From assembly GCF_002156965.1 (NCBI RefSeq), contig NZ_CP021324.1, forward strand, positions 1,004,681-1,068,680: a stretch of 64,000 nucleotides of DNA. The letters run 5' to 3'. This document shows positions 1-64,000 of the stretch, one piece after another. The notes beneath the pieces were generated by a model. The model ran no database searches, was not told where the DNA came from, and saw only the letters and a list, made by a program, of their open reading frames with translations. Within the stretch, counting starts at the first letter, position 1; each line of letters opens with the position of its first letter. Both the position numbers and the translations under genes were made by a program. The DNA is from Candidatus Nitrosomarinus catalina. Its GTDB lineage: Archaea > Thermoproteota > Nitrososphaeria > Nitrososphaerales > Nitrosopumilaceae.

Positions 1-314
1 CAGTCAAATATTTCTTTTCCCGCTTTTTGCACTTCTTCACTTTCTATTTCTAAATTCAATAACGATACATTGAGCTTTTCAGCAATCCAGTTTGGTCTAT
101 CAAATATATTTAAAATTCTTGAATAACGGGTTAATTCAAAAAGGATTTCATTCCATTTGTCTTGTTGATCTAATGCAAGGTTATTGGCAAACCGCTGTTT
201 TTGAGGTAGAGGAAATTCATTCCAAAGGTTATTTTTTTGTTCTGGGGTAAGTTCATTCCAAAGATCTTTTCTTTCATCGGATGTAAGTTTATTCCAAATT
301 TTTTTGAATGCCAC
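1..314 (-). CDS. partial hypothetical protein with Trp-Asn-Glu repeats
   Basis: An open frame runs from a GTG at 314-312 off the left edge (104 codons visible). The product begins MAFKKIWNKL and carries degenerate 11-residue repeats of the type LWNELTPEQKN (three to four copies, Trp-Asn at fixed places), followed by a helical stretch containing FDRPNWIAEKLNV. A second frame with an ATG at 352 is shorter and closed; the GTG frame is preferred because the periodic Trp/Asn/Glu pattern exists only there. AT-rich TATA-like bases near 335-345 would suit a leaderless GTG start. I do not recognise the family. The C-terminus lies outside the window. Confidence 0.5.
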   Translation of the reverse strand, partial: MAFKKIWNKLTSDERKDLWNELTPEQKNNLWNEFPLPQKQRFANNLALDQQDKWNEILFELTRYSRILNIFDRPNWIAEKLNVSLLNLEIESEEVQKAGKEIFD

Positions 315-386
315 ATATTGGAAAGAGAGTTGTTGTTGATATTAATTTCCATATTTTTAGATAGATGTAGTCATATTCAAAAAAAA

Positions 387-498
387 GGTTATACTTTCAG
401 GGTTATACTTTCAAGGTTATACTTTCAGAGTTATACTTTCAAGGTTATACTTTCAGAGTTATACTTTCAAGGTTATACTTTCAGAGTTATACTTTCAA
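387..498. repeat. eight tandem 14-bp repeats
   Basis: Eight perfectly abutting copies of RGTTATACTTTCAR lie here with no spacers. The last and first bases alternate (AG/GG/AA), so most of the array has a 28-bp higher-order period. An open frame reads through it on the plus strand (237-503) only because 14 x 3 = 42 has no stop; it has no other coding character. The array is in the intergenic gap between the divergent partial gene and the PLD-like gene. Confidence 0.95.
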
Positions 499-537
499 GA
501 TGAAAACCACAATCTTAAATCAAATTAGTTCGTAAAT

Positions 538-583
538 CCAACATTGAAAAATACAACAATAACTCACGACTGTGAGATGTTGG
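538..583. repeat. nested inverted repeat
   Basis: CCAACAT at 538-544 pairs with ATGTTGG at 577-583. Directly inside it CTCAC (563-567) pairs with GTGAG (572-576) around a GACT loop, leaving an 18-nt bulge on the 5' side. Together this makes a 12-bp interrupted stem. It overlaps the start of the mini-ORF at 544. It may be an RNA structure, an operator, or chance. Confidence 0.55.
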
Positions 584-624
584 AGTATTGGACTGAGAAG
601 ACATTTCCCGATGGGAGCACTTGA
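544..624 (+). CDS. possible 26-aa mini-ORF, decayed relative of the zinc-finger microprotein
   Basis: A TTG start at 544 gives a 26-residue product containing HDCEMLEYWTEKTFPDG. A TATA-like ATCTTAAATC at about 514-523 is centred roughly 26 bp upstream, which fits a leaderless start. The 15 bases CTGAGAAGACATTTC (593-607) are identical to 4962-4976 inside the zinc-finger microprotein gene, where they encode AEKTF (here TEKTF). Only one Cys and one His remain, so a degenerate copy is as likely as a functional peptide. Confidence 0.3.
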   Translation: MKNTTITHDCEMLEYWTEKTFPDGST

Positions 625-671
625 ATTATTATTGTTATTGCCTTAAATATCAAAATCACAAATCATATCCT

Positions 672-1328
672 ATGGGTTTGAAAAATATCAACTTAAAGGA
701 AGAATATCGTTCTGACGTGGACGATATTGTTGCAGAATTCTTTTTCCCATGCTTGAGTAACTGCATCGAATACGATAGATGTGTCAATTATCTGTCAGTT
801 CAGGCATTAGCTACAATATCAATGGCATTTGATAATTTCAGTTCAGGTAAATCAAAATTAAGAATGATCACAGGGCATAGATTCAAAACAGAAGATTTGA
901 ATTTATTTACAAAATTATTTTCTGAAAAATTTACAAAGTCATTTGAGGGAAAATTTATCAGAAATAGTAAAATTCAGAAATTACAAAACATCGTAAATAA
1001 CGGACAAATTGAATTAAAAATTGCAATTCCAAATTCAGAGAGAATTGCAGATGCATTTTCTGAAAGAATTGGAATTTTCATTGATGAGGAAGACGAGCAA
1101 GTAGCATTTACAGGAACATCCAAGGAATCATTTTCAACACAGACAAGGGATTTTGAATCAGTTGATGTTTTTACATCATGGAATGACAAATCAAGAGTGG
1201 AAAGAAAAAGAAAAGATTTTGAAGACCTGTGGCAAAATAAAACAAAATACGTAGAAGTGTGTGATTTTATGTATGCTGAGGAAAATAATCTTTTGAAATA
1301 TTCAACAAAGTGGGTTACAGAAATCTAA
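672..1328 (+). CDS. stand-alone PLD-like domain protein
   Basis: 218 residues. The N-terminal part (DDIVAEFFFPCLSNCIEYDR, then a VNYLSVQAL strand and KSKLRMITGH) and the C-terminal part (ERIGIFIDEE, VAFTGTSKES, VDVFTSW) match the phospholipase-D-like module usually found at the N-terminus of DEAD/SNF2 helicases in restriction and defence systems. That module normally carries H-x-K before the GIF.D strand; here the residues are Ser130-Glu131-Arg132, so the nuclease site appears lost. No helicase follows. Start: an ATG at 672 is preferred to the upstream ATG at 621 because CTTAAATATC (642-651) is centred 25-26 bp before it. The 3' end overlaps endA by 4 nt (convergent). Likely a remnant or regulatory solo domain; function unproven. 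Confidence 0.7.
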   Translation: MGLKNINLKEEYRSDVDDIVAEFFFPCLSNCIEYDRCVNYLSVQALATISMAFDNFSSGKSKLRMITGHRFKTEDLNLFTKLFSEKFTKSFEGKFIRNSKIQKLQNIVNNGQIELKIAIPNSERIADAFSERIGIFIDEEDEQVAFTGTSKESFSTQTRDFESVDVFTSWNDKSRVERKRKDFEDLWQNKTKYVEVCDFMYAEENNLLKYSTKWVTEI

Positions 1329-1888
1329 AATTCAAAATTTCCTTCTAAACGGCTTTTATTTTCTAGGAAATTCATTTTATTGATTTTGTAATAAATTACT
1401 TCACCACGTCTTTCAATTACTGCAATAATAGGCTCTTTTCCCATTTGAGTAATCTCATCAATCTTTTTTTGTAATGCGCCCATCTTCTCTTGTTGCCCTT
1501 CGTTAAGACCAAAAATCAAGAATTTGGCACCCTTCTCACCAAAATGGCCCCTTTCATAAACTCGAAAATCAGAACCAAATCCAAATCCGTCTTTAACAAC
1601 ATATCCTCTGGTCTTTAGATCTCTAAATATCAAAAATTTTGTTAGAATCTCAGGATTTGTTTTTTGACAAATATTCATAAAAGTATCAAAATCAATTTGT
1701 TTTTTATTTTTCTTTAGAAATAATTTACGAGTATATAGCAAATACAATGTTTCAAAAGACTTTAGAAATAATTTCCCTTTAGTGATTTCACCAAATCCCT
1801 TTTGCTCAAGATCATGGATCATCTTATGTTCGGAAATACAGGCTTGATCTAAAATCAAGTCTCCTCTAACTTCAATAGTCTCATCCAT
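1325..1888 (-). CDS. endA: tRNA-splicing endonuclease (EndA)
   Basis: 187 residues from the ATG at 1888. The enzyme cuts pre-tRNA introns at bulge-helix-bulge sites. The family signature is clear: FRDLKTRGYVVKDGFGFG, then SDFRVY with the catalytic Tyr111, and KFLIFGL. The position that is normally the catalytic His in H-A-K-Y-L-V reads Gly120-Ala-Lys-Phe-Leu-Ile; the nearest His is His115. A frame extending to 1987 exists, but CTTATATGG at 1912-1921 (minus strand) lies about 26 bp before 1888, supporting a leaderless start there. This may be one subunit of a heteromeric enzyme. Two intron-bearing tRNAs are in this window. Confidence 0.85.
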   Translation of the reverse strand: MDETIEVRGDLILDQACISEHKMIHDLEQKGFGEITKGKLFLKSFETLYLLYTRKLFLKKNKKQIDFDTFMNICQKTNPEILTKFLIFRDLKTRGYVVKDGFGFGSDFRVYERGHFGEKGAKFLIFGLNEGQQEKMGALQKKIDEITQMGKEPIIAVIERRGEVIYYKINKMNFLENKSRLEGNFEF

Positions 1889-1952
1889 ATTATTGTGAAA
1901 AATGGAAGATTTCCATATAAGCATTGGAAATATGACCAAATAGCTGCTAACC

Positions 1953-1961
1953 GTTAAAATA
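1953..1961 (+). promoter_or_regulatory. TATA-like box of the L10e gene
   Basis: GTTAAAATA is centred about 29 bp before the ATG at 1986, and shares the intergenic gap with the divergent endA promoter. It argues for the 1986 start rather than the ATG at 1971. Confidence 0.5.
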
Positions 1962-1985
1962 TGGGCATTCATGGTTGAGATTATC

Positions 1986-2495
1986 ATGCATGGTGCAAAC
2001 TATAGAGACGGTACAGGTCAAGTATTCACAAGAAAGGAATACATCAAAGGAAAACCACAAATTAAAATTGCAAAATTTCAAGGTGGTAAAAGAGGCACCT
2101 ACGAATACTGTGTTCAATTATTGATGAACGAACGTCTTCAAATTAGACATATGGCCATTGAATCAACCAGATTAGCAGCTAACAAAACACTAGAAAAAAC
2201 AACTGGTGAATCGGGTTACTATTCAAGACTTAGAATTTATCCACATAATCTCTTAAGAGAAAATAAACAAATTGCCACTGCTGGTGCAGACAGAGTTTCA
2301 GAAGGTATGAGAAGATCATGGGGCAAAGCAACCAGTTTAGGTGCAAGAGTAAGACAAGGACAATGCATTATGGAACTGTACGTCAATGGTGAAGCATATC
2401 TAACTGCAGCAAAGAAAGCACTTCACGGAGCATGTGTAAAACTACCAGGCACTCCAACAATCAAAGTGATTGAATGGAATAAACCATCACCATAG
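1986..2495 (+). CDS. rpl10e: 50S ribosomal protein L10e (uL16)
   Basis: 169 residues. It belongs to the large subunit near the peptidyl-transferase centre and the A-site tRNA elbow. Diagnostic L10e segments are visible: TRKEYIKGKPQIKIAKF near the N-terminus, RLQIRHMAIESTRLAAN, RIYPHNLLRENK, AGADRVSEGMRRSWGK and ARVRQGQ. The length is typical for the archaeal protein. MHGANYRDGTG at 1986 is chosen as the start over an in-frame ATG at 1971 from the TATA position. It is monocistronic here; the 3' end overlaps the convergent hypothetical gene by 9 nt. Confidence 0.96.
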   Translation: MHGANYRDGTGQVFTRKEYIKGKPQIKIAKFQGGKRGTYEYCVQLLMNERLQIRHMAIESTRLAANKTLEKTTGESGYYSRLRIYPHNLLRENKQIATAGADRVSEGMRRSWGKATSLGARVRQGQCIMELYVNGEAYLTAAKKALHGACVKLPGTPTIKVIEWNKPSP

Positions 2496-2750
2496 ACTGT
2501 CTAAATCAGATTTCTTATTTTCAATAAATTTTAAAAAATCTTCAAATTCTTGCTTAGTTGGTTCTCGCTTGAGGATTCTTTTACTTTGATAGAAAAAAGT
2601 ATTGTACAATCTACCTACTACAATTCCCAACGCGAAAGATTTGGAACCATCAATTGTAGAAAGTAGTTTAATCAGTTCCTTGATATCATCTTTATTGGAA
2701 ATACTATCTTGAATTTTTTGTTCAATTTTCTTTAAAAGAATCTCATCCAC
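2487..2750 (-). CDS. conserved-looking hypothetical helical protein
   Basis: 87 residues, highly charged and predicted helical (MDEILLKKIEQKIQDSISNK at the start). A central small-residue stretch SFALGIVVGRLYNTFFYQSK is followed by KREPTKQEFEDFLKFIE. No signal peptide or metal motif is seen. It lies convergent to L10e with a 9-nt 3' overlap and divergent from tRNA-Gly. I do not recognise the family. Codon use and AT content match its neighbours. Confidence 0.7.
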   Translation of the reverse strand: MDEILLKKIEQKIQDSISNKDDIKELIKLLSTIDGSKSFALGIVVGRLYNTFFYQSKRILKREPTKQEFEDFLKFIENKKSDLDSLW

Positions 2751-2814
2751 ATACTACTAAAGCAATGAAAGCTTAAAAACGCTTAAATCTGCAAATTCAA
2801 CCCTTTGAATTGTT

Positions 2815-2888
2815 GCAGTTATAGTACAGTCTGGTTAGTACTCGTGCTTGCCAAGTACGTGACCCGGGTTCAAATCCCGGTAACTGCA
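2815..2888 (+). tRNA. tRNA-Gly (GCC)
   Basis: A full cloverleaf folds: acceptor GCAGTTA/TAACTGC, D-arm GTAC/GTAC with GG in the loop, anticodon stem CGTGC/GTACG around TTGCCAA (anticodon GCC), and T-arm CCGGG-TTCAAAT-CCCGG. The discriminator is A2888 and CCA is encoded at 2889-2891. There is no intron. A TATA-like CTTAAATC lies about 26 bp upstream. Confidence 0.97.
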
Positions 2889-2892
2889 CCAT

Positions 2893-3321
2893 CTATTGAT
2901 TTTTAGGAATTAATGCATTTTTTATGATTTCAAGTGCATCATGAGCCTTTTCAGGTCTGGGTAACTGAATTGCAATTACATTATCCTGTCCATATCTTGA
3001 TTCAGGTGAATTAAGTACAAGCATGGATGTGTTTGCTAAAACTTCAAAAAAGTTCAAATCAGTTTTTCCGTTAACAAGAAACTTTTCTGAAATATTGCCC
3101 ACTGAAAAAGTCAAAACAATTTCTACAAATACATTTCCCAATCCGTCTTGCAAAATATTCAGATCAGTGTTAACAGAAAAAGGTTGACCCTCAATTTTTG
3201 CACGAATCAAACCATATTTTTCTTCATCAATTACAATACATGGAGTTTCTTTTCCTTCAAAATCAAAAGTGGTAATACCATCATGAACACTATCTAACAT
3301 TTTTTGCAATTCATCAGACAT
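2893..3321 (-). CDS. hypothetical protein, translationally coupled to the antiporter
   Basis: 142 residues from the ATG at 3321 (MSDELQKMLDSVHDGITTFD), which overlaps the stop region of the antiporter gene by 8 nt. An upstream in-frame start at 3357 would lie deep in that gene and is less likely. The sequence is mixed alpha/beta with IVIDEEKYGLIRAKIEG and a C-terminal helix DALEIIKNALI. It has no membrane segment, Cys cluster or known catalytic motif. The coupling suggests a role with the transporter, but this is inference; the family is not recognised. Confidence 0.7.
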   Translation of the reverse strand: MSDELQKMLDSVHDGITTFDFEGKETPCIVIDEEKYGLIRAKIEGQPFSVNTDLNILQDGLGNVFVEIVLTFSVGNISEKFLVNGKTDLNFFEVLANTSMLVLNSPESRYGQDNVIAIQLPRPEKAHDALEIIKNALIPKNQ

Positions 3322-4642
3322 CCTCTTTTTCCTCCAATGCAGGAACAATTCTGTCACTTGCTTTAACTAAGAATGGGGAAATAAATGCAGTAATAATTGA
3401 AATTATACCAACAAGAGGGAACAAGAATGCAGATACTGCGCCAATATCAACTCCAACTTTTACAATTACAATTGAGAATTCACCACGAGGAGCAGCTAAT
3501 GTAAATGCTGAACGGAGTGCTTTTCCACGTTTTTGTCTGAAGATGAAATTACCCAACATATTTCCACCAAATTTCATACCAGTGGCAACAGCAATCAGAG
3601 CAATTGCAATGAAAATATAATTTTCAAGTTGTGAAACATCCATCAATGCGCCTACAGAAATGAAAAATATTGCTACAAACATGTCTTTGATTGGACTGGA
3701 AAGCAATTTTGCAACCTCAGCAGATTTTGATTCTGCTACCAATACGCCAGCTAAAAAGGCACCAATTGCAACAGACAATCCCACAATATTTGCCAGTAAG
3801 GCATAACCAAAGCACACCCCAAGAACACTTAGAAGTAAAATTTCACGATTTTCAGCAGCTGCAACTCTATCAATTAAACCTGGAACTATTCGAGTTCCAA
3901 TAGTAAAGGTTCCAACAATAAGGCCTACTGCAACTAATACAACTACAATTATGGACTCTATAGATACAGATCCGACTAGAGCAACTGATTGTAATGTAGA
4001 AATCAAAATTACAGCAATTACGTCTTCGACAATCAAAATACCTAAAACAAGGATAGACGATTCTTTTTTGATTTTTCCCATCTCTTCTAAAATTTTAACA
4101 ATAATGGCAGTACTAGAAATTGACAAAGCTGCTGAAATGAATAATGCATCCATAAATTGCAAACCAAGTGCAGTTGAAGCATAAAACAAAACACCCAATG
4201 TAGAGAACAGTCCAATTGTTCCTACACCGACAGATACTTTTCCAATGGATTTGATCTTTGCATATGGAAATTCAATTCCGATAACAAATAGTAATAAAAT
4301 TACACCAATCTCTGAAAACAAATGCAATGCAGAGATATCTGATAAAATTCCAACACCATCTAACATTTCAGACGGGGAATTATTTTCAGGCAATATCCAA
4401 GTCCAAAGAGGAGACAACGGACCAATCAGCATTCCTGCAAACAGATATCCAATAATCAAAGGTTGTCTAATTTTAAAAAATGCAAGTGTAACAATAGAAC
4501 CTATGATCATGATAAAAGCTAAATCAGTTACAAAACTTGTATGTGGTAATTCCGGAGTTACTTGTTCAATCAAAGTGTTAACAGTAGAGTTAAGAGAATT
4601 TTGAATTGTACTGGAATCCAATTGTAACGAAAGATTTTGCAT
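3314..4642 (-). CDS. CPA2-family cation/proton antiporter
   Basis: 442 residues with about 12 hydrophobic segments, starting after a 35-residue polar N-terminus. It resembles the KefB/NapA type: RQPLIIGYLFAGMLIGP, then LFVIGIEFPYAKIK and AIGAFLAGVLVAES, and the conserved PRGEFSIV stretch. This family exchanges Na+ or K+ for H+ across the cytoplasmic membrane. No C-terminal TrkA-N/RCK domain is attached, so it is the short transporter-only form. First gene of a two-gene unit with the hypothetical gene at 2893. A TTTTTAATG TATA-like site sits about 28 bp upstream. Confidence 0.88.
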   Translation of the reverse strand: MQNLSLQLDSSTIQNSLNSTVNTLIEQVTPELPHTSFVTDLAFIMIIGSIVTLAFFKIRQPLIIGYLFAGMLIGPLSPLWTWILPENNSPSEMLDGVGILSDISALHLFSEIGVILLLFVIGIEFPYAKIKSIGKVSVGVGTIGLFSTLGVLFYASTALGLQFMDALFISAALSISSTAIIVKILEEMGKIKKESSILVLGILIVEDVIAVILISTLQSVALVGSVSIESIIVVVLVAVGLIVGTFTIGTRIVPGLIDRVAAAENREILLLSVLGVCFGYALLANIVGLSVAIGAFLAGVLVAESKSAEVAKLLSSPIKDMFVAIFFISVGALMDVSQLENYIFIAIALIAVATGMKFGGNMLGNFIFRQKRGKALRSAFTLAAPRGEFSIVIVKVGVDIGAVSAFLFPLVGIISIITAFISPFLVKASDRIVPALEEKEDV

Positions 4643-4779
4643 AATATCATTGATTGAATTTCATTAAAAAGTGATTGCGTGATTAAAATTTAGAAAAAAA
4701 ATTATCGAAAAATCAAATAAATGATTATCAAAAGATTAGCAATTTGAAACTTCTTTATGCCTAGTTGTTTTAGTAAAAA

Positions 4780-4849
4780 TGCAGAGTGATGAGTAGGTCA
4801 GCAGATTAGGATTAAGATGAAGAGATATGACCTGGGGTAACTGACTGCA
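4780..4849 (+). ncRNA. candidate C/D-box guide RNA
   Basis: A 70-nt segment has the order of an archaeal C/D sRNA: terminal stem TGCAG (4780-4784) with CTGCA (4845-4849), C box GTGATGA (4786-4792), a possible D' CAGA (4802-4805), C' AAGATGA (4814-4820, one mismatch) and D box CTGA (4841-4844). TTTATG about 25 bp before the 5' end could be its TATA box. G+C is clearly above the flanks. The guide upstream of D would be GACCTGGGGTAA. The C'-D spacing of 20 nt is longer than usual, so the call is moderate. Confidence 0.5.
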
Positions 4850-4883
4850 ATTATGGTTACATTGGAATAACCCAATTATTAAT

Positions 4884-4899
4884 AGTACGGTACCGTACT
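4884..4899. promoter_or_regulatory. perfect 16-bp palindrome, possible operator
   Basis: AGTACGGTACCGTACT is an exact palindrome ending 7 bp before the ATG of the zinc-finger microprotein. A second GTACT follows at once. Its position around a leaderless start suits a repressor site, possibly for the encoded protein itself; no experimental support is available from sequence alone. Confidence 0.45.
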
Positions 4900-4906
4900 G
4901 TACTAT

Positions 4907-5014
4907 ATGATTCAATGCGAATATTGTGCAAGAGGATTCATTGAGACAACTAATGGTCTTGCTGAGAAGACATTTCATGAATTACTTCATGAACCAGAAG
5001 TTGTAAACAAGTGA
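4907..5014 (+). CDS. zinc-finger microprotein
   Basis: A 35-residue product, MIQCEYCARGFIETTNGLAE then KTFHELLHEPEVVNK. Cys4 and Cys7 with His25 and His29 form a C-x2-C-x17-H-x3-H arrangement typical of a classical C2H2 finger, and this is the whole protein. ATTATTAATA about 25-30 bp upstream and the palindrome at 4884-4899 form the control region; the mRNA is probably leaderless. DNA or RNA binding is inferred from the fold only. Confidence 0.65.
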   Translation: MIQCEYCARGFIETTNGLAEKTFHELLHEPEVVNK

Positions 5015-5075
5015 CTCTTTACATTTTTTATTTTAAACCTAAATTTTTTATTCTTAGTTTCTTAATTCATCGTAT

Positions 5076-6581
5076 ATGGTTTCTAAGACAAGTAAGAAAA
5101 AAGTTGTAAAAGCAGTCAAAAAACAACCTAGTCCTGCAGCAGTATTAAAAAAAGTTTCATCAGTTTCAGACTCTAACAAAGCACTACAGAAGGAAATTAA
5201 AGTCATGTCAAAGATATTTGGGGAAAATCAAAAAGTCCTGGTTTCCATGAAAGGAATGATTGACACATTAACATCGACATTAGAACATATTCAAAAACAA
5301 TCTAAACAAATCAACATCATAGAAGACGATACTCAAAAATTGTATGCAGGATTAAATCAAGTGAGAACACAATCTAATTTAATAAGTAAAATAAACAATC
5401 AAACTGAAAAATTAGAAAACGAATTAAGCAGAATTTCAGAAGTACAAAAGAAATCAAAGCCTCAAGAAATATCTCAAAAAGTTGAAGAGAGTATGAATTC
5501 AATTTCAAATAATTCGCAAATGATCATAAAAATTGCACAAAGAATTGACGAGGTCAGAGATGACTTGAGAGAAGTCTCTGGAAAAACAAATTCATTTTTA
5601 GAAATCAGTTCAGAGATGAATAAACTCAAAGAAAATATCGAAGAGATTTCTGGAAAAACAGATAACATCAATACAAGTAGTCAGGTAGTTGAAAGTCTGA
5701 AACAAGAATTTGAGAAAATAATTGAAGGGGTTACAGACGCATCAACTGTAAATGCAGAATTAGAAGCAATCAAAATTTCAATTGATGCAATATCTTCAAA
5801 AGCCTCAAAAATTGATTCATTGGGAGGCGTGATAGATGGCCTCAAACAACAATTTGAAACAGTGTCATCAACTGTAAACTCTAGTGATGCAATTAGCCTA
5901 GAATCAGTTAGAGAATTGGGTGGCAAAATTGATAAAATTGAAACTGAGATTAGCTCCCTAGCAAAGAGGGCTGATTCAACTGCATTTGTGGGCGAAAACC
6001 TAAAAGAAGTTCAAGAAGATTTCTCAAATTTCAAATCCAATGTTTATGATAAAACAAACAACATTGAACAAAAAATTGTTTCAGTATCTGACACACTAAA
6101 GAGACAAGAAGCATCAACTGAAGAATTCCATAAAAAATCAGAAAAACTCTTTGAAGAAATACAATCAGTGAGAAATGTTACAAACAAGGCTTCCAGTGAT
6201 TCCTCAAAAGAAATTATGGCCCTACTGAAACTATCAGAGTATCAATCAAACATCAGGATGAATACAGAATCAAAGTACGGGGATGCAAAAGACATTGAGA
6301 AAATGGCAAAACTTACAACTGAAATTGTAAATTTGTTTGATAAAATTTCAAACGAATCAGGTGAAAAAATACCTTTACCACACGAGGTAAGACAATGGGC
6401 AGTCAGTAAAATGCTAGATTGTGCTGATAGATGGGAGATAAGATTTAGTGACGTATACTCAATTCTAACAAATGCCATAGGCAGAGACATGTTAAAAGAA
6501 GCAATTAGAATTCAACAAGTAAGAGACATCTATGGAATTAGAGCAGTAGATGAAATTAGAAATGATCTAAATATTTCTTAG
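5076..6581 (+). CDS. long coiled-coil protein with conserved C-terminal domain
   Basis: 501 residues. A Lys-rich start (MVSKTSKKKVVKAVKKQ) leads into about 380 residues of nearly uninterrupted heptads with recurring short blocks such as EEISGKTDN and EVSGKTNSF, rich in Glu, Lys, Ser and Asn. The C-terminal 110 residues are globular-looking (PLPHEVRQWAVSKMLDCADR, then RFSDVYSILTNAIGRDMLK). There is no signal peptide or membrane helix, so a cytoplasmic structural or chromosome/cell-architecture role is possible but not shown. It ends in a 4-nt overlap with the convergent glycosyltransferase. Confidence 0.8.
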   Translation: MVSKTSKKKVVKAVKKQPSPAAVLKKVSSVSDSNKALQKEIKVMSKIFGENQKVLVSMKGMIDTLTSTLEHIQKQSKQINIIEDDTQKLYAGLNQVRTQSNLISKINNQTEKLENELSRISEVQKKSKPQEISQKVEESMNSISNNSQMIIKIAQRIDEVRDDLREVSGKTNSFLEISSEMNKLKENIEEISGKTDNINTSSQVVESLKQEFEKIIEGVTDASTVNAELEAIKISIDAISSKASKIDSLGGVIDGLKQQFETVSSTVNSSDAISLESVRELGGKIDKIETEISSLAKRADSTAFVGENLKEVQEDFSNFKSNVYDKTNNIEQKIVSVSDTLKRQEASTEEFHKKSEKLFEEIQSVRNVTNKASSDSSKEIMALLKLSEYQSNIRMNTESKYGDAKDIEKMAKLTTEIVNLFDKISNESGEKIPLPHEVRQWAVSKMLDCADRWEIRFSDVYSILTNAIGRDMLKEAIRIQQVRDIYGIRAVDEIRNDLNIS

Positions 6582-8644
6582 ACACCGATTGAATCAGATT
6601 CTTTAAGTTGTGTTCTTTTTCGTTTTAATGCAGAAAATATTCCAATTATTACTGCAATCCAAATAACACTAGAAAGCATATTTGTAATGCTGACATACAT
6701 GTACGGAGTGGCATCCATAATATTTTGTCGGAGCAAATCGGCTCTGTTGTTGATATCCAACATTGCTGTGTGATATGCAGAATTATCTTGAGGAATAGTT
6801 GAAATGTTGTCTAAACTTGCAAGCATTGTATCAACATCATTTTGAATTCTAATAAAGTTGGTTGATTCAGTTGCAAAAATCCATACAGGATTCTTTGAAA
6901 TAATTTGACTTTGTGTGTCAGTAGTCTCAGGTAGTTTTTCCAATAATGGTTCCATATCTAATTGAATTGCAATTAGATGTGCACGAATAACTTCTGGGTC
7001 AGATGAGCCTATTATTCCGTCAAAATGACCTCTAATTCTATCTAAAGGGTAGATATCTGAATTATATCCATTAATGGCCATAAATCCACCAAAAATTATC
7101 AAACCTAAAATTCCAACCATTGATAGTTTGTAAACAGTATTTGCCATTTTCTCTTTCTTCGTCATTTTACGTTGTTCACTTGATTTATTTCTTTTAAATC
7201 GAGTATGAGAGAGACTCATGTAAGCAATAAAGAAAAATCCAATAGTTTGAATTGCAATAATTGGAACAAATACAGGATTATTTGAAAAGATTGAGATAAA
7301 AATTGCAAGTATGCCATAGACACCAAAAAATATTTCCAAAAGAGTTGTTTGTGTAAAAGGTAAATTGTATGCCTTTCCTTTCCAGTCATCTTCTTTTTTG
7401 ATTATACCATATTTTGGGGTTCGAAGGAATTCATTTTTTCTACCAAAGATAGCATCAAAAACTGCAACAGTGTTATTTACAGACATTCCAGCATTGTAAA
7501 CCAATAATGCAGGCAGCAACTTTGCTTTAGATTTCCACGACTTCCCATACATATTTTGAATAATCAAAATGTATGCACCAGGACCCATTGCAAGATAAGT
7601 TGCAAAGGTAATGACAGGTAGAAAACTTACGACATAAAGATTAACTTGACCAGCTAAAAGTATCGGCAATGCCAAAAATTGAATTAACATTAATGGATAA
7701 ACAATATGACGAGTTAATTGAACAAATGCCTGTACTTTAGTTTCAACAGAAATTTTACGTTTTGCAGTAATATCATAAAGTAACTTTGTGGCACATTGAA
7801 TTGAGCCTTTTGCCCATCGAAATTGTTGTCTTTTAGCAGCATTCATTTGAGCAGGAAGTTCTGCATCAACTACAATGTCAGGTAGGAATACACATTTCCA
7901 TCCCTTCATCTGTGCTCTATAACTCAAGTCAAGATCTTCAACTAAAGTTGCAGTATGCCAACCACCTGCATCCTCAATACAATCACGTTTCCAAATTCCA
8001 GCAGTGCCATTGAAGTTCATAAACAAATGAGAATCACTTTTTGCCTTTTGCTCAATTAGAAAATGAAAATCAAGACTAAGAGCTTGCACTTTTGTGATAG
8101 TGGAATAATTTTCATTTACATGACCCCAACGGCATTGAATTAAACCAATGTTTGATTTTGAAAAATGAGGAATTGCTTTTTTAAGAAACCATGTTGGAGG
8201 GATAAAATCTGCATCAAATATTGCTACAAGTTCAGTGTCAGTAATTTGCATCGCATATTTGAGAGCACCTGCTTTGTACCCCTTTCTTGTTCCACGTCTA
8301 ATATGTTCAATTTGGAATCCCTGTGTCTTGTAATAGTTTACAGTTTTTTCTAGTAAATCAACAGTGTCATCATCAGAGTCATCTAAAACCATAATATTCA
8401 TTTGATTTTTTGGGTAATCCAAATTACATACTGCATCTACAAGTCGTTTTGCAACATATTTTTCATTGTAAATTGGAAGTTGAATTGTTACAGAGGGGGT
8501 TCCCAAATCAACAGTTTCAATTGATTTATTTCGTTTGTTTGCAAGTAAAACAAGATAGTAAAAATTGCAAGTATATGCAGTAATCAAAATAGCAGAAATA
8601 ATAAACAAATCAAACACTAATGCAATGAAAGGGTTTCCAGCCAT
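6578..8644 (-). CDS. membrane glycosyltransferase, family 2 (cellulose-synthase-like)
   Basis: 688 residues. An N-terminal membrane helix is followed by a GT2 catalytic domain with D88-D89 (VLDDSDDDT), D144-A-D146, E236-D237-L-D239 and the Q273-x-x-R-W motif of processive GT2 enzymes. Four to five membrane helices follow. Near the C-terminus lies an unusual extracytoplasmic helical region of about 120 residues (roughly 535-650) between two membrane helices, ending in a short basic tail. It probably polymerises or exports a cell-surface glycan using a nucleotide sugar; the sugar is unknown. No BcsB/BcsZ-like partner is adjacent. Confidence 0.85.
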   Translation of the reverse strand: MAGNPFIALVFDLFIISAILITAYTCNFYYLVLLANKRNKSIETVDLGTPSVTIQLPIYNEKYVAKRLVDAVCNLDYPKNQMNIMVLDDSDDDTVDLLEKTVNYYKTQGFQIEHIRRGTRKGYKAGALKYAMQITDTELVAIFDADFIPPTWFLKKAIPHFSKSNIGLIQCRWGHVNENYSTITKVQALSLDFHFLIEQKAKSDSHLFMNFNGTAGIWKRDCIEDAGGWHTATLVEDLDLSYRAQMKGWKCVFLPDIVVDAELPAQMNAAKRQQFRWAKGSIQCATKLLYDITAKRKISVETKVQAFVQLTRHIVYPLMLIQFLALPILLAGQVNLYVVSFLPVITFATYLAMGPGAYILIIQNMYGKSWKSKAKLLPALLVYNAGMSVNNTVAVFDAIFGRKNEFLRTPKYGIIKKEDDWKGKAYNLPFTQTTLLEIFFGVYGILAIFISIFSNNPVFVPIIAIQTIGFFFIAYMSLSHTRFKRNKSSEQRKMTKKEKMANTVYKLSMVGILGLIIFGGFMAINGYNSDIYPLDRIRGHFDGIIGSSDPEVIRAHLIAIQLDMEPLLEKLPETTDTQSQIISKNPVWIFATESTNFIRIQNDVDTMLASLDNISTIPQDNSAYHTAMLDINNRADLLRQNIMDATPYMYVSITNMLSSVIWIAVIIGIFSALKRKRTQLKESDSIGV

Positions 8645-8695
8645 CTTTAGCTGCTCAAAAGTATTAGTCGATATTTATAGTTGCAATAAATGCAA

Positions 8696-9643
8696 TTATT
8701 TTTGTTCATAGATTTTGATTGCTTGTGGAGGACATACACCTTCGCATGCAAGACAGAAAATACAATCAGGTTCTTTTGACATCAATGGTTTTTGATCAGA
8801 TGCAGGATTTCCTGGAGAATCAAACCATTCGTAAACTCCAACTGGACAAGCTTCTATACATCCACCATCTGCAACACAAATATCATAATCTACTGAGACA
8901 AATTCTCCCCAAATACCCATTATTCCATTACTGGTACCTTTACGACCCCAGGTTTTGATTGTGTGTTCTGCAGCTTCATAAACAGCAGATGGTTTCATTT
9001 TTGATTTGTACTCAACATCAATTGGTCCAGGTTTTGCACCGTCTGGAATTTCAATGGATGCGTCATCTTCTTCTTCTTCATCATCTGTTGCTTCAATTGG
9101 TTTTGGTTTTGCACCAAGAACAATTTTTGCCAAAGGAGTTAGTTCCTCCAATCTTTGAATTGCATTTAGTTCAGGAATCTTTTCACTTTTTGCCAAATAA
9201 GAAATCATCTTATCTGCCAAAATTGTATTTCTCAAAATAGTATCAATTACCATTTTTGCAAAATGGTCTGCTTTCTTTCTATAATCTTTAACCCAGTTAG
9301 GATCTCCAAATTTCTCAATTGGAAATACCTGATAAATTATATCAACAACTTCTCCAGTGACAATTTCTACTGTTACAGATAAATCAACTTCTTCGTACCC
9401 TTTCTCATCAGGATCTTCCATGTTTTGCTCTTTCCAACGATATGTAGCGTAAATTCTATCTGCGTACATATCCATTTCAAATGCTTTTTTCAAACCATCA
9501 TGAACGGATTTAATTTCATTTGGGTCCTCAAGTACTATAGGTAATCGGTATAAACCAAGTTTGAATCCATGTAATGGGTATACTCCACGCTTTGCCGTTG
9601 GGGCTTCCATTGACCAAACCCGATCTTTTAAAAGTAATGACAT
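8696..9643 (-). CDS. zinc-type archaeal ferredoxin fused to an N-terminal domain
   Basis: 315 residues. The last about 75 residues (DYDICVADGGCIEACP through CIFCLACEGVCPPQ) closely follow the Sulfolobus/Thermoplasma zinc-containing dicluster ferredoxin, including the C-x5-C-x3-C-P site and the CIFCLAC-x3-CP site. Ahead of it is a domain of about 200 residues beginning MSLLLKDRVWSMEAPTAKRG, with a helical segment and an acidic linker DDEEEEDD. The N-terminal part is not recognised. It would be a soluble electron carrier; the acidic linker suggests a flexible tether. First of the rightward neighbours is a small protein and a rhodanese on the same strand. Confidence 0.85.
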   Translation of the reverse strand: MSLLLKDRVWSMEAPTAKRGVYPLHGFKLGLYRLPIVLEDPNEIKSVHDGLKKAFEMDMYADRIYATYRWKEQNMEDPDEKGYEEVDLSVTVEIVTGEVVDIIYQVFPIEKFGDPNWVKDYRKKADHFAKMVIDTILRNTILADKMISYLAKSEKIPELNAIQRLEELTPLAKIVLGAKPKPIEATDDEEEEDDASIEIPDGAKPGPIDVEYKSKMKPSAVYEAAEHTIKTWGRKGTSNGIMGIWGEFVSVDYDICVADGGCIEACPVGVYEWFDSPGNPASDQKPLMSKEPDCIFCLACEGVCPPQAIKIYEQK

Positions 9644-9679
9644 CTGTTCTCTGTGAGTAGAATTTAGTTAAAAACGTTA

Positions 9680-9991
9680 TCAGTCATCATCTTGAGGGCA
9701 GGTTAATTCCCTCAATTCAGTGTATTTTTTCTCCATGGCATTTGCATGAAGTTGAACATCAGATAGATCATAGGAATCTTTAGAAAAATACCATCTAATT
9801 GGAACCCAGTGTCCAATTCCATCCATATCATGAATCATTCCCTTGTCAGCCTTAACTTTGAGAGTTTCATCAGTAGAAGTTTCTTTAATTTCCAATCCTC
9901 GTTTGGTTTTATCTTCTAAAACTATTGTCGAGTTTCCATCTTTTATAAAATAAAAAGATCCTTTTTCAAGAATAGGTAAATCTAAAAGCAA
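9680..9991 (-). CDS. small hypothetical protein in rhodanese operon
   Basis: 103 residues from a TTG at 9991, one nucleotide after the rhodanese stop codon. The first half is beta-rich (KGSFYFIKDGNSTIVLEDK), a central part reads HDMDGIGHWVPIRWYFSKDS, and the C-terminus is charged and ends in Cys-Pro-Gln-Asp-Asp-Asp. No known motif is seen. The tight spacing makes co-expression with the sulfurtransferase very likely; the function is unknown. Confidence 0.7.
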   Translation of the reverse strand: MLLDLPILEKGSFYFIKDGNSTIVLEDKTKRGLEIKETSTDETLKVKADKGMIHDMDGIGHWVPIRWYFSKDSYDLSDVQLHANAMEKKYTELRELTCPQDDD

Positions 9992-9992
9992 T

Positions 9993-10856
9993 TTATTTTT
10001 CCACAGGGTTTCCTATCATGTTACCCCATTCAGTCCAGGAGCCATCATAGTTTCTTACCTTTGGATATCCAAGTAAATATTTTAAAACAAACCAGCTGTG
10101 TGATGAACGTTCGCCAATTCGACAATAACAAATCACATCTTTGTCAGGAGTTACACCTTTTGGTTCATAATTTTGTCTTAGTTCTTCAACTCCTTTGAAT
10201 GTTCCATCAGCATCATTTACAGCAGTTGCCCATGGAATATTATTTGCTTCAGGAATATGTCCACCTCTTTGTGCATGCTCCATAGGATATTCTGGTGGAG
10301 CGGTTATTTGACCTGAAAATTCTGCAGGAGAGCGCACATCAACCATTACAGTGTCTTCTTTTCCAATTCCTCTACTAACATCAAATAGATATGCACGTAA
10401 ACCCTCATCAGGTGGTTGTGCAACGTATTGTGATGAAGCGATTTGTGGTTCGTCAGTAGTGTAATCACGATTTTCTAATTCCCATTTTTTTCTTCCACCA
10501 TTCATTATCTTTAGATTTTCATGTCCATAAATTTTGAAAACCCAAAAAACAAAAGCAGCAAACCAATTATTGAAATCACCATAAAGAATAACTTCAGTGT
10601 CAGCAGTGATTCCATTTTTGGACATTAATGCTTCAAATTCTTTTTTAGCAATTATGTCACGAGTCACAGGGTCATTGATATCACGTTTCCACCATATGAG
10701 ACTTGCACCATTAATGTGACCTTTTTGATATCCGTTTACAGGATCATAATCAACTTCAACTAATTTTCTATTTTCATTTGGAGGGTTTTGTGATAACCAT
10801 TCAGTGTCAACTAATACTTCAGGATGTGCGTAGCTCATAATTTCATGAGTCCACAT
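9993..10856 (-). CDS. thiosulfate/3-mercaptopyruvate sulfurtransferase (tandem rhodanese)
   Basis: 287 residues with two rhodanese domains. The N-terminal domain (LVEVDYDP, KGHINGASLIWW) has Asp at the active-site place (LYGDFNN), so it is non-catalytic as usual in SseA-type enzymes. The C-terminal domain has MVDVRSPAEF, GGHIPEANNIPW and the active loop Cys245-R-I-G-E-R-S. It moves sulfane sulfur from thiosulfate or mercaptopyruvate to an acceptor. MSYAHPEVLV at 10838 is an alternative start that matches many homologues. It is followed 1 nt later by the 103-residue gene. Confidence 0.9.
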   Translation of the reverse strand: MWTHEIMSYAHPEVLVDTEWLSQNPPNENRKLVEVDYDPVNGYQKGHINGASLIWWKRDINDPVTRDIIAKKEFEALMSKNGITADTEVILYGDFNNWFAAFVFWVFKIYGHENLKIMNGGRKKWELENRDYTTDEPQIASSQYVAQPPDEGLRAYLFDVSRGIGKEDTVMVDVRSPAEFSGQITAPPEYPMEHAQRGGHIPEANNIPWATAVNDADGTFKGVEELRQNYEPKGVTPDKDVICYCRIGERSSHSWFVLKYLLGYPKVRNYDGSWTEWGNMIGNPVEK

Positions 10857-10928
10857 TCATACTTAATTGTTTTTACAATTGTGCGTAAAAATATCATTTT
10901 TATGTAAATACAATTCAAAGGAACTTAC

Positions 10929-11744
10929 TTGAAACTAGAAAATGTTGCCGTTGTAAGTAAAGTAGGAAACAAAGATTCAGAAAATGCTGCAGTAGATGTT
11001 GCTAAAAAATTATTAGCAAAAAAAGCAACCGTGTATACGATTTCACCAGTCAGTGTTGAAGGAGCAAAACAGATGGAAGAACTAGAAGAAATTCAGAATG
11101 TAAAGTTGGATCTCGTAGTAACGTTAGGGGGAGATGGAACAACACTTCGTGTTTTTCGAAATTTAGAAAATGAGACGCCAATCTTAACAATCAATGTTGG
11201 TGGGAATAGAGGAATTTTAGCAGAGATTACAATTGACGAGATTGATGAGGCACTAAATGAAATTTTAAATGACAACTTCTTTTTAGATAAAAGAACTAGA
11301 GTGACTGCAGTATGTGGCGGAGTAGAATTTCCACCAGCACTAAATGAAATTTACATTAGTAGAGCAAACTTGACTAAGACTGCAGAAATTGAAATTAAAT
11401 TTCAAAACGATACAGTAAAACAAAAGATGGACGGAGTGATTATTGCAACACCTAGTGGTTCAACAGGTCATTCATTTTCATTAGGAGGTCCAATATTACA
11501 CGAAAGTTTAGATGTCTTGATCATTACACCAGTTGCACCAGTATACAGATTAGCATCATTAGTTGTACCTGATGAAAAAATTGAAATTATTTCTTCACAT
11601 GATTGCAATATTGCAATAGATGCACAAGTTGTAAAATCTGCAGGATATGAAGAATCAATAATTATTAAAAAATACAAAAGCCCAGCAGTTTTCATTAGAT
11701 TGAAAAAAAGAGGTTTAAGACAAATGAGCAAACTTGGATTTTAG
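10929..11744 (+). CDS. nadK: NAD kinase
   Basis: 271 residues from a TTG at 10929. The signature G67-G-D-G-T-T-L-R and the motifs LTINVGGNRGILAEI and IIATPSGSTGHSFSLGGPI identify ATP/polyphosphate-dependent NAD kinase, which makes NADP+. TTTTTATGTAAATAC about 26 bp upstream supports leaderless initiation at TTG. The end overlaps nob1 by 11 nt, so the two are one operon. Confidence 0.93.
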   Translation: MKLENVAVVSKVGNKDSENAAVDVAKKLLAKKATVYTISPVSVEGAKQMEELEEIQNVKLDLVVTLGGDGTTLRVFRNLENETPILTINVGGNRGILAEITIDEIDEALNEILNDNFFLDKRTRVTAVCGGVEFPPALNEIYISRANLTKTAEIEIKFQNDTVKQKMDGVIIATPSGSTGHSFSLGGPILHESLDVLIITPVAPVYRLASLVVPDEKIEIISSHDCNIAIDAQVVKSAGYEESIIIKKYKSPAVFIRLKKRGLRQMSKLGF

Positions 11745-12210
11745 AATTTTAGATGCTAGTGCATTTTATGCAGGAGTTCCATTTAGATCATCTGAAGATT
11801 GTTACACAACATCTCTAGTTTATGATGAAATTCAACATATCAAAAAAAATCAGGATGTTTTAGGAACTCTTCTCGAAACAAATCGACTGAAAATTAGGGA
11901 GCCTGACAAACAATCAACTCAGGCTGCAATTAAAGCAGCAAAAGAGACAGGAGATTTTCCTCAACTATCAAAACAAGATGTTTCTATTATTGCATTAGGG
12001 ATTGAAACAAAAGGACAAATCATCACAGATGATTTTGCGATTTCAAATGTTGCAAAAAACATGGGATTAAACATTGCACCAATTATGACAAAAGGAATTA
12101 AAGATGTTGGAAAATGGATTCATTATTGTCCAGGTTGTAAAACTAGTTTCAAAGGGGGAAAAGAATGCTCAAATTGCGGAACAGCATTGAAAAGAAAATT
12201 AATCAAATAA
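11734..12210 (+). CDS. nob1: ribosome maturation endonuclease Nob1
   Basis: 158 residues from a TTG inside the end of nadK. An N-terminal PIN domain has acidic residues D7, E32, D82 and D99/D100. A C-terminal zinc ribbon has C132-x2-C135 and C145-x2-C148. Nob1 makes the final cut at the 3' end of 16S rRNA in the small subunit precursor. The length and domain order match archaeal Nob1. Confidence 0.92.
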   Translation: MDFRILDASAFYAGVPFRSSEDCYTTSLVYDEIQHIKKNQDVLGTLLETNRLKIREPDKQSTQAAIKAAKETGDFPQLSKQDVSIIALGIETKGQIITDDFAISNVAKNMGLNIAPIMTKGIKDVGKWIHYCPGCKTSFKGGKECSNCGTALKRKLIK

Positions 12211-12224
12211 TTTTTTCAGAATAA

Positions 12225-13043
12225 TTATTGCTGCGAAATATAAAATACAACACTGACATTTGTGGTAATTTCTTCATCACCAGACATGATTGGTGCAGAT
12301 TTCATTGATGATTCAGCAAAACCATCAAAAGATGCACGCATTGGACTGTCATAGTATGGAACTACATTATCATGAATAACTACAGATTTTACTCCAACAA
12401 TTTTTTGTTTTAACGGAACTAGTGCTTTTTCTGCTTTTTGGGTTGCATCATTAATAGCATCAGAAATCAAGTCATCACTAATTTTTTGTAATTTATCATC
12501 AGATAATTGAAATGAAATGTTGTCAACACGATTAGCTCCTGAAGAAACTGCTGCATCAATAATATCTCCAGCAGAATTGATTTTGTCAGTTTGAATTAAT
12601 AAAATATTTGACACACGATATCCATTTAGAATTTGTTTCCAGTTTCCACTAAGATCTTTTATGCTATCATATATTGGATAAATTGAAAAATTTGATGTTT
12701 GAATTTCATCTTCAGAAATTCCAGAATTGGTTAATGCAGAAATTACAGAATTCAGAGAGTCGGAATTTTGAGATAATGAATCATTAGCAGTTTTGGCTTC
12801 AGATTCGACTCCAAGTACAATTACTAATGAATCAGGATTTGAAGAGGCAGTTGCACTACCAGAAACAGATATGGTTTGTTCAGAAGGATCATATTTTTTC
12901 AACCACTCATAAATTAATTCTTCAGGAATATCATCTCCAATTACCTGAGATTCAACTTGTTTATCGCTTTGAGTTAAAGTTACAGCAAAAGCTAAAACAA
13001 AGATTACACCAACTACAACTGCAACATTGACACGGTTGTCCAC
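12225..13043 (-). CDS. SIMPL-domain (DUF541) membrane-anchored protein
   Basis: 272 residues from a GTG at 13043. One N-terminal membrane helix (VAVVVGVIFVLAFAVTL) is followed by a SIMPL domain: TISVSGSATASSNPDSLVIV, then AKTANDSLSQNSDSLNSVIS and SNFSIYPIYD. The domain should sit outside the membrane. Its biochemical role is not known; bacterial members are linked to oxidative stress and signalling. Convergent with nob1, 14 nt apart. Confidence 0.88.
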   Translation of the reverse strand: MDNRVNVAVVVGVIFVLAFAVTLTQSDKQVESQVIGDDIPEELIYEWLKKYDPSEQTISVSGSATASSNPDSLVIVLGVESEAKTANDSLSQNSDSLNSVISALTNSGISEDEIQTSNFSIYPIYDSIKDLSGNWKQILNGYRVSNILLIQTDKINSAGDIIDAAVSSGANRVDNISFQLSDDKLQKISDDLISDAINDATQKAEKALVPLKQKIVGVKSVVIHDNVVPYYDSPMRASFDGFAESSMKSAPIMSGDEEITTNVSVVFYISQQ

Positions 13044-13098
13044 AGAAATTCTAAAATCATATCCTATAAAAATCGATGAAACAAAATGACAGTAATAG

Positions 13099-13779
13099 TT
13101 ATGTCAATGTCTTTTGGGAACTTTCCTTTTGAAGTTTATTTTTAGTTGTCAACATGTTTTTGATTTTTTTTGCACGAGCTTCACCCAATCCCTCAACTTT
13201 GGCCAATTCAGAAGTGGTTGCGCTAAAAACTTTTGATGGAGTACCAAATTTTTCAAGCATTCGAACTGCAAATTTTTCACCAATTCCAGGCAAACTACAA
13301 AGTGTGGATAATTGCTGAGTTTCTAAATTTGATGATTTTTTAATTTTTTTCAAGTAAGGACCTGTTGGCCCATCTTTTTTAGAACACATTGAAACTAATA
13401 ATTTTGCAGTGTGAGATGCACTTGGGGTAGGGATTATAGGAATTTTAAATTCCAAAGCAACTCGAGAAATAGCACCATAGAAAACTAAGGGATTGTCAGT
13501 AATCTCTTCAATTTCATCAACATTTCCTTCTAGTAAAACTATAGGATTTGCAAAATGCTCTTTGAGTCTACTGCATTGGTCATATAATCTTCCATCAAAA
13601 ACAGAAGCCATCAAATCCTTGATACTTTTTCTTTCAACAATGGTTTCAGGTGCAACAATATAATCACCAATTGGAAGTGTTTTCATTTCCACATTCATGC
13701 CAATTGCTTTGAGTAATTTTGGAATTCCACTTTTAGTTTCTCGTTCATCAACAATTATTCGAAGATTTTCTAATTTCAC
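13099..13779 (-). CDS. XPF/ERCC4-type structure-specific nuclease
   Basis: 226 residues. The N-terminal nuclease domain has IIVDERE, then VERKSIKDLMAS, which is the V-E-R-K-x3-D catalytic motif. The C-terminal region has tandem helix-hairpin-helix motifs (LCSLPGIGEKFAVRMLEKFG and VEGLGEARAKKIKN). This is the short archaeal XPF, without the helicase of Hef, which cuts branched DNA as a dimer. The last residues SSQKTLT look like the beginning of a PCNA-binding box but lack the aromatic pair. The start GTG at 13779 is preferred over TTG at 13788 because GATATTAAC is centred about 28 bp upstream. Confidence 0.9.
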   Translation of the reverse strand: MKLENLRIIVDERETKSGIPKLLKAIGMNVEMKTLPIGDYIVAPETIVERKSIKDLMASVFDGRLYDQCSRLKEHFANPIVLLEGNVDEIEEITDNPLVFYGAISRVALEFKIPIIPTPSASHTAKLLVSMCSKKDGPTGPYLKKIKKSSNLETQQLSTLCSLPGIGEKFAVRMLEKFGTPSKVFSATTSELAKVEGLGEARAKKIKNMLTTKNKLQKESSQKTLT

Positions 13780-13829
13780 AAATATCAATTATAATGAATT
13801 GTTAATATCTTATTTGAAATAGACTAAAA

Positions 13830-14222
13830 TTATTTTCTAGGGTTGTCATCTGCTGCTGGAGGTGGAGGGGCACTACCACTTTTCATCATTTCAGTGATTT
13901 TTGCTTCTTGTTCTTTGAGAGTTTCTTTTACACGAACTTCTTGTTTTTCAAGAACAGTTGATCTAGTTTTTGCTAATTCTATTTTTTCCTCTAATTCATC
14001 AACTAGTGTTTTTTTATCAGATTTAATTAATACAGTTCCAGCTTGCTTAAAGACAGAATCACCATCAGCAACTTTCTTTAATTCATCAACAGCTTTTTCA
14101 GTTTCTGCTTTTTCCATTTCAAGATGTTGTCTTTGAGTCATTATGGATTGTAAATTTTGTTGAGATTGTTGTAATTTTCCAATTTGTTCTTGAAGCCATG
14201 GGGGCATTTGTCCAGCAGACAT
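13830..14222 (-). CDS. pfdB: prefoldin beta subunit
   Basis: 130 residues. Two long coiled-coil helices (LQEQIGKLQQSQQNLQSIMT and LEEKIELAKTRSTVLEKQEV) flank the short beta hairpin GTVLIKSDKKTLVDEL, as in archaeal prefoldin beta. A Pro-rich tail ends the protein. It assembles with alpha subunits (gene at 42290) into the hexameric chaperone that hands unfolded proteins to the thermosome. Last gene of the exosome operon before xpf, as in many archaea. Confidence 0.93.
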   Translation of the reverse strand: MSAGQMPPWLQEQIGKLQQSQQNLQSIMTQRQHLEMEKAETEKAVDELKKVADGDSVFKQAGTVLIKSDKKTLVDELEEKIELAKTRSTVLEKQEVRVKETLKEQEAKITEMMKSGSAPPPPAADDNPRK

Positions 14223-14245
14223 GAATATCTGTGAAATTAATCTGA

Positions 14246-14491
14246 TTATATCTTTACCGATTCAATTGTATCGTAGCTAGCTTGAATTAATCGGAGTGTT
14301 GAATTTAGATTTGCTCTAAGATGTGCAATTTGATCAGTTTCAGCGGAAATTACTAATTTTTTATCTAATTTGATTTTAGTTTTAACAGGATTTTCAGGAT
14401 AAAACTCATTATCTGTGTTTACAGAATCAAAAATTGCATTGTTTTTATCTTTAGCATCTACAGTGATTTTTGCACTATAGTTTAATGTCAT
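14246..14491 (-). CDS. pcc1: KEOPS complex subunit Pcc1
   Basis: 81 residues from the ATG at 14491 (MTLNYSAKITVDAKDKNNAI), which overlaps the end of rpl37ae by 17 nt. The C-terminal helix ISAETDQIAHLRANLNSTLR with Asn-Ser matches Pcc1. Pcc1 dimerises in the KEOPS complex that makes the t6A base of ANN-decoding tRNAs. A longer reading to 14572 lies wholly in the L37Ae gene and is rejected. The other KEOPS genes are not in this window. Confidence 0.85.
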   Translation of the reverse strand: MTLNYSAKITVDAKDKNNAIFDSVNTDNEFYPENPVKTKIKLDKKLVISAETDQIAHLRANLNSTLRLIQASYDTIESVKI

Positions 14492-14687
14492 ATGCAGTTC
14501 CAGCAACTTTATAGTTACATTTCTTACAAGACCAAATTCCAACAGCATCTCTGCCAAATGTTTGGGAACCACATTCAGGACAACTTCTTTTTTGTTTTAA
14601 TTGAAGATGAACTTTTGTGTATTGTTTTCTAAGTTTAATTCCGTAACGTGCACCTAAGCCTTTAAGTGATTTCTTTGCTTTTGCCAT
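14475..14687 (-). CDS. rpl37ae: 50S ribosomal protein L37Ae (eL43)
   Basis: 70 residues with a Cys4 zinc ribbon: CPECG then CKKC, after the basic helix KGLGARYGIKLRKQYTKVHL. The size and motif spacing are those of archaeal L37Ae. It starts 1 nt after rrp42 and shares its last 17 nt with pcc1, a conserved linkage in archaeal exosome operons. Confidence 0.95.
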   Translation of the reverse strand: MAKAKKSLKGLGARYGIKLRKQYTKVHLQLKQKRSCPECGSQTFGRDAVGIWSCKKCNYKVAGTAYDIKL

Positions 14688-14688
14688 A

Positions 14689-15507
14689 TTATTGACCCTC
14701 CTGTTTTGAGGATTTTAATTGTTCCCTTATTTTTGCTCCTACTTTAATTGATAAATCTCCACATTGATTGATTTCTTCTTGTGTAAATCCATCGCTGCCA
14801 CCTTTTTGAAGTGCAACAATATTTCCATCAGAATCTGTAGTTATAGTAATTCTTGAATCCATACTTTCCCATTCATCGCCATTAGGATCAACAACAATGT
14901 AATTTCCAATTTTTCCCATGGTTACAGATACAGGAATTGTGGTTATAGGTAACGGTTTGTCTGCACCCTCAACAACTGAAGGTTGGTCATCAACCATCTC
15001 CCATGTTGGAGTTTTTGATGTAAGTAAAGCAGCAGTTGCAGCATAAGAGCATGCATCAAAAAGATTTCCGTCATAATCAATTGCCACAACATCTGCAAAT
15101 ACACCAACTACAGATTTGTCCTTTTCAATTACTAAATCAGAAACATCAACCATATGACTTTCTCGAATTCCCCTATCAACAACTCTTGCCAATTCAATGA
15201 CAGGTGCTTGTGGAGGTCCAGTTTCAACAGTAGGATGTGAAAGAGGCAATAATTCAGCAGTGCACATAAACATACCCTTGTCACCTACATCTGGGAAAGG
15301 TTTGTCTGGTTGGATTTTTACACCACACAAAACTTGAGTATCACCAAGATAAACTCTTGCAGAACCGTTTGCTTTAGGAATTGCGTCAATTTCGATGCAT
15401 ATTTTTCTTGGTTCATCTAGTGCTCTTCCATCAACTCTTTTTCCTTGTTCTAATAATTCTAGAATTTGTGCTCTTTTTAGTTCATCAATAACTGAAACGC
15501 TTGTCAT
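14689..15507 (-). CDS. rrp42: exosome core subunit Rrp42
   Basis: 272 residues with an RNase PH fold. RVDGRALDEPRKICIEIDAI, GSARVYLGDTQVLCGVKI and a long central insert DVSDLVIEKDKSVVGVFADV are typical of Rrp42. In archaea it is the non-catalytic member of the (Rrp41-Rrp42)3 ring; it lacks the phosphorolytic site but shapes the active site and RNA path. It follows rrp41 by 2 nt. Confidence 0.95.
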   Translation of the reverse strand: MTSVSVIDELKRAQILELLEQGKRVDGRALDEPRKICIEIDAIPKANGSARVYLGDTQVLCGVKIQPDKPFPDVGDKGMFMCTAELLPLSHPTVETGPPQAPVIELARVVDRGIRESHMVDVSDLVIEKDKSVVGVFADVVAIDYDGNLFDACSYAATAALLTSKTPTWEMVDDQPSVVEGADKPLPITTIPVSVTMGKIGNYIVVDPNGDEWESMDSRITITTDSDGNIVALQKGGSDGFTQEEINQCGDLSIKVGAKIREQLKSSKQEGQ

Positions 15508-15509
15508 AT

Positions 15510-16244
15510 CTAATCTCCCCGGTTTCCAAAGTACTTGTCATGTAGTGCTTTCTTTTGAAGTTCATAAACAACCTCACATCCTTTAACTCCAACATCAACA
15601 CATTTTTTGTATTCTTCTGGAGTTAAGACACCGTCTAATTGTAATAAAGTAATTTTTTTCATACTTGGCATATATCCAATTGGCATATCGGCTTGACCTG
15701 CTTGATCCTCTTCATTGTTAACATCAAGAATAATTGTATCTGCTACTTTACCTGAAGCAATTGCTGCAACCATATCTCTCATCGGGATACCAGCATCAGC
15801 TAATGCAACAGATGCTGCGGTAAGGGCAGCACATCTAGTTCCACCATCAGCCTGTAAAACTTCAATAAATACATCAACTGCAGTTCTTGGGAATTTCTCC
15901 AACATTACTGCAGGTTCTAATGCTTCTTTGATTACTTTAGATATTTCAATTTCTCTTCTTGAAGGTGCTGGTCTTTTTCGTTCACCAACAGAAAATGGTT
16001 CCATGTGATATCTAACTCTTAAAATTCCAGTGTCAGTATTTGACATGTGTTTTGGATGAACATCTCTTGGTCCAAATACACCAACTAAAATTTTGTTATC
16101 GCCAAATTCAATGTAAGCAGAGCCATCAGCATTTTTTAGTCCGCCGGCTTTAATCATAATTCTGCGTGGTTCGTCTATTTTACGTCCATCACAGCGAATG
16201 CCATTTTCGTCCAATAAGACCATGGTTGCATCTCGTCCACCCAT
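15510..16244 (-). CDS. rrp41: exosome catalytic subunit Rrp41
   Basis: 244 residues, RNase PH fold. IRCDGRKIDEPRRIMIKAGG, GSAYIEFGDNKILVGVFGPR, the phosphate-site region ADGGTRCAALTAASVALADA and DMPIGYMPSMKKITLLQLDG mark the active archaeal Rrp41. It degrades RNA 3'-5' by phosphorolysis and can add A-rich tails. Its ATG overlaps the rrp4 stop by 1 nt. Confidence 0.96.
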   Translation of the reverse strand: MGGRDATMVLLDENGIRCDGRKIDEPRRIMIKAGGLKNADGSAYIEFGDNKILVGVFGPRDVHPKHMSNTDTGILRVRYHMEPFSVGERKRPAPSRREIEISKVIKEALEPAVMLEKFPRTAVDVFIEVLQADGGTRCAALTAASVALADAGIPMRDMVAAIASGKVADTIILDVNNEEDQAGQADMPIGYMPSMKKITLLQLDGVLTPEEYKKCVDVGVKGCEVVYELQKKALHDKYFGNRGD

Positions 16245-16924
16245 TATGATTCATCCTTTCCATCTAACATTTCTTTAATTAAATCAGTTAAATTAGCAAT
16301 ATGTGCTTTTTCATTAACCATTTCAACTGCCTTTTTAGCTTTTGAGAGCCCTTCTTCAGTCTCACAGGAAATAACAACCCAGCCATTTTGGCCAATTGTA
16401 ATGGCAGCATTAGTTCCCATTTCAATCATTTGTATCATACTTCCTTTTTTGCCAATCAAACGTGGAACTTTACTTGGAGAAATTTTTACTAAAATTCCAT
16501 CATCAATTTTACCTAAGTCTCTATCAGATATTGTAATAAGAGGATCTCTAGTTCTGTCAAAATTTGCAATTCTGGCAGCTACCAAATCACCAGTTTTTAA
16601 TTTACTTGAAAGTTCATCAGCATGAGTTGAAAAGTCTCTTCCAAAAACATCCTGAGCAGGTAAAAATCCAACATAGCAAGAATTTACATCTAATTCCCAA
16701 GATAATGATGTATGAGAAATAACTTTACCAATTACAAGATCATTAATTTTAGGAATATATTTTCCAGTTAGAGGAATGACTTTAACAGAATCTTCATAAA
16801 TTTCAGATATACCAACAGATGTAGAAATTATGTTATTTCCTTCTAAAACTACATTTTGTTCAGGTCTAAAAGGTCCACTGGTAATTACATCACCAGGAAT
16901 AACGTATTTTCTCTTATCTGCCAT
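16244..16924 (-). CDS. rrp4: exosome RNA-binding cap subunit Rrp4
   Basis: 226 residues. An N-terminal domain (VIPGDVITSGPFRPEQNVVL) is followed by an S1 domain (PKINDLVIGKVISHTSLSWE) and a KH domain with the motif VPRLIGKKGSMIQMIE. Rrp4 trimers cap the exosome ring and recruit RNA, with a preference for poly(A). The start shares one base with the SBDS stop (TAATG). Confidence 0.95.
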   Translation of the reverse strand: MADKRKYVIPGDVITSGPFRPEQNVVLEGNNIISTSVGISEIYEDSVKVIPLTGKYIPKINDLVIGKVISHTSLSWELDVNSCYVGFLPAQDVFGRDFSTHADELSSKLKTGDLVAARIANFDRTRDPLITISDRDLGKIDDGILVKISPSKVPRLIGKKGSMIQMIEMGTNAAITIGQNGWVVISCETEEGLSKAKKAVEMVNEKAHIANLTDLIKEMLDGKDES

Positions 16925-17610
16925 TATTTCATTACCTCTACAGTGGCAGAACCCTTGGTAATAGAACCTAATCTGTCAATCACGTTTGGCCTTGCTGCTG
17001 CGGGTATTTCAAGTATTGCTTTTAGTGAACCATTATTTTGCCATTCTTCTTTTTTTAGCGAACCGACAGATTTCAAAACCGAGTAAGATTGAGAGGCATA
17101 TTGTGCAGGAATAGTGATCTCCAATTGGAGATTTTCAGATTTTAATGCAATAATTGAACGTAATTTTTCAACAATATCTTTAACTTGTTCTTCGACGCTT
17201 TTTTGAGGTTCAATGGATACACGACCATCTTTCATTGCTTGTTCAATTCGTAATGGAGGATGAGGTAAGTGAGTTTTTGGATCAACAAAAGTTTTGGCAA
17301 TATATTCAACAATTTGTTTTCTTTTCTGATCCACCATTTTTCGTCTTTGATCAGTAGTAAGATTTAGATCTCCTTTTTCAAACATTATTTGAGCAATCTC
17401 GGTTTTATCTTCAGTTTTGAATGCAGCGAGTAATTTTTCAGTAGAGGGCTTTGTTCCTTTTCCAGAATCAGTATAGATTTCTTCAGAAACTAAAACCGAA
17501 GAAATATCCTTTTTCTTACCTAATTTGTAATCCAAAGCAGGATCTGGCTTTACCAATATTTCAAATTTTTCACCTTCAAAGGAGAATCTAACTACTGTAA
17601 CGTCTGCCAT
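16924..17610 (-). CDS. sdo1: ribosome maturation protein SBDS
   Basis: 228 residues, three-domain SBDS/Sdo1. Visible are RFSFEGEKFEILVKPDPALD in domain I, LTTDQRRKMVDQKRKQIVEY in the linker region, and domains II and III with HPPLRIEQAMKD and IPAAARPNVIDRLGSI. SBDS helps release the anti-association factor aIF6 from the 60S-type subunit. It heads the exosome superoperon, divergent from rpoD with a 58-bp shared promoter region. Confidence 0.95.
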   Translation of the reverse strand: MADVTVVRFSFEGEKFEILVKPDPALDYKLGKKKDISSVLVSEEIYTDSGKGTKPSTEKLLAAFKTEDKTEIAQIMFEKGDLNLTTDQRRKMVDQKRKQIVEYIAKTFVDPKTHLPHPPLRIEQAMKDGRVSIEPQKSVEEQVKDIVEKLRSIIALKSENLQLEITIPAQYASQSYSVLKSVGSLKKEEWQNNGSLKAILEIPAAARPNVIDRLGSITKGSATVEVMK

Positions 17611-17668
17611 ATCTTAGTACTATTGTAATTTGGTATTTATCTATACGTAAAGCTAGCTAGATTTTTAT

Positions 17669-18295
17669 GTGCACTTTGACGATTTTCAACAAGATTTGTC
17701 ATCATTAGACGTTATTACAAAAGATTCTGAAAAGATAGCCTTAAAGCTAAAAGGTGTTCCATTACAATATGCAAATGCTTTAAGACGTGTTTGTTTAAAC
17801 GGAGTTCCAGTTTTTGCAATTGATACAGTAGACATTATTGAAAACACATCTGTTTTACCTGACGAGGGTTTAGCTCACAGATTGGGTTTGATTCCATTAA
17901 AAACAGATTTGAGTAAATATAATGAATCAGATAAAATCCTACTAGTGTTAGATTCAGGAATATCTGAAGAAACTAGAACTGTATTATCAGGAGAATTATC
18001 TTCTGAAGATGAGAGTATTAAGCCAGTATCTGAAAAAGTTCCAATTGTTCAATTGGCCCCAGGTCAAAAAATCAAAGTCGAATGTTATGCAAGACTAGGA
18101 CGTGGCACAGAACATGCAAAGTGGAATGCTTCTAACGTTGCTATGCTCACAGATACTGACAAAGATGATGAGAAAATACTCACCATAGAGTCAACAGGAG
18201 CACTAAATCCAGAACAAATTGTTCTAGAAGGAGTAGAAGAAGTTAGTAGAAGAGTTGTTGAATTCAAAGATATGATCAACAATATCGAGGAATAG
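17669..18295 (+). CDS. rpoD: RNA polymerase subunit Rpo3 (D)
   Basis: 208 residues from GTG at 17669. GVPLQYANALRRVCLNGVPV and DEGLAHRLGLIPLKTDL are the alpha-like dimerisation signatures. It nucleates assembly of archaeal RNA polymerase with Rpo11. Many archaeal homologues are about 260 residues because of an inserted ferredoxin-like domain; here that insert and any Cys cluster are missing. TATTTATC about 26 bp upstream gives a leaderless start. Head of the rpoD-L18e-L13-S9 operon. Confidence 0.95.
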   Translation: MHFDDFQQDLSSLDVITKDSEKIALKLKGVPLQYANALRRVCLNGVPVFAIDTVDIIENTSVLPDEGLAHRLGLIPLKTDLSKYNESDKILLVLDSGISEETRTVLSGELSSEDESIKPVSEKVPIVQLAPGQKIKVECYARLGRGTEHAKWNASNVAMLTDTDKDDEKILTIESTGALNPEQIVLEGVEEVSRRVVEFKDMINNIEE

Positions 18296-18340
18296 TAGAA
18301 GCATAGACATTATATTTGGGTTTTAAGCCGGATTATTCAC

Positions 18341-18688
18341 ATGACTAATCAAGTTGTAATTCGTATGGCTAGCGATCTTAAGAAAGCATCAACCAAAAAT
18401 GATGCTCCAATTTGGGGTAAATTGGCAGAATACGCTCTAAAACCATCAATTGCTAGAAGAGATATCAATCTCAATAGAATTAGTCAATTAACCAAAGATA
18501 ACGATACAGTAGTTTTTCCAGGTAAAGTTTTAGGAACAGGAAATATTTCTCACAAAATCACATTATGTTCATTTTCAATTTCAAATTCTGCAGCAGCCAA
18601 AGTTTTAGAAAATGGTGGAAAATTAATCTCACATGCAGATTTAATCAAACAAAACCCAACAGGTAAAGGAGTAGTACTACTTGGCTAA
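18341..18688 (+). CDS. rpl18e: 50S ribosomal protein L18e (eL18)
   Basis: 115 residues. WGKLAEYALKPSIARRDINL, NRISQLTKDNDTVVFPGKVL and ISHKITLCSFSISNSAAAKV are characteristic of L18e. It stands between rpoD and L13 as in other archaea, and overlaps the TTG start of L13 by 8 nt. Confidence 0.95.
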   Translation: MTNQVVIRMASDLKKASTKNDAPIWGKLAEYALKPSIARRDINLNRISQLTKDNDTVVFPGKVLGTGNISHKITLCSFSISNSAAAKVLENGGKLISHADLIKQNPTGKGVVLLG

Positions 18689-19190
18689 TGGAAGATTAAA
18701 CAGACCTGCTGGAAGAAATTCAAACACTTCCAAACAAGAGGTTGTTATTAGAACAGATAGACCAATTGTCGTTGATGCAACAAATCACATTGCAGGTAGA
18801 TTAGCATCAAATGTTGCTAAATTGCTATTACAAGGTCAAAGAGTCACAGTAATCAATTGTGAAAAAATTATGATGAGTGGAACAAGATCAAATCAAATTC
18901 AAGAATATAGAGAATTTTTAGAAATTAACAGTATTATCAATTACAAACACGGACCGGTACACTATAGAAGACCAGATACAATCATTGCAAAGATGATTCG
19001 TCAAATGTTACCATTTGATAGAAAACCATCAGGCAAATTAGCATTCCAAAGATTAAGAACATACATCGGTGCACCAAATGATACAAAACCATTAGAGAAA
19101 ACACAGTTTGAAAAAGCATTAATCAAAAGAGCAGCTTCTAATTACACAACATTAGCAGAAATATGTAGAGTAATAGGATGGACAGAATAA
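18681..19190 (+). CDS. rpl13: 50S ribosomal protein L13 (uL13)
   Basis: 169 residues from a TTG at 18681 within the end of L18e. Core motifs are VVDATNHIAGRLASNVAKLL, INCEKIMMSG, HYRRPDTIIAKMIRQMLPFD and the LRTYIGAPND stretch. The extra N-terminal 25 residues are Asn/Arg-rich. The order L18e-L13-S9 is the conserved archaeal arrangement. Confidence 0.95.
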   Translation: MANGRLNRPAGRNSNTSKQEVVIRTDRPIVVDATNHIAGRLASNVAKLLLQGQRVTVINCEKIMMSGTRSNQIQEYREFLEINSIINYKHGPVHYRRPDTIIAKMIRQMLPFDRKPSGKLAFQRLRTYIGAPNDTKPLEKTQFEKALIKRAASNYTTLAEICRVIGWTE

Positions 19191-19191
19191 G

Positions 19192-19638
19192 ATGATTCCA
19201 AAAACTGAAATTTATTTTGCAACTAGAAAAACAGCTAGTGCTCACGTATACATTACAAAAGGTGTAGGTAAAGTTAGAATTAACAACGTTCCAGTAGAAA
19301 TGATTCCACAAGAAACAGCCCGTGAAGTCATTTTAGCACCACTTGAAATTACAGGAGATTTGAGAGATAAAATCGATATTTCTGTAAGAGTTAGAGGTGG
19401 AGGATTCATGGGACAAGCAAGTGCAGTAGCAACTGCAATTACCAGAGCATTAGTAGGCTGGACAAAATCTAAAAAAGAGCCAAAAGATCATCCTTTCCCA
19501 AAATCAACTAGAGAAGACCTCAGAAAAAGAATTACTGATTTTGACAAATATCTAGTTAGTGGAGACGCCAGACAAAAAGAACCAAAGAAATTTGGCGGAC
19601 CTGGTGCAAGAAGAAGAAAACAGAAGTCATACCGTTAG
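19192..19638 (+). CDS. rps9: 30S ribosomal protein S9 (uS9)
   Basis: 148 residues. EIYFATRKTASAHVYITKG, RVRGGGFMGQASAVATAITR and the basic C-terminal tail GGPGARRRKQKSYR, which reaches the P-site tRNA anticodon, identify S9. It starts 1 nt after L13. In many archaea rpoN, rpoK and S2 follow; here a nucleotidyltransferase does. Confidence 0.96.
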   Translation: MIPKTEIYFATRKTASAHVYITKGVGKVRINNVPVEMIPQETAREVILAPLEITGDLRDKIDISVRVRGGGFMGQASAVATAITRALVGWTKSKKEPKDHPFPKSTREDLRKRITDFDKYLVSGDARQKEPKKFGGPGARRRKQKSYR

Positions 19639-19641
19639 ACT

Positions 19642-20358
19642 GTGAAGGCTGTAATTTTAGCTGGTGGTAAAGGCACCCGTGGAAAACCATATACAGAATA
19701 TTTTCCAAAAGCGATGACACCAATTAACGGAAAACCTTTGATTGATTATGTTGTCAGATATCTAAAATCATTCAAGTTCATTAATGAAATCATCATCATT
19801 TCAGATTATACTGGTTTAGGAGGTCAGATCAAAAATTATTATGGAAATCAAAAAAATATTAAATTTATTCAAGATTCACAAAGTGGAACAGGAGGGGATT
19901 TACTCCACATTCAAAAGGAATTAAAAAATGAATCAGAATTTCTCTTGTGGTTTGTAGACAATCTATGTGCATTAGATATTACAAAAATGAGAAAAACTTT
20001 CAAAGAAAAAAACAGTTTGGCATGTATTGCAACTAGAACAAAGAGAAAAGAAGAAACAGGTTTTGCAGTGGTAGAAGATGGAATAATTACAGAGTTTAAA
20101 GAAAAGCCAATTATGAAATTACAATTATCAGAATGTTTAGGAATCTACATGTTAGGAAAAGAAATCATTCAGAGAATTAAAAAGAAAAAGAAAAAACAAG
20201 TAAATTTATCATTTGATATTTTACAAGAATTATCAAAAGAAGGTAAAATTAGTGCTCACGATATAGAACAAAGAGAATGGATTGATGCAGAATCACCAAT
20301 GATTTTAGAGAGAAACGAGAAATTAGTAACGAAAATCATAAAACAGATGGGATTGTAG
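19642..20358 (+). CDS. sugar-phosphate nucleotidyltransferase
   Basis: 238 residues from GTG at 19642, 3 nt after S9. The nucleotide-binding signature reads AVILAGGKGTRGKPYTEYFP followed by KAMTPINGKPLIDYV; the usual Leu-Arg after GTR is replaced by Gly-Lys. WFVDN holds the metal-binding Asp region. The enzyme joins an NTP and a sugar-1-phosphate to give an NDP-sugar for glycosylation; substrates cannot be read from the sequence. The C-terminal region is basic (RIKKKKKKQ). The 3' end overlaps the convergent leuD by 23 nt. Confidence 0.82.
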   Translation: MKAVILAGGKGTRGKPYTEYFPKAMTPINGKPLIDYVVRYLKSFKFINEIIIISDYTGLGGQIKNYYGNQKNIKFIQDSQSGTGGDLLHIQKELKNESEFLLWFVDNLCALDITKMRKTFKEKNSLACIATRTKRKEETGFAVVEDGIITEFKEKPIMKLQLSECLGIYMLGKEIIQRIKKKKKKQVNLSFDILQELSKEGKISAHDIEQREWIDAESPMILERNEKLVTKIIKQMGL

Positions 20359-20920
20359 AGTTCTCTTCAAATTCAGAAATTTTTTCCTCATGCTGAAGAG
20401 TTTGTGCAATGTCATCTAACCCCTCCAAGAGAATTTTTTTCTTGTGAGAATTGATTTCAAAAGAGATATTTTCTGAAGGCGTTTTAATTACCTGATTTTC
20501 TAAATCTACTACAATTTGGTTAGTCTCATGTTGAAGTTTCTCCACCAGCGTAGAATCTAATGTAATAGGAAGAATTCCATTTTTGAAACAATTGCTAAAA
20601 AAAATATCAGCAAAAGAAGAGGATATTATTACAGAAAAACCATAATCATCTAAAGCCCAAACTGCATGCTCTCTACTAGAACCGCATCCAAAATTATCTC
20701 CTGCTACTAAAATTTTTGAGTCATCATATTTAGAATTATTCAAAACAAAATCAGATTTCAAATTTTCATTTTCATCATATCGCCAATTAAAAAATAAGAA
20801 TTTACCAAATCCAGACTTTTGAACTAATTTTAAAAATTGTTTGGGAATAATTTGATCAGTATCCACATTGACTTTATCAAGAGGAGTAACAATGCTTTTT
20901 ACATTTTGAAAAGGCTCCAT
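20336..20920 (-). CDS. leuD: 3-isopropylmalate dehydratase small subunit, bacterial type
   Basis: 194 residues. PLDKVNVDTDQIIPKQFLK, GDNFGCGSSREHAVWALDDY and SFADIFFSNCFKNGILPI match bacterial LeuD, whose length is near 200. With LeuC it converts 2-isopropylmalate to 3-isopropylmalate in leucine synthesis. It starts 1 nt after leuC. The C-terminal 30 residues extend over the end of the convergent nucleotidyltransferase gene. Confidence 0.93.
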   Translation of the reverse strand: MEPFQNVKSIVTPLDKVNVDTDQIIPKQFLKLVQKSGFGKFLFFNWRYDENENLKSDFVLNNSKYDDSKILVAGDNFGCGSSREHAVWALDDYGFSVIISSSFADIFFSNCFKNGILPITLDSTLVEKLQHETNQIVVDLENQVIKTPSENISFEINSHKKKILLEGLDDIAQTLQHEEKISEFEENSTIPSVL

Positions 20921-20921
20921 G

Positions 20922-22337
20922 TTAATTCAAATCCAATTTCCTTACATCAACAAAATGTCCATGTATTGCGGCTGCTGCGGCCATGACTGGGCTTACCAAA
21001 TGAGTTCTACCACCATTGCCTTGTCTGCCTTCAAAATTTCTATTTGATGTACTAGCACATCTTTCACCAGGAGACAAAATATCAGGATTCATGCCTAAAC
21101 ACATACTGCAACCAGCCTCTCTCCATTCAAAATTTGCATCAATGAAAATTTTATCCAACCCCATCTCTTCAGCTTGTTTTTTTACCATTTGAGAACCTGG
21201 GACGACCATTGCACTAACATTAGATGCAACTTTTTGTCCTTGAATCACTTTTGATGCTTCAATAAGATCCTCTAGTCTTGCATTAGTACAAGAACCGATA
21301 AACACTCTATCAATTTCAATATCCTCAATTAAAGTTCCAGATTCAAGTGCCATATACTCAAGAGCTTTTTCAGCACCTTTCTTTTGATTAGCATTACCAT
21401 TAGAAAATTCATCAGGAGATGGAATAGATTCATCAATATCACAAGTCATTCCAGGGTTTGTTCCCCAACTTACTTGTGGGGCAATTTCATTGATATCTAA
21501 AACAAATGTTTTATCAAAAGTAGCATCAGAATCAGTTTTGAGATTTACTTTCCAATCAGATACAAGAGAATCATAATTTTTTGGAGTATATTCTCTGTTT
21601 CGTAAATAATCAAAAGTTTTTTGATCAGGTGCAATCAATCCTGCTCGAGCTCCTCCTTCAATAGACATATTACAAATTGTCATTCGTTGTTCCATAGAAA
21701 GATCAGTAATTCCTTCACCGCGATATTCAATTACAGTTCCAGTTCCACCAGCAGTTCCAATATTTTTGATGATTGATAAAATTATATCTTTTGCAGTTAC
21801 TGCATGAGGATTCTTTCTTTTTCCTTCAACTCTAACTTCAAATGTTTTTGGTTTTTCTAGCCACAAAGTTTGAGATGCCAAAACATGCTCCACTTCACTT
21901 GTACCAATTCCCAATGCTAATGCACCAAAAGCACCATGTGTAGAAGTATGACTGTCGCCGCAAACAATTGTAGTTCCAGGTAATGTTATACCTAATTGAG
22001 GTCCAATAACATGCACGATTCCCTGATTTGGGCTGTTAATATCAAATAATTTTATTCCAAAATCCTTACAATTATTCTCAAGTGTTTTAATTTGAACTGC
22101 AGAAGTTTGGTCCAAAATAGGTAAAGAACGATCACTAGTAGGAACATTATGATCCATTGTTGCAATAGTTAAATCAGGTCTTCTAACTTTCCTATTGTTC
22201 ATTCGTAACCCATCAAATGCTTGAGGAGAAGTAACTTCATGAACAAGATGTCTATCTATGTAAATTAAGGCGGGTTCATTTTGTTTTTCAACTACAATAT
22301 GAGATTCCCAAATTTTGTCAAAAAGTGTTTTTCCCAT
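20922..22337 (-). CDS. leuC: 3-isopropylmalate dehydratase large subunit, bacterial type
   Basis: 471 residues from the ATG at 22337 ([15 protein letters not shown]). Aconitase-fold features are [20 protein letters not shown], the cluster cysteines in [11 protein letters not shown] and [12 protein letters not shown], and [20 protein letters not shown]. The length is that of bacterial LeuC, not the 420-residue archaeal form next door. A frame extending to 22382 overlaps the upstream gene and is rejected. Needs a [4Fe-4S] cluster. Confidence 0.94.
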
Positions 22338-22338
22338 T

Positions 22339-22830
22339 TTAATCCAATTCGGGGTTATACTTGAATAATCCACCGGCTTCAATTATTTTTCCAATAATTT
22401 CAGAAAAAGGTTTCATTTTGTATGATTCATTTTTTGTTAGATTTTTTATTTCATTGGTTGAAATATCAATATCAAGTTCATCACCATCAGAAATCCCATC
22501 ATATGCATCTTGACCAATTTCAATAGGTAACAAAAATGCACCATCTACAGAATTTCTATAAAAAATTCTTGCAAAAGACAAAGCAAGTATTGCTTTAACT
22601 CCAGAGTGAGATAATGCAATTGGAGCATGTTCACGAGAAGAACCAGAACCAAAATTCTTTCCAGATAAAATAAAATCACCTTCTTTTACTTTTGAATGAA
22701 AATCAGGATCCAATCCCTCCATAGCATGAGTTGCAAGTTCAGCATAATCATGGACTTTTAGATATTGACCTGGAATAATTACATCAGTATCGATGTTATC
22801 ACGATCGTATTTTATGACGTTTCCTTTCAT
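22339..22830 (-). CDS. aconitase-family small subunit, archaeal LeuD/HacB type
   Basis: 163 residues. [40 protein letters not shown] and [20 protein letters not shown] are the archaeal isopropylmalate/homoaconitate-type small subunit. The specificity loop after the conserved Tyr-Leu reads Lys-Val, which matches neither the canonical homoaconitase Arg-Thr nor a clear isopropylmalate motif that I can recall, so the substrate is open. It overlaps its large subunit by 4 nt. Confidence 0.85.
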
Positions 22831-24098
22831 ATCAAATCCCTTGGATCAGTTATTTTTCCAGTAACTGCAGAAGCTGCTGCCACCATCGGAGATGAAAGAT
22901 ATGTTTGTGATTCAACATGTCCCATTCTACCAGGGAAATTTCGGTTAGTTGTACTAATACAAATTTCATCTTTAGCTAATACTCCCATATGAGCACCACA
23001 GCAGGCACCACAGGTTGGAGGTCCAACAGTAACACCAGCATCTAAGAAAATTTTCAACAATCCATTTTCCATTGCACGTTGATAAATTGAGATTGCAGCA
23101 GGTAAAATTTCAGTTCTTATCTTTACTTTTCTTCCTTTGAGAACTTTTGCTGCAGCTTCCAAATCCTCATACTTTGCACCAGTACAAGAACCGATGTAAG
23201 ATTTATCCAATTCCACAGAAGGAGCTTCACTAACAACACATGTATTATCAGGGGAGAAAGGTTTGGCAATGATTGGTTCCATTTCAGAACTTTCAAATTC
23301 AAAAACTTTAGCATATTCTGCATCAGCATCACCATTAACTATATTGAAATTTGTTGCACCTTTTGAAGAAAGATAATCTACAACTTTTTGATCAGGTTCT
23401 ACAATTCCATTTTTAGCTCCTGCTTCAGTAGTCATATTACATAAAGTCAATCTACTTTCAACAGACATGTCATCAATTCCACTTCCACCAAATTGCATTG
23501 TTCTATATGCACCACCATCATTGCCAATTTCACCAATAATTTTTAGAATCAAATCTTTGGCCATTACATGATCAGGTAATTTTCCATTTAGTTTGAAGTA
23601 ATAAGTTTCAGGAACTTTAAACCAAATATTTCCATTTAACAAAACATATGCAATGTCAGTATGTCCTAAACCAACTGCAAATGCTCCTAAAGCTCCAGTA
23701 GTATTTGTATGAGAATCACCACCAACATAAACATCACCTGGCATTACCATTGCTTGTTCGTGTGATAATGTATGACAAATTCCATATTGGCCCATTCCAT
23801 ATTTGAAATGTTTTTCAATACCATAATTTTTAGTGAAATTTGATAATTTTACAATATTTTCTGCAGACAATTTATCAGCTGATGGTACAAAATGATCTTC
23901 AGCTACCCAAACTTTTGTTGGATCCCATAATTTATCGACTGCAATTCCTTGTTTCTTTAATTTATCAAATACCTTGAGCACACCAGGTCCAGAAACATCA
24001 TGCATCATTACTTTATCAACATCAGCAAATACTACGTCATCAGGTGCTACTGAGGACTTGCCTGAAGCACGTGCAAGGATCTTCTCAACTATATTCAT
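22827..24098 (-). CDS. aconitase-family large subunit, archaeal LeuC/HacA type
   Basis: 423 residues. GDVYVGGDSHTNTTGALGAF, SYIGSCTGAKYEDLEAAAKV and PPTCGACCGAHMGVLAKDE carry the cluster cysteines; TTNRNFPGRMGHVESQTYLS closes the site. The length fits archaeal isopropylmalate isomerase or homoaconitase. First gene of a four-gene unit with the second pair leuCD downstream; GCTTTTAATCCC about 27 bp upstream is the likely TATA box. Its substrate (isopropylmalate, homoaconitate, methylmalate or similar) cannot be decided here. Confidence 0.88.
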   Translation of the reverse strand: MNIVEKILARASGKSSVAPDDVVFADVDKVMMHDVSGPGVLKVFDKLKKQGIAVDKLWDPTKVWVAEDHFVPSADKLSAENIVKLSNFTKNYGIEKHFKYGMGQYGICHTLSHEQAMVMPGDVYVGGDSHTNTTGALGAFAVGLGHTDIAYVLLNGNIWFKVPETYYFKLNGKLPDHVMAKDLILKIIGEIGNDGGAYRTMQFGGSGIDDMSVESRLTLCNMTTEAGAKNGIVEPDQKVVDYLSSKGATNFNIVNGDADAEYAKVFEFESSEMEPIIAKPFSPDNTCVVSEAPSVELDKSYIGSCTGAKYEDLEAAAKVLKGRKVKIRTEILPAAISIYQRAMENGLLKIFLDAGVTVGPPTCGACCGAHMGVLAKDEICISTTNRNFPGRMGHVESQTYLSSPMVAAASAVTGKITDPRDLI

Positions 24099-24171
24099 GA
24101 TTGAAAAAGCTCAGTCTTGGGATTAAAAGCTTTTCAGAACAATAAAAAAGAAATAGAATCTAACAGAATAT

Positions 24172-24948
24172 GTGCAATTAACTGTTTTACCCCTACTAGC
24201 TGAAAGAATGGAAACAGAATTTGACGTTTTTGAAGAATTAGAAAATACTTTAAAAAAAAATAAAACAGAATTAGAGGAGGGAGACGTCATAGTAATTTCT
24301 ACCAAATATGTCTCAAATTCACAAGGAAGAATTGTAGATTTAGCGAAAATTAAAGCATCTGAATATGGAGAAAAAATTGCAAATGAATTTAATCTAAAAC
24401 CAGGAATTGCAGAAGTCATCATTAGAGAATCAGATAAAATTTTTGGTGGGATAGGAGGATTTGTCATTACATCTGCAGATAATATAATGGCACCAAATGC
24501 AGGAATTGATAAATCAAATGCAAAAAAAGGTAAAGCAATACTATATCCAAAGGATCCTTATTTGATTGCTGAACAAATTCGAAGAAAAATTTTCTTAAAA
24601 TCATTAATTCATGTGGGAATAATTTTAGTAGATAGTAGATTAATGCCAGCAAGAATTGGAACATCAGGAGTTGCAGTATCTTGTGCCGGAATTGAACCAG
24701 TATTAGACATGAGATCAAAAAAAGATTTGGACGGGAATCCATTAAAAGTAACATTTCAAGCAGTGGTGGATAATCTTGCAACTATTGCAAATCATAAGAT
24801 GGGAGAAGGAGGAGAATCAAAACCATTTGCAATTGTTAGAAACTCAGGTGCAAAACTTACAGATAGAAAAATTAATTCTTCAGAAATGGCAATTGCTCCA
24901 GAACAATGTGTGTATGTAAGAGGCCTTTCAAAACCACCTAAAAACTAA
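24172..24948 (+). CDS. cofE: coenzyme F420-0:L-glutamate ligase
   Basis: 258 residues from a GTG at 24172. EEGDVIVISTKYVSNSQGRI, VDSRLMPARIGTSGVAVSCA and the C-terminal GAKLTDRKINSSEM fit CofE, which adds glutamates to F420-0 with GTP. The length matches single-domain archaeal CofE. The promoter region is shared divergently with the isomerase operon (73 bp). Confidence 0.93.
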   Translation: MQLTVLPLLAERMETEFDVFEELENTLKKNKTELEEGDVIVISTKYVSNSQGRIVDLAKIKASEYGEKIANEFNLKPGIAEVIIRESDKIFGGIGGFVITSADNIMAPNAGIDKSNAKKGKAILYPKDPYLIAEQIRRKIFLKSLIHVGIILVDSRLMPARIGTSGVAVSCAGIEPVLDMRSKKDLDGNPLKVTFQAVVDNLATIANHKMGEGGESKPFAIVRNSGAKLTDRKINSSEMAIAPEQCVYVRGLSKPPKN

Positions 24949-24995
24949 GGGTACAAGAGAAGTTTTTTTAAATATAGGAATTAGAGAGAGAAAAT

Positions 24996-25550
24996 ATGGA
25001 ATATTTGACAACATATCCAAAAACAGTCTCATTTATCGATGGCATAAAGCACAAAATTCATGTAGACAAGACAGAAGGAGTAGAACAACTGCACATTGTT
25101 GTCAAAAAAAGTTTTGAAGAATTGACTAGAATTTTCAGAGAAGAAGGATTTACAAAAGTAAAACTAGAACATAAGCAACCAGACCAAATCGGTAGTGGTC
25201 TAAATTTGAAATTAAAAAAACCATGGGAAATGCATGTTAGAATGGTAGATTTGGAAGATGGGAAAATTGGAATTCATGCAGAAGTTGAAGTATCAAGAGA
25301 TTATCTTCAACATTTGTTTTCACAAAGAACCCCTGTAGTTTATGAAGTTGAAGAAATTTTGAAAAAATATCAAATTGATTACAATATTTGGCATGATAAA
25401 ATTAAGAAAAATATTACAACAGTAGTTGACAACTATAAAGTAAAACTTGCAACTCCAGGAATCCCAGTATTTGCATGGAAACCAATGCTATTTGTTATTG
25501 CAACAGTTGCAGCATTTTACGGTTGGAAATTTTTCAACACTATTTGGTAA
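24996..25550 (+). CDS. tail-anchored hypothetical protein
   Basis: 184 residues. The first 145 are alpha/beta (KTVSFIDGIKHKIHVDKTEG, IGIHAEVEVSRDYLQHLFSQ); a single hydrophobic segment MLFVIATVAAFYGWKFF lies right at the C-terminus. This is a tail-anchor topology with the soluble part inside the cell. TTTAAATATAGG about 26 bp upstream is the probable TATA box. I do not recognise the soluble domain. Confidence 0.72.
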   Translation: MEYLTTYPKTVSFIDGIKHKIHVDKTEGVEQLHIVVKKSFEELTRIFREEGFTKVKLEHKQPDQIGSGLNLKLKKPWEMHVRMVDLEDGKIGIHAEVEVSRDYLQHLFSQRTPVVYEVEEILKKYQIDYNIWHDKIKKNITTVVDNYKVKLATPGIPVFAWKPMLFVIATVAAFYGWKFFNTIW

Positions 25551-25564
25551 AAATTAAAAATTAT

Positions 25565-25891
25565 CTAAACACCGAGTGTTTCTTCTTTAGTTAATTCAAG
25601 AAATACTTTATCCCCAACTGAAAGACCCATCTCTTTGTATTCATGCATTTCAAGTTTTAATTGGGTAATGCCAGATTGCATCCCCATACCACCAGCACCA
25701 GACATCATTTTGTTTAAGTCCTTCATCATATCATTCATGTTTGAGAATCCCATAACCTTTGGAGAGCCAAATGGTGATGGAGGATTTTGATTGCCTTCTT
25801 TAAGATCTTTGAGTGAAGATAACGAAAGTACTACATATGGTGCTCCATCAGGAGCAGAATCAATACTTTTTACGACAAATTCTTTCTTCAT
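25565..25891 (-). CDS. small conserved-looking protein, possibly Arcadin-1-like
   Basis: 108 residues from the ATG at 25891 (MKKEFVVKSIDSAPDGAPYV); TATATA is centred about 25 bp before this codon rather than before the ATG at 25900. Two beta-rich ends enclose a Met/Gly-rich flexible middle (FSNMNDMMKDLNKMMSGAGG). The fold pattern recalls the Arcadin-1 family linked to archaeal actin clusters, but this is from memory and not demonstrated; no actin gene is nearby. Confidence 0.65.
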   Translation of the reverse strand: MKKEFVVKSIDSAPDGAPYVVLSLSSLKDLKEGNQNPPSPFGSPKVMGFSNMNDMMKDLNKMMSGAGGMGMQSGITQLKLEMHEYKEMGLSVGDKVFLELTKEETLGV

Positions 25892-25986
25892 AGTTATCAT
25901 AGCAAGTTTATCTATATAATTTTAATATTTTGAACCAATTTAACAAAAATTGAAGCTTTAATTACAAATTTGAACAGAATGAATTA

Positions 25987-26535
25987 TTGTCTGAACCGCT
26001 AAAAACAAAATTAACTTACTATGGAATTTCACCTTGGGAAATAGAAGTACTATATGGATTTCTAAATTCCAGATTTACGATAGTACAAGAAGAAATAGAA
26101 AATAATGACGAAAATTTTGTTAGTTATCTAAATATCGACATTCCCTTAGAATTTAATGAAGCATTCTTCAAATGGTTTGATTTTAAGCGATGGGAAAAAG
26201 TAAAAGATGTTTTAAAAGAATACAAACGTAGACGTGGAAGTCGTAATGCATTAAAAATTAAAATTAATTTTGAAGGAAATACAAAAATTGTATTTATTGT
26301 TGACGTAGTAGAAAGACAGTGGTTTAACAACGCAATAGAGAAAATGGATTTTGTGATTGAACTTTTACCTCATCATCTTGATCCTGAAAAAATTCCAAAA
26401 GGGATTAGAGAAGTCAATTACAAATTTGATATAGAATCAGTTCGATGGAGATTGGATAAAGCAATCGCAAAAGAAAAAGAATATTCTTTCAGAGGGGATA
26501 TTTGGAAAGAAATTAAAAAAGAAATTGATCAGTAA
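25987..26535 (+). CDS. hypothetical alpha/beta protein
   Basis: 182 residues from a TTG at 25987; TTTAATTAC about 26 bp upstream supports leaderless initiation. It is rich in aromatic and charged residues (FFKWFDFKRWEKVKDVLKEY, then KRRRGSRNALKIKINFEG). No membrane helix, Cys cluster or nucleotide motif is seen. It lies alone between converging units. Not recognised. Confidence 0.72.
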   Translation: MSEPLKTKLTYYGISPWEIEVLYGFLNSRFTIVQEEIENNDENFVSYLNIDIPLEFNEAFFKWFDFKRWEKVKDVLKEYKRRRGSRNALKIKINFEGNTKIVFIVDVVERQWFNNAIEKMDFVIELLPHHLDPEKIPKGIREVNYKFDIESVRWRLDKAIAKEKEYSFRGDIWKEIKKEIDQ

Positions 26536-26541
26536 GTATTT

Positions 26542-29401
<2,860 letters not shown>

Positions 29402-29453
29402 GATTTTTCAAGTCCTTTTTCAAATAAATACAAAATGGTAAAGAATTTTTCAA

Positions 29454-29597
29454 TTATCCACCTGTTGCTGCATCAAATAATGCACATTCACATTTGTCAC
29501 GTTCACCACAATATGGGCAAACACAGACACATTTTTCAATAAAATTCCCACAATCTACACAAATGGCAAACTCTTCTTCTTCAATTTTAGTAGACAT
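29454..29597 (-). CDS. Cys-rich zinc-ribbon microprotein
   Basis: 47 residues starting MSTKIEEEEFAICVDCGNF. Eight cysteines are packed into residues 13-38: CVDC, then CVCVCPYCG and CECA. Two interleaved zinc knuckles or a small iron-sulfur site are possible. The acidic start and compact Cys layout look like a real protein. It sits 52 nt upstream of the oxidoreductase alpha start on the same strand, so it may be co-transcribed with it. Confidence 0.7.
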   Translation of the reverse strand: MSTKIEEEEFAICVDCGNFIEKCVCVCPYCGERDKCECALFDAATGG

Positions 29598-29649
29598 AAT
29601 GTAGGTACAAAGAAATCGTATAAATGGTTTGAGATAAATCGTTACATAA

Positions 29650-30618
29650 ATGAAACAAAAAATATTTCTTACAAGAACATTACATGATTTTGCATTAAAA
29701 GAATTAAAGAAGAAATTTGAAGTAGAGATCCATACAGGAAAAATTCCAATTGCTCAAAATATATTGAAATCTAAAATAAAAAATTTGGATGGTTTAATCT
29801 GCTTTCCATATGATAAAATCAACAAAGAAGTATTACAATCTGCAAAAAAACTCAAAGTAATAAGTACATTCAGTGTTGGATATGATCATATCGATTTAGA
29901 TTTTGCTAAAGAAAATAAAATTAGAGTAGGGTATACTCCAGAAGTTTTAACAGATGCAACTGCAGATATGGCATTTGGATTATTACTTGATTCTTTAAGA
30001 AGAATTTCAGAAGGAGACAGAATAATCAGAAATGGTAAATGGAAACAAATCTACGGGGCATATGATTATGTAGGATTTGATTTGCAGGGTAAAACTTTAG
30101 GCATTATGGGGTTAGGAAGAATAGGTAAAACTCTTGCAAAAAGAGCAAAAGCATTTGACATGAAAATAATTTATCACAATAGAAATAAAATTTCTAGAGA
30201 GGAAGAAAGAAAGTTAGGAGTAAAGTATGTTGCACTGGATAAATTAATTACTCAAAGTGACATAATTTCTATTCATGTTCCACATACAAAAGAAACAAAT
30301 CAAATTTTTGATATGAAAATTTTTAAAAAAATGAAAAAAACTGCATTTCTCATCAATACATCTAGAGGTAAAGTTGTAAATGAAAAAGATCTTATCACAG
30401 CATTAAAACAAAAAAGAATTGCAGGTGCAGGAATAGACGTATTTGAAACAGAGCCAATTAACAAAAATCACCCATTCACAAAATTAGAAAATTTAGTTAT
30501 GGCACCACATATAGGAAGTTCAACAAAAGAAACTAGAATTCAAATGGCAGAATTGACTGTAAAAAATCTAATTAATGGAATTAATGGAAAAAAACCAATT
30601 TATTCAGTAGGATATTGA
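29650..30618 (+). CDS. D-2-hydroxyacid dehydrogenase (glyoxylate/phosphoglycerate type)
   Basis: 322 residues. The Rossmann motif is GIMGLGRIGKTLAKRAKAFD. The catalytic trio is Arg in NTSRGKVVNEKDL, Glu in FETEPIN and His in APHIGSST. The family reduces 2-oxo acids such as glyoxylate or hydroxypyruvate with NAD(P)H, or oxidises 3-phosphoglycerate. No ACT domain is present, so serine-pathway PGDH is less likely than a glyoxylate reductase-like role. Confidence 0.88.
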   Translation: MKQKIFLTRTLHDFALKELKKKFEVEIHTGKIPIAQNILKSKIKNLDGLICFPYDKINKEVLQSAKKLKVISTFSVGYDHIDLDFAKENKIRVGYTPEVLTDATADMAFGLLLDSLRRISEGDRIIRNGKWKQIYGAYDYVGFDLQGKTLGIMGLGRIGKTLAKRAKAFDMKIIYHNRNKISREEERKLGVKYVALDKLITQSDIISIHVPHTKETNQIFDMKIFKKMKKTAFLINTSRGKVVNEKDLITALKQKRIAGAGIDVFETEPINKNHPFTKLENLVMAPHIGSSTKETRIQMAELTVKNLINGINGKKPIYSVGY

Positions 30619-30687
30619 GAATTACGCGTAAGTTTACACCAAAAAATATGTTGAGTTTTTATATTGAAATTGTGAAACATAGTCAAG

Positions 30688-30777
30688 TTGAAAAAATTCA
30701 AACATACTAACGAAGAATTAGAATTAGCTAAAATACAAACTGAAAAAGAAAAGAAGAAAAAAGAATCACAAGATTGA
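30688..30777 (+). CDS. 29-aa charged microprotein
   Basis: A TTG start gives MKKFKHTNEELELAKIQTEK followed by EKKKKESQD, a charged helix. TTTATATT at 30658-30665 is about 26 bp before the TTG, and a hairpin plus T-run follows 10 nt after the stop, so the gene has its own promoter and terminator. The function is unknown; a short RNA with incidental coding is the alternative. Confidence 0.5.
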   Translation: MKKFKHTNEELELAKIQTEKEKKKKESQD

Positions 30778-30786
30778 TACTTTTTT

Positions 30787-30815
30787 ACTTGTCTTTTTCA
30801 GACAAGTTTTTTTTT
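30787..30815 (+). terminator. hairpin with T-run
   Basis: ACTTGTCT (30787-30794) pairs with AGACAAGT (30800-30807) around a 5-nt TTTTC loop, followed by a run of T to 30815. It ends the microprotein transcript; the reverse complement has no comparable T-run, though the convergent gene stops at 30814. Confidence 0.7.
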
Positions 30816-31188
30816 AAAATTTAATTTTTGAAGAATATTTTTGATTTAATGAATTATACAATTTTTCTCTGTCAATAACTAAATTTTTAGATTCATCATA
30901 CATCTTTGTAAAAAATGCAGCTACAAGGCGGTCATTATTCATATCAAAAAACCTAATACTAAAACTAATTCTATCAGGTCTTTGTTCTTTAACAAATTCA
31001 GCTGATTTTATCATTTCAGAATTAATATGCATATGAGCAGGGCCATCGTTGTCTCCAATTGTAATCCATTTCTCTTTTTGTCTAATTGTTAAAGAATTAC
31101 TGCGAATTTCGCACGTAGCACCAATATTTTTTGTGATTAATAAAACATCATCAACTTTGATAATATCTGATAGAAGTTCAAAAAGCAA
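30814..31188 (-). CDS. hypothetical protein, weakly heme-utilisation-like
   Basis: 124 residues. KEKWITIGDNDGPAHMHINS with closely spaced His, followed by DRISFSIRFFDMNNDRLVAA and FFTKMYDES, has the look of the ChuX/HutX heme-handling fold, where a GDN.GHMHIN-like loop precedes a strand ending in F.D. The similarity is by eye only. No membrane segment. It lies between a microprotein and a Cys/His protein on the same strand. Confidence 0.65.
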   Translation of the reverse strand: MLFELLSDIIKVDDVLLITKNIGATCEIRSNSLTIRQKEKWITIGDNDGPAHMHINSEMIKSAEFVKEQRPDRISFSIRFFDMNNDRLVAAFFTKMYDESKNLVIDREKLYNSLNQKYSSKIKF

Positions 31189-31228
31189 TAAACAAACACC
31201 TCAAACAAATTATTATAAGATTTTCATC

Positions 31229-31504
31229 TTAGTTAGATTTTTTCAAATCAATTTGAACAAGATCATCTGCATCACCATGTATACAATCAGTTCCTACTGA
31301 TTTAACAGGAGTGAAACTAATTTTACCACTGTGTATTTTTCCTTCATCTTGTAAAATTGTAAGCTTACCTGTTACAATGTGTCTATGTTTTTGGCAAGTT
31401 AAACCAAACATGTATTCATCTTTTCCATCAACAATAGATACAATAAATTGAGGGGGATTAACACATTGTTTTCCTTCTTCTGAAACAGAGCATTTATCAG
31501 GCAT
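31229..31504 (-). CDS. small Cys/His protein, putative metal site
   Basis: 91 residues from ATG at 31504 (a second ATG directly before, at 31507, is equally possible). MPDKCSVSEEGKQCVNPPQF, GLTCQKHRHIVTGK and GTDCIHGD provide four Cys and three His that could bind zinc. A TAATAT-rich stretch at 31522-31538 is its likely promoter. It lies 40 nt upstream of the previous gene, so they may form an operon. Family unknown. Confidence 0.68.
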   Translation of the reverse strand: MPDKCSVSEEGKQCVNPPQFIVSIVDGKDEYMFGLTCQKHRHIVTGKLTILQDEGKIHSGKISFTPVKSVGTDCIHGDADDLVQIDLKKSN

Positions 31505-31583
31505 CATAATAAAATTCAAAAGAATATTAGATATTAATCTTCATAGATGTAATTTAATATCAATTATTAGTGAATAAAACAAG

Positions 31584-32894
31584 TTGAAAGATTATTTTGA
31601 TTTAGTAATTATCGGTGGCGGTATTTTAGGAACTTCAATTTCATATTTCTTATCATTTCTAAATAAATCGAAAAAAATTGGAGTCATAGAGCAAGAAAAC
31701 AATGTAGCACATCATACAAGTGGCAGAAATACTGGAAAAGTTCATGCTCCATATCTATACAATCCTGAAAAAAAGAAACTATTTGCAAATGCAGCATTTC
31801 ACGGATATGAAATGTGGAAAGAATATTCAAAACAACAAAATGTATCATTTAAGGAAGATGGAGTAATCGAAGTTGCACTAGATGAAAAAGGAATCAAAGT
31901 TCTTGAAAAATATCTCAAGTGGGGAAAACAAAATGGATTACAAGAAAAGGATATTGAATTAATTGAAAAAGCCGAATTGAAAAAAATTGAACCTGAAATA
32001 AAATGTGAGGCAGCTCTATACGCACATAGGGATGGTTCAACAGATTATTCTACACTGACAAATGCAATTATGAGAGATAGTAAAAAAAATGGAATTAATT
32101 TTCTGTTTAACAATAAAACAAATGAAATTAAAAAAAATAAAGACAAATGGGAAATAACAATAAATGGCAATCATAAAATTTATGCTGATTTTTTGATTAA
32201 TGCAGCTGGAGGTCAAGCAATTGATATTGCACACAATATAGGAATTGCAAAAAACCTTACAGACGTACATTTTAGAGGCGAATATTGGAAAACACCAAAA
32301 AAATATCATAATTTAACAAAAACCAGTGTTTATTCAGTTCCAGAATTTCCCGAGTATCCATTTTTAGATCCACATTGGATAGTTAGAGTAGATGGAAGTT
32401 GCGAGATTGGTCCAAATGCAGTTCCTGTTTTCAGTCCTTACGGATACAACACTACAGAAAACATCAAACAATTCATACCAAAAATATTGGAAATGATTAA
32501 TTCAGGTGCAAGAAAAATAATCTTTGATAAAGATTTTCAAGAATTAGCTTTTAGTGAAATACAATCCTCAATGTCAAAATCAGTAATGGTTGAAAGAGTT
32601 AAAAAATTCCTCCCAAAGATCAACTCAAAGGAAATTACGGAAAAAGGGACTGCAGGAATTAGATCATCTGTGATTGATGAAAACGGTAAATTTGTTCCAG
32701 ATGTAATTTTAGTAGAAGAAGACACATCATTTCATATTTTGAACTATAATTCTCCAGGTGCTACTGGAGCACTACCATTTTCAGTACATGTGATAAATCA
32801 ATTACATCAAAAAGGATTATTTGAAAATGATGATATCAACTTACAATGCGGTCCTTGGAAATTTAATGAAATTGTTGAGAAGTTAGAAAAATAA
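31584..32894 (+). CDS. FAD-dependent L-2-hydroxyglutarate oxidase-like protein
   Basis: 436 residues from a TTG at 31584. The FAD-binding motif is LVIIGGGILGTSISYFLSF, with GVIEQENNVAHHTSGRNTGK and INAAGGQAIDIAHNIG further on, and NYNSPGATGALPFSVHVI at the C-terminus. The arrangement matches LhgO/L2HGDH, which oxidises L-2-hydroxyglutarate to 2-oxoglutarate. In this setting it could feed the 2-oxoacid:ferredoxin oxidoreductase nearby; that is inference. Confidence 0.87.
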   Translation: MKDYFDLVIIGGGILGTSISYFLSFLNKSKKIGVIEQENNVAHHTSGRNTGKVHAPYLYNPEKKKLFANAAFHGYEMWKEYSKQQNVSFKEDGVIEVALDEKGIKVLEKYLKWGKQNGLQEKDIELIEKAELKKIEPEIKCEAALYAHRDGSTDYSTLTNAIMRDSKKNGINFLFNNKTNEIKKNKDKWEITINGNHKIYADFLINAAGGQAIDIAHNIGIAKNLTDVHFRGEYWKTPKKYHNLTKTSVYSVPEFPEYPFLDPHWIVRVDGSCEIGPNAVPVFSPYGYNTTENIKQFIPKILEMINSGARKIIFDKDFQELAFSEIQSSMSKSVMVERVKKFLPKINSKEITEKGTAGIRSSVIDENGKFVPDVILVEEDTSFHILNYNSPGATGALPFSVHVINQLHQKGLFENDDINLQCGPWKFNEIVEKLEK

Positions 32895-32899
32895 AATGG

Positions 32900-32998
32900 C
32901 GCCGAGAGAGAGATTTGAACTCTCGTTCCCTTGCGAGAACGCGCTTTATGGTTAAACAATTTCCAGGCGCGCGCCCTACCAGGCTAGGCGACCTCGGC
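32900..32998 (-). tRNA. tRNA-Ser (GGA) with a 15-nt intron
   Basis: On the minus strand the acceptor GCCGAGG pairs with TCTCGGC, discriminator G and encoded CCA at 32897-32899. D-arm GCCT/GGGC, anticodon stem CGCGC/GCGCG, T-arm GAGAG-TTCAAAT-CTCTC, and a long variable arm (GTTC/GGAAC) mark a class II tRNA. The 22-nt anticodon loop is a normal CTGGAAA loop interrupted after position 37 by a 15-nt intron (32946-32960, placement uncertain by a base). TGG of the loop can pair with CCA in the intron. Confidence 0.93.
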
Positions 32999-33065
32999 AG
33001 AAGTCTTGCGACAATTCTATTTCATAAAATGTGATTATAAATTATGTTATTAGTAATAAGAAAAA

Positions 33066-33572
33066 TTACTTCCAAATTGTAATGGTAGTTGATTTTTCTA
33101 CAATATTTCCATCCATATCCAATCCTTTAGCAGATATTTTGTAGACCCCCTCTAATGCGGTGTCACCATCATTTTTTATTTGATCCCATGAAAAAGTAAC
33201 TTCACCTCTAGGTTCAAGAGTTGAAATTACTTGAGCAGACATTGGAGAATACATCAATATTCCAGCTAATCCAGTAATTTTTAACCCGTATGACGAATCA
33301 GAGAAAGTCAATTCATTAGTTCCAGAATTAACTATTCGAATTTGAATTATTTCATCTTGCTTAAAATCAAATTTTTCTGTAACAATAGAAAGAGAAGAAC
33401 CTTCAACATATTCTAATTGAGAGGTATTTTTAAAATCAATTAGATAAGTTCCAAAAAGAAATGCAGAGACCACACCAACACCAATGAAAACAACAAGACT
33501 TTTAGCTAGCAATTCTTTGAAAATAAATTCAGTATTTTTTAATCTTTTGGAGCAGTAGGTTTTGTTCTCCAT
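33066..33572 (-). CDS. membrane-anchored hypothetical protein
   Basis: 168 residues from the ATG at 33572, overlapping the cbf5 end by 34 nt; an internal TTG at 33512 would avoid that and is a reasonable alternative. One membrane helix (SLVVFIGVGVVSAFLFGTYL) near residues 25-45 precedes an extracytoplasmic beta-sandwich-like domain (DEIIQIRIVNSGTNELTFSD, PRGEVTFSWDQIKNDGDT). The domain resembles the cupredoxin/BsuPI-type Ig-like folds seen on archaeal surfaces. Last gene of the spc tail operon. Confidence 0.7.
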   Translation of the reverse strand: MENKTYCSKRLKNTEFIFKELLAKSLVVFIGVGVVSAFLFGTYLIDFKNTSQLEYVEGSSLSIVTEKFDFKQDEIIQIRIVNSGTNELTFSDSSYGLKITGLAGILMYSPMSAQVISTLEPRGEVTFSWDQIKNDGDTALEGVYKISAKGLDMDGNIVEKSTTITIWK

Positions 33573-34540
33573 TTTTTAGGATAAGTGTTAGGAGCCATGA
33601 TAATTCTTTTAGTAACAAATGCATATCCTTTGGTTGCATCACGAATTTGTTCTTCATCCATTGTTGATTCAGCTAATGCAACTGCTTCACCTTTTTGCGT
33701 ATAAATTCCAACAATATCACCTTCTCTCAAATGTGGAGAAATTTTCAAAATTCCAGGTATTGCAAGTTGAGCACCATGACACATTGCATCAACAGCTGAA
33801 TCACGAATTACTACAGATTTTAATTCGCTTAATGCAAGTTCAACTGGTTTTATTATTTCCATTAATTTTGAATCATCTTTTTTTTCTTCCCAAATAGCAA
33901 ATGCATCAGCAAGCTCATGCAAAGTAACTAATCCATCTTTTTCATGAAATTGGTCTACACGACTACGCCTTAGTTCAATCATAGTTGCTCCAGGACCTAA
34001 AACTTCGCCAATATCATAGTATAATTTTCTAATATAGGTTCCTGCTTCACATAGAATTCTAGTTAAAAGTAATCTTTCTTTTTGTTCGATTAATTCTAAT
34101 TCATAAATTGTTCTTGTTCTTGTTTGTCTAACAACAGCAGAACGTTGTGGAGGTTTTTGAAAAATTTCGCCAGTAAACATTTCAATAATTTCAGATAATT
34201 TTTCTTTAGAAGGCAATGAATGAACTCTACCCAATGCATGATACTCCTTAGGTCCATAAAGTAAAACTCCTAATGCCTTTGTCGCTTCACCTAATCCTAG
34301 CGGTAATACTCCAGAAACTTGTGGGTCTAATGTTCCACTATGTCCTATTTTGTCAATTTTCAAAATGCGTTTTGTCCATGCAACTGTTTCATGACTTGTC
34401 GGACCTGGTGGTTTATCTAAAAGAATAATTCCATTGTCCAATAATTGCTCGATTGTTCGTTTATCATAATAAGTTCCATAGGATTCATCAGTGATATCTT
34501 GATCAATTTCAATTAAATTTTCAAGTTGTTTTAAAGTCAT
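33539..34540 (-). CDS. cbf5: tRNA/rRNA pseudouridine synthase Cbf5 (TruB family)
   Basis: 333 residues. KIGHSGTLDPQVSGVLPLGL contains the catalytic Asp; GILLDKPPGPTSHETVAW is the family start motif. The C-terminal PUA domain covers KSVVIRDSAVDAMCHGAQLA onward. It is the catalytic subunit of H/ACA RNPs and also makes Psi55 in tRNA. It overlaps cmk by 4 nt; cmk-cbf5 linkage is normal in archaea. Confidence 0.95.
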   Translation of the reverse strand: MTLKQLENLIEIDQDITDESYGTYYDKRTIEQLLDNGIILLDKPPGPTSHETVAWTKRILKIDKIGHSGTLDPQVSGVLPLGLGEATKALGVLLYGPKEYHALGRVHSLPSKEKLSEIIEMFTGEIFQKPPQRSAVVRQTRTRTIYELELIEQKERLLLTRILCEAGTYIRKLYYDIGEVLGPGATMIELRRSRVDQFHEKDGLVTLHELADAFAIWEEKKDDSKLMEIIKPVELALSELKSVVIRDSAVDAMCHGAQLAIPGILKISPHLREGDIVGIYTQKGEAVALAESTMDEEQIRDATKGYAFVTKRIIMAPNTYPKKWRTKPTAPKD

Positions 34541-35097
34541 AGCAATTTTCTCACGGTTTCAGTAGTCACATCAATTACTTGATTTGCAGATAAATTATCA
34601 GTATTAATGATTACATCAAACACAGCTTTATCATCACCAAAGCTGAATCCATATAGTTTTTTGTACAGTGCTTTATTTTTATCAAAACGAGATTTTGTGA
34701 TTTCATATGCATTTTCTGAACTCATATTGTCTCTTGTTTGCATTCTTTTAGTGCTGCTAGCGTGAGAACCCTCTAACCAAATTTTTATTCCGTCTTCAAT
34801 TAACCATGGTAACGTATAACTTGTGATTACCATTCCACCTTGTTTGAATAAATCAGTTAATTTTTTATCTAAATTTTTATCAAATTCAGAATTCTCCTCA
34901 CGTTGATTTAGAAATTTGAGTCCTTCTTTAGTATCCCACCAATCATCGCCATCAGAATTAAATCCTTGTTCTTTAGCCATTTCTTTTAGAACATCTCCAC
35001 CACTAAGATATTGTAAATTAAATTCTTTAGCTAATCCTTTAGCAACAGTTGTTTTTCCGACTGCAGGAGGGCCAGATATTACGATAGATTTGGTCAA
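34537..35097 (-). CDS. cmk: cytidylate kinase, archaeal type
   Basis: 186 residues. The P-loop is SGPPAVGKTTVAKGLAKEFN near the N-terminus; YLSGGDVLKEMAKEQGF and the lid helix with Arg-rich ARKRMQTRDN-like sequence fit archaeal CMP kinase, which phosphorylates CMP and dCMP. It overlaps the upstream EMC3-like gene by 4 nt and cbf5 by 4 nt. Confidence 0.92.
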   Translation of the reverse strand: MTKSIVISGPPAVGKTTVAKGLAKEFNLQYLSGGDVLKEMAKEQGFNSDGDDWWDTKEGLKFLNQREENSEFDKNLDKKLTDLFKQGGMVITSYTLPWLIEDGIKIWLEGSHASSTKRMQTRDNMSSENAYEITKSRFDKNKALYKKLYGFSFGDDKAVFDVIINTDNLSANQVIDVTTETVRKLL

Positions 35098-35723
35098 CCT
35101 AGATCCATTGATGTTTTAGTGATTCTCATAATGATTCCACTAAATGCAATAGAAGAAAGAAAGTACCAAGCCCATAGCATTAGATGGTTTTCTTTACCAA
35201 AACAAATGTGTGTTGCATCCAAAGCTTGTTCTGCAGTACAAGTTAATTGGAACATATCTCCAGGTATCACATTAAGTGGTATTGGAGAAATTGCTACTGT
35301 GTATGTAAATAGTTGTGGCAATACAAGATAGAAAATTAGAATTAATGGAACAAAAGTAATCATCATTGGTCGCATATTCATTTGCATCATCTCCATGGAC
35401 ATTTTGTTCATGTAAGAAGATTTTTTGTTTAGTTCAGCTGATTTTGCAGTATCTTTAGATCTCATTGCAGCCATTCTTTCTTTTTGCCATGTTCTAGTTT
35501 CTTTCATAATTCTCTTTAGTTTGGTTTGATCAACCATTTTTCTTCTAACTGCAGAATTGAATACATTTAGCAAAATACCAAATCCAGATACGGCAAACAT
35601 GGATAGGATTAGACCTTTGATTATTGGATCATCACTGCCAAGAGCCATTCTTTCACCACCTAGGAAATCAGGTAGTTGTAAAAATGCTGAGTCGATAAAG
35701 AGTAGAATAAAGTTGAAATCCAT
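35094..35723 (-). CDS. DUF106/EMC3-like membrane insertase (YidC/Oxa1 superfamily)
   Basis: 209 residues. Three membrane helices (GLILSMFAVSGFGILLNVF, MMITFVPLILIFYLVLPQLF, LMLWAWYFLSSIAFSGIIM) and a basic coiled-coil between the first and second (KLKRIMKETRTWQKERMAAM) fit archaeal Ylp1/DUF106, related to EMC3, TMCO1 and YidC. It probably helps insert membrane proteins beside SecY, whose gene is two positions upstream. Confidence 0.88.
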   Translation of the reverse strand: MDFNFILLFIDSAFLQLPDFLGGERMALGSDDPIIKGLILSMFAVSGFGILLNVFNSAVRRKMVDQTKLKRIMKETRTWQKERMAAMRSKDTAKSAELNKKSSYMNKMSMEMMQMNMRPMMITFVPLILIFYLVLPQLFTYTVAISPIPLNVIPGDMFQLTCTAEQALDATHICFGKENHLMLWAWYFLSSIAFSGIIMRITKTSMDLG

Positions 35724-35726
35724 TTT

Positions 35727-36305
35727 TTACAGTCCTATTGCCTTAATTATTTTATCAGCTGCTTCTTCAATCTTTCCCTCTCCATTGAGAACATGTCTGA
35801 CTGGGGAGCCTGTAATTACAGCACATGCAGAAATCATACCAGTTTGATAATCAAGCTCCTTCTTAATGTTAGCTAGTGTGATTTTATCTCGATTTCTAGT
35901 GTCATCTTTCATCCTTCTATTGTAGATTTCTTCAGGCTTTGCTGCAACTGAAACAAAGTTACTAGGTTGAATAATTTTCAAAACATGTTCAGGCAATCCA
36001 GGATAGTATCCTTCAGGTGAACTAATGAATGCGTGGGTATCGATGATTACGACTTCTTCATCATGTGTGGCAATTTTTTCTGCAGCAATTTTTTGTAGGC
36101 GTTGTTGTTCTATTACAGATAATTTTCTTAAGTCATCTCTGTTTTCTAATCCATTTTCTTTAGCGACGTCAAACATTAAAGTACCATAATTAATTACAAT
36201 GACATTTTTCTTGTGATCCTTTAAAATATCAACCATTGTTGTTAACAAAGTACTTTTCCCAACACCTGGGATTCCAACCATGAGAATTTTTTTATTTTCT
36301 ACCAA
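35727..36305 (-). CDS. adkA: archaeal adenylate kinase
   Basis: 192 residues from a TTG at 36305 that overlaps the secY end by 14 nt (MVENKKILMVGIPGVGKST). The P-loop is GIPGVGKST; VIIDTHAFISSPEGYYPGLP and RNRDKITLANIKKELDYQTG match AdkA, which interconverts ATP, ADP and AMP. The frame to 36332 lies within secY and is not preferred. secY-adk-DUF106 is the conserved archaeal order. Confidence 0.92.
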   Translation of the reverse strand: MVENKKILMVGIPGVGKSTLLTTMVDILKDHKKNVIVINYGTLMFDVAKENGLENRDDLRKLSVIEQQRLQKIAAEKIATHDEEVVIIDTHAFISSPEGYYPGLPEHVLKIIQPSNFVSVAAKPEEIYNRRMKDDTRNRDKITLANIKKELDYQTGMISACAVITGSPVRHVLNGEGKIEEAADKIIKAIGL

Positions 36306-37725
36306 GTATAGCACCCAACCGTGGCATAACAACTTCTACTTGTTCTCTAACTAATTGTGTGTAATAATTAATGAGAATATCTACCATAAGTAAGATTCCA
36401 ATTCCAGATCCGAATACACCAAGGACATCTGATACTCCTGCCAAAAGTCCTAAAATCATAGAACCAATAATTGTAACAGATGGAATGTATTTGTTCAATA
36501 ATGCCTCAACAGGCTTGTTTGATCTTCTAAATCCAGGAATTTGTACATCTGCATCAAGTAAGTTTTGAGCTGCACTCTTTGGAGATAATCCACCAAGTTC
36601 AACCCATAATCTACCAAACACAACTACAATTCCAACCATAAACAAAACATATCCTACAGCTCTCATAGGATCAAGGGCTGCAACATCCAAACCACGTGGT
36701 GGGGTCATGTAGTAAATGAATCCTCCAACAGGAGTAGAAGGACTTGTAGGATCGAATTGAGCTATAAAGTTTACAAAGAAATTATTGTTACGTGGATTAA
36801 ATTGAGACCAAATCATTTGGAATACAAATACAGCGTTTGCAGTTAGTGCAGATGCTAAAATTACTGGAATGTTAGAAACATACATCAATTTGATAGGATA
36901 AACAGCCTGAAATCCTCTATATTTGGTAGAAACAATTGGAATTTCAATTTTCATACCTTGTGTAAATACAAGTATCAGCAAAATTCCTGCTGTGAGGAAC
37001 AGTCCAAAGATACTAGGCAGTTGATTTGAACGGAATAAGACATTTCCAATATCGCCATTTCCAGTTAAGGATTCTACAAGATACGGAATAATACCAATCA
37101 TACCACCATCACCAGCAGGTAATGGACTGAACATACTCCAAAGAATTTGTTGAGCTACACCTGCCATAATGAATAAACTAATTCCACTACCAAGTCCCCA
37201 ACCCTTTTGAATTAATTCGTCTAAGAACATGATAATTATCGACGCGGCCATCAGCTGCCCTATAATCACATACAGGACATACGGCTCAGATGCTGCACCA
37301 CCATATACAGCTGCAGCATAAACAATAGACTCAACTACAATTACAACATAAGTTACAAGTTTTGTTGCAGTTTGGAAGATTCCTCTTTCTTCAGGTTTTT
37401 TGAAATCAAATTTGAGGATATCAGAACCTCTTAACAATTGCATCAAGAGTCCAGAAGTTACAATCGGTCCAATTCCCAATTCAACTAAGGTACCTTGTTG
37501 TGATGCAAAAATAACTCTAGCAAAGGCTAGAAAATCAAATTCAGGAGTTGTTGCTCCAAATAATGGAGTTTGTCCCATTACCATGTAGATAAGTAATGCA
37601 ACACCACACCAAAGTAATCTGGTTGGTAATGGAATTTTCTTTTTAGGTTTTGGAACTTGTGGTAAATATGGTTCTGCTTTGAAAACTACTTTTCTAATAA
37701 TTGAAGTTAGAGTACCTTCAGCCAT
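36292..37725 (-). CDS. secY: protein translocase subunit SecY
   Basis: 477 residues with ten membrane helices. LLQLLRGSDILKFDFKKPEE-type loop, the plug region after the first helix, and the C-terminal tail TQLVREQVEVVMPRLGAILG are SecY hallmarks. It forms the Sec channel with SecE (encoded at 49237) and SecG. It starts 13 nt after L15, as in the archaeal spc operon. Confidence 0.95.
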   Translation of the reverse strand: MAEGTLTSIIRKVVFKAEPYLPQVPKPKKKIPLPTRLLWCGVALLIYMVMGQTPLFGATTPEFDFLAFARVIFASQQGTLVELGIGPIVTSGLLMQLLRGSDILKFDFKKPEERGIFQTATKLVTYVVIVVESIVYAAAVYGGAASEPYVLYVIIGQLMAASIIIMFLDELIQKGWGLGSGISLFIMAGVAQQILWSMFSPLPAGDGGMIGIIPYLVESLTGNGDIGNVLFRSNQLPSIFGLFLTAGILLILVFTQGMKIEIPIVSTKYRGFQAVYPIKLMYVSNIPVILASALTANAVFVFQMIWSQFNPRNNNFFVNFIAQFDPTSPSTPVGGFIYYMTPPRGLDVAALDPMRAVGYVLFMVGIVVVFGRLWVELGGLSPKSAAQNLLDADVQIPGFRRSNKPVEALLNKYIPSVTIIGSMILGLLAGVSDVLGVFGSGIGILLMVDILINYYTQLVREQVEVVMPRLGAILGRK

Positions 37726-37738
37726 TCTCAGTTAACAC

Positions 37739-38185
37739 CTAACCCTCTTCAGGTTTTTTATCTGTTGAAGATTGAACAATTTCTCCACCAACGGCCTTTA
37801 GTTTTTCTTCAGCTGATGCAGTGAAATTTTCTATTTTTACAGAATATCCATTGGAAATGTTTCCACCACCAAGAAGTTTATCATATCCTGCACTTTCAAG
37901 GTCTACGATTTTCTTTCCACCTTCTTCTTTACCAAATTTGGTGAATAAATCATCTAAATCTCTAACACTGGCCCATTTTTTTGTGATGTTTGGATGAGGA
38001 GGACTAGTTGATTCATGTCCATAATGATCTGGTTCATCTTTTAGTAAACTACTGTAATGATGTTTTTGGAAACCTGTAACTCCAAGACCACCTTTATGAC
38101 CACTTGCACGGTGTTGACCTACTTGGCCCCATCCCATGTGTCTGCCACCTCTTAGTCTTCGAGTTTTTCGCAATCTAGTTGCCAT
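37739..38185 (-). CDS. rpl15: 50S ribosomal protein L15 (uL15)
   Basis: 148 residues. The start MATRLRKTRRLRGGRHMGWG and the loop GQHRASGHKGGLGVTGFQKH are typical of archaeal L15 (L27Ae-like). The C-terminal domain has DLESAGYDKLLGGGNISNG. It lies 1 nt after L30. Confidence 0.95.
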   Translation of the reverse strand: MATRLRKTRRLRGGRHMGWGQVGQHRASGHKGGLGVTGFQKHHYSSLLKDEPDHYGHESTSPPHPNITKKWASVRDLDDLFTKFGKEEGGKKIVDLESAGYDKLLGGGNISNGYSVKIENFTASAEEKLKAVGGEIVQSSTDKKPEEG

Positions 38186-38186
38186 G

Positions 38187-38654
38187 TTAAATCATTCTCC
38201 TAACTATAGTATCAAGTTCTTTGTTAGAACCAAGAATACCTTTTTGTCCATATAATTTCTTAGTACTTCTTTTGAATCCATGAACTGGTGGTGCTAAAGC
38301 AAACCAAGGTTTTAGTGGTTTTAATTTTGATAATGATGTTTTTCCATCAGCTAAAGCGGCTCCAAGTTCTGCAGCATTTGCAAATCCTAGTTCCTTAAGA
38401 TCTTCATCAGTAATTTTTTGATAACCACCTTTTCTGGCTTTCTTTTCAACTAATTCTTGAGCTAAAGTTGCATCAAGTTCAATCCATGAGACATAATGTT
38501 GTACCTTTCTTAACATTCCCAATGTATTGTCTTTTGCAGGTAAAATTGTAGCACGATATTTTTTATCTAATTTTAATAGAGTCATTGTATGAGTGGCCCA
38601 ATAAGGACAGTCTGCTTGACCCTTGATTCTTACAACGAGATATGCATTTGCCAT
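38187..38654 (-). CDS. rpl30: 50S ribosomal protein L30 (uL30)
   Basis: 155 residues. AYLVVRIKGQADCPYWATHT and the strand-helix TLGMLRKVQHYVSWIELDAT resemble archaeal L30/L7e, with the C-terminal PPVHGFKRSTKKLYGQKGIL. The archaeal form is longer than the 60-residue bacterial L30. It starts 4 nt after S5. Confidence 0.94.
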   Translation of the reverse strand: MANAYLVVRIKGQADCPYWATHTMTLLKLDKKYRATILPAKDNTLGMLRKVQHYVSWIELDATLAQELVEKKARKGGYQKITDEDLKELGFANAAELGAALADGKTSLSKLKPLKPWFALAPPVHGFKRSTKKLYGQKGILGSNKELDTIVRRMI

Positions 38655-38658
38655 TTTA

Positions 38659-39402
38659 TTATCCTTGACTGAATGTCTGTCTTAGACAATCCAGTACTGC
38701 TTTTGATGTTGAATTCATTGTAGGAGTTGAACCTTTTGCGGTGGTCCATGCATCCTTTAATCCTGCTAATTCTAATAATCTCTTAATTTTTCCACCTGCA
38801 ACTAAACCTAATCCACGAGGTGCAGGAATGATTTCAATAGTTACACTTCCACCTTTTCCCTTTACTTTGAATGGAACAGAATGTTTTTGATCACATTTAC
38901 ATTCCCAACTGCCACATCCCATTTTAATTGGATTAATGTTTAGGAAAGCTTGACTAGTTGCTTTTTCAATTGCGATTCTCATTTGTTTTGATTTACCTTG
39001 ACCAATTCCCAAGTATCCATTTTCATTGCCTGCTGCAACAATTGCTTTGAATCTTGTTGATTGACCATTAGATGTCATTTTTTGAATAATTCCAACATCG
39101 ACAACTTCACTTTTCAAATCAGGTAATAGTTTTTTAATAATTCCAGATTCTTGAATTCTTAATCCAGCTTCTAAAATTTCTTCAACAGAAGTAATTTCTC
39201 CAGCTGCAACTTTTTGTCCTAAGATAGTTTTTGGTACCCAAACTTCTTCTTCTGGTTCTCTTCTTGGTCTTCTAGGTTTGGATGCTTCTGTTCCAGGTGG
39301 GCCTCTTCCATATACTGGTGGACCTCTTCCCCTTCCACCTTGTCCAGGTTTAGATTGTCCAGGTTTAGATTGTCCAGGTTTAGATTGTGTTGTTTGACTC
39401 AT
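38659..39402 (-). CDS. rps5: 30S ribosomal protein S5 (uS5) with repeat-bearing N-terminus
   Basis: 247 residues. The N-terminal 45 residues are Gly/Pro/Arg-rich and contain three copies of QSKPG (encoded by a 15-bp tandem repeat). The core has VVDVGIIQKMTSNGQSTRFK, GNENGYLGIGQGKSKQMRIA and PAPRGLGLVAGGKIKRLLEL. S5 shapes the mRNA entry channel and affects decoding accuracy. Starts 2 nt after L18. Confidence 0.95.
   Translation of the reverse strand: MSQTTQSKPGQSKPGQSKPGQGGRGRGPPVYGRGPPGTEASKPRRPRREPEEEVWVPKTILGQKVAAGEITSVEEILEAGLRIQESGIIKKLLPDLKSEVVDVGIIQKMTSNGQSTRFKAIVAAGNENGYLGIGQGKSKQMRIAIEKATSQAFLNINPIKMGCGSWECKCDQKHSVPFKVKGKGGSVTIEIIPAPRGLGLVAGGKIKRLLELAGLKDAWTTAKGSTPTMNSTSKAVLDCLRQTFSQG
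39341..39385. repeat. three 15-bp tandem repeats in the S5 gene
   Basis: Three identical copies of TGTCCAGGTTTAGAT abut here and encode Q-S-K-P-G three times near the S5 N-terminus. The unit is a multiple of three, so copy number changes keep the frame. Confidence 0.95.
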
Positions 39403-39404
39403 AT

Positions 39405-39887
39405 CTATTTGACCTCACTATCTATGGTAGATTTAATTTTAGAAATTTCATTTTTTACAGTTAAGTGTTCACCATTAATTCTTTCATCTGCAGGAAAAGT
39501 TTCTGAGTCAGCTGGAACTTCAAGACCAGCATCAATTACTCCTTTCAAAGCTGCTGCCATTCTTTGTGTGTAACGTTTAGTACCAGTATACAAAATTGCA
39601 TCCTTTGCTCCTTTACCTAATGCTTTCTTACCTGCCAAATAGCCAGTAAGATATGCTGCAGAGATACTTTTTCTTGATCCTTTCCATCCTTTTTCAAGTA
39701 AATATCTAGAATGTGCTGATGCAACGACGGTATCTCCAGTCATTCCAGGTTTAAGGACTTGAACTTGTGTATTCTCATTTGAAATATTTACAGTAATGAA
39801 ATCACGTTTACCCATCAACATGGTTCCACGTTTACGATAATTGGTCTTTTCCTCTCTAAGTCTTCTCAATATTTTTGAATAGGCCAT
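39405..39887 (-). CDS. rpl18: 50S ribosomal protein L18 (uL18)
   Basis: 160 residues. ILRRLREEKTNYRKRGTMLM, SAAYLTGYLAGKKALGKGAK and LYTGTKRYTQRMAAALKGVI identify archaeal L18, which binds 5S rRNA. In most archaea L6, L32e and L19e come just before it; here argF does, after a 36-nt gap, and L32e-L19e are 7.4 kb away. Confidence 0.95.
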   Translation of the reverse strand: MAYSKILRRLREEKTNYRKRGTMLMGKRDFITVNISNENTQVQVLKPGMTGDTVVASAHSRYLLEKGWKGSRKSISAAYLTGYLAGKKALGKGAKDAILYTGTKRYTQRMAAALKGVIDAGLEVPADSETFPADERINGEHLTVKNEISKIKSTIDSEVK

Positions 39888-39923
39888 CTACAGGATCTGA
39901 CTTTGAAACTGCTATTATATACG

Positions 39924-40838
39924 TTAAGCGTGGAGCAGTGCTGAAAGCAGTGCTTTTTGAGAATGAAGTCTATTTTCTGCCTCATCCCAGACTACTGATT
40001 GAGGTCCATCAATTACGGATGCAGTAACTTCTTGTTCACGTTTTGCAGGAAGACAATGTAAGAAGATCGCATTTTTCTTTGCTAGATCCATGATTTTGTC
40101 ATTAATTTGATATTTTGGAAGGAATTTTTTGATTCTTTTTGGATCATCATTGTGAATTGAAGAATATGTGTCAGTGACCACAACATCAGCATTTTCAGCA
40201 GCCTTTTTTGGATCGGTTGTTAACTCAATATCAGTTAAATTTTGAGAGACTTGGACAGTTGATTTTTTTGGTTGGAATCCTTTAGGTGTTGCAATAGACA
40301 TTTTGACTCCAGATAAAGCAGCACCATAAATCATAGAATTACAAACATTATTTCCATCTCCAATCCAAGCAATTTTCAAACCTTTGAAAGATTTTTTCTT
40401 TTCTTTGATTGTCATAAAATCTGCCAAAATTTGACAAGGATGAAATGAATCAGATAATCCATTAATTACAGGAACACTTGCATGTTCAGATAATTTATCA
40501 AGTAAAGAGTGATCATAAACACGTGCCATTATGCAATCAGTGTAACGAGAAAGAGTTTTTGCAGTATCTTCAACAGACTCACCACGAGATAACTGTGTGT
40601 CATTTGATGATAAATTAATTGCATGACCTCCTAATTGATACATTCCAGTTTCAAAACTTACACGTGTTCGAGTTGACGGTTTTTGAAAAATCATAGTTAG
40701 TGTTTTATTTTTTAGTACAGGTTTATTTCCACCTTTTTTCAATTCTTTTTTTAATTTAATAGAATGATCAATTAATCCCAAAAATTCTTTTGGAGTTAGT
40801 TCAGATAAAGTGAGTAAATTTTTTGTTTTAATTTTCAT
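39924..40838 (-). CDS. argF: ornithine carbamoyltransferase
   Basis: 304 residues. The carbamoyl-phosphate motif is STRTRVSFE; the ornithine-binding region shows [11 protein letters not shown] and the HCLPAKR motif near the C-terminus. It makes citrulline from ornithine and carbamoyl phosphate in arginine synthesis. Its ATG overlaps ftsY by 4 nt, an unusual partner for a ribosomal operon. Confidence 0.94.
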
Positions 40839-42286
40839 TTTTTAAACCGTCCAAATAATCCTCGTTTCTTTTTAGGTTCTTCTTCTTTATCTTGTTTATG
40901 TATATCTTCATCGTCAGATGAAATTACCTTTGATTCTCCAGGTTTAGGTTTACCATCCTTAATCCATTTACGAATTGTATTTCCTAGTTTGATAGCTTCA
41001 GTATCAGATTCTGGTGGAGGGATATCAAATAGATCAGAATATTTTGCAATCTCATCATCTGTGATTCCATAAAATGGATCATCAGAAACGGGTTCAGGTT
41101 CTGGGGTTGGTTCTGGTTCAGGTTCTGGTTCAGGTTCTGGTTCAGGTTCTGGTTCAGGTTCTGGTGTTGGTTCTGGTTCAGGTTCTGGTTCAGGTTCTGG
41201 TTCAGGTTCTGGTTCAGGTTCAGGTTCTGGTTCAGGTTCTGGGGTTGGTTCTGGTGTTGGTTCTGGTGTTGGTTCTGGTGTTGGTTCTGGGGTTGGTTCT
41301 GGGGTTGGTTCTGGTGTTGGTTCTGGTTCAGAAGATTCTTTTAATTTTGATACATCTGTTTGTTCTATTTTTACATCATTTAATGAACCAAAAACAGTTT
41401 CCAAAAAGATGTTTTTATCAAAGGATTTTAAATCAGAGTATTCTTGTCCTGTTCCAAGATAAAGAACAGGTGTAGAAGTAACTTTTGCGATAGATAATGC
41501 AGCACCACCTTTTGCATCAGCATCACTTTTTGTCAAAATAGAGCCATCAAATTTTACATGATTATGAAATTCACGGGCTTGATTTACAGTGTCATTTCCA
41601 GCTAAAGAATCACCAACAAAAATGGTCATATCAGGATTCACAACTTTAGTAATTTTTGCAATTTGTTCCATCAAATTTTTACTAGTTTGCATTCTACCTG
41701 CAGTATCAATTAAAACACAATCGGTTTTATGAGATTTAGCATATAATACAGCGTCTCGTGCTACTGCTGCAGGATCAGATTCATAATTTTGTGCAACTAG
41801 TTTTAGATTTAGACGATTTGTATGTTCACGTAATTGCTCTATTGCACCAGCTCTAAAAGTGTCAGCAGCAGCAATTACAACTGAATATTTTTTCTCCTGA
41901 AGTAATGATGCAAATTTTGCTAAAGAAGTAGTTTTCCCAGTTCCATTAATTCCTACAAACACAATCAAAAAAGGCTGTTCCTTTTTCTTTTTCTCATCAA
42001 TTTTTTCAAAAATATCTATATCTCCAACACTGTCAAATAAACTTGAAATTATAGAAATTAGATTATCTTTAACAAATTTTTCAATTTCATTTTTATCAAC
42101 TTTAGAACCAATTAATTTTTCTTTTAAATCAGATTTTATGGAATCAATTACTTCACCAGCTACATCAGATTCTAAAAGAGAAATTTCAAGTTCAAAAAGA
42201 ATATCTTCAATATCTTTTTCATTAAGTTCTTTTTCTCCAAGACTTTTAGCAGCATTGGAAAACGCCTTACGAAGACTATCAAACAT
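40835..42286 (-). CDS. ftsY: signal recognition particle receptor FtsY with C-terminal Pro-Glu repeat
   Basis: 483 residues. The N-terminal N domain (residues 1-95) is followed by the GTPase with GINGTGKTT at 112-120, [26 protein letters not shown] and [16 protein letters not shown] (TKSD instead of the common TKLD). After residue 319 comes an 80-residue run of EP/TP dipeptides (320-399), then 84 residues that end in [12 protein letters not shown]. Standard FtsY carries its acidic region and basic membrane-targeting helix at the N-terminus, so here the accessory parts are moved to the C-terminus. It receives SRP-ribosome complexes at the membrane. Confidence 0.93.
41090..41329. repeat. hexanucleotide microsatellite, 40 units
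   Basis: Forty in-frame copies of GGTTCW or GGTTST-like hexamers (GGTTCA, GGTTCT, and GGGGTT-phase variants GTTGGT) encode 80 residues of alternating Glu-Pro and Thr-Pro inside ftsY. Six-base steps always keep the frame. Plus-strand shadow frames such as 41074-41475 come from this repeat. Confidence 0.95.
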
Positions 42287-42289
42287 ATT

Positions 42290-42715
42290 CTATCCCATTT
42301 TTGGCGGTTGTTGAGATTGCATTAATTGATTAATTTGTGCTTTACCTTGGTCTAATCTATTTGCAGCATCTTGTTTTTTGGCAGCAGTATCCTGTAAAGC
42401 AATTTCAATTTCTTTAATTCTAGCTTCAAAATAATTTATTGCAGCAGGAAAATCTTTTTCAACTGCAACACCTGCGCCAATATTTACAACAATTTTGTTA
42501 TTGGATGAGATTTTTGTTGGAATATATGCTCCCATTCCAAGAGGAACTAAAGTATCAGAATCAGGTTGAGTACCAAGAGATTTAATGGATTCAATAGCAG
42601 CAGTAGCTTCTCGTAAAATACTTACAAAAGTTCCTTCTCTTTGAGATAAATCAGAGAAATACGTTTCTAGCATTTGCATCTGTTGCATTAATTGTTCAGC
42701 CTGTTGTTCACTCAT
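42290..42715 (-). CDS. pfdA: prefoldin alpha subunit
   Basis: 141 residues from ATG at 42715 (MSEQQAEQLMQQMQMLETYF); ATGs at 42721 and 42730 are possible but the TATA-like TTTATA spacing favours one of the inner codons. Two coiled-coil helices enclose the beta hairpin region DTLVPLGMGAYIPTKI and KIVVNIGAGVAVEKDF, as in archaeal alpha prefoldin. Partner of the beta subunit at 13830. Heads the pfdA-ftsY-argF unit, 3 nt before ftsY. Confidence 0.93.
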   Translation of the reverse strand: MSEQQAEQLMQQMQMLETYFSDLSQREGTFVSILREATAAIESIKSLGTQPDSDTLVPLGMGAYIPTKISSNNKIVVNIGAGVAVEKDFPAAINYFEARIKEIEIALQDTAAKKQDAANRLDQGKAQINQLMQSQQPPKMG

Positions 42716-42804
42716 GTACATCAAAATCATGCTCTGATGGTTATAAATTCATTCATGAAGTGAATATAGAAATTAAAAAATAAATAAAAAATAAAGAACT
42801 AACT

Positions 42805-43425
42805 TTATTTTGCTTTAGAGAATCTATCTTCTACTTCATCCCAATTTACTACATTCCACCATGCTTCAATGTAAACTGGTCTTTTGTTTTGATAGTTTAG
42901 ATAGTATGCATGCTCCCAAACATCACAACCCAATAACGGAACTAATCCTTCAGTTCTTGGACTAGTTTGATTTGGCATTGATTTGTATTCAACTTTGGAT
43001 GTTGAAGGATTGTATACTAACCATCCCCAACCACTACCTTGAATTACTGCAGTAGTAGATGAGAATTTCTCTTTGAAGTCAGCAAAACTTCCAAAGGAAT
43101 CATTGATTGCATCAGCAATTGCTCCTCCAGGTTCACCGCCTCCATTTTGTTTCATGCTATTCCAAAATAACCTGTGGTTATCATAACCACCACCATTGAA
43201 ATTAATTGCACCTCGTTTGTCTTCAGGAACTGAATTAATATCAGATAGGATATCTAAGATATCTTTTTCTTGAATTTCAGCTGGACATGTTTCAAGTGCT
43301 GCATTTAATTTGTCAGTATATGTCTGATGATGTTTTGTGTGATGAATCTCCATTGTTTTTGCATCAATGTGAGGTTCCAATGCATCATAAGCATATGGCA
43401 TTTCAGGAAGTGTGTATTTTCCCAT
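42805..43425 (-). CDS. sod: Fe/Mn superoxide dismutase
   Basis: 206 residues. Metal ligands are in [23 protein letters not shown] and [20 protein letters not shown] with a closing WW. It converts superoxide to O2 and H2O2, which matters for an aerobic ammonia oxidiser. CAATAAATGG about 26 bp upstream is the TATA box. Divergent from the subtilase gene with a 77-bp gap. Confidence 0.95.
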
Positions 43426-43502
43426 GAGATAATTTGATTTTTTATTCCATTTATTGGTTTAGTAAACAATTCATTTTTACTTGTTAAAAGACTAAAAAAT
43501 TC

Positions 43503-45530
43503 ATGAAATCATCAATAATTTTTTCCATAACATTTGTAGTTATATCAAGTATCATTGTATCACAATTTTTCCAACCTGAAAATGAAATTAGTACATACAT
43601 TGAAAATAGTGTTCCATATGTTGGAACTGAAATTCCAAGGACAGATGGATTGGACGGATCGGGAGTTAAAGTTGCAGTTATTGATACTGGAGTAGATTTC
43701 AACCATCCAGATTTATGGGGTTGGGGACCTGATGGAAAAGTTATTGGAGGCTATAATTTTATTCAAACAAATCAATTACCCATGGATAAAAATGGACATG
43801 GAACCAAAGTTGCAGGCATAATAGCTGCAGATGGTAGTATCTTAGGTATTGCACCAAAGGCAAAAATTTTAGCTTACAAAGTATCTGAAGATGGAGAAGG
43901 AGTATCATCAGAATTAATTTCAGGTGCAATAGAAAAAGCAATTGAAGATGAGGCAGATATCATAAACATTAGTTTAGGAGTAAACAGAACAAATTCAAAA
44001 ATAGATAGTGCAGTAAATTATGCATTAGAAAAAGGAATTTTTGTCGTGACAGCTGCAGGAAATGACGGTCCAGAATTAAAAACCATAGGAAGTCCAGGAA
44101 GAAATTTTGAATCATTAACAGTTGGTGCAACATACAACAACATGACTTCTAGCTTAATTGCAACATTAGAAATAGATGAAATACAATATACGGCAATTCC
44201 AATGGTAGGAGCTCCAAAAACAGACAAACCAGTAACGGGAAAAATAATTTTTGGAGGATTTGGGAAAATTACTGATTTAGAAAATTTAGATGTTAAAGAT
44301 TCAATTCTAATTGTAGAAAGAGGAAGCGATATTGAAGGAGAATTATTATTTTTCTCAATTAAAGAAAAAAACGCTGCAGATGCAGGAGCAAAAGCACTAA
44401 TTGTATACAATAGCGAACCAGGAATTTTTTTGGGAGAATTAATTCATGAATTTTCAGGTCCAGAATACAGTCCACAAATTCCAGTGGTTTCAATAGATAG
44501 AGAAGAAGGGTTAGAAATAATTGAAAAATTAAAAAGTGACAGTGATGGGATAATGAATTTATTTTACAATCCAGATTTTATTGCACATTTTAGTTCTAGA
44601 GGTCCAGTTTCACCATTTTACATGAAACCCGACATGGTGGCACCAGGCGCTTATATCAATACCACACAAATTGGATCTAGTTACAATTTTACTAGCGGAA
44701 CTAGTTTTGCAGCACCGCATGTGAGTGGTGCAGCAGCATTATTGTTACAAAATAATCCAGAGTTAGAAAATCATGAATTAAAATCATTGTTAGTAACTAC
44801 AGTTAAACCAGTTTCCAACGCCTATGGAAAAGAATTTTCTATTCATGAGTCAGGCTCAGGAAGACTAGACATAGCAAGTGCATATAATGCAAAATTGATC
44901 ATCAGCCCTACAAATTTTGTAATTAACTTTTCATCAGATGAAAAATCAATTCAAAAAGAATTACAATTAAAATTAATTGAAAAAGAATTAGGAGAAATTG
45001 ATGTCAAATTTGAAGGTCCGCAATTCATTACATTTGAATATAAAATTAATGACAATAATTTACAGACAGAATTTACAGTGTCTGGAGAAAAATATGGAGA
45101 ATATGAAGGAAAAATCTTCATCAATCATGAAAAAACAAGATATACAATTCCAATAATTATTCATTATACTGAAGGCTCAATTTCTACATATCAAGAAAAT
45201 GAAAAATTATTTTTTGAAATAAATCATCCAGACAAATGGAGTTTTACAAAAATTACAATTACAAATAGTAAAAATGGAAATACGGATACAATTACTGCAA
45301 CACCAGATAAAAAACCTTCAATGAAAATCTATGAAAATTCAGAGTATTGGATAGAAGCAAAAATTATGTCAGATGGAAATACCACTGATGCATTTGATTT
45401 AATTAAAATTAATTCAATTTCAGAAAAAACGGAAATAATAGAATTAAGAAATATACCAGAAAAACAAATCATAATAATTATTTCAATTATAGTAGTTGTT
45501 GGAATTATAGGATTAATAATTAGGAAATAA
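43503..45530 (+). CDS. subtilisin-like (S8) surface protease
   Basis: 675 residues. A signal-type helix (residues 5-22) is followed by the S8 domain: Asp61 (VAVIDTGVDFNHPD), His99 (NGHGTKVAG), oxyanion Asn187 (AAGNDGP) and Ser401 (TSGTSFAAPHVSGA). A PA-type insert spans about 220-345 (KDSILIVERGSD, AGAKALIVYN). A 250-residue beta-rich region follows, then a C-terminal membrane helix IIIISIIVVVGIIGLII and a short basic end. It is likely anchored outside the cell with the catalytic domain exposed. No clear propeptide is seen between signal and catalytic domain. Confidence 0.93.
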   Translation: MKSSIIFSITFVVISSIIVSQFFQPENEISTYIENSVPYVGTEIPRTDGLDGSGVKVAVIDTGVDFNHPDLWGWGPDGKVIGGYNFIQTNQLPMDKNGHGTKVAGIIAADGSILGIAPKAKILAYKVSEDGEGVSSELISGAIEKAIEDEADIINISLGVNRTNSKIDSAVNYALEKGIFVVTAAGNDGPELKTIGSPGRNFESLTVGATYNNMTSSLIATLEIDEIQYTAIPMVGAPKTDKPVTGKIIFGGFGKITDLENLDVKDSILIVERGSDIEGELLFFSIKEKNAADAGAKALIVYNSEPGIFLGELIHEFSGPEYSPQIPVVSIDREEGLEIIEKLKSDSDGIMNLFYNPDFIAHFSSRGPVSPFYMKPDMVAPGAYINTTQIGSSYNFTSGTSFAAPHVSGAAALLLQNNPELENHELKSLLVTTVKPVSNAYGKEFSIHESGSGRLDIASAYNAKLIISPTNFVINFSSDEKSIQKELQLKLIEKELGEIDVKFEGPQFITFEYKINDNNLQTEFTVSGEKYGEYEGKIFINHEKTRYTIPIIIHYTEGSISTYQENEKLFFEINHPDKWSFTKITITNSKNGNTDTITATPDKKPSMKIYENSEYWIEAKIMSDGNTTDAFDLIKINSISEKTEIIELRNIPEKQIIIIISIIVVVGIIGLIIRK

Positions 45531-45531
45531 A

Positions 45532-47151
45532 TTATGCAGAAAATTTTGGACCTGCTGCTATAATATCATCTGAAACATTTTCAAATTTCTTAAAGTTTTC
45601 AACAAACATTTGAGCCAATTTTTTTGCTGAAAGATCATAGGAATCCTTGTCTACCCAAGTATGTTTAGGATCCAATATTTCTGACGGAACACCTTCAACT
45701 TCTGTTGGAATATCAAGATTAAGTAAATCGTCATGACGATATTTTACAATATCAAGTGCACCAGAAATTGCAGCAGTGACCATTGCACGGCTATATTTGA
45801 TCTTAATTCTTTTTCCAACACCATATGGTCCACCAGACCATCCAGTATTAACGAGATAAACAACGGTATTATGTTGATTAATTTTTTCACCTAGAAGTTT
45901 TGCATAAACTGATGCAGGTCTAGGCATGAATGGAGCACCAAAACACTGTGAAAAGACAGATTTTGGTTCTTTAATTCCTCTTTCAGTTCCTGCCAATTTA
46001 CTTGTATAACCAGACATGAAATGATACATTGCACCTTCTTTTGTTAGTCGGGATACAGGAGGTAAGACACCCAAAGCATCAGCTGTCAAAAATACAATGA
46101 CACGTGGGTTACCACCGACACTTGGAATTACTGCACCAGGAATGAAATCTAATGGATAACCAACACGAGTATTTTCAGTTAAAGAATTATCATCATAATC
46201 AGGTATGTTATCATTTAAGACAACATTTTCTAAAAGAGCGCCAGGTTTAATCGCATTCCAAATTTCAGGTTCTGCCTCTTGACTAAGGTTGATACATTTT
46301 GCATAACAACCTCCTTCAAAATTAAACGTACCATTATCAGACCAACCATGTTCATCATCACCAATTAATTTTCGATTTGGATCAGCAGAAAGAGTTGTTT
46401 TTCCAGTTCCAGATAATCCAAAGAATAACGCAGTATCTCCATTATCACCAATATTTGCCGAACAATGCATTGGGAAAATATTTCGGTCTGGCAATAAGAA
46501 ATTCATTACACCAAACATGGATTTTTTCATTTCACCAGCATATTCAGTTCCTCCAATCAAAACAATTTTTCTTGTTAAATCAATTAAAATAAAAACATCA
46601 GTTCTAGTTCCATCAATTTCAGGATCAGCTAAGAAATCATTAATACACAAAATGGTAAATTCAGGTTCGTGTTTTTCTAATTCTTCATCTGTTGGTCTAA
46701 TAAACAAATTACTTGAAAACATACTTTGCCATACATGATCATTGATTACTCTAATTGGTAAACGAGTTTCAGGATCAGCACCTACAAAACCATCAAAAAC
46801 AAAAAGTTCTTTGTTATCAACAAAGTCCTTCATTTTTTCAAAAAGTTTTTCAAATTTACCACTTGGGAATTGATGATTAATTTTTCCCCAGTCAATAGTT
46901 TCATGAGTCTTGTCATCATATACAATGAATCTGTCATCAGGTGACCTACCAGTATATTTTCCAGTATTTACTGAAAGAGAACCAGTAGAATTAACAACAC
47001 CTTCTTTTCTATCTACAGAAATAGCCACCATTTCATCAGTAGGTAAATTTCTATGAACTTTAGATGGATTTATGCCAAAATTCGTTAATTGAGACAAAAA
47101 TTTCTCTGAAGCGGATCTACCAAGTAATTCTGTCAATAGTTTAATCTCCAA
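45532..47151 (-). CDS. pckA: phosphoenolpyruvate carboxykinase (ATP)
   Basis: 539 residues from TTG at 47151. The P-loop G245-L-S-G-T-G-K-T252 and the metal site D265-D266 (LIGDDEHGW) are intact, with NTGKYTGRSPDDRFIV near the N-terminus and FIPGAVIPSVGGNPRVIVF. It converts oxaloacetate and ATP to PEP for gluconeogenesis. CGTATATGC about 26 bp upstream supports a leaderless TTG. Convergent with the subtilase, 1 nt apart. Confidence 0.95.
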   Translation of the reverse strand: MEIKLLTELLGRSASEKFLSQLTNFGINPSKVHRNLPTDEMVAISVDRKEGVVNSTGSLSVNTGKYTGRSPDDRFIVYDDKTHETIDWGKINHQFPSGKFEKLFEKMKDFVDNKELFVFDGFVGADPETRLPIRVINDHVWQSMFSSNLFIRPTDEELEKHEPEFTILCINDFLADPEIDGTRTDVFILIDLTRKIVLIGGTEYAGEMKKSMFGVMNFLLPDRNIFPMHCSANIGDNGDTALFFGLSGTGKTTLSADPNRKLIGDDEHGWSDNGTFNFEGGCYAKCINLSQEAEPEIWNAIKPGALLENVVLNDNIPDYDDNSLTENTRVGYPLDFIPGAVIPSVGGNPRVIVFLTADALGVLPPVSRLTKEGAMYHFMSGYTSKLAGTERGIKEPKSVFSQCFGAPFMPRPASVYAKLLGEKINQHNTVVYLVNTGWSGGPYGVGKRIKIKYSRAMVTAAISGALDIVKYRHDDLLNLDIPTEVEGVPSEILDPKHTWVDKDSYDLSAKKLAQMFVENFKKFENVSDDIIAAGPKFSA

Positions 47152-47284
47152 ATGTTGTGTGTTTGAGCATATACGAGGGTCATAAGATATTTAGATCCGC
47201 CTAGATTTTCCTTATTATCTCTTTTCCATGAGTATTTTTTGAGGTCGAGGAACGTATTTATTCCAAAATTCAAGACTTAGTTCC

Positions 47285-47689
47285 ATGCCAATCAACAAGG
47301 AATTGATCGAGAAAAGACAGGAAGTAAAACAAAACAAACCTGATTTTGTCAGACCAGAAAGTTGGCGATATGTTAGACTTCAAACTAATTGGAGAAAACC
47401 AAAAGGAATAGATCATCATCAAAGAAAACAAAAAAGTAGAGGACGTCCAGGTTTAGTTAAAGTTGGATATGGTGGACCTAAAGATGCAAGAGGATTACAT
47501 CCTTCAGGATTTACAGATAATTTAGTTTACAATATTTCAGATTTAGAAAAATTAGACCCAAAGAAAGATGGAGTCAGATTAGGACATGGTGTCGGTACTA
47601 AAAAGAGAAAAGAAATTGTCGTTAAAGCAGTAGAAAACAAATTTAAAATATTTAATGCAAGAGTGAGTGTAATTGCCAATAAATCTTAA
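47285..47689 (+). CDS. rpl32e: 50S ribosomal protein L32e (eL32)
   Basis: 134 residues. FVRPESWRYVRLQTNWRKPK, HHQRKQKSRGRPGLVKVGYG and HPSGFTDNLVYNISDLEKL are L32e signatures. It forms a separate two-gene unit with L19e, with which it shares 17 nt. GTATTTATTCC about 27 bp upstream is the TATA box. Confidence 0.95.
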   Translation: MPINKELIEKRQEVKQNKPDFVRPESWRYVRLQTNWRKPKGIDHHQRKQKSRGRPGLVKVGYGGPKDARGLHPSGFTDNLVYNISDLEKLDPKKDGVRLGHGVGTKKRKEIVVKAVENKFKIFNARVSVIANKS

Positions 47690-48128
47690 AGATAAAAAAC
47701 GACTTGCATCCAGAGTTACTGGAGTAGGAATTCACAGAATCAAATTTGATACTGATCACTTAGATGATATTGCAGATGCAATTACTAGAGAAAACATTAG
47801 AAGTTTAATCACCGCAAATACAATTCAAATCAAACCATTTACAGGAACATCTAGAGGAAGAGCACAAACCAAATTGGATCAGAGACACAAAAGAGGTACA
47901 ACACAAGGTTCCAAACAAGGTAGAAAAGGTGCAAGAGTTGGTAAAAAAGAAGTTTATGTTGCAAAAGTTCGTTCACTTAGAAGATTATTAAAAATTGCAA
48001 AAGATAGAAAAGATTTGACAAATCCAGAATTTTGGACACTATACAAAAAAGTAGGTGGAAATACTGTCAGAAATAAGGCTCACTTGAGAACTCTGATGGA
48101 CGAAATTAAAACCAAAAGAAAAGATTAG
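47673..48128 (+). CDS. rpl19e: 50S ribosomal protein L19e (eL19)
   Basis: 151 residues from a TTG inside the end of L32e. KRLASRVTGVGIHRIKFDTD, DAITRENIRSLITANTIQIK and the basic RGRAQTKLDQRHKRGTTQGS stretch are typical. The C-terminal helix is the usual exposed one. It ends in a 4-nt overlap with the convergent alkyltransferase gene. Confidence 0.95.
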   Translation: MPINLKDKKRLASRVTGVGIHRIKFDTDHLDDIADAITRENIRSLITANTIQIKPFTGTSRGRAQTKLDQRHKRGTTQGSKQGRKGARVGKKEVYVAKVRSLRRLLKIAKDRKDLTNPEFWTLYKKVGGNTVRNKAHLRTLMDEIKTKRKD

Positions 48129-48424
48129 AACCTAAATAATTTTTTATCAAAACTTGAAATTTTACCATTTTTGATTTCTATTCCCTCATCACTAAGCATT
48201 TTAGTTTTGATATGTTCACCATAGGCATAACCACCAATTTTACCTGTAGACATTACTACACGATGACATGGGACTATTGCAGGATATGGATTATTATTCA
48301 TAATTTTTCCAATAACTCTTTGACCATTTTTTAATCCAACAGCTTTTGCCAATTCACCATAAGTTGTAATTTGACCTTTAGGAACATCTAGTAATTTTTT
48401 GTAAACTCTTTGTTCAAGATTCAT
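48125..48424 (-). CDS. alkylguanine-DNA alkyltransferase-like protein (single domain)
   Basis: 99 residues, equivalent to only the C-terminal DNA-binding domain of MGMT/Ogt. VPKGQITTYGELAKAVGLKN is the HTH and IVPCHRVVMSTGKIGGYAYG contains the active-site Cys53 in PCHRV. It may repair O6-alkylguanine or act as an alkyltransferase-like protein that flags lesions; the Cys argues for catalysis. It overlaps dtdA by 4 nt. Confidence 0.88.
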   Translation of the reverse strand: MNLEQRVYKKLLDVPKGQITTYGELAKAVGLKNGQRVIGKIMNNNPYPAIVPCHRVVMSTGKIGGYAYGEHIKTKMLSDEGIEIKNGKISSFDKKLFRF

Positions 48425-49197
48425 AATTTAATTATCTCAAGTGAAGTTGATTTAAGAAGTTCAATAATTTTTTGTTTATTTGTTCCCAATCCACGCCAAT
48501 CTAAAAGAGCATATTTTGCCATTTTATTTTGTTTAATTATGTGTGAAAATAATTCCTCATCAAGTTCATCTAAAGCATGTTTTGGAATTACTGTTCCAAG
48601 AGCAAATTTTCCTTCAAGTAATTCATGAGTAAATTTTGTTGAGTAGTGAGTTCCACCAAAACAAATTGCTACAGGGTTTTCAGGTAACTTGTTGAGAAAA
48701 ACTTGGTGAACTAAATTTGCCACAGATTCACATAAGGATACATCAGTCCATTGTTTTTGAGTAGTGCCAATTTCTATGAAGATTGTAGGTTTAGTTAATG
48801 CAGTTGGACCATGATGAGTTGCTTCAATAGTGATTTGAAATTCTGAGAAATCTGATTGATGTTTTTGTAATGTTTGAAGATAATATTTTTGCAGATCAGG
48901 ATGAGGGATGGCAACTTGTCTATCATTTCCACCAAATTTTGCTTCAGAAAAGTTTCCAGTACTATGACAAGTCAATGCCAAAACTCCAGATTCTGCAGCA
49001 TGTTTTGATAAAAATACAAAACCATCATAATCGTATTTTTCTTCTAACCAATCAGCAGAAATTGTAGGAGTTGAAATAATGATTAAATCGTAGAATTTGC
49101 CTCGAAAAATATCTCCATCCAGGGTCATATTTTGTGAAAGAAAATTTGCCATATTGTAACCAGCAGGGTCATCTCGATACGCAATTAGGAGTTCCAT
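48421..49197 (-). CDS. dtdA: D-aminoacyl-tRNA deacylase, archaeal/plant type (DTD2/GEK1)
   Basis: 258 residues from the ATG at 49197 (MELLIAYRDDPAGYNMANFL). ALTCHSTGNFSEAKFGGNDR, IEATHHGPTALTKPTIFIEI and CFGGTHYSTKFT are DTD2 motifs. The enzyme frees D-amino acids from mischarged tRNAs. An upstream hydrophobic extension in the same frame (to 49320) lies over the secE promoter and is rejected. AATTAATATGG near 49219-49229 is its TATA box. Confidence 0.92.
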   Translation of the reverse strand: MELLIAYRDDPAGYNMANFLSQNMTLDGDIFRGKFYDLIIISTPTISADWLEEKYDYDGFVFLSKHAAESGVLALTCHSTGNFSEAKFGGNDRQVAIPHPDLQKYYLQTLQKHQSDFSEFQITIEATHHGPTALTKPTIFIEIGTTQKQWTDVSLCESVANLVHQVFLNKLPENPVAICFGGTHYSTKFTHELLEGKFALGTVIPKHALDELDEELFSHIIKQNKMAKYALLDWRGLGTNKQKIIELLKSTSLEIIKL

Positions 49198-49236
49198 GAG
49201 ATAAGGATTATAAGGACACCATATTAATTTCCACCA

Positions 49237-49410
49237 ATGAACCCGAAACAGACTTTGAAAAATATGTCTAATACTATGAAAATGGCAAAAAAGCCAGATA
49301 AAGATGAATATCAACAACATCTAAGATTAGTATTAACAGGAATTCTCGGAGTAGGAACAATTGGATTTATAATTCAATTTGTGTTTTCGGTAGTAACATT
49401 TGGTCGATAA
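49237..49410 (+). CDS. secE: preprotein translocase subunit SecE (Sec61 gamma)
   Basis: 57 residues starting MNPKQTLKNMSNTMKMAKKP. A basic amphipathic region is followed by a single membrane helix GILGVGTIGFIIQFVFSVV at the C-terminus, the SecE/Sec61-gamma layout. It is 2 nt ahead of spt5, and secE-spt5(nusG)-L11 is a conserved gene order, which supports the call. GATTATAAGG about 26 bp upstream is the TATA box, overlapping the region of the divergent dtdA promoter. Confidence 0.9.
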   Translation: MNPKQTLKNMSNTMKMAKKPDKDEYQQHLRLVLTGILGVGTIGFIIQFVFSVVTFGR

Positions 49411-49412
49411 AA

Positions 49413-49871
49413 TTGTCTGAAGAAATTAAATCACATTTATTTGCAATTAGAACCACTGGGGGTCAAGAAAAAGTGGTAATGAGATTATTAGAAGCTAAAG
49501 CAAATGCCAATCAAATTAACATTCAATCAGTTTTACTAGTTGACAATCTTAAGGGATATGTTGTAATCGAAGCAATTAATCCGAGCGATGCATATATGGC
49601 AGTAGAAGGAGTCAGACATATTCGTGGTCAATTAAGAGGAGAATTAGAATTCAAAGATATCGAAGGTTATCTTGTCAAGAAATCAACAGTTTCAACATTA
49701 GAAGTAGATAATATTATTGAAATTACCGGCGGACCATTCAAAGGAATGAAAGCAACAATTACTAGAATAGATGCAGATAAAGAAGAAGCAACAGTTGTGT
49801 TACTTGATGCATCTTATCAATTACCAGTAACTGTAGATGCAAATTATCTTAAACTCTCGAGTGGAGCTTAG
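49413..49871 (+). CDS. spt5: transcription elongation factor Spt5 (NusG)
   Basis: 152 residues from TTG at 49413. The NGN domain (LFAIRTTGGQEKVVMRLLEA, KGYVVIEAINPSDAYMAVEG, VRHIRGQLRGELEF) is followed by a KOW domain (IIEITGGPFKGMKATITRID). It binds the RNA polymerase clamp with Spt4 and raises processivity. Confidence 0.95.
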   Translation: MSEEIKSHLFAIRTTGGQEKVVMRLLEAKANANQINIQSVLLVDNLKGYVVIEAINPSDAYMAVEGVRHIRGQLRGELEFKDIEGYLVKKSTVSTLEVDNIIEITGGPFKGMKATITRIDADKEEATVVLLDASYQLPVTVDANYLKLSSGA

Positions 49872-49906
49872 GAAGGATTAAATTTTCGGGATTAAACTGA
49901 TTTAAC

Positions 49907-50386
49907 ATGGGAGAACAAAAAGTATCATCACTTGTAACTGGAGGAGGAGCATCCGCAGGTCCACCATTAGGTCCAGCATTAGGTCCTCTAGGAGTTAACA
50001 TCATGGAAGTTATCTCAGCAATTAATGAAAAAACTAAAGATTTCGAGGGAATGAAAGTTCCTGTAACTGTCATAGTAGATACAGATACAAAAAAATATGA
50101 AATTGAAATCGGCATTCCTTCTGCTGCTGCATTAATCATGAAAGAAGCAGGAATTCAAAAAGGCTCAAGTACTTCAGGTACAGAATGGGCAGGAGATGTC
50201 ACAATGGATGGAATTGTTAAAGTAGCAAATACAAAACTCGAAAAATCTTATGCAACATCATTAAAATCAGTTGCAAAATCCATCATTGGTACATGTGTAG
50301 CATTAGGAGTTAAAGTAGAAGGAAAAACTCCAAAAGAAATTACTGCCGAAATCAATGAAGGTAAATGGGATCAAAAATTCCAATAA
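49907..50386 (+). CDS. rpl11: 50S ribosomal protein L11 (uL11)
   Basis: 159 residues. VTGGGASAGPPLGPALGPLG, INEKTKDFEGMKVPVTVIVD and SVAKSIIGTCVALGVKVEGK are classic L11. It builds the base of the stalk at the GTPase centre. It follows spt5 by 35 nt; L1 and L10, normally adjacent, come after an opposing Lrp gene. Confidence 0.96.
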   Translation: MGEQKVSSLVTGGGASAGPPLGPALGPLGVNIMEVISAINEKTKDFEGMKVPVTVIVDTDTKKYEIEIGIPSAAALIMKEAGIQKGSSTSGTEWAGDVTMDGIVKVANTKLEKSYATSLKSVAKSIIGTCVALGVKVEGKTPKEITAEINEGKWDQKFQ

Positions 50387-50866
50387 TTATTCAATAAGAT
50401 AAACAGGATCTTTATCGGTTTTTTGTAATTCTACAAAGGTTTCAGTATTTTGAACACCTTCTATTTTTCCAATTTTTTCAATAACTACGGAGTGTAAGGC
50501 TTCGAGATTTTTTGCATATACTTCAATCATTATATCAAATCTACCAGTCACTTCAGAAATAGAAACAATTTCAACTGTCTCCATGAATTTCTCATGAATT
50601 TTTTCTTTTAATTTTGGGTCACGGTTAACTCCAACGGAGGCCTTTACTCCAAATCCCAACAAAGATTGATCAATATCAACAGTGAATTTTTTGATTAATT
50701 TCTTTTTCATTAATCGTTTAATTCTACTATACAAAACAGAGGCGTTAATACCAAGTTTTTTAGATAAAACAGGAACTGAAATAGATCCATCTTTAGTTAA
50801 TTCATAGAGCAATTTCATATCAAGATCATCAAATCGATGCAATATGATGAAAAGATTGCTTCTCAT
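50387..50866 (-). CDS. Lrp/AsnC-family transcription regulator
   Basis: 159 residues. The N-terminal winged HTH (DLDMKLLYELTKDGSISVPV, LGINASVLYSRIKRLMKKKL) is followed by a RAM ligand-binding domain (VSISEVTGRFDIMIEVYAKN, IEGVQNTETFVELQ). These octamer-forming proteins sense amino acids or related ligands. The ATG at 50866 is used; TTG at 50842, closer to where homologues begin, is possible. It interrupts the L11-L1-L10 order and is convergent with L11 with no gap. Confidence 0.92.
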   Translation of the reverse strand: MRSNLFIILHRFDDLDMKLLYELTKDGSISVPVLSKKLGINASVLYSRIKRLMKKKLIKKFTVDIDQSLLGFGVKASVGVNRDPKLKEKIHEKFMETVEIVSISEVTGRFDIMIEVYAKNLEALHSVVIEKIGKIEGVQNTETFVELQKTDKDPVYLIE

Positions 50867-51010
50867 TTAATATATCTATAAGTTTTTGGCAAAAATTGCT
50901 TTGAAATTACAATTTTTTCATATAAAAAAAGAAAATTTTTTAAAATAATTAAGAGTTAGGAAGGTCGATCTCTAAACGATTTTAAGTAGGTTTTCTGGAA
51001 TTTGTTCGTA

Positions 51011-51673
51011 ATGATTACAGAAGCACAATTGGCAGAGGTAGTAACAAAAGCCAAAGAGGAGACTAAAAAAATGAAATTTAAACAATCCTTAGAACTAATA
51101 ATTAATTTCAAAGATATTGATGTAAAGAAAGGATTTGCAATAAATGAAGTAGTTCAACTTCCAAAAACAAATTCTCCTGCAACAGTATGTGTAATTGCTA
51201 CTGGTGAAATGAGCCAAAAAGCAAAAGCAGCAAATGCTGATTCAGTAATCGGAAATGAAGAATTAGCAAAATTTGAAGCTAACAAAAGAGAATCTAGAAA
51301 ATTCATTAACAAATATGATTTCTTTTTGGCAGATACAAAAATTATGCCAACAGTTGGTAAAGCACTTGGTCAACTTTTAGGTCCAAGAGGAAAAATGCCA
51401 ACACCAGTTCCATTTGACGCACCTATTGATGCATTTCTAGCAAGATTTAGAACATCAATTAAAGTTAGAACAAGAGCATCATTATCAATTTCATGTAAAA
51501 TTGGCGATGAATCTATGGAAGATTCAGATTTAGCAACTAATGCATTTGCAGTTCTAAATACAATTGAGAAGAAATTACCAAACGGTGAAAAAAATATCAA
51601 AAAAGTTATGATAAAAACTACAATGGGTAAACCAGTAAAACAAGTACAGGAGATAAAGAAAAAGTATGCATGA
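51011..51673 (+). CDS. rpl1: 50S ribosomal protein L1 (uL1)
   Basis: 220 residues from the ATG at 51011 (MITEAQLAEVVTKAKEETKK). KFKQSLELIINFKDIDVKKG, FLADTKIMPTVGKALGQLLG and PRGKMPTPVPFDAPID are L1 motifs. It forms the L1 stalk. TTTTAA about 26 bp before 51011 indicates leaderless initiation, so the rRNA-mimic leader control known from Methanococcus is not evident. It overlaps L10 by 8 nt. Confidence 0.95.
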   Translation: MITEAQLAEVVTKAKEETKKMKFKQSLELIINFKDIDVKKGFAINEVVQLPKTNSPATVCVIATGEMSQKAKAANADSVIGNEELAKFEANKRESRKFINKYDFFLADTKIMPTVGKALGQLLGPRGKMPTPVPFDAPIDAFLARFRTSIKVRTRASLSISCKIGDESMEDSDLATNAFAVLNTIEKKLPNGEKNIKKVMIKTTMGKPVKQVQEIKKKYA

Positions 51674-52532
51674 AAATAGAACTACATATCCAAAAAGAAA
51701 AATGGAAATGTATCAACAATTACTAGAGTTACCAAAAAAATACAAAACAATTTCAATTATTCAAATGAATAAAGTTCGTTCAACACAAATTTTACCATTA
51801 AGAAAAACTTTGAAAGGTGAAGTAGAATTTGTTTGTGTCAAAGATAGAGTTGCAAAAAAAGCACTTGAATCATCAGACATTCCAGGAATGAAAGAATTTT
51901 CTACAGAACTAAAAGGACAAGTCATGTTCATATTCACAAACATGTCACCATTCAAACTCAATGTGTTACTAGGTAAAAACAAAGTCATGATGGGTGCACG
52001 TTCTGGAGATATTGCAAGTATGGATATTGTAGTAGCTGAGAAAAACACAGGAATTGCACCAGGACCAATGCTTACAGAATTCAAAGAGGCAGGAATTCCA
52101 ACAAAGATTGATCAAGGAACAATTTGGATTGCCAAAGAAACAACACCAGCCAAAAAAGGCGATGCAATTAATGAAAAATTAGCAGCAATTTTAGGTAAAT
52201 TAGATATCAAACCAGTAGAGGCAGGAATTTCACTTTATTCAGCAGTTGAAGAAGGTCTCAAATACACTGAAGACGAGATGGTCGTAGACGTTGAGAAAAC
52301 AAGAGACTTGTTTGCACAATTCCACCAAGAAGCAGTTTCACTATCAATTGAAGCAGGTTACATTACTGCAGATAACGTTACACAAATTCTTACAAAAGCA
52401 GCACAATCTGCACGTTCAGTATCTATTGAGTCAGGTTTCATGACTGATGAAACAAAAGAGCAAATCTTACAAAAAGCAGATGCTCAAGCTAAAGGCTTAG
52501 CAGGTCAAGCAAAAGACTATACACCAGCCTAA
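51666..52532 (+). CDS. rpl10: 50S ribosomal protein L10 (uL10, P0)
   Basis: 288 residues. YPKRKMEMYQQLLELPKKYK, MNKVRSTQILPLRKTLKGEV and GNPGPMLTEF-like GIAPGPMLTEFKEAGIPTKI are P0 motifs. The C-terminal helix region with repeated AGYITADNVTQIL/SGFMTDETKEQIL carries the L12 dimer-binding sites. The usual acidic Phe-containing tail after it is missing; the protein ends GLAGQAKDYTPA. The 3' end overlaps the convergent channel gene by 4 nt. Confidence 0.94.
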   Translation: MHENRTTYPKRKMEMYQQLLELPKKYKTISIIQMNKVRSTQILPLRKTLKGEVEFVCVKDRVAKKALESSDIPGMKEFSTELKGQVMFIFTNMSPFKLNVLLGKNKVMMGARSGDIASMDIVVAEKNTGIAPGPMLTEFKEAGIPTKIDQGTIWIAKETTPAKKGDAINEKLAAILGKLDIKPVEAGISLYSAVEEGLKYTEDEMVVDVEKTRDLFAQFHQEAVSLSIEAGYITADNVTQILTKAAQSARSVSIESGFMTDETKEQILQKADAQAKGLAGQAKDYTPA

Positions 52533-53167
52533 GAATCAGTGTTTTTTACTTTAGGTAAATTCCAGTTATACTTTATTGCAATTAATCTCAAGGTAGTAGT
52601 TAGAATTATTCCAATAATTGTTGCAACATAGATTTCTTCTGTAAAATACAATAGTATTGAAAAAATTACAATTCCAATGAAACTAGCTGTAAGATAAAAT
52701 TCTTTTACAAACACTATAGGAGATTGATTAACAAAGACATCTCTTAATACACCACCACCAACAGCAGTCAAAATACCTGCTAGCATAATGGCTAAAAAAT
52801 TTAATCCAAAAATATTGTAAGCAAAAGTTGCTCCAATAATTGTAAAAACACCAAGACCAATTGCATCAAATTTCAAAAATAAATTCCAGTGTTTTTTTAA
52901 TTTAGAGTACAAAAAGAAGATTACAATTCCTGAAGCGACAGTAGCTATCACATATGCAGGATCAACAATAGAATTTGGAACCCTACCCAAAACAACATCC
53001 CTTATCGTACCACCTGCCACACCAGTAATAGTTGCAAGTAGTAAAATTCCCACAAAATCAAATTTTTTTTCAATTGCCTTAAAAGCACCAGTAATTGCAA
53101 AAGCTACAGTACCAAATAGATCTAAAACATAGATGAAAAATTCAGTACTAAAAGAAAATTCTGTCAA
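52529..53167 (-). CDS. TRIC/UPF0126-family membrane protein
   Basis: 212 residues with about seven membrane helices in two similar halves. Each half has the glycine-rich motif of the family: GVAGGTIRDVVLGRVP and AVGGGVLRDVFVNQSP. Prokaryotic members form trimeric cation channels. It sits on the minus strand between L10 and L12, so it splits the usual L10-L12 pair. Confidence 0.88.
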   Translation of the reverse strand: MTEFSFSTEFFIYVLDLFGTVAFAITGAFKAIEKKFDFVGILLLATITGVAGGTIRDVVLGRVPNSIVDPAYVIATVASGIVIFFLYSKLKKHWNLFLKFDAIGLGVFTIIGATFAYNIFGLNFLAIMLAGILTAVGGGVLRDVFVNQSPIVFVKEFYLTASFIGIVIFSILLYFTEEIYVATIIGIILTTTLRLIAIKYNWNLPKVKNTDS

Positions 53168-53245
53168 CGAATAGAAAAGCGGTAAACAGAGTAATTAAGA
53201 TTAATTAAAAATAAGTATAAAATTAAGTTGAAAGAATAAAGTTGC

Positions 53246-53545
53246 TTAGCCGAATAAGGATGAGAGTCCTTCCATGGCTGCTTCTTCGTTTTTAGGTTCT
53301 TCTTTCTTTTCTTCTTTTGCTGGTGCATCTGCTGCTGCTTCAGCTGCCGGTGCGGCTGCTGCAACTGCTACAGGTGCGGCTTTAACTGCCTCATTGATGT
53401 CAACATCAGCTAAGGCTGCAACTAGTGATTTAACTTGGGCTTCATTAACTTCAGCTCCAGATGCTTTAACAACTGAACTGAGGTTTGCCTCGTTAACTTC
53501 TTTGTCTAGTTTATGAAGAAGTAAAGCAGCGTAAACATATTCCAT
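53246..53545 (-). CDS. rpl12: 50S ribosomal protein L12 (P1)
   Basis: 99 residues from the ATG at 53545 ([20 protein letters not shown]), the usual archaeal beginning; an ATG at 53569 is in frame, but the TATA-like TTTTATAT at about 53572-53580 lies right beside it and is about 26 bp before 53545. An Ala-rich hinge and charged segment lead to EGLSSLFG, the conserved tip that binds translation GTPases. It is separated from L10 and reads the other way. Confidence 0.94.
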
Positions 53546-53569
53546 TGTACCATGAATCTCTTGGGGCAT

Positions 53570-53580
53570 AATATAAAACT
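53570..53580 (-). promoter_or_regulatory. TATA-like box of L12
   Basis: TTTTATAT on the minus strand is about 26 bp before the ATG at 53545. Just upstream GGCG and CGCC (53584-53597) form an inverted repeat around AAGTGA that could be an operator. Confidence 0.5.
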
Positions 53581-53605
53581 ATGGCGAAGTGACGCCTGAA
53601 AAAAT

Positions 53606-54115
53606 CTAATTGAGAATTTTTAAACTTCTACAAACAGCGTATAAAGTTCTCTTCAAGTTTGGATCGGTTAAAGTATCCATCCTATTTCTCAAAACTCTTT
53701 TTGCTTCATCTCTTTCAGTACCTGGAGCCAAAGACAAAACAGTGTTAATGAATTCAGGAATTGATTCACGAATCCAACCATCTAAAACTGCATAAATTTT
53801 TGGAGGAATAATATCACATTTATCAACATCAAGATCTAAAACATCAGCATAATTTTCAGATTCAACTCGATACACCAATGCCAAAACAACATTGTCAGGA
53901 GTTGGATGATTGAGAATTTCTTCGGATCTTTCACCAGTTTTACCTTGTTTAATCTTATTTTTGAGACCAATTGGATTTACAATTACACCATTAACTCCTA
54001 CTTTTCTGCCATCAACACCGCTAACTACGGCAAAAATAAAGTCATTAAAATCACCATTTTTTTTAATTGAGAAAATATGAGTGCCCTCTTTGAGTTTAGG
54101 CTTGCTTCCAAACAT
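53606..54115 (-). CDS. hypothetical soluble protein
   Basis: 169 residues from the ATG at 54115 (MFGSKPKLKEGTHIFSIKKN); the upstream ATG at 54160 is less likely. An N-terminal beta region (DFIFAVVSGVDGRKVGVNGV) is followed by a helical C-terminal half (AKRVLRNRMDTLTDPNLKRT). No membrane segment or metal site. It lies divergent from alaS and upstream of L12. Family not recognised. Confidence 0.72.
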   Translation of the reverse strand: MFGSKPKLKEGTHIFSIKKNGDFNDFIFAVVSGVDGRKVGVNGVIVNPIGLKNKIKQGKTGERSEEILNHPTPDNVVLALVYRVESENYADVLDLDVDKCDIIPPKIYAVLDGWIRESIPEFINTVLSLAPGTERDEAKRVLRNRMDTLTDPNLKRTLYAVCRSLKILN

Positions 54116-54194
54116 AATTAGGATAAAAGATTGATTGTATTTAATGTAATCATTAATCAATAATACTTAATATCGGAAAGAGGCATGCTCATCG

Positions 54195-56864
54195 TTGGAT
54201 AAAAATCAGATTTTAAAAGAATTCTCCTCAGATCCGGACAAATACTATAATGTCAAATTATTCCAAGAACAAGGATTTGTCAGAAAATCATGTTCTAAAT
54301 GTGGAAGATTTTTTTGGACTTTAGATTCAAACAGAACACTTTGTCCTGATGATGGTACTGATACATATTCATTCATTGGAGAACCACCAACAACAAAAAG
54401 ATTTGATTATACACAAGCTTGGAAACAAGTTGAAGAATTTTTTGTAAAAAATAATCATACTTCAGTTAGTAGATATCCAGTTGTATGCAGATGGCGTGAT
54501 GACTTGTACTTTACAATTGCATCAATTGTTGACTTTCAAAGAATTATGGGTTCAAAAGTTGTTTTTGAATTTCCTGCAAACCCACTAGTTGTTCCACAAA
54601 CATGTCTGAGATTCAAAGATTTAGAAAATGTAGGAGTGACTGGAAGACATTTTTCAAGCTTTTGTATGATTGGACAACACAGTGTTCCAAACAACCAAGG
54701 GTATTGGAAAGATGAATGTGTTGATTTGGATTACAGATTACTAACTGATCAATTTGGAATTAAAAAAGAGGAAGTAGTTTTTGTAGAAGATGTTTGGGCC
54801 GGTGGCGGTTCTTTTGGTCCATCACTAGAATATTTTGTTAGAGGGTTAGAATTAGGAAATGCAGTATTTACAGAGTTCCAAGGAGAACTAGGACAACATA
54901 CAACATTAGACCAAAGGGTAATTGATATGGGTGCAGGGCTAGAGAGATTTGCATGGATTACAATGGGTACACCGACAGCCTACGATTGCTGTTTTGGACC
55001 AATTAATGAGAAATTATTTAATAAAATTGGAATAGATTCAGATTCAGAAATTCTACGAAAGTACTTTACAGAAATTGCAAAAGAGATTGATAACTATGAT
55101 GACCTTAATGAAGTAAGACGACTTGCAATTAAAAATGCAGGAATTACAGATTCACAATTAACAAAAATGATCACACCAATGGAAGGAATGTATCTAATTG
55201 CCGACCATTTACGTACATTGATTTTTGCAATTACAGATGGTGCACTTCCAAGTAATGTTGGTGGAGGATATAATCTCAGAATGATGTTGCGAAGAATTAA
55301 TGCAACAGTAAGTAAACTAAATCTCAAATTAGACATCGATGACTTGATTGATACACATATTGATTATCTAAAAGATACCTATCCTGAACTAAACGAAAAA
55401 AGAGAAGATGTTAAACAAATTCTCAAGATAGAATCTGCCAGATATGAAGAATCAAAAGTACACATGAAGAAAAAAGCAGAGAAAATTCGTGAAAAAGGCA
55501 CTCCAACAGTTGATGAGCTCATTACATTTTACGAATCAGACGGAATCACTCCAGAATATCTCAAAGAAGTTGACGCAATTGCAGAAGTTCCATCATCATT
55601 TTACTCTAAATTATCAGATTTACACCAATCAGAAAAGAAAAAAGCAATTACTGAATTACCATTAGAGAAACTTCCAGAAACGGAGACTCTATTTTACAAA
55701 GATGACCCCATGGAATTTGAGGCTACAGTAATCAAAGTATTTGATGATCAAGTGGTATTAGACAAAACATCATTTTATGCCAGAGGTGGAGGTCAGGAAC
55801 CAGATCATGGAAGTATTGCAGGATTTGAAGTAGTTGATGTAGATAAACATGCAGACATTATTGTTCATAAATTAAAAGGTGGAACTCCAAATCAAGGAGA
55901 CACAGTTCAGTGTAAAGTGGATGCAACAAGACGTTCAAACATTACTAAAAACCATACTAGTACTCACATCATCAATACATCAGCTCGAAGTGTCTTAGGA
56001 TCATGGGTTTGGCAACACTCTGCATTCAAAGATGATGATCATGCAAGATTAGACATTACACATCATTCATCATTAAATGACGAACAAGTAAAACAAATTG
56101 AAGATGCAGCAAATAAAATGATTAAAGATAACTATCCTGTCAAAATAGAATACTTTGATAGAGGTACTGCAGAGCAACAATATGGATTTAGAATTTATCA
56201 AGGTGGAGTAGTTCCAGTAAAATCTGTAAGAATCGTATCAATTGAAGATAAAGACATTGAAGCTTGTGGTGGAACCCATGTAAAGAAAACTGGAGATATT
56301 GAATTAATCAAAATTACAAAGACAAAAAGAATTCAAGATGGAGTTGTTCGTTTAGAATTTGTTTCAGGACCAAATGCATTTGAATATGTCAAAGAGCAAG
56401 AAGAAGAGTCAAAGAAAAAAGAACAACAAGCAATTGAAAAACAACAATTAGAAAAACAAAGAGAAGAAAACAAAGACAAAGCAAGAGAGAAAATCCCAGT
56501 ATTCATAGAAAAAATTCTAGCAGGAGAATCATTAGACTCTGAAGAAATTAACAACAAAGGAAAACTTTGCTTTACATCAAGTGACAATTATGATGATTAT
56601 TTCAATCAAAACTTTGGAAAGAAGTTAGTTGCTAAAGACGATACTGCAGCATTTTGTGGAATTTTTGAAGCAGGTCCAACTATACGAGTAATGATATTTG
56701 CAGGTGAGAAATCAGGCGTAAATGCAGGTGAAATTGCCAAAGAAATAGCCTCAATTTTAGGAGGTTCTGGAGGCGGCGATGCCAAATTTGCTCAAGGTGG
56801 AGGTAAAGACACATCTAAAAAAGACGAGGCAATACAAAAAGCAAAATCAATGATTTTAGGATAA
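54195..56864 (+). CDS. alaS: alanyl-tRNA synthetase, archaeal type
   Basis: 889 residues from TTG at 54195. The N-terminal archaeal extension has Cys pairs (SCSKCGRFFW, TLCPDDG). The class II core includes RWRDDLYFTIASIVDFQRIM and GAGLERFAWITMGTPT. The editing domain has NHTSTHIINTSARSVLG and CGGTHVKKTGD zinc ligands, and the C-terminal C-Ala domain ends SGGGDAKFAQGG. TACTTAATATC lies about 27 bp upstream. Eight nt before leuS, so an operon. Confidence 0.96.
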   Translation: MDKNQILKEFSSDPDKYYNVKLFQEQGFVRKSCSKCGRFFWTLDSNRTLCPDDGTDTYSFIGEPPTTKRFDYTQAWKQVEEFFVKNNHTSVSRYPVVCRWRDDLYFTIASIVDFQRIMGSKVVFEFPANPLVVPQTCLRFKDLENVGVTGRHFSSFCMIGQHSVPNNQGYWKDECVDLDYRLLTDQFGIKKEEVVFVEDVWAGGGSFGPSLEYFVRGLELGNAVFTEFQGELGQHTTLDQRVIDMGAGLERFAWITMGTPTAYDCCFGPINEKLFNKIGIDSDSEILRKYFTEIAKEIDNYDDLNEVRRLAIKNAGITDSQLTKMITPMEGMYLIADHLRTLIFAITDGALPSNVGGGYNLRMMLRRINATVSKLNLKLDIDDLIDTHIDYLKDTYPELNEKREDVKQILKIESARYEESKVHMKKKAEKIREKGTPTVDELITFYESDGITPEYLKEVDAIAEVPSSFYSKLSDLHQSEKKKAITELPLEKLPETETLFYKDDPMEFEATVIKVFDDQVVLDKTSFYARGGGQEPDHGSIAGFEVVDVDKHADIIVHKLKGGTPNQGDTVQCKVDATRRSNITKNHTSTHIINTSARSVLGSWVWQHSAFKDDDHARLDITHHSSLNDEQVKQIEDAANKMIKDNYPVKIEYFDRGTAEQQYGFRIYQGGVVPVKSVRIVSIEDKDIEACGGTHVKKTGDIELIKITKTKRIQDGVVRLEFVSGPNAFEYVKEQEEESKKKEQQAIEKQQLEKQREENKDKAREKIPVFIEKILAGESLDSEEINNKGKLCFTSSDNYDDYFNQNFGKKLVAKDDTAAFCGIFEAGPTIRVMIFAGEKSGVNAGEIAKEIASILGGSGGGDAKFAQGGGKDTSKKDEAIQKAKSMILG

Positions 56865-56871
56865 ATGAGAA

Positions 56872-59742
56872 ATGGAAATTAACTGGAACCAAATTGAAAC
56901 CAAATGGAGAGCCAAATGGGATGAGTCAAAAGACTTTGAAACAAATCCAAATGAGAAACCAAAAAAATTCATAACAGTTGCATATCCATATCCAAACTCA
57001 CCACAACACATTGGACATGGAAGAACTTACACATTAGCTGATGTTCATGCAAGATTTTATCGAATGCAAGGATTCAACGTATTATTCCCAATGGGATTTC
57101 ACTATACTGGCACTCCAGTTTTAGGGATGGCAAAAAGAATCCAATCTCAAGAAAAAGAAATTCTTGATGGACTACGAAACATCTATCATGTTCCAGAAGA
57201 AGATATCAAAACATTTGTTGAACCAATAAAGATTGCAGATTATTTCCATGAAGAAATTAAAGCTGGAATGATTGAGATGGGTTATTCCATTGATTGGAGA
57301 AGAGAATTTACTACAATTGTTCCAGGATATCAGAAATTTATCGAATGGCAAATTACAACACTAAAAGAAAATGGCAAAATCATTCAAGGTTCACATCCAG
57401 TGGGGTGGTGTCCACGTGATCAAAACCCAGTATCACAACACGATACAATGGGAGATGTTGAACCAAAAATCGATGACAAAAACCATCTAGTCAAATTCAA
57501 ATTTGGCGAATACATATTTCCAGTAACAACACTTCGTCCTGAAACAATTTTTGGAATTACTAACCTTTGGGTTAATCCAAATACTATTTACAAAAAAATT
57601 AAAGCTGATGATGAAAAATGGATTGTATCAGAAGAATGTGCAAAGAAAATAGAATTCTTTGGAAAAGAAATTACAATTGAAGGAGACATTGCAGGAACTG
57701 AAATTATTGGAAAATCTGCTACAGCACTACATAACAATCAAGAGATTCCAATTTTAGAAGCAGAATTTGTAGAGCCTGCAATTGGAACAGGCCTAGTAAT
57801 GTCAGTTCCAGCTCACGCACCAAAAGACTACCAGGCATTAATGGACCTCAAGGCTAAAAATCATGAATTAGCCTCAAAAATTGAGCCTATTCCAATCATA
57901 TCAACTGAAGGGTATGGAGAGATTCCTGCAAAAGAGATTTGTGAAAAGATGGGAGTATCAGACCAATCTGACCAAAAATTAGAAGAGGCAACAAATGAGT
58001 TATACCTCAAAGAATTCACAGATGGAAAACTAAACGACAAATGTGGTGATTTCCAAAATGAGAAAGTTCAGTTTGGACGAAACAAAGTCAGAGACTGGTT
58101 AATGGAAAACAAACATCTAGAAAAATTCCCAGTGCTTGAAAATGCTCCTGTAAAATGTCGTTGTGGAACTGAATGTGTTGTTAAAGTATTGAACAATCAA
58201 TGGTTTTTGAATTATGGAGATGAAGAATGGAAAGAAACTGCAAGAAATTGTTTTGATGAGATGAATATCTTACCAAATAAAATTACAACAGAATTCAAAG
58301 AAGTAATTGATTGGTTACATGAAAGGGCATGTGCAAGACAACAAGGATTGGGAACTAATCTACCATGGGATAAAGATTGGATTGTTGAGAGTTTATCTGA
58401 TAGTGTAATTTACATGGCATACTATACAATGTCAAGATTTGTAAATGATGGAACACTAAAACCTGAAAATCTTACAAAAGAATTCTTTGATTTTATTTTA
58501 CTTGATAAAGGAGACATGTTACTAGCTGTTAGTACATCAAAATTATCTGAAGAAGTAATTAGTATGGTCAAAAATGAATTCCAATACTTTTATCCAGTTG
58601 ACTCTAGACATTCAGGACGAGATCTTGTACAAAATCACTTGTCATTTTTTGTCTTAAATCACGTTGCAATATTTGAGAAAAAATTATGGCCACAAGAAAT
58701 TGTTGTCAATGGTTCAGTAATGATGGATGGCGCAAAAATGAGTAAGAGTATGGGAAATATTATTCCACTTCGAACTGCAATCAAAGACCACGGAGCAGAC
58801 CCAATTAGATTAGCAATTATCTCATCAGCAGAACTACTTCAGGATGCTGATTTCAATATGGACAGTGTAACAGGCATTCAAAGTAAGCTAGAATCACTTC
58901 TAGAGGAATGCAGCAGCCTCAAAGCATCAGATGTAGGTGATTTGGAGGCTGAAGATAAGTGGATTTTATCCAAAACTCAAGGCATGATTGCCCAAGTTAC
59001 AGAAGCTGTAGAGAAAATGAGGCTACGAGAAGGACTCCATGACATACTATTTTCATTTGAATCTGATTTGAGCTGGTATTCAAAGAGAGTTGAGGCCAAA
59101 GGAAGGGACAATGTTTCAGGTATATTACACAAAATCAATTCAGCAAGAGTTGCAATGCTGTCTCCATTTGCACCGCATATAGCTGAAGAGATGTGGGAAA
59201 AATTAGGATATACAGAGCTTGTATCAAAATCAGCATGGCCTAAATTTTCAAAAGAAAATGTAGATGCTACATCAATTCAATCCGAAGAATTACTAAAATC
59301 AACAATAGATGATATTGCAAATATCCTAAAAGTTACAAAAATCACTCCACAAAAAATTGTAATTTATGTAAACTCTGACGAATTCAAATCTAAAGTTTAT
59401 AGAAAAATTTTAGGAATTATGGTAGGAGGTCAAAACAATATGGGAGTAGTAATGAAAGAATTGATTGCAGATCCTCAAACAACAGATGCTAAAAAGATGC
59501 CAGACTTTATCCAAAAAGTAATCAAAGACTTGCATTCAGAGTCTGAAGAAATCAAATCAACAAAATTAGAATCTGAAGAATTTGATGAAAAGCAATTCTT
59601 TTCTGCAGAACTATCAAGTATTGGTAAAAAAGAATTTGGAGTAGACATTCAAGTGTTTGGAGCAACTGATGATGACATCTATGATCCAAAAGGAAAAGCT
59701 AGACATGCAAGACCATTCAAACCAGCAATCTTAATTGAATAA
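56872..59742 (+). CDS. leuS: leucyl-tRNA synthetase, archaeal type
   Basis: 956 residues. The HIGH motif is SPQHIGHGRTYTL and the KMSKS motif DGAKMSKSMGN. The CP1 editing domain lies between about 190 and 400 with VTTLRPETIFGITNLWVNP and VMSVPAHAPKDYQAL. The C-terminal domains are of the archaeal/eukaryotic kind. It charges tRNA-Leu and edits misactivated amino acids. Co-transcribed with alaS. Confidence 0.96.
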   Translation: MEINWNQIETKWRAKWDESKDFETNPNEKPKKFITVAYPYPNSPQHIGHGRTYTLADVHARFYRMQGFNVLFPMGFHYTGTPVLGMAKRIQSQEKEILDGLRNIYHVPEEDIKTFVEPIKIADYFHEEIKAGMIEMGYSIDWRREFTTIVPGYQKFIEWQITTLKENGKIIQGSHPVGWCPRDQNPVSQHDTMGDVEPKIDDKNHLVKFKFGEYIFPVTTLRPETIFGITNLWVNPNTIYKKIKADDEKWIVSEECAKKIEFFGKEITIEGDIAGTEIIGKSATALHNNQEIPILEAEFVEPAIGTGLVMSVPAHAPKDYQALMDLKAKNHELASKIEPIPIISTEGYGEIPAKEICEKMGVSDQSDQKLEEATNELYLKEFTDGKLNDKCGDFQNEKVQFGRNKVRDWLMENKHLEKFPVLENAPVKCRCGTECVVKVLNNQWFLNYGDEEWKETARNCFDEMNILPNKITTEFKEVIDWLHERACARQQGLGTNLPWDKDWIVESLSDSVIYMAYYTMSRFVNDGTLKPENLTKEFFDFILLDKGDMLLAVSTSKLSEEVISMVKNEFQYFYPVDSRHSGRDLVQNHLSFFVLNHVAIFEKKLWPQEIVVNGSVMMDGAKMSKSMGNIIPLRTAIKDHGADPIRLAIISSAELLQDADFNMDSVTGIQSKLESLLEECSSLKASDVGDLEAEDKWILSKTQGMIAQVTEAVEKMRLREGLHDILFSFESDLSWYSKRVEAKGRDNVSGILHKINSARVAMLSPFAPHIAEEMWEKLGYTELVSKSAWPKFSKENVDATSIQSEELLKSTIDDIANILKVTKITPQKIVIYVNSDEFKSKVYRKILGIMVGGQNNMGVVMKELIADPQTTDAKKMPDFIQKVIKDLHSESEEIKSTKLESEEFDEKQFFSAELSSIGKKEFGVDIQVFGATDDDIYDPKGKARHARPFKPAILIE

Positions 59743-59865
59743 TTAATAGCGATTTTTACAAGTTGAGCAAACATAAGCATACTTAATTTCTAAATCATAA
59801 GGAATACTCACTTTAGCTAGTTGTAGTATGGTAAATCCTCTGCAAATCTTACAAATCCCTCGCAA
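59743..59865 (-). CDS. zinc-ribbon microprotein
   Basis: 40 residues from a TTG at 59865: MRGICKICRGFTILQLAKVS then IPYDLEIKYAYVCSTCKNRY. C-x2-C at 5-8 and C-x2-C at 33-36 make a four-Cys zinc ribbon. The stop codon lies directly against the leuS stop on the other strand with no gap. CTAAATTTT about 22-26 bp upstream is a weak TATA. Function unknown; nucleic-acid binding is possible. Confidence 0.62.
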   Translation of the reverse strand: MRGICKICRGFTILQLAKVSIPYDLEIKYAYVCSTCKNRY

Positions 59866-59891
59866 CAGTACTGATTGTAAAATTTAGAGTT

Positions 59892-59915
59892 AACCAGATG
59901 TGTCAAAATCTGGTT
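59892..59915. repeat. 8-bp inverted repeat
   Basis: AACCAGAT (59892-59899) and ATCTGGTT (59908-59915) enclose an 8-nt loop. The 171-bp gap 59866-60036 has no convincing gene; it holds this hairpin and a 16-codon ORF at 59975 that is too short to support. The hairpin may end or control the microprotein transcript or belong to a small RNA. Confidence 0.6.
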
Positions 59916-60036
59916 CGATCAAGGTCATGCGTAATTTACCCACGAAATTAACTACTTTTTGCAAAATACACCATATGATAAAAGAAATAATTGGATTTGT
60001 ATGGGATTTAATTTCTGGACAATAAAAAAAAGTAAA

Positions 60037-60465
60037 TTAATTTTCAATATCTAAATCAACATGAACTTGTTGTATGCATGAATTGAGTTGTTCCTCATTA
60101 CCTATCCAGATTTCACGACAATTCTGAAGTTGTTGTTCATATGTATCCCAAAACTCATTGCTTTGAAGTAGAGAATTTTTTCCATCCTTTGCCATGTGAT
60201 AAACTTCAAGACCTGTAAAGCCTTCATATCTTTGAATCATTTTTTCATGAGATGCTTCAAATCTTTTTAATTCTTCTTTACAGGTATCTTGAGAATAACC
60301 AGATAGGTCCTCACATTGTTTAATTTTTTGTTGTAATTCATAGTATGATAGTTCCAGATTTCTCAACTCCCTTTCTTTAACAAAGTCACCATAATCAGCA
60401 GTTGCAATTATTCCAATGAAAATACCAACAGCAACTACAGCAATCACAACTCCAATTGTTCGCAT
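60037..60465 (-). CDS. membrane-anchored hypothetical protein
   Basis: 142 residues. One N-terminal membrane helix (TIGVVIAVVAVGIFIGIIA), then a charged, helical extracytoplasmic part with four Cys: IKQCEDLSGYSQDTCKEEL and QNCREIWIGNEEQLNSCIQ, likely two disulfides or pairs. The pattern C-x10-C and C-x15-C suggests a helical hairpin. Family not recognised. Confidence 0.72.
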   Translation of the reverse strand: MRTIGVVIAVVAVGIFIGIIATADYGDFVKERELRNLELSYYELQQKIKQCEDLSGYSQDTCKEELKRFEASHEKMIQRYEGFTGLEVYHMAKDGKNSLLQSNEFWDTYEQQLQNCREIWIGNEEQLNSCIQQVHVDLDIEN

Positions 60466-60514
60466 TACTAGGGCATATTACCCATAGATATTATCCCTTT
60501 TCAAAAATAAAGTG

Positions 60515-60665
60515 AAAAAAAAGAAGTTTTTGGACTTAAGATCATAACCGTGAGGTGTACGATGAGAGCCCATGCCACTTAAGATCAGAAAGTGTTCCTT
60601 TTCTGATGACAGTGTTCGTCTTAAGATCCCAAACGATTGTTTGTAGATGACAGACTTGTTCTTGT
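60515..60665 (-). ncRNA. candidate small RNA with three hairpin modules
   Basis: On the minus strand, GGTATATAACC (TATATA at 60688-60695) is about 26 bp before a start near 60665, and a T8 run (60515-60522) ends the region. Within it three modules occur, each CTSTCATC, a 17-18 nt hairpin, then GATCTTAAG; on plus coordinates they are 60535-60568, 60578-60612 and 60620-60653. The hairpins differ in sequence but keep pairing (ACC/GGT, AGAAAG/TTTTCT, CAAAC/GTTTG). G+C is about 42 percent over 60541-60660, above the flanks. No frame has a start codon. Strand assignment is inferred; the elements could instead be DNA sites. Confidence 0.55.
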
Positions 60666-60713
60666 AATTATCTTAAGGCAATTTTGGTATATAACCAGCG
60701 CTCATAAATTCTA

Positions 60714-60743
60714 CTAGTGCCAAAGTAATCAATTCTAGTGCCA
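60714..60743. repeat. CTAGTGCCA direct repeat, 21-bp spacing
   Basis: CTAGTGCCA occurs at 60714-60722 and 60735-60743, exactly 21 bp apart (two helical turns), upstream of a TATA-like CTATTTATTAG (60764-60773) of the reductase gene at 60798. The arrangement suits an activator or repressor dimer site. Confidence 0.6.
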
Positions 60744-60797
60744 TAAATTTGAATTTCAGATAGTCTATTTATTAGAGATAGAGGATGCAAAGGTATC

Positions 60798-61811
60798 TTG
60801 AAAATAGCAGTTATGGGAATGGGTGTAGCTGGATCATATCTAATGGCCAGACTAAAAGATTCTGAACATGATGTTACAGGATATGAATTAAAATCTGAAG
60901 AGACACATGACTCAATTTGTGCATGGGGAACAATCAAACCAGTTCTAACAGAATTTTGTAAAAAGACTGGAAGAAATTTTGATGACTTTTTGATTCATGA
61001 CGGAAAAAGTATGCATGTCAAAATGAATGACAATGTGAAATTTGATATCGGATTACACGGAATGTGTACATATGACAAATTAGCTTTAATCAAAGATTTC
61101 ATTAAAGATTCAAAAATAATTTACGGCAATCCACCAAAAAAAGAAGAACTTGAAAAAGAATACGACATGATAGTTGATTGTACTGGATTCCACAGAGTAT
61201 ACTTGCCAAAGATGAAAGAAGATTTCTTTTTACCAACTTATGAATACAAAGTAGAATATGAAAACGGAGTTCCATATGACGACTTTTACATTGAGCCATT
61301 TCCAGGAATGTCTGGATACTTTTGGTATTTCCCACTAGGTGAAAAATGGGCACATATTGGAGCAGGAGATTATAACAAAAATCACATTAAAGCAACAGAT
61401 GCATTTCTTAAAAAACACGGCGGTAAGGTTCTAAAAACTAAAGGTCGTCCAATCAGACTTGCAACACCAGATAGATGTAAGCCATATTATTCTGGAAAAG
61501 TTGTAGGTGTTGGCGAATCAATTGGTACAGTTTATGCACTACTTGGAGAAGGAATTATTCCATCAATGCAATGTGTGGATATTTTCATTGAAAATATGCA
61601 TGACTTTGCAGCATATGAAAAAGCAATTGAAAAACATTACAAAGTGTATGCTAAAGTTTTCAATTTTGTTAGAGCAAAAATTCACAAAGACTTTAACTTT
61701 TTGAAAGCATTGCCTGACTTTTTAGCAATCTTCCGGTACATGAAAAAGAATGAAGATAGATTTGGAATGGATATCAGAATTGCAGATTTGTTAAAAGTTG
61801 CTAAAGCCTAA
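60798..61811 (+). CDS. geranylgeranyl-reductase-family flavoprotein
   Basis: 337 residues from TTG at 60798. The FAD motif is IAVMGMGVAGSYLMARLKD, then a short GYELKSEE. Later DMIVDCTGF and VVGVGESIGTVYALLGEGII match the geranylgeranyl reductase family that saturates archaeal lipid isoprenoid chains or menaquinone tails. It is shorter than typical digeranylgeranylglycerophospholipid reductase (near 400), so substrate is uncertain. CTATTTATTAG gives the promoter; end overlaps the next convergent gene by 4 nt. Confidence 0.85.
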   Translation: MKIAVMGMGVAGSYLMARLKDSEHDVTGYELKSEETHDSICAWGTIKPVLTEFCKKTGRNFDDFLIHDGKSMHVKMNDNVKFDIGLHGMCTYDKLALIKDFIKDSKIIYGNPPKKEELEKEYDMIVDCTGFHRVYLPKMKEDFFLPTYEYKVEYENGVPYDDFYIEPFPGMSGYFWYFPLGEKWAHIGAGDYNKNHIKATDAFLKKHGGKVLKTKGRPIRLATPDRCKPYYSGKVVGVGESIGTVYALLGEGIIPSMQCVDIFIENMHDFAAYEKAIEKHYKVYAKVFNFVRAKIHKDFNFLKALPDFLAIFRYMKKNEDRFGMDIRIADLLKVAKA

Positions 61812-62512
61812 GAGAAACTAACAGAACTAAATCCTTCTCGGTTTGTCCTATTACTTGCCATGTTGTAATCATAGATTGTTGTTGAATATGCTTGTAGTTC
61901 CTCTTTCATTTGATCCAAATTATCTGCAAGGTAAAATCCTGGACAGTCTCCTGTAAATTGATAAGTTGCATGAACACGTGCTTTGCCACCTTCATTTTCT
62001 AGCCAACTAGCAAATGGGTAAAGATAACAAACTCCAGGTCTGTCAGGATGCATACTACAACCCCCCTTATCATCTAAAAATCTACATGAAATGTGAGTTC
62101 CATCTTCTTCAGGAGTCTCATCTGTTTTTCTCTTTAGATTAATTGTAGTCATTGTAGTCATTTGACCTGATGGTCCTGGTTCATCGTAAGTTACAGTTAA
62201 TGTTTCATTTTTGATAAATTCTGCAGTATTTTTGTATTTGAGACCTTTGCCAATTGTAATTAGATCATCAGAAGTTAATGGCAATCTGCCTTGTCTATCA
62301 CAACAATTATGACAATCAGGCCAAAAGCATTTCCATAAGATGTATTTTTTTTCTGAATTAAGAAATGGAACGTGAAAAACTACATCTTTGACTTTGATTG
62401 CATAATCAGATACATCAGTAATTTGACCTAGTACGAATTTCCTTAAGATAGGATCAAAATCCCAATCCTTTTCTAACAAATCTAATGATTCTTGAATTTC
62501 TTTTTGAGACAA
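61808..62512 (-). CDS. YkgJ-type cysteine-cluster protein
   Basis: 234 residues. CFWPDCHNCCDRQGRLPLTS and CRFLDDKGGCSMHPDRPGVC followed by YLYPFASW give the Cys pattern of the YkgJ/Fe-S or zinc cluster family (C-x4-C-x2-CC and later Cys pairs). The biochemical role of this family is unknown. It ends in a 4-nt overlap with the reductase. Confidence 0.85.
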   Translation of the reverse strand: MSQKEIQESLDLLEKDWDFDPILRKFVLGQITDVSDYAIKVKDVVFHVPFLNSEKKYILWKCFWPDCHNCCDRQGRLPLTSDDLITIGKGLKYKNTAEFIKNETLTVTYDEPGPSGQMTTMTTINLKRKTDETPEEDGTHISCRFLDDKGGCSMHPDRPGVCYLYPFASWLENEGGKARVHATYQFTGDCPGFYLADNLDQMKEELQAYSTTIYDYNMASNRTNREGFSSVSFS

Positions 62513-62547
62513 GTATTCAGTTATAACCGCTTTTGCAGATCTTATTA

Positions 62548-62868
62548 ATGTTGAGTGAAAAAGGAAAATATGCAGCAGCTACAGAGAATAGAAGATTTGT
62601 GTGGGCTGAAATTATTTGGCCACTAGTTTTAGAGATTAACGATATTACATTTTCATTAAAACAATTTCAAGAAAAACGTGAAAAAGTCTGTAAAGAAAAA
62701 AACACAACAATTACAATTGCATCAAGAGGATTAGTATCTCTTGTTCTAAAAGGAATTTTACTAAAAGAAAATGACACGTATTCAATTCATTACAAATTAA
62801 TCCCATACATGAGATTAAAAGCAAAATGTGATTATGCAACAGCTATCCATGAAGTTAGAATAAAATAA
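62548..62868 (+). CDS. hypothetical winged-helix-like protein
   Basis: 106 residues from ATG at 62548 (MLSEKGKYAAATENRRFVWA); GTTATAAC at 62519-62526 is about 26 bp before it, so the TTG at 62533 is not used. A helical N-terminal half and ITIASRGLVSLVLKGILLKE followed by a strand pair have a wing-like look. Basic overall. Not recognised; regulatory role only guessed. tRNA-Gln follows on the other strand. Confidence 0.72.
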   Translation: MLSEKGKYAAATENRRFVWAEIIWPLVLEINDITFSLKQFQEKREKVCKEKNTTITIASRGLVSLVLKGILLKENDTYSIHYKLIPYMRLKAKCDYATAIHEVRIK

Positions 62869-62875
62869 TTACCAG

Positions 62876-62963
62876 TAGCCCGAGGCAGATTCGAACTGCC
62901 GTCTCCGCCTATCCACTCTTGAGATCCAGAGGGCAGAATCCTTGACCACTAGACTATCGGGCT
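62876..62963 (-). tRNA. tRNA-Gln (CTG) with a 15-nt intron
   Basis: On the minus strand AGCCCGA pairs with TCGGGCT, discriminator A, no encoded CCA. D-arm GTCT/GGAT, anticodon stem CTGCC/GGCGG and T-arm GGCAG-TTCGAAT-CTGCC fold well. The 22-nt loop fits CTCTGGA (anticodon CTG) with a 15-nt intron after position 37 (62911-62925). The A1-U72 pair is the known identity mark of archaeal tRNA-Gln for GatDE and rules out tRNA-Glu. CATTATATTC upstream is its promoter. Confidence 0.88.
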
Positions 62964-63026
62964 ACTTGATAGAAATTCAAGTAATTTAGAATATAATGAT
63001 TTGGTGAAAATGTTTTTGAAAGAATT

Positions 63027-63626
63027 TTATCTTGATGCTTGTGCTATACGTTCTAACTCGTGTTTTTTCTTGACTGATGGAGAATTTGAATCATTATTTG
63101 CTGCGAGAATTAATTGTTCAGCTAAATGTTCTTCAATAGGTTTAGGATTAGAAAATGTTGCTTCTTTAACTGAATCAGCAATAAATTTCAAAGCCATGTC
63201 AACTCTTCTGATTGGAGCAACATCTACAGATACATGGTATGTGGTTCCACCATAAACAATTCTAGTAGTATCCTCAGTTGGAGCAGAAAACTCAACTGCT
63301 TTAACTAAAACTTGAACAGGGTTTTGTCCAGTCTTTAATTCAATAATTTCAAAAGCAGTTCGCACAGTGTTGATTAATTTAGCTTTTTTGCCAGTCATTC
63401 TACCAGTATTTTTTGCATATTTTTTTCCAAAGTGCATTGATTTGTTAATTAATCTCTCAACAATGTTGACTTCACCTTTATTGAATCTCTTTAATGCAGA
63501 ACGGCCAAAAGTATAAGGCAAAATTTGTTTTCTTAAACAAATAGCAGTTTTTAATCCAGGATCTACAACTTCAATGTTTGATAAATCCCATTTTCTAAAT
63601 AGTAACATATTTTTTGTTTCAGCCAT
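63027..63626 (-). CDS. rps7: 30S ribosomal protein S7 (uS7)
   Basis: 199 residues from ATG at 63626 (MAETKNMLLFRKWDLSNIEV). GRSALKRFNKGEVNIVERLI, KKAKLINTVRTAFEIIELKT and QVLVKAVEFSAPTEDTTRIV are S7. It organises the head of the small subunit. It starts 4 nt after S12, the standard str-operon pair; the frame to 63659 lies within S12. Confidence 0.95.
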   Translation of the reverse strand: MAETKNMLLFRKWDLSNIEVVDPGLKTAICLRKQILPYTFGRSALKRFNKGEVNIVERLINKSMHFGKKYAKNTGRMTGKKAKLINTVRTAFEIIELKTGQNPVQVLVKAVEFSAPTEDTTRIVYGGTTYHVSVDVAPIRRVDMALKFIADSVKEATFSNPKPIEEHLAEQLILAANNDSNSPSVKKKHELERIAQASR

Positions 63627-63630
63627 TTCT

Positions 63631-64000
63631 CTATCTCCTTGGTTTCTCCTTCTTTCCAATAACTAATTCATGTAATGATGTACCGTTAACTTTAGAAACT
63701 TTGAATCTAACACCAGGAATATCTCCCATTGCACCACCTTGTGTTGCACCCATTCCTTCAATTGTTACTTCATCGTGTTCATCAATGAAATTCATTGCAC
63801 CGTCTCTTGGCAAAAAGGCTGTAACGGATTTACCATTTCTAATTAATTGAACTCTAACACATTTTCTGATAGCAGAGTTTGGTTGTTTTGCTGCAATACC
63901 AACTTTCTCTAAAACAATTCCACGTCCTTGTGGTGCACCACCAAGAGGATCTGATTTTTTATCAATACCAAGTTTTCTTCTTTTGTATGTAGAAATTGCC
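63631..64000 (-). CDS. rps12: 30S ribosomal protein S12 (uS12), partial
   Basis: The frame is open to the right edge, so the N-terminus is missing. [40 protein letters not shown] and [20 protein letters not shown] with [20 protein letters not shown] are archaeal S12. It monitors codon-anticodon pairing in the decoding centre. About 122 codons are visible; the complete archaeal protein is about 145. Confidence 0.95.

Follow-up and report, generated by a model that had tools for sequence, protein, structure and literature searches.

A conserved three-arm small RNA predicted on the minus strand beside a reductase gene of Candidatus Nitrosomarinus catalina, and its possible role as a protein-binding platform

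Nitrosopumilaceae are among the most abundant marine archaea and drive ammonia oxidation. In the window, by which we mean the whole 64,000-nucleotide stretch of the Candidatus Nitrosomarinus catalina genome analyzed here, the intergenic space at 60466-60797 holds a short array that raises a simple question: what is a thrice-repeated unit doing between two genes, and on which strand is it read? The space is bounded on one side by a minus-strand gene (60037-60465) and on the other by a plus-strand, TTG-start gene for an FAD-dependent oxidoreductase (60798-61811; weak GGR_cat / Trp_halogenase matches), below called the reductase. A preliminary description had placed three units here, each a CTTAAGATC box and a GATGASAG box around a hairpin of changing sequence. 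Exact matches confirm these units and their intergenic position, with CTTAAGATC, read on the plus strand, at 60535-60543, 60578-60586 and 60620-60628, and GATGASAG at 60561-60568, 60605-60612 and 60646-60653, and the three inner hairpins are present as described. The 9-nt CTTAAGATC box is not rare by itself (21 matches in the window with at most one mismatch, against 20.65 expected). The clustered triple arrangement is, on comparison with related genomes, not a product of chance, because relatives keep the array in place and a model trained on single hairpins of other genomes (R2, below) recovers exactly these arms.

The question of strand is answered by the imperfect pairs. Across 58 aligned arms from 20 genomes, nearly every sequence keeps both the outer and the inner stem paired, and the pair adjoining the internal loop swaps between A-U and G-C with both sides changing together. 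When these arms are read on the plus strand, the non-Watson-Crick pairs comprise 44 A·C and only 3 G·U, whereas the whole structure read on the minus strand contains 72 G·U vs 22 A·C. Since every A·C becomes G·U when the opposite strand is read, this wobble asymmetry indicates that the three-arm RNA is encoded on the minus strand, and the plus-strand assignment of the preliminary description was wrong. A UAA/GAN-type reading of the plus-strand loop UAAG/GAC was abandoned together with that strand.

The covariance model of the three-arm RNA, R1, matches the minus strand at 60520-60665 with 132.6 bits, with a predicted 5' end near 60665 and a predicted 3' end in a U-rich stretch at 60502-60525, such that the predicted RNA begins ACAAGAACAAGUCUGUC and finishes in a U tract. 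It looks like an RNA of about 150 nt in which three arms surround a junction closed by a stem. This closing stem, P1, would pair 60659-60663 (5' strand) with 60521-60525 (3' strand), with pair probabilities of 0.45-0.64 in the window; it covaries in relatives (helix 1), where it reads GAAAAGG/CCUUUUC, GAAAAGAC/GUCUUUUC or AAGACC/GGUCUU. Arm 1 (60618-60655) has the outer stem GUCU/AGAC and the internal loop GUC/CUUA, arm 2 (60576-60614) the outer stem CACU/AGUG and the same internal loop, and arm 3 (60532-60571) the outer stem GGGCU/AGUCC and the internal loop CUC/CUUA, all on the minus strand, with helices 2-3, 4-5 and 6-8, respectively, covarying. Every arm is thus built alike, from an outer stem ending in C-U/A-G, an internal loop in which NUC faces CUUA, and an inner hairpin, which gives the module consensus 5'-CU-NUC-RYC…GRY-CUUA-AG-3' with its asymmetric internal loop. 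The preliminary description overlooked the closing stem, the outer stems and the internal loop common to all arms, and it is these that make the conserved boxes working parts of the structure rather than its flanks. The lone CTTAAG at 60672-60677 does lie where it had been reported, but it does not belong to the unit, as it is upstream of the predicted RNA start and absent from most relatives.

Unconstrained folding returns the cloverleaf in most of the sequences from 19 relatives, and the fold z-scores against dinucleotide shuffles are -2.66 for the window, -6.77 for L004 and -4.40 for L020. In an alignment of 18 sequences and 47 pairs, 91.2% of the cells are paired, and changes on both sides are seen in 18 of the 47 pairs. 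The covariation score of 0.286 compares with 0.174 in shuffles, with 0 of 500 shuffles reaching it, and falls to 0.05-0.09 when the partners are slid by 1-3 columns. Because related sequences inflate cell counts, we also counted changes by parsimony on the tree of the neighboring reductase gene, obtaining at least 41 compensatory changes vs 6-17 in the slid controls. Variation falls in the outer and inner stems and, for arms 2 and 3, also in the terminal loop, with the internal loop being near constant (read on the plus strand, TAAG in 53 and GAC in 40 of 58 arms). Compensatory changes and presence in relatives, two of the checks that the preliminary description had proposed, are therefore both positive; its suggestion of selection on structure is strongly supported, and its view of the repeat as non-coding holds.

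The RNA also carries promoter and terminator signals of its own, as expected of an independent gene. A TATA-like element, GGTTATATACC, lies at 60686-60696 on the minus strand, and relatives have similar words at a matching distance: over 43 loci, 35 TATA-like words fall at -25 to -30 from the predicted 5' end and 1 falls elsewhere, with a maximum of 3 at any position in 200 shuffles. Just upstream of this element, at about 60697-60725 in the window, many relatives carry an imperfect inverted repeat on the minus strand, CACTAGTAGGAAAAAGTAGTG, which may be an operator. At the other end, the U-rich tail TTCTTTTTTTTCACTTTATTTTTG (60502-60525, minus strand) shares positions with the 3' strand of P1 and is probably a terminator, and sequences downstream of the RNA are T-rich in relatives (52% T in the 25 nt after the RNA vs 34% in the 60 nt before it).

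Both neighboring genes have promoter signals as well. The reductase, which lies outside the RNA, has a separate promoter block of its own immediately before its start, AGATAGTCTATTTATTA at 60763-60779 on the plus strand and nearly invariant in relatives as AGATAGTSTATTTATTA, divergent from the RNA, so that the gene looks leaderless and divergent. The preliminary description was correct in placing the array upstream of the reductase gene, although the RNA is read in the direction away from it. The minus-strand gene that comes next (60037-60465) also has a TATA-like element, GATAATATC, at 60487-60495 on the minus strand, at a distance from the start codon that fits a leaderless promoter; the RNA therefore need not be its leader. 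This gene also varies by clade, being a nitroreductase (PF00881) in most relatives and another protein in the clade of the window.

The reductase orthologue was found in 23 Nitrosopumilus genomes, including that of the window, and the array lies upstream of it in 20 of the 23 once the loci are turned to one orientation, with two clear arms only at L007 and L011. R1 finds the three-arm RNA in 68 of 95 Nitrosopumilus genomes (E ≤ 4e-15, the E-values of both R1 and R2 being rough), a count that is a lower bound and includes the sequences used to build R1. Other genera of the family have it too (g19, at the same locus, and g22, elsewhere), and outside Nitrosopumilaceae there is one weak R1 match, in G231. 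Several of the weak R1 hits (about 28-41 bits) turned out to be copies of a single module. A diverged second three-arm copy is present in some genomes, and several such copies lie about 115 nt upstream of DUF6659 genes. In the copies near DUF6659 at L077, L078, L079 and L086, arm 2 is replaced by CUGAGACCAA...UUGGAAUCAG, with a different internal loop; three identical sites would thus not always be needed.

The same module is found as separate, predicted single-hairpin RNAs of about 60 nt, with up to a dozen per genome. In G043, for example, the triple is at C1:324577-324723 (plus strand) and singles are at 520095-520156 and 1004139-1004200 (both minus strand). The pattern CTNTCRYC…GRYCTTAAG matches 44 of 46 near-complete genomes of the genus, usually several times each, compared with 13 hits in total for the backwards pattern. 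We note that a few genomes of the genus that are ≥90% complete, G020, G076 and G091 among them, have neither the three-arm RNA nor singles. The singles share a layout in which a conserved block (…TCAGTATGATCTAAATACTATTTT…) at promoter distance is followed by a spacer that varies and then by the hairpin and a U-rich stretch. Across the single-hairpin genes in loci L089-L244, the promoter block held in common is about 40 nt long and contains TCAGTATGATCTAAATACTATTTT, which suggests one common regulator. Among the main-group singles, the downstream gene is on the same strand in 46 cases and on the opposite strand in 52, a split that marks the singles as independent units, and several are at orthologous places in different species. 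A second group is divergent from a plastocyanin-like gene. Since the singles alignment was picked by sequence, part of the constancy of its core follows from that choice, and the outer stem, which the search pattern hardly specified, provides an independent test; it covaries in 8 of 10 pairs.

Trained on singles from other genomes, R2 finds in the 1.36-Mb window genome one single and exactly the three window arms. That only single (C1:442787-442848; L246:1501-1562) is divergent from the gene for a plastocyanin-like copper protein, a linkage repeated in about 30 further loci. R2 matches 134 of 400 genomes of the order, all of one family except G231, and 24 of 200 genomes of the phylum, all Nitrosopumilaceae. 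Of the 116 stretches that a strict pattern picks out of 84,980 species genomes, 114 bear archaeal titles (Nitrosopumilus, Nitrosarchaeum, Nitrosotalea and similar). The other two, L156 and L174, have bacterial titles but show the complete archaeal promoter and hairpin, and probably come from misbinned contigs. Judged by these searches, the module hardly occurs outside a single family. Genus g25 has a tandem of two modules (L073:3989-4087), which stands between the single and three-arm forms. The viral collection yielded one weak match only, a module-like hairpin without promoter on an IMG/VR contig (L245:397-430, 22 bits), possibly by chance.

What, then, would such an RNA do? From the strand, fold, covariation, family-wide conservation, promoter and U-tail signals and variable neighbors, all of which can be read from sequence, we infer a stand-alone minus-strand gene that would be transcribed into an RNA of about 150 nt, with three arms around the stem-closed junction, each presenting one copy of the conserved asymmetric internal loop (5'-CU-NUC-RYC ... 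GRY-CUUA-AG-3'). The module would also be produced by itself, as single-hairpin RNAs of about 60 nt from other promoters, which makes the module, and not its location, the likely working unit. What stays the same in arms 1-3, in the singles and in most paralogues is the internal loop with its adjoining pairs, and the best explanation for a loop that is enclosed by stems, conserved in sequence and present three times in one molecule is that it serves as a recognition site. The three-arm RNA would accordingly act in trans, its three copies of the site forming a platform for one partner, probably a protein that recognizes the internal loop and that the RNA either titrates, as a sponge, or assembles, as a scaffold. 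We give this reading, a trans-acting platform for an RNA-binding protein, a probability of roughly 55%.

The main rival is a trans-acting small RNA that works by base pairing, in which the exposed loops (UAAYC or AAUC terminal, and CUUA) would pair with mRNAs and the arms would supply several seeds. It holds this rank because the singles keep the UAAYC terminal loop, to which can be added that AAUC is kept in arm 1 of many relatives, and this partly kept terminal loop (AAUC/UAAYC) could be a pairing seed. However, in arms 2 and 3 the terminal loop varies freely, and the part that is universally kept is an internal loop between stems, an unusual location for a seed, which leaves base pairing as a doubtful account of the whole. 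Somewhat less probable again is a role in cis, as leader or attenuator of the minus-strand gene that follows. While a same-strand nitroreductase does follow in most relatives, and some diverged three-arm copies stand before DUF6659 genes as described above, the gene that comes next is not the same in all clades and is preceded by a TATA-like element of its own, the RNA ends in a U-rich stretch, and the gene downstream of the singles shows no preferred orientation. A cis leader is unlikely because neighbors and orientation vary, and this variation instead points to stand-alone small RNAs.

A DNA-level element, whether protein operators or the hairpin of a mobile element, is improbable: the singles are dispersed and multicopy, and CTTAAG is a palindrome, but operators keep their sequence, whereas here the inner and outer sequences change together as pairing partners, with wobbles specific to one strand, the singles have the gene pattern of conserved promoter block, variable spacer and conserved hairpin, and several are orthologously placed in different species. 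Finally, a plus-strand RNA in front of the reductase, to which the conserved position lends some appeal, has next to no chance of being correct, since as a leader of the reductase it is ruled out by the wobble asymmetry, the promoter and U-tail signals are on the minus strand, and the reductase has its own promoter block beside its start.

Rfam 15 returns nothing for the locus even at E ≤ 10, and nothing at gathering score for the singles and paralogues, in line with the earlier statement that no described RNA family fits. The open literature searched describes nothing like this RNA for Nitrosopumilaceae; Tan1 of marine Euryarchaeota (PMC5069720) is a different archaeal non-coding RNA. The three-arm RNA and the singles are new relative to both sources. 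As a family-wide RNA with a constant module, they offer a concrete bait for the RNA-binding proteins of Nitrosopumilaceae, and the covariance models can be used to annotate the RNA in many genomes and in existing metatranscriptomes.

Among known systems, the archaeal C/D box and H/ACA guides are likewise small structured archaeal RNAs, and H/ACA RNAs can hold several hairpins. The RNA here, unlike these guides, has no Rfam match and neither box C/D ends nor a 3' ACA box: it runs from ACAAGAACAAGUCUGUC to a U tract, with GATGA on the other strand, and its arms of about 38 nt contain a 3x4 internal loop. That loop, NUC opposite CUUA, has no G·A tandem, so that the arms hold no kink-turn (L7Ae-type), and the arms do not have the 4-bp helix between opposite 3-nt bulges of the bulge-helix-bulge splicing motif. 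Type III antitoxin RNAs (ToxI) also repeat structured units in tandem in one RNA, but ToxI has a fixed downstream toxin gene, whereas the downstream genes vary here. Tandem riboswitch aptamers (e.g., guanidine-II) share the repeated hairpins with a constant core, but lead a fixed gene set; the units here stand alone in either orientation to their neighbors, without the fixed position and orientation before a conserved gene set that mark a cis-regulatory leader or riboswitch.

The closest likeness is to the bacterial protein sponges CsrB/CsrC and RsmX/Y/Z, which are also stand-alone small RNAs with hairpins repeating one element, here the internal loop common to the three arms. In contrast to the sponges, the element is an internal loop, none of the arms has GGA in a hairpin loop, the host is archaeal, and the module also exists as separate single-hairpin genes. 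The sponges are further defined by CsrA/RsmA, the protein that they bind and titrate. We tentatively consider, as a possibility well short of even odds, an undescribed Nitrosopumilaceae RNA family in which multicopy singles and a conserved three-arm RNA feed one putative RNA-binding protein, as an archaeal titration system with CsrA/CsrB-like logic and unrelated parts. By analogy, the RNA would work most like a multi-site sponge RNA, yet it is not a member of the CsrB family.
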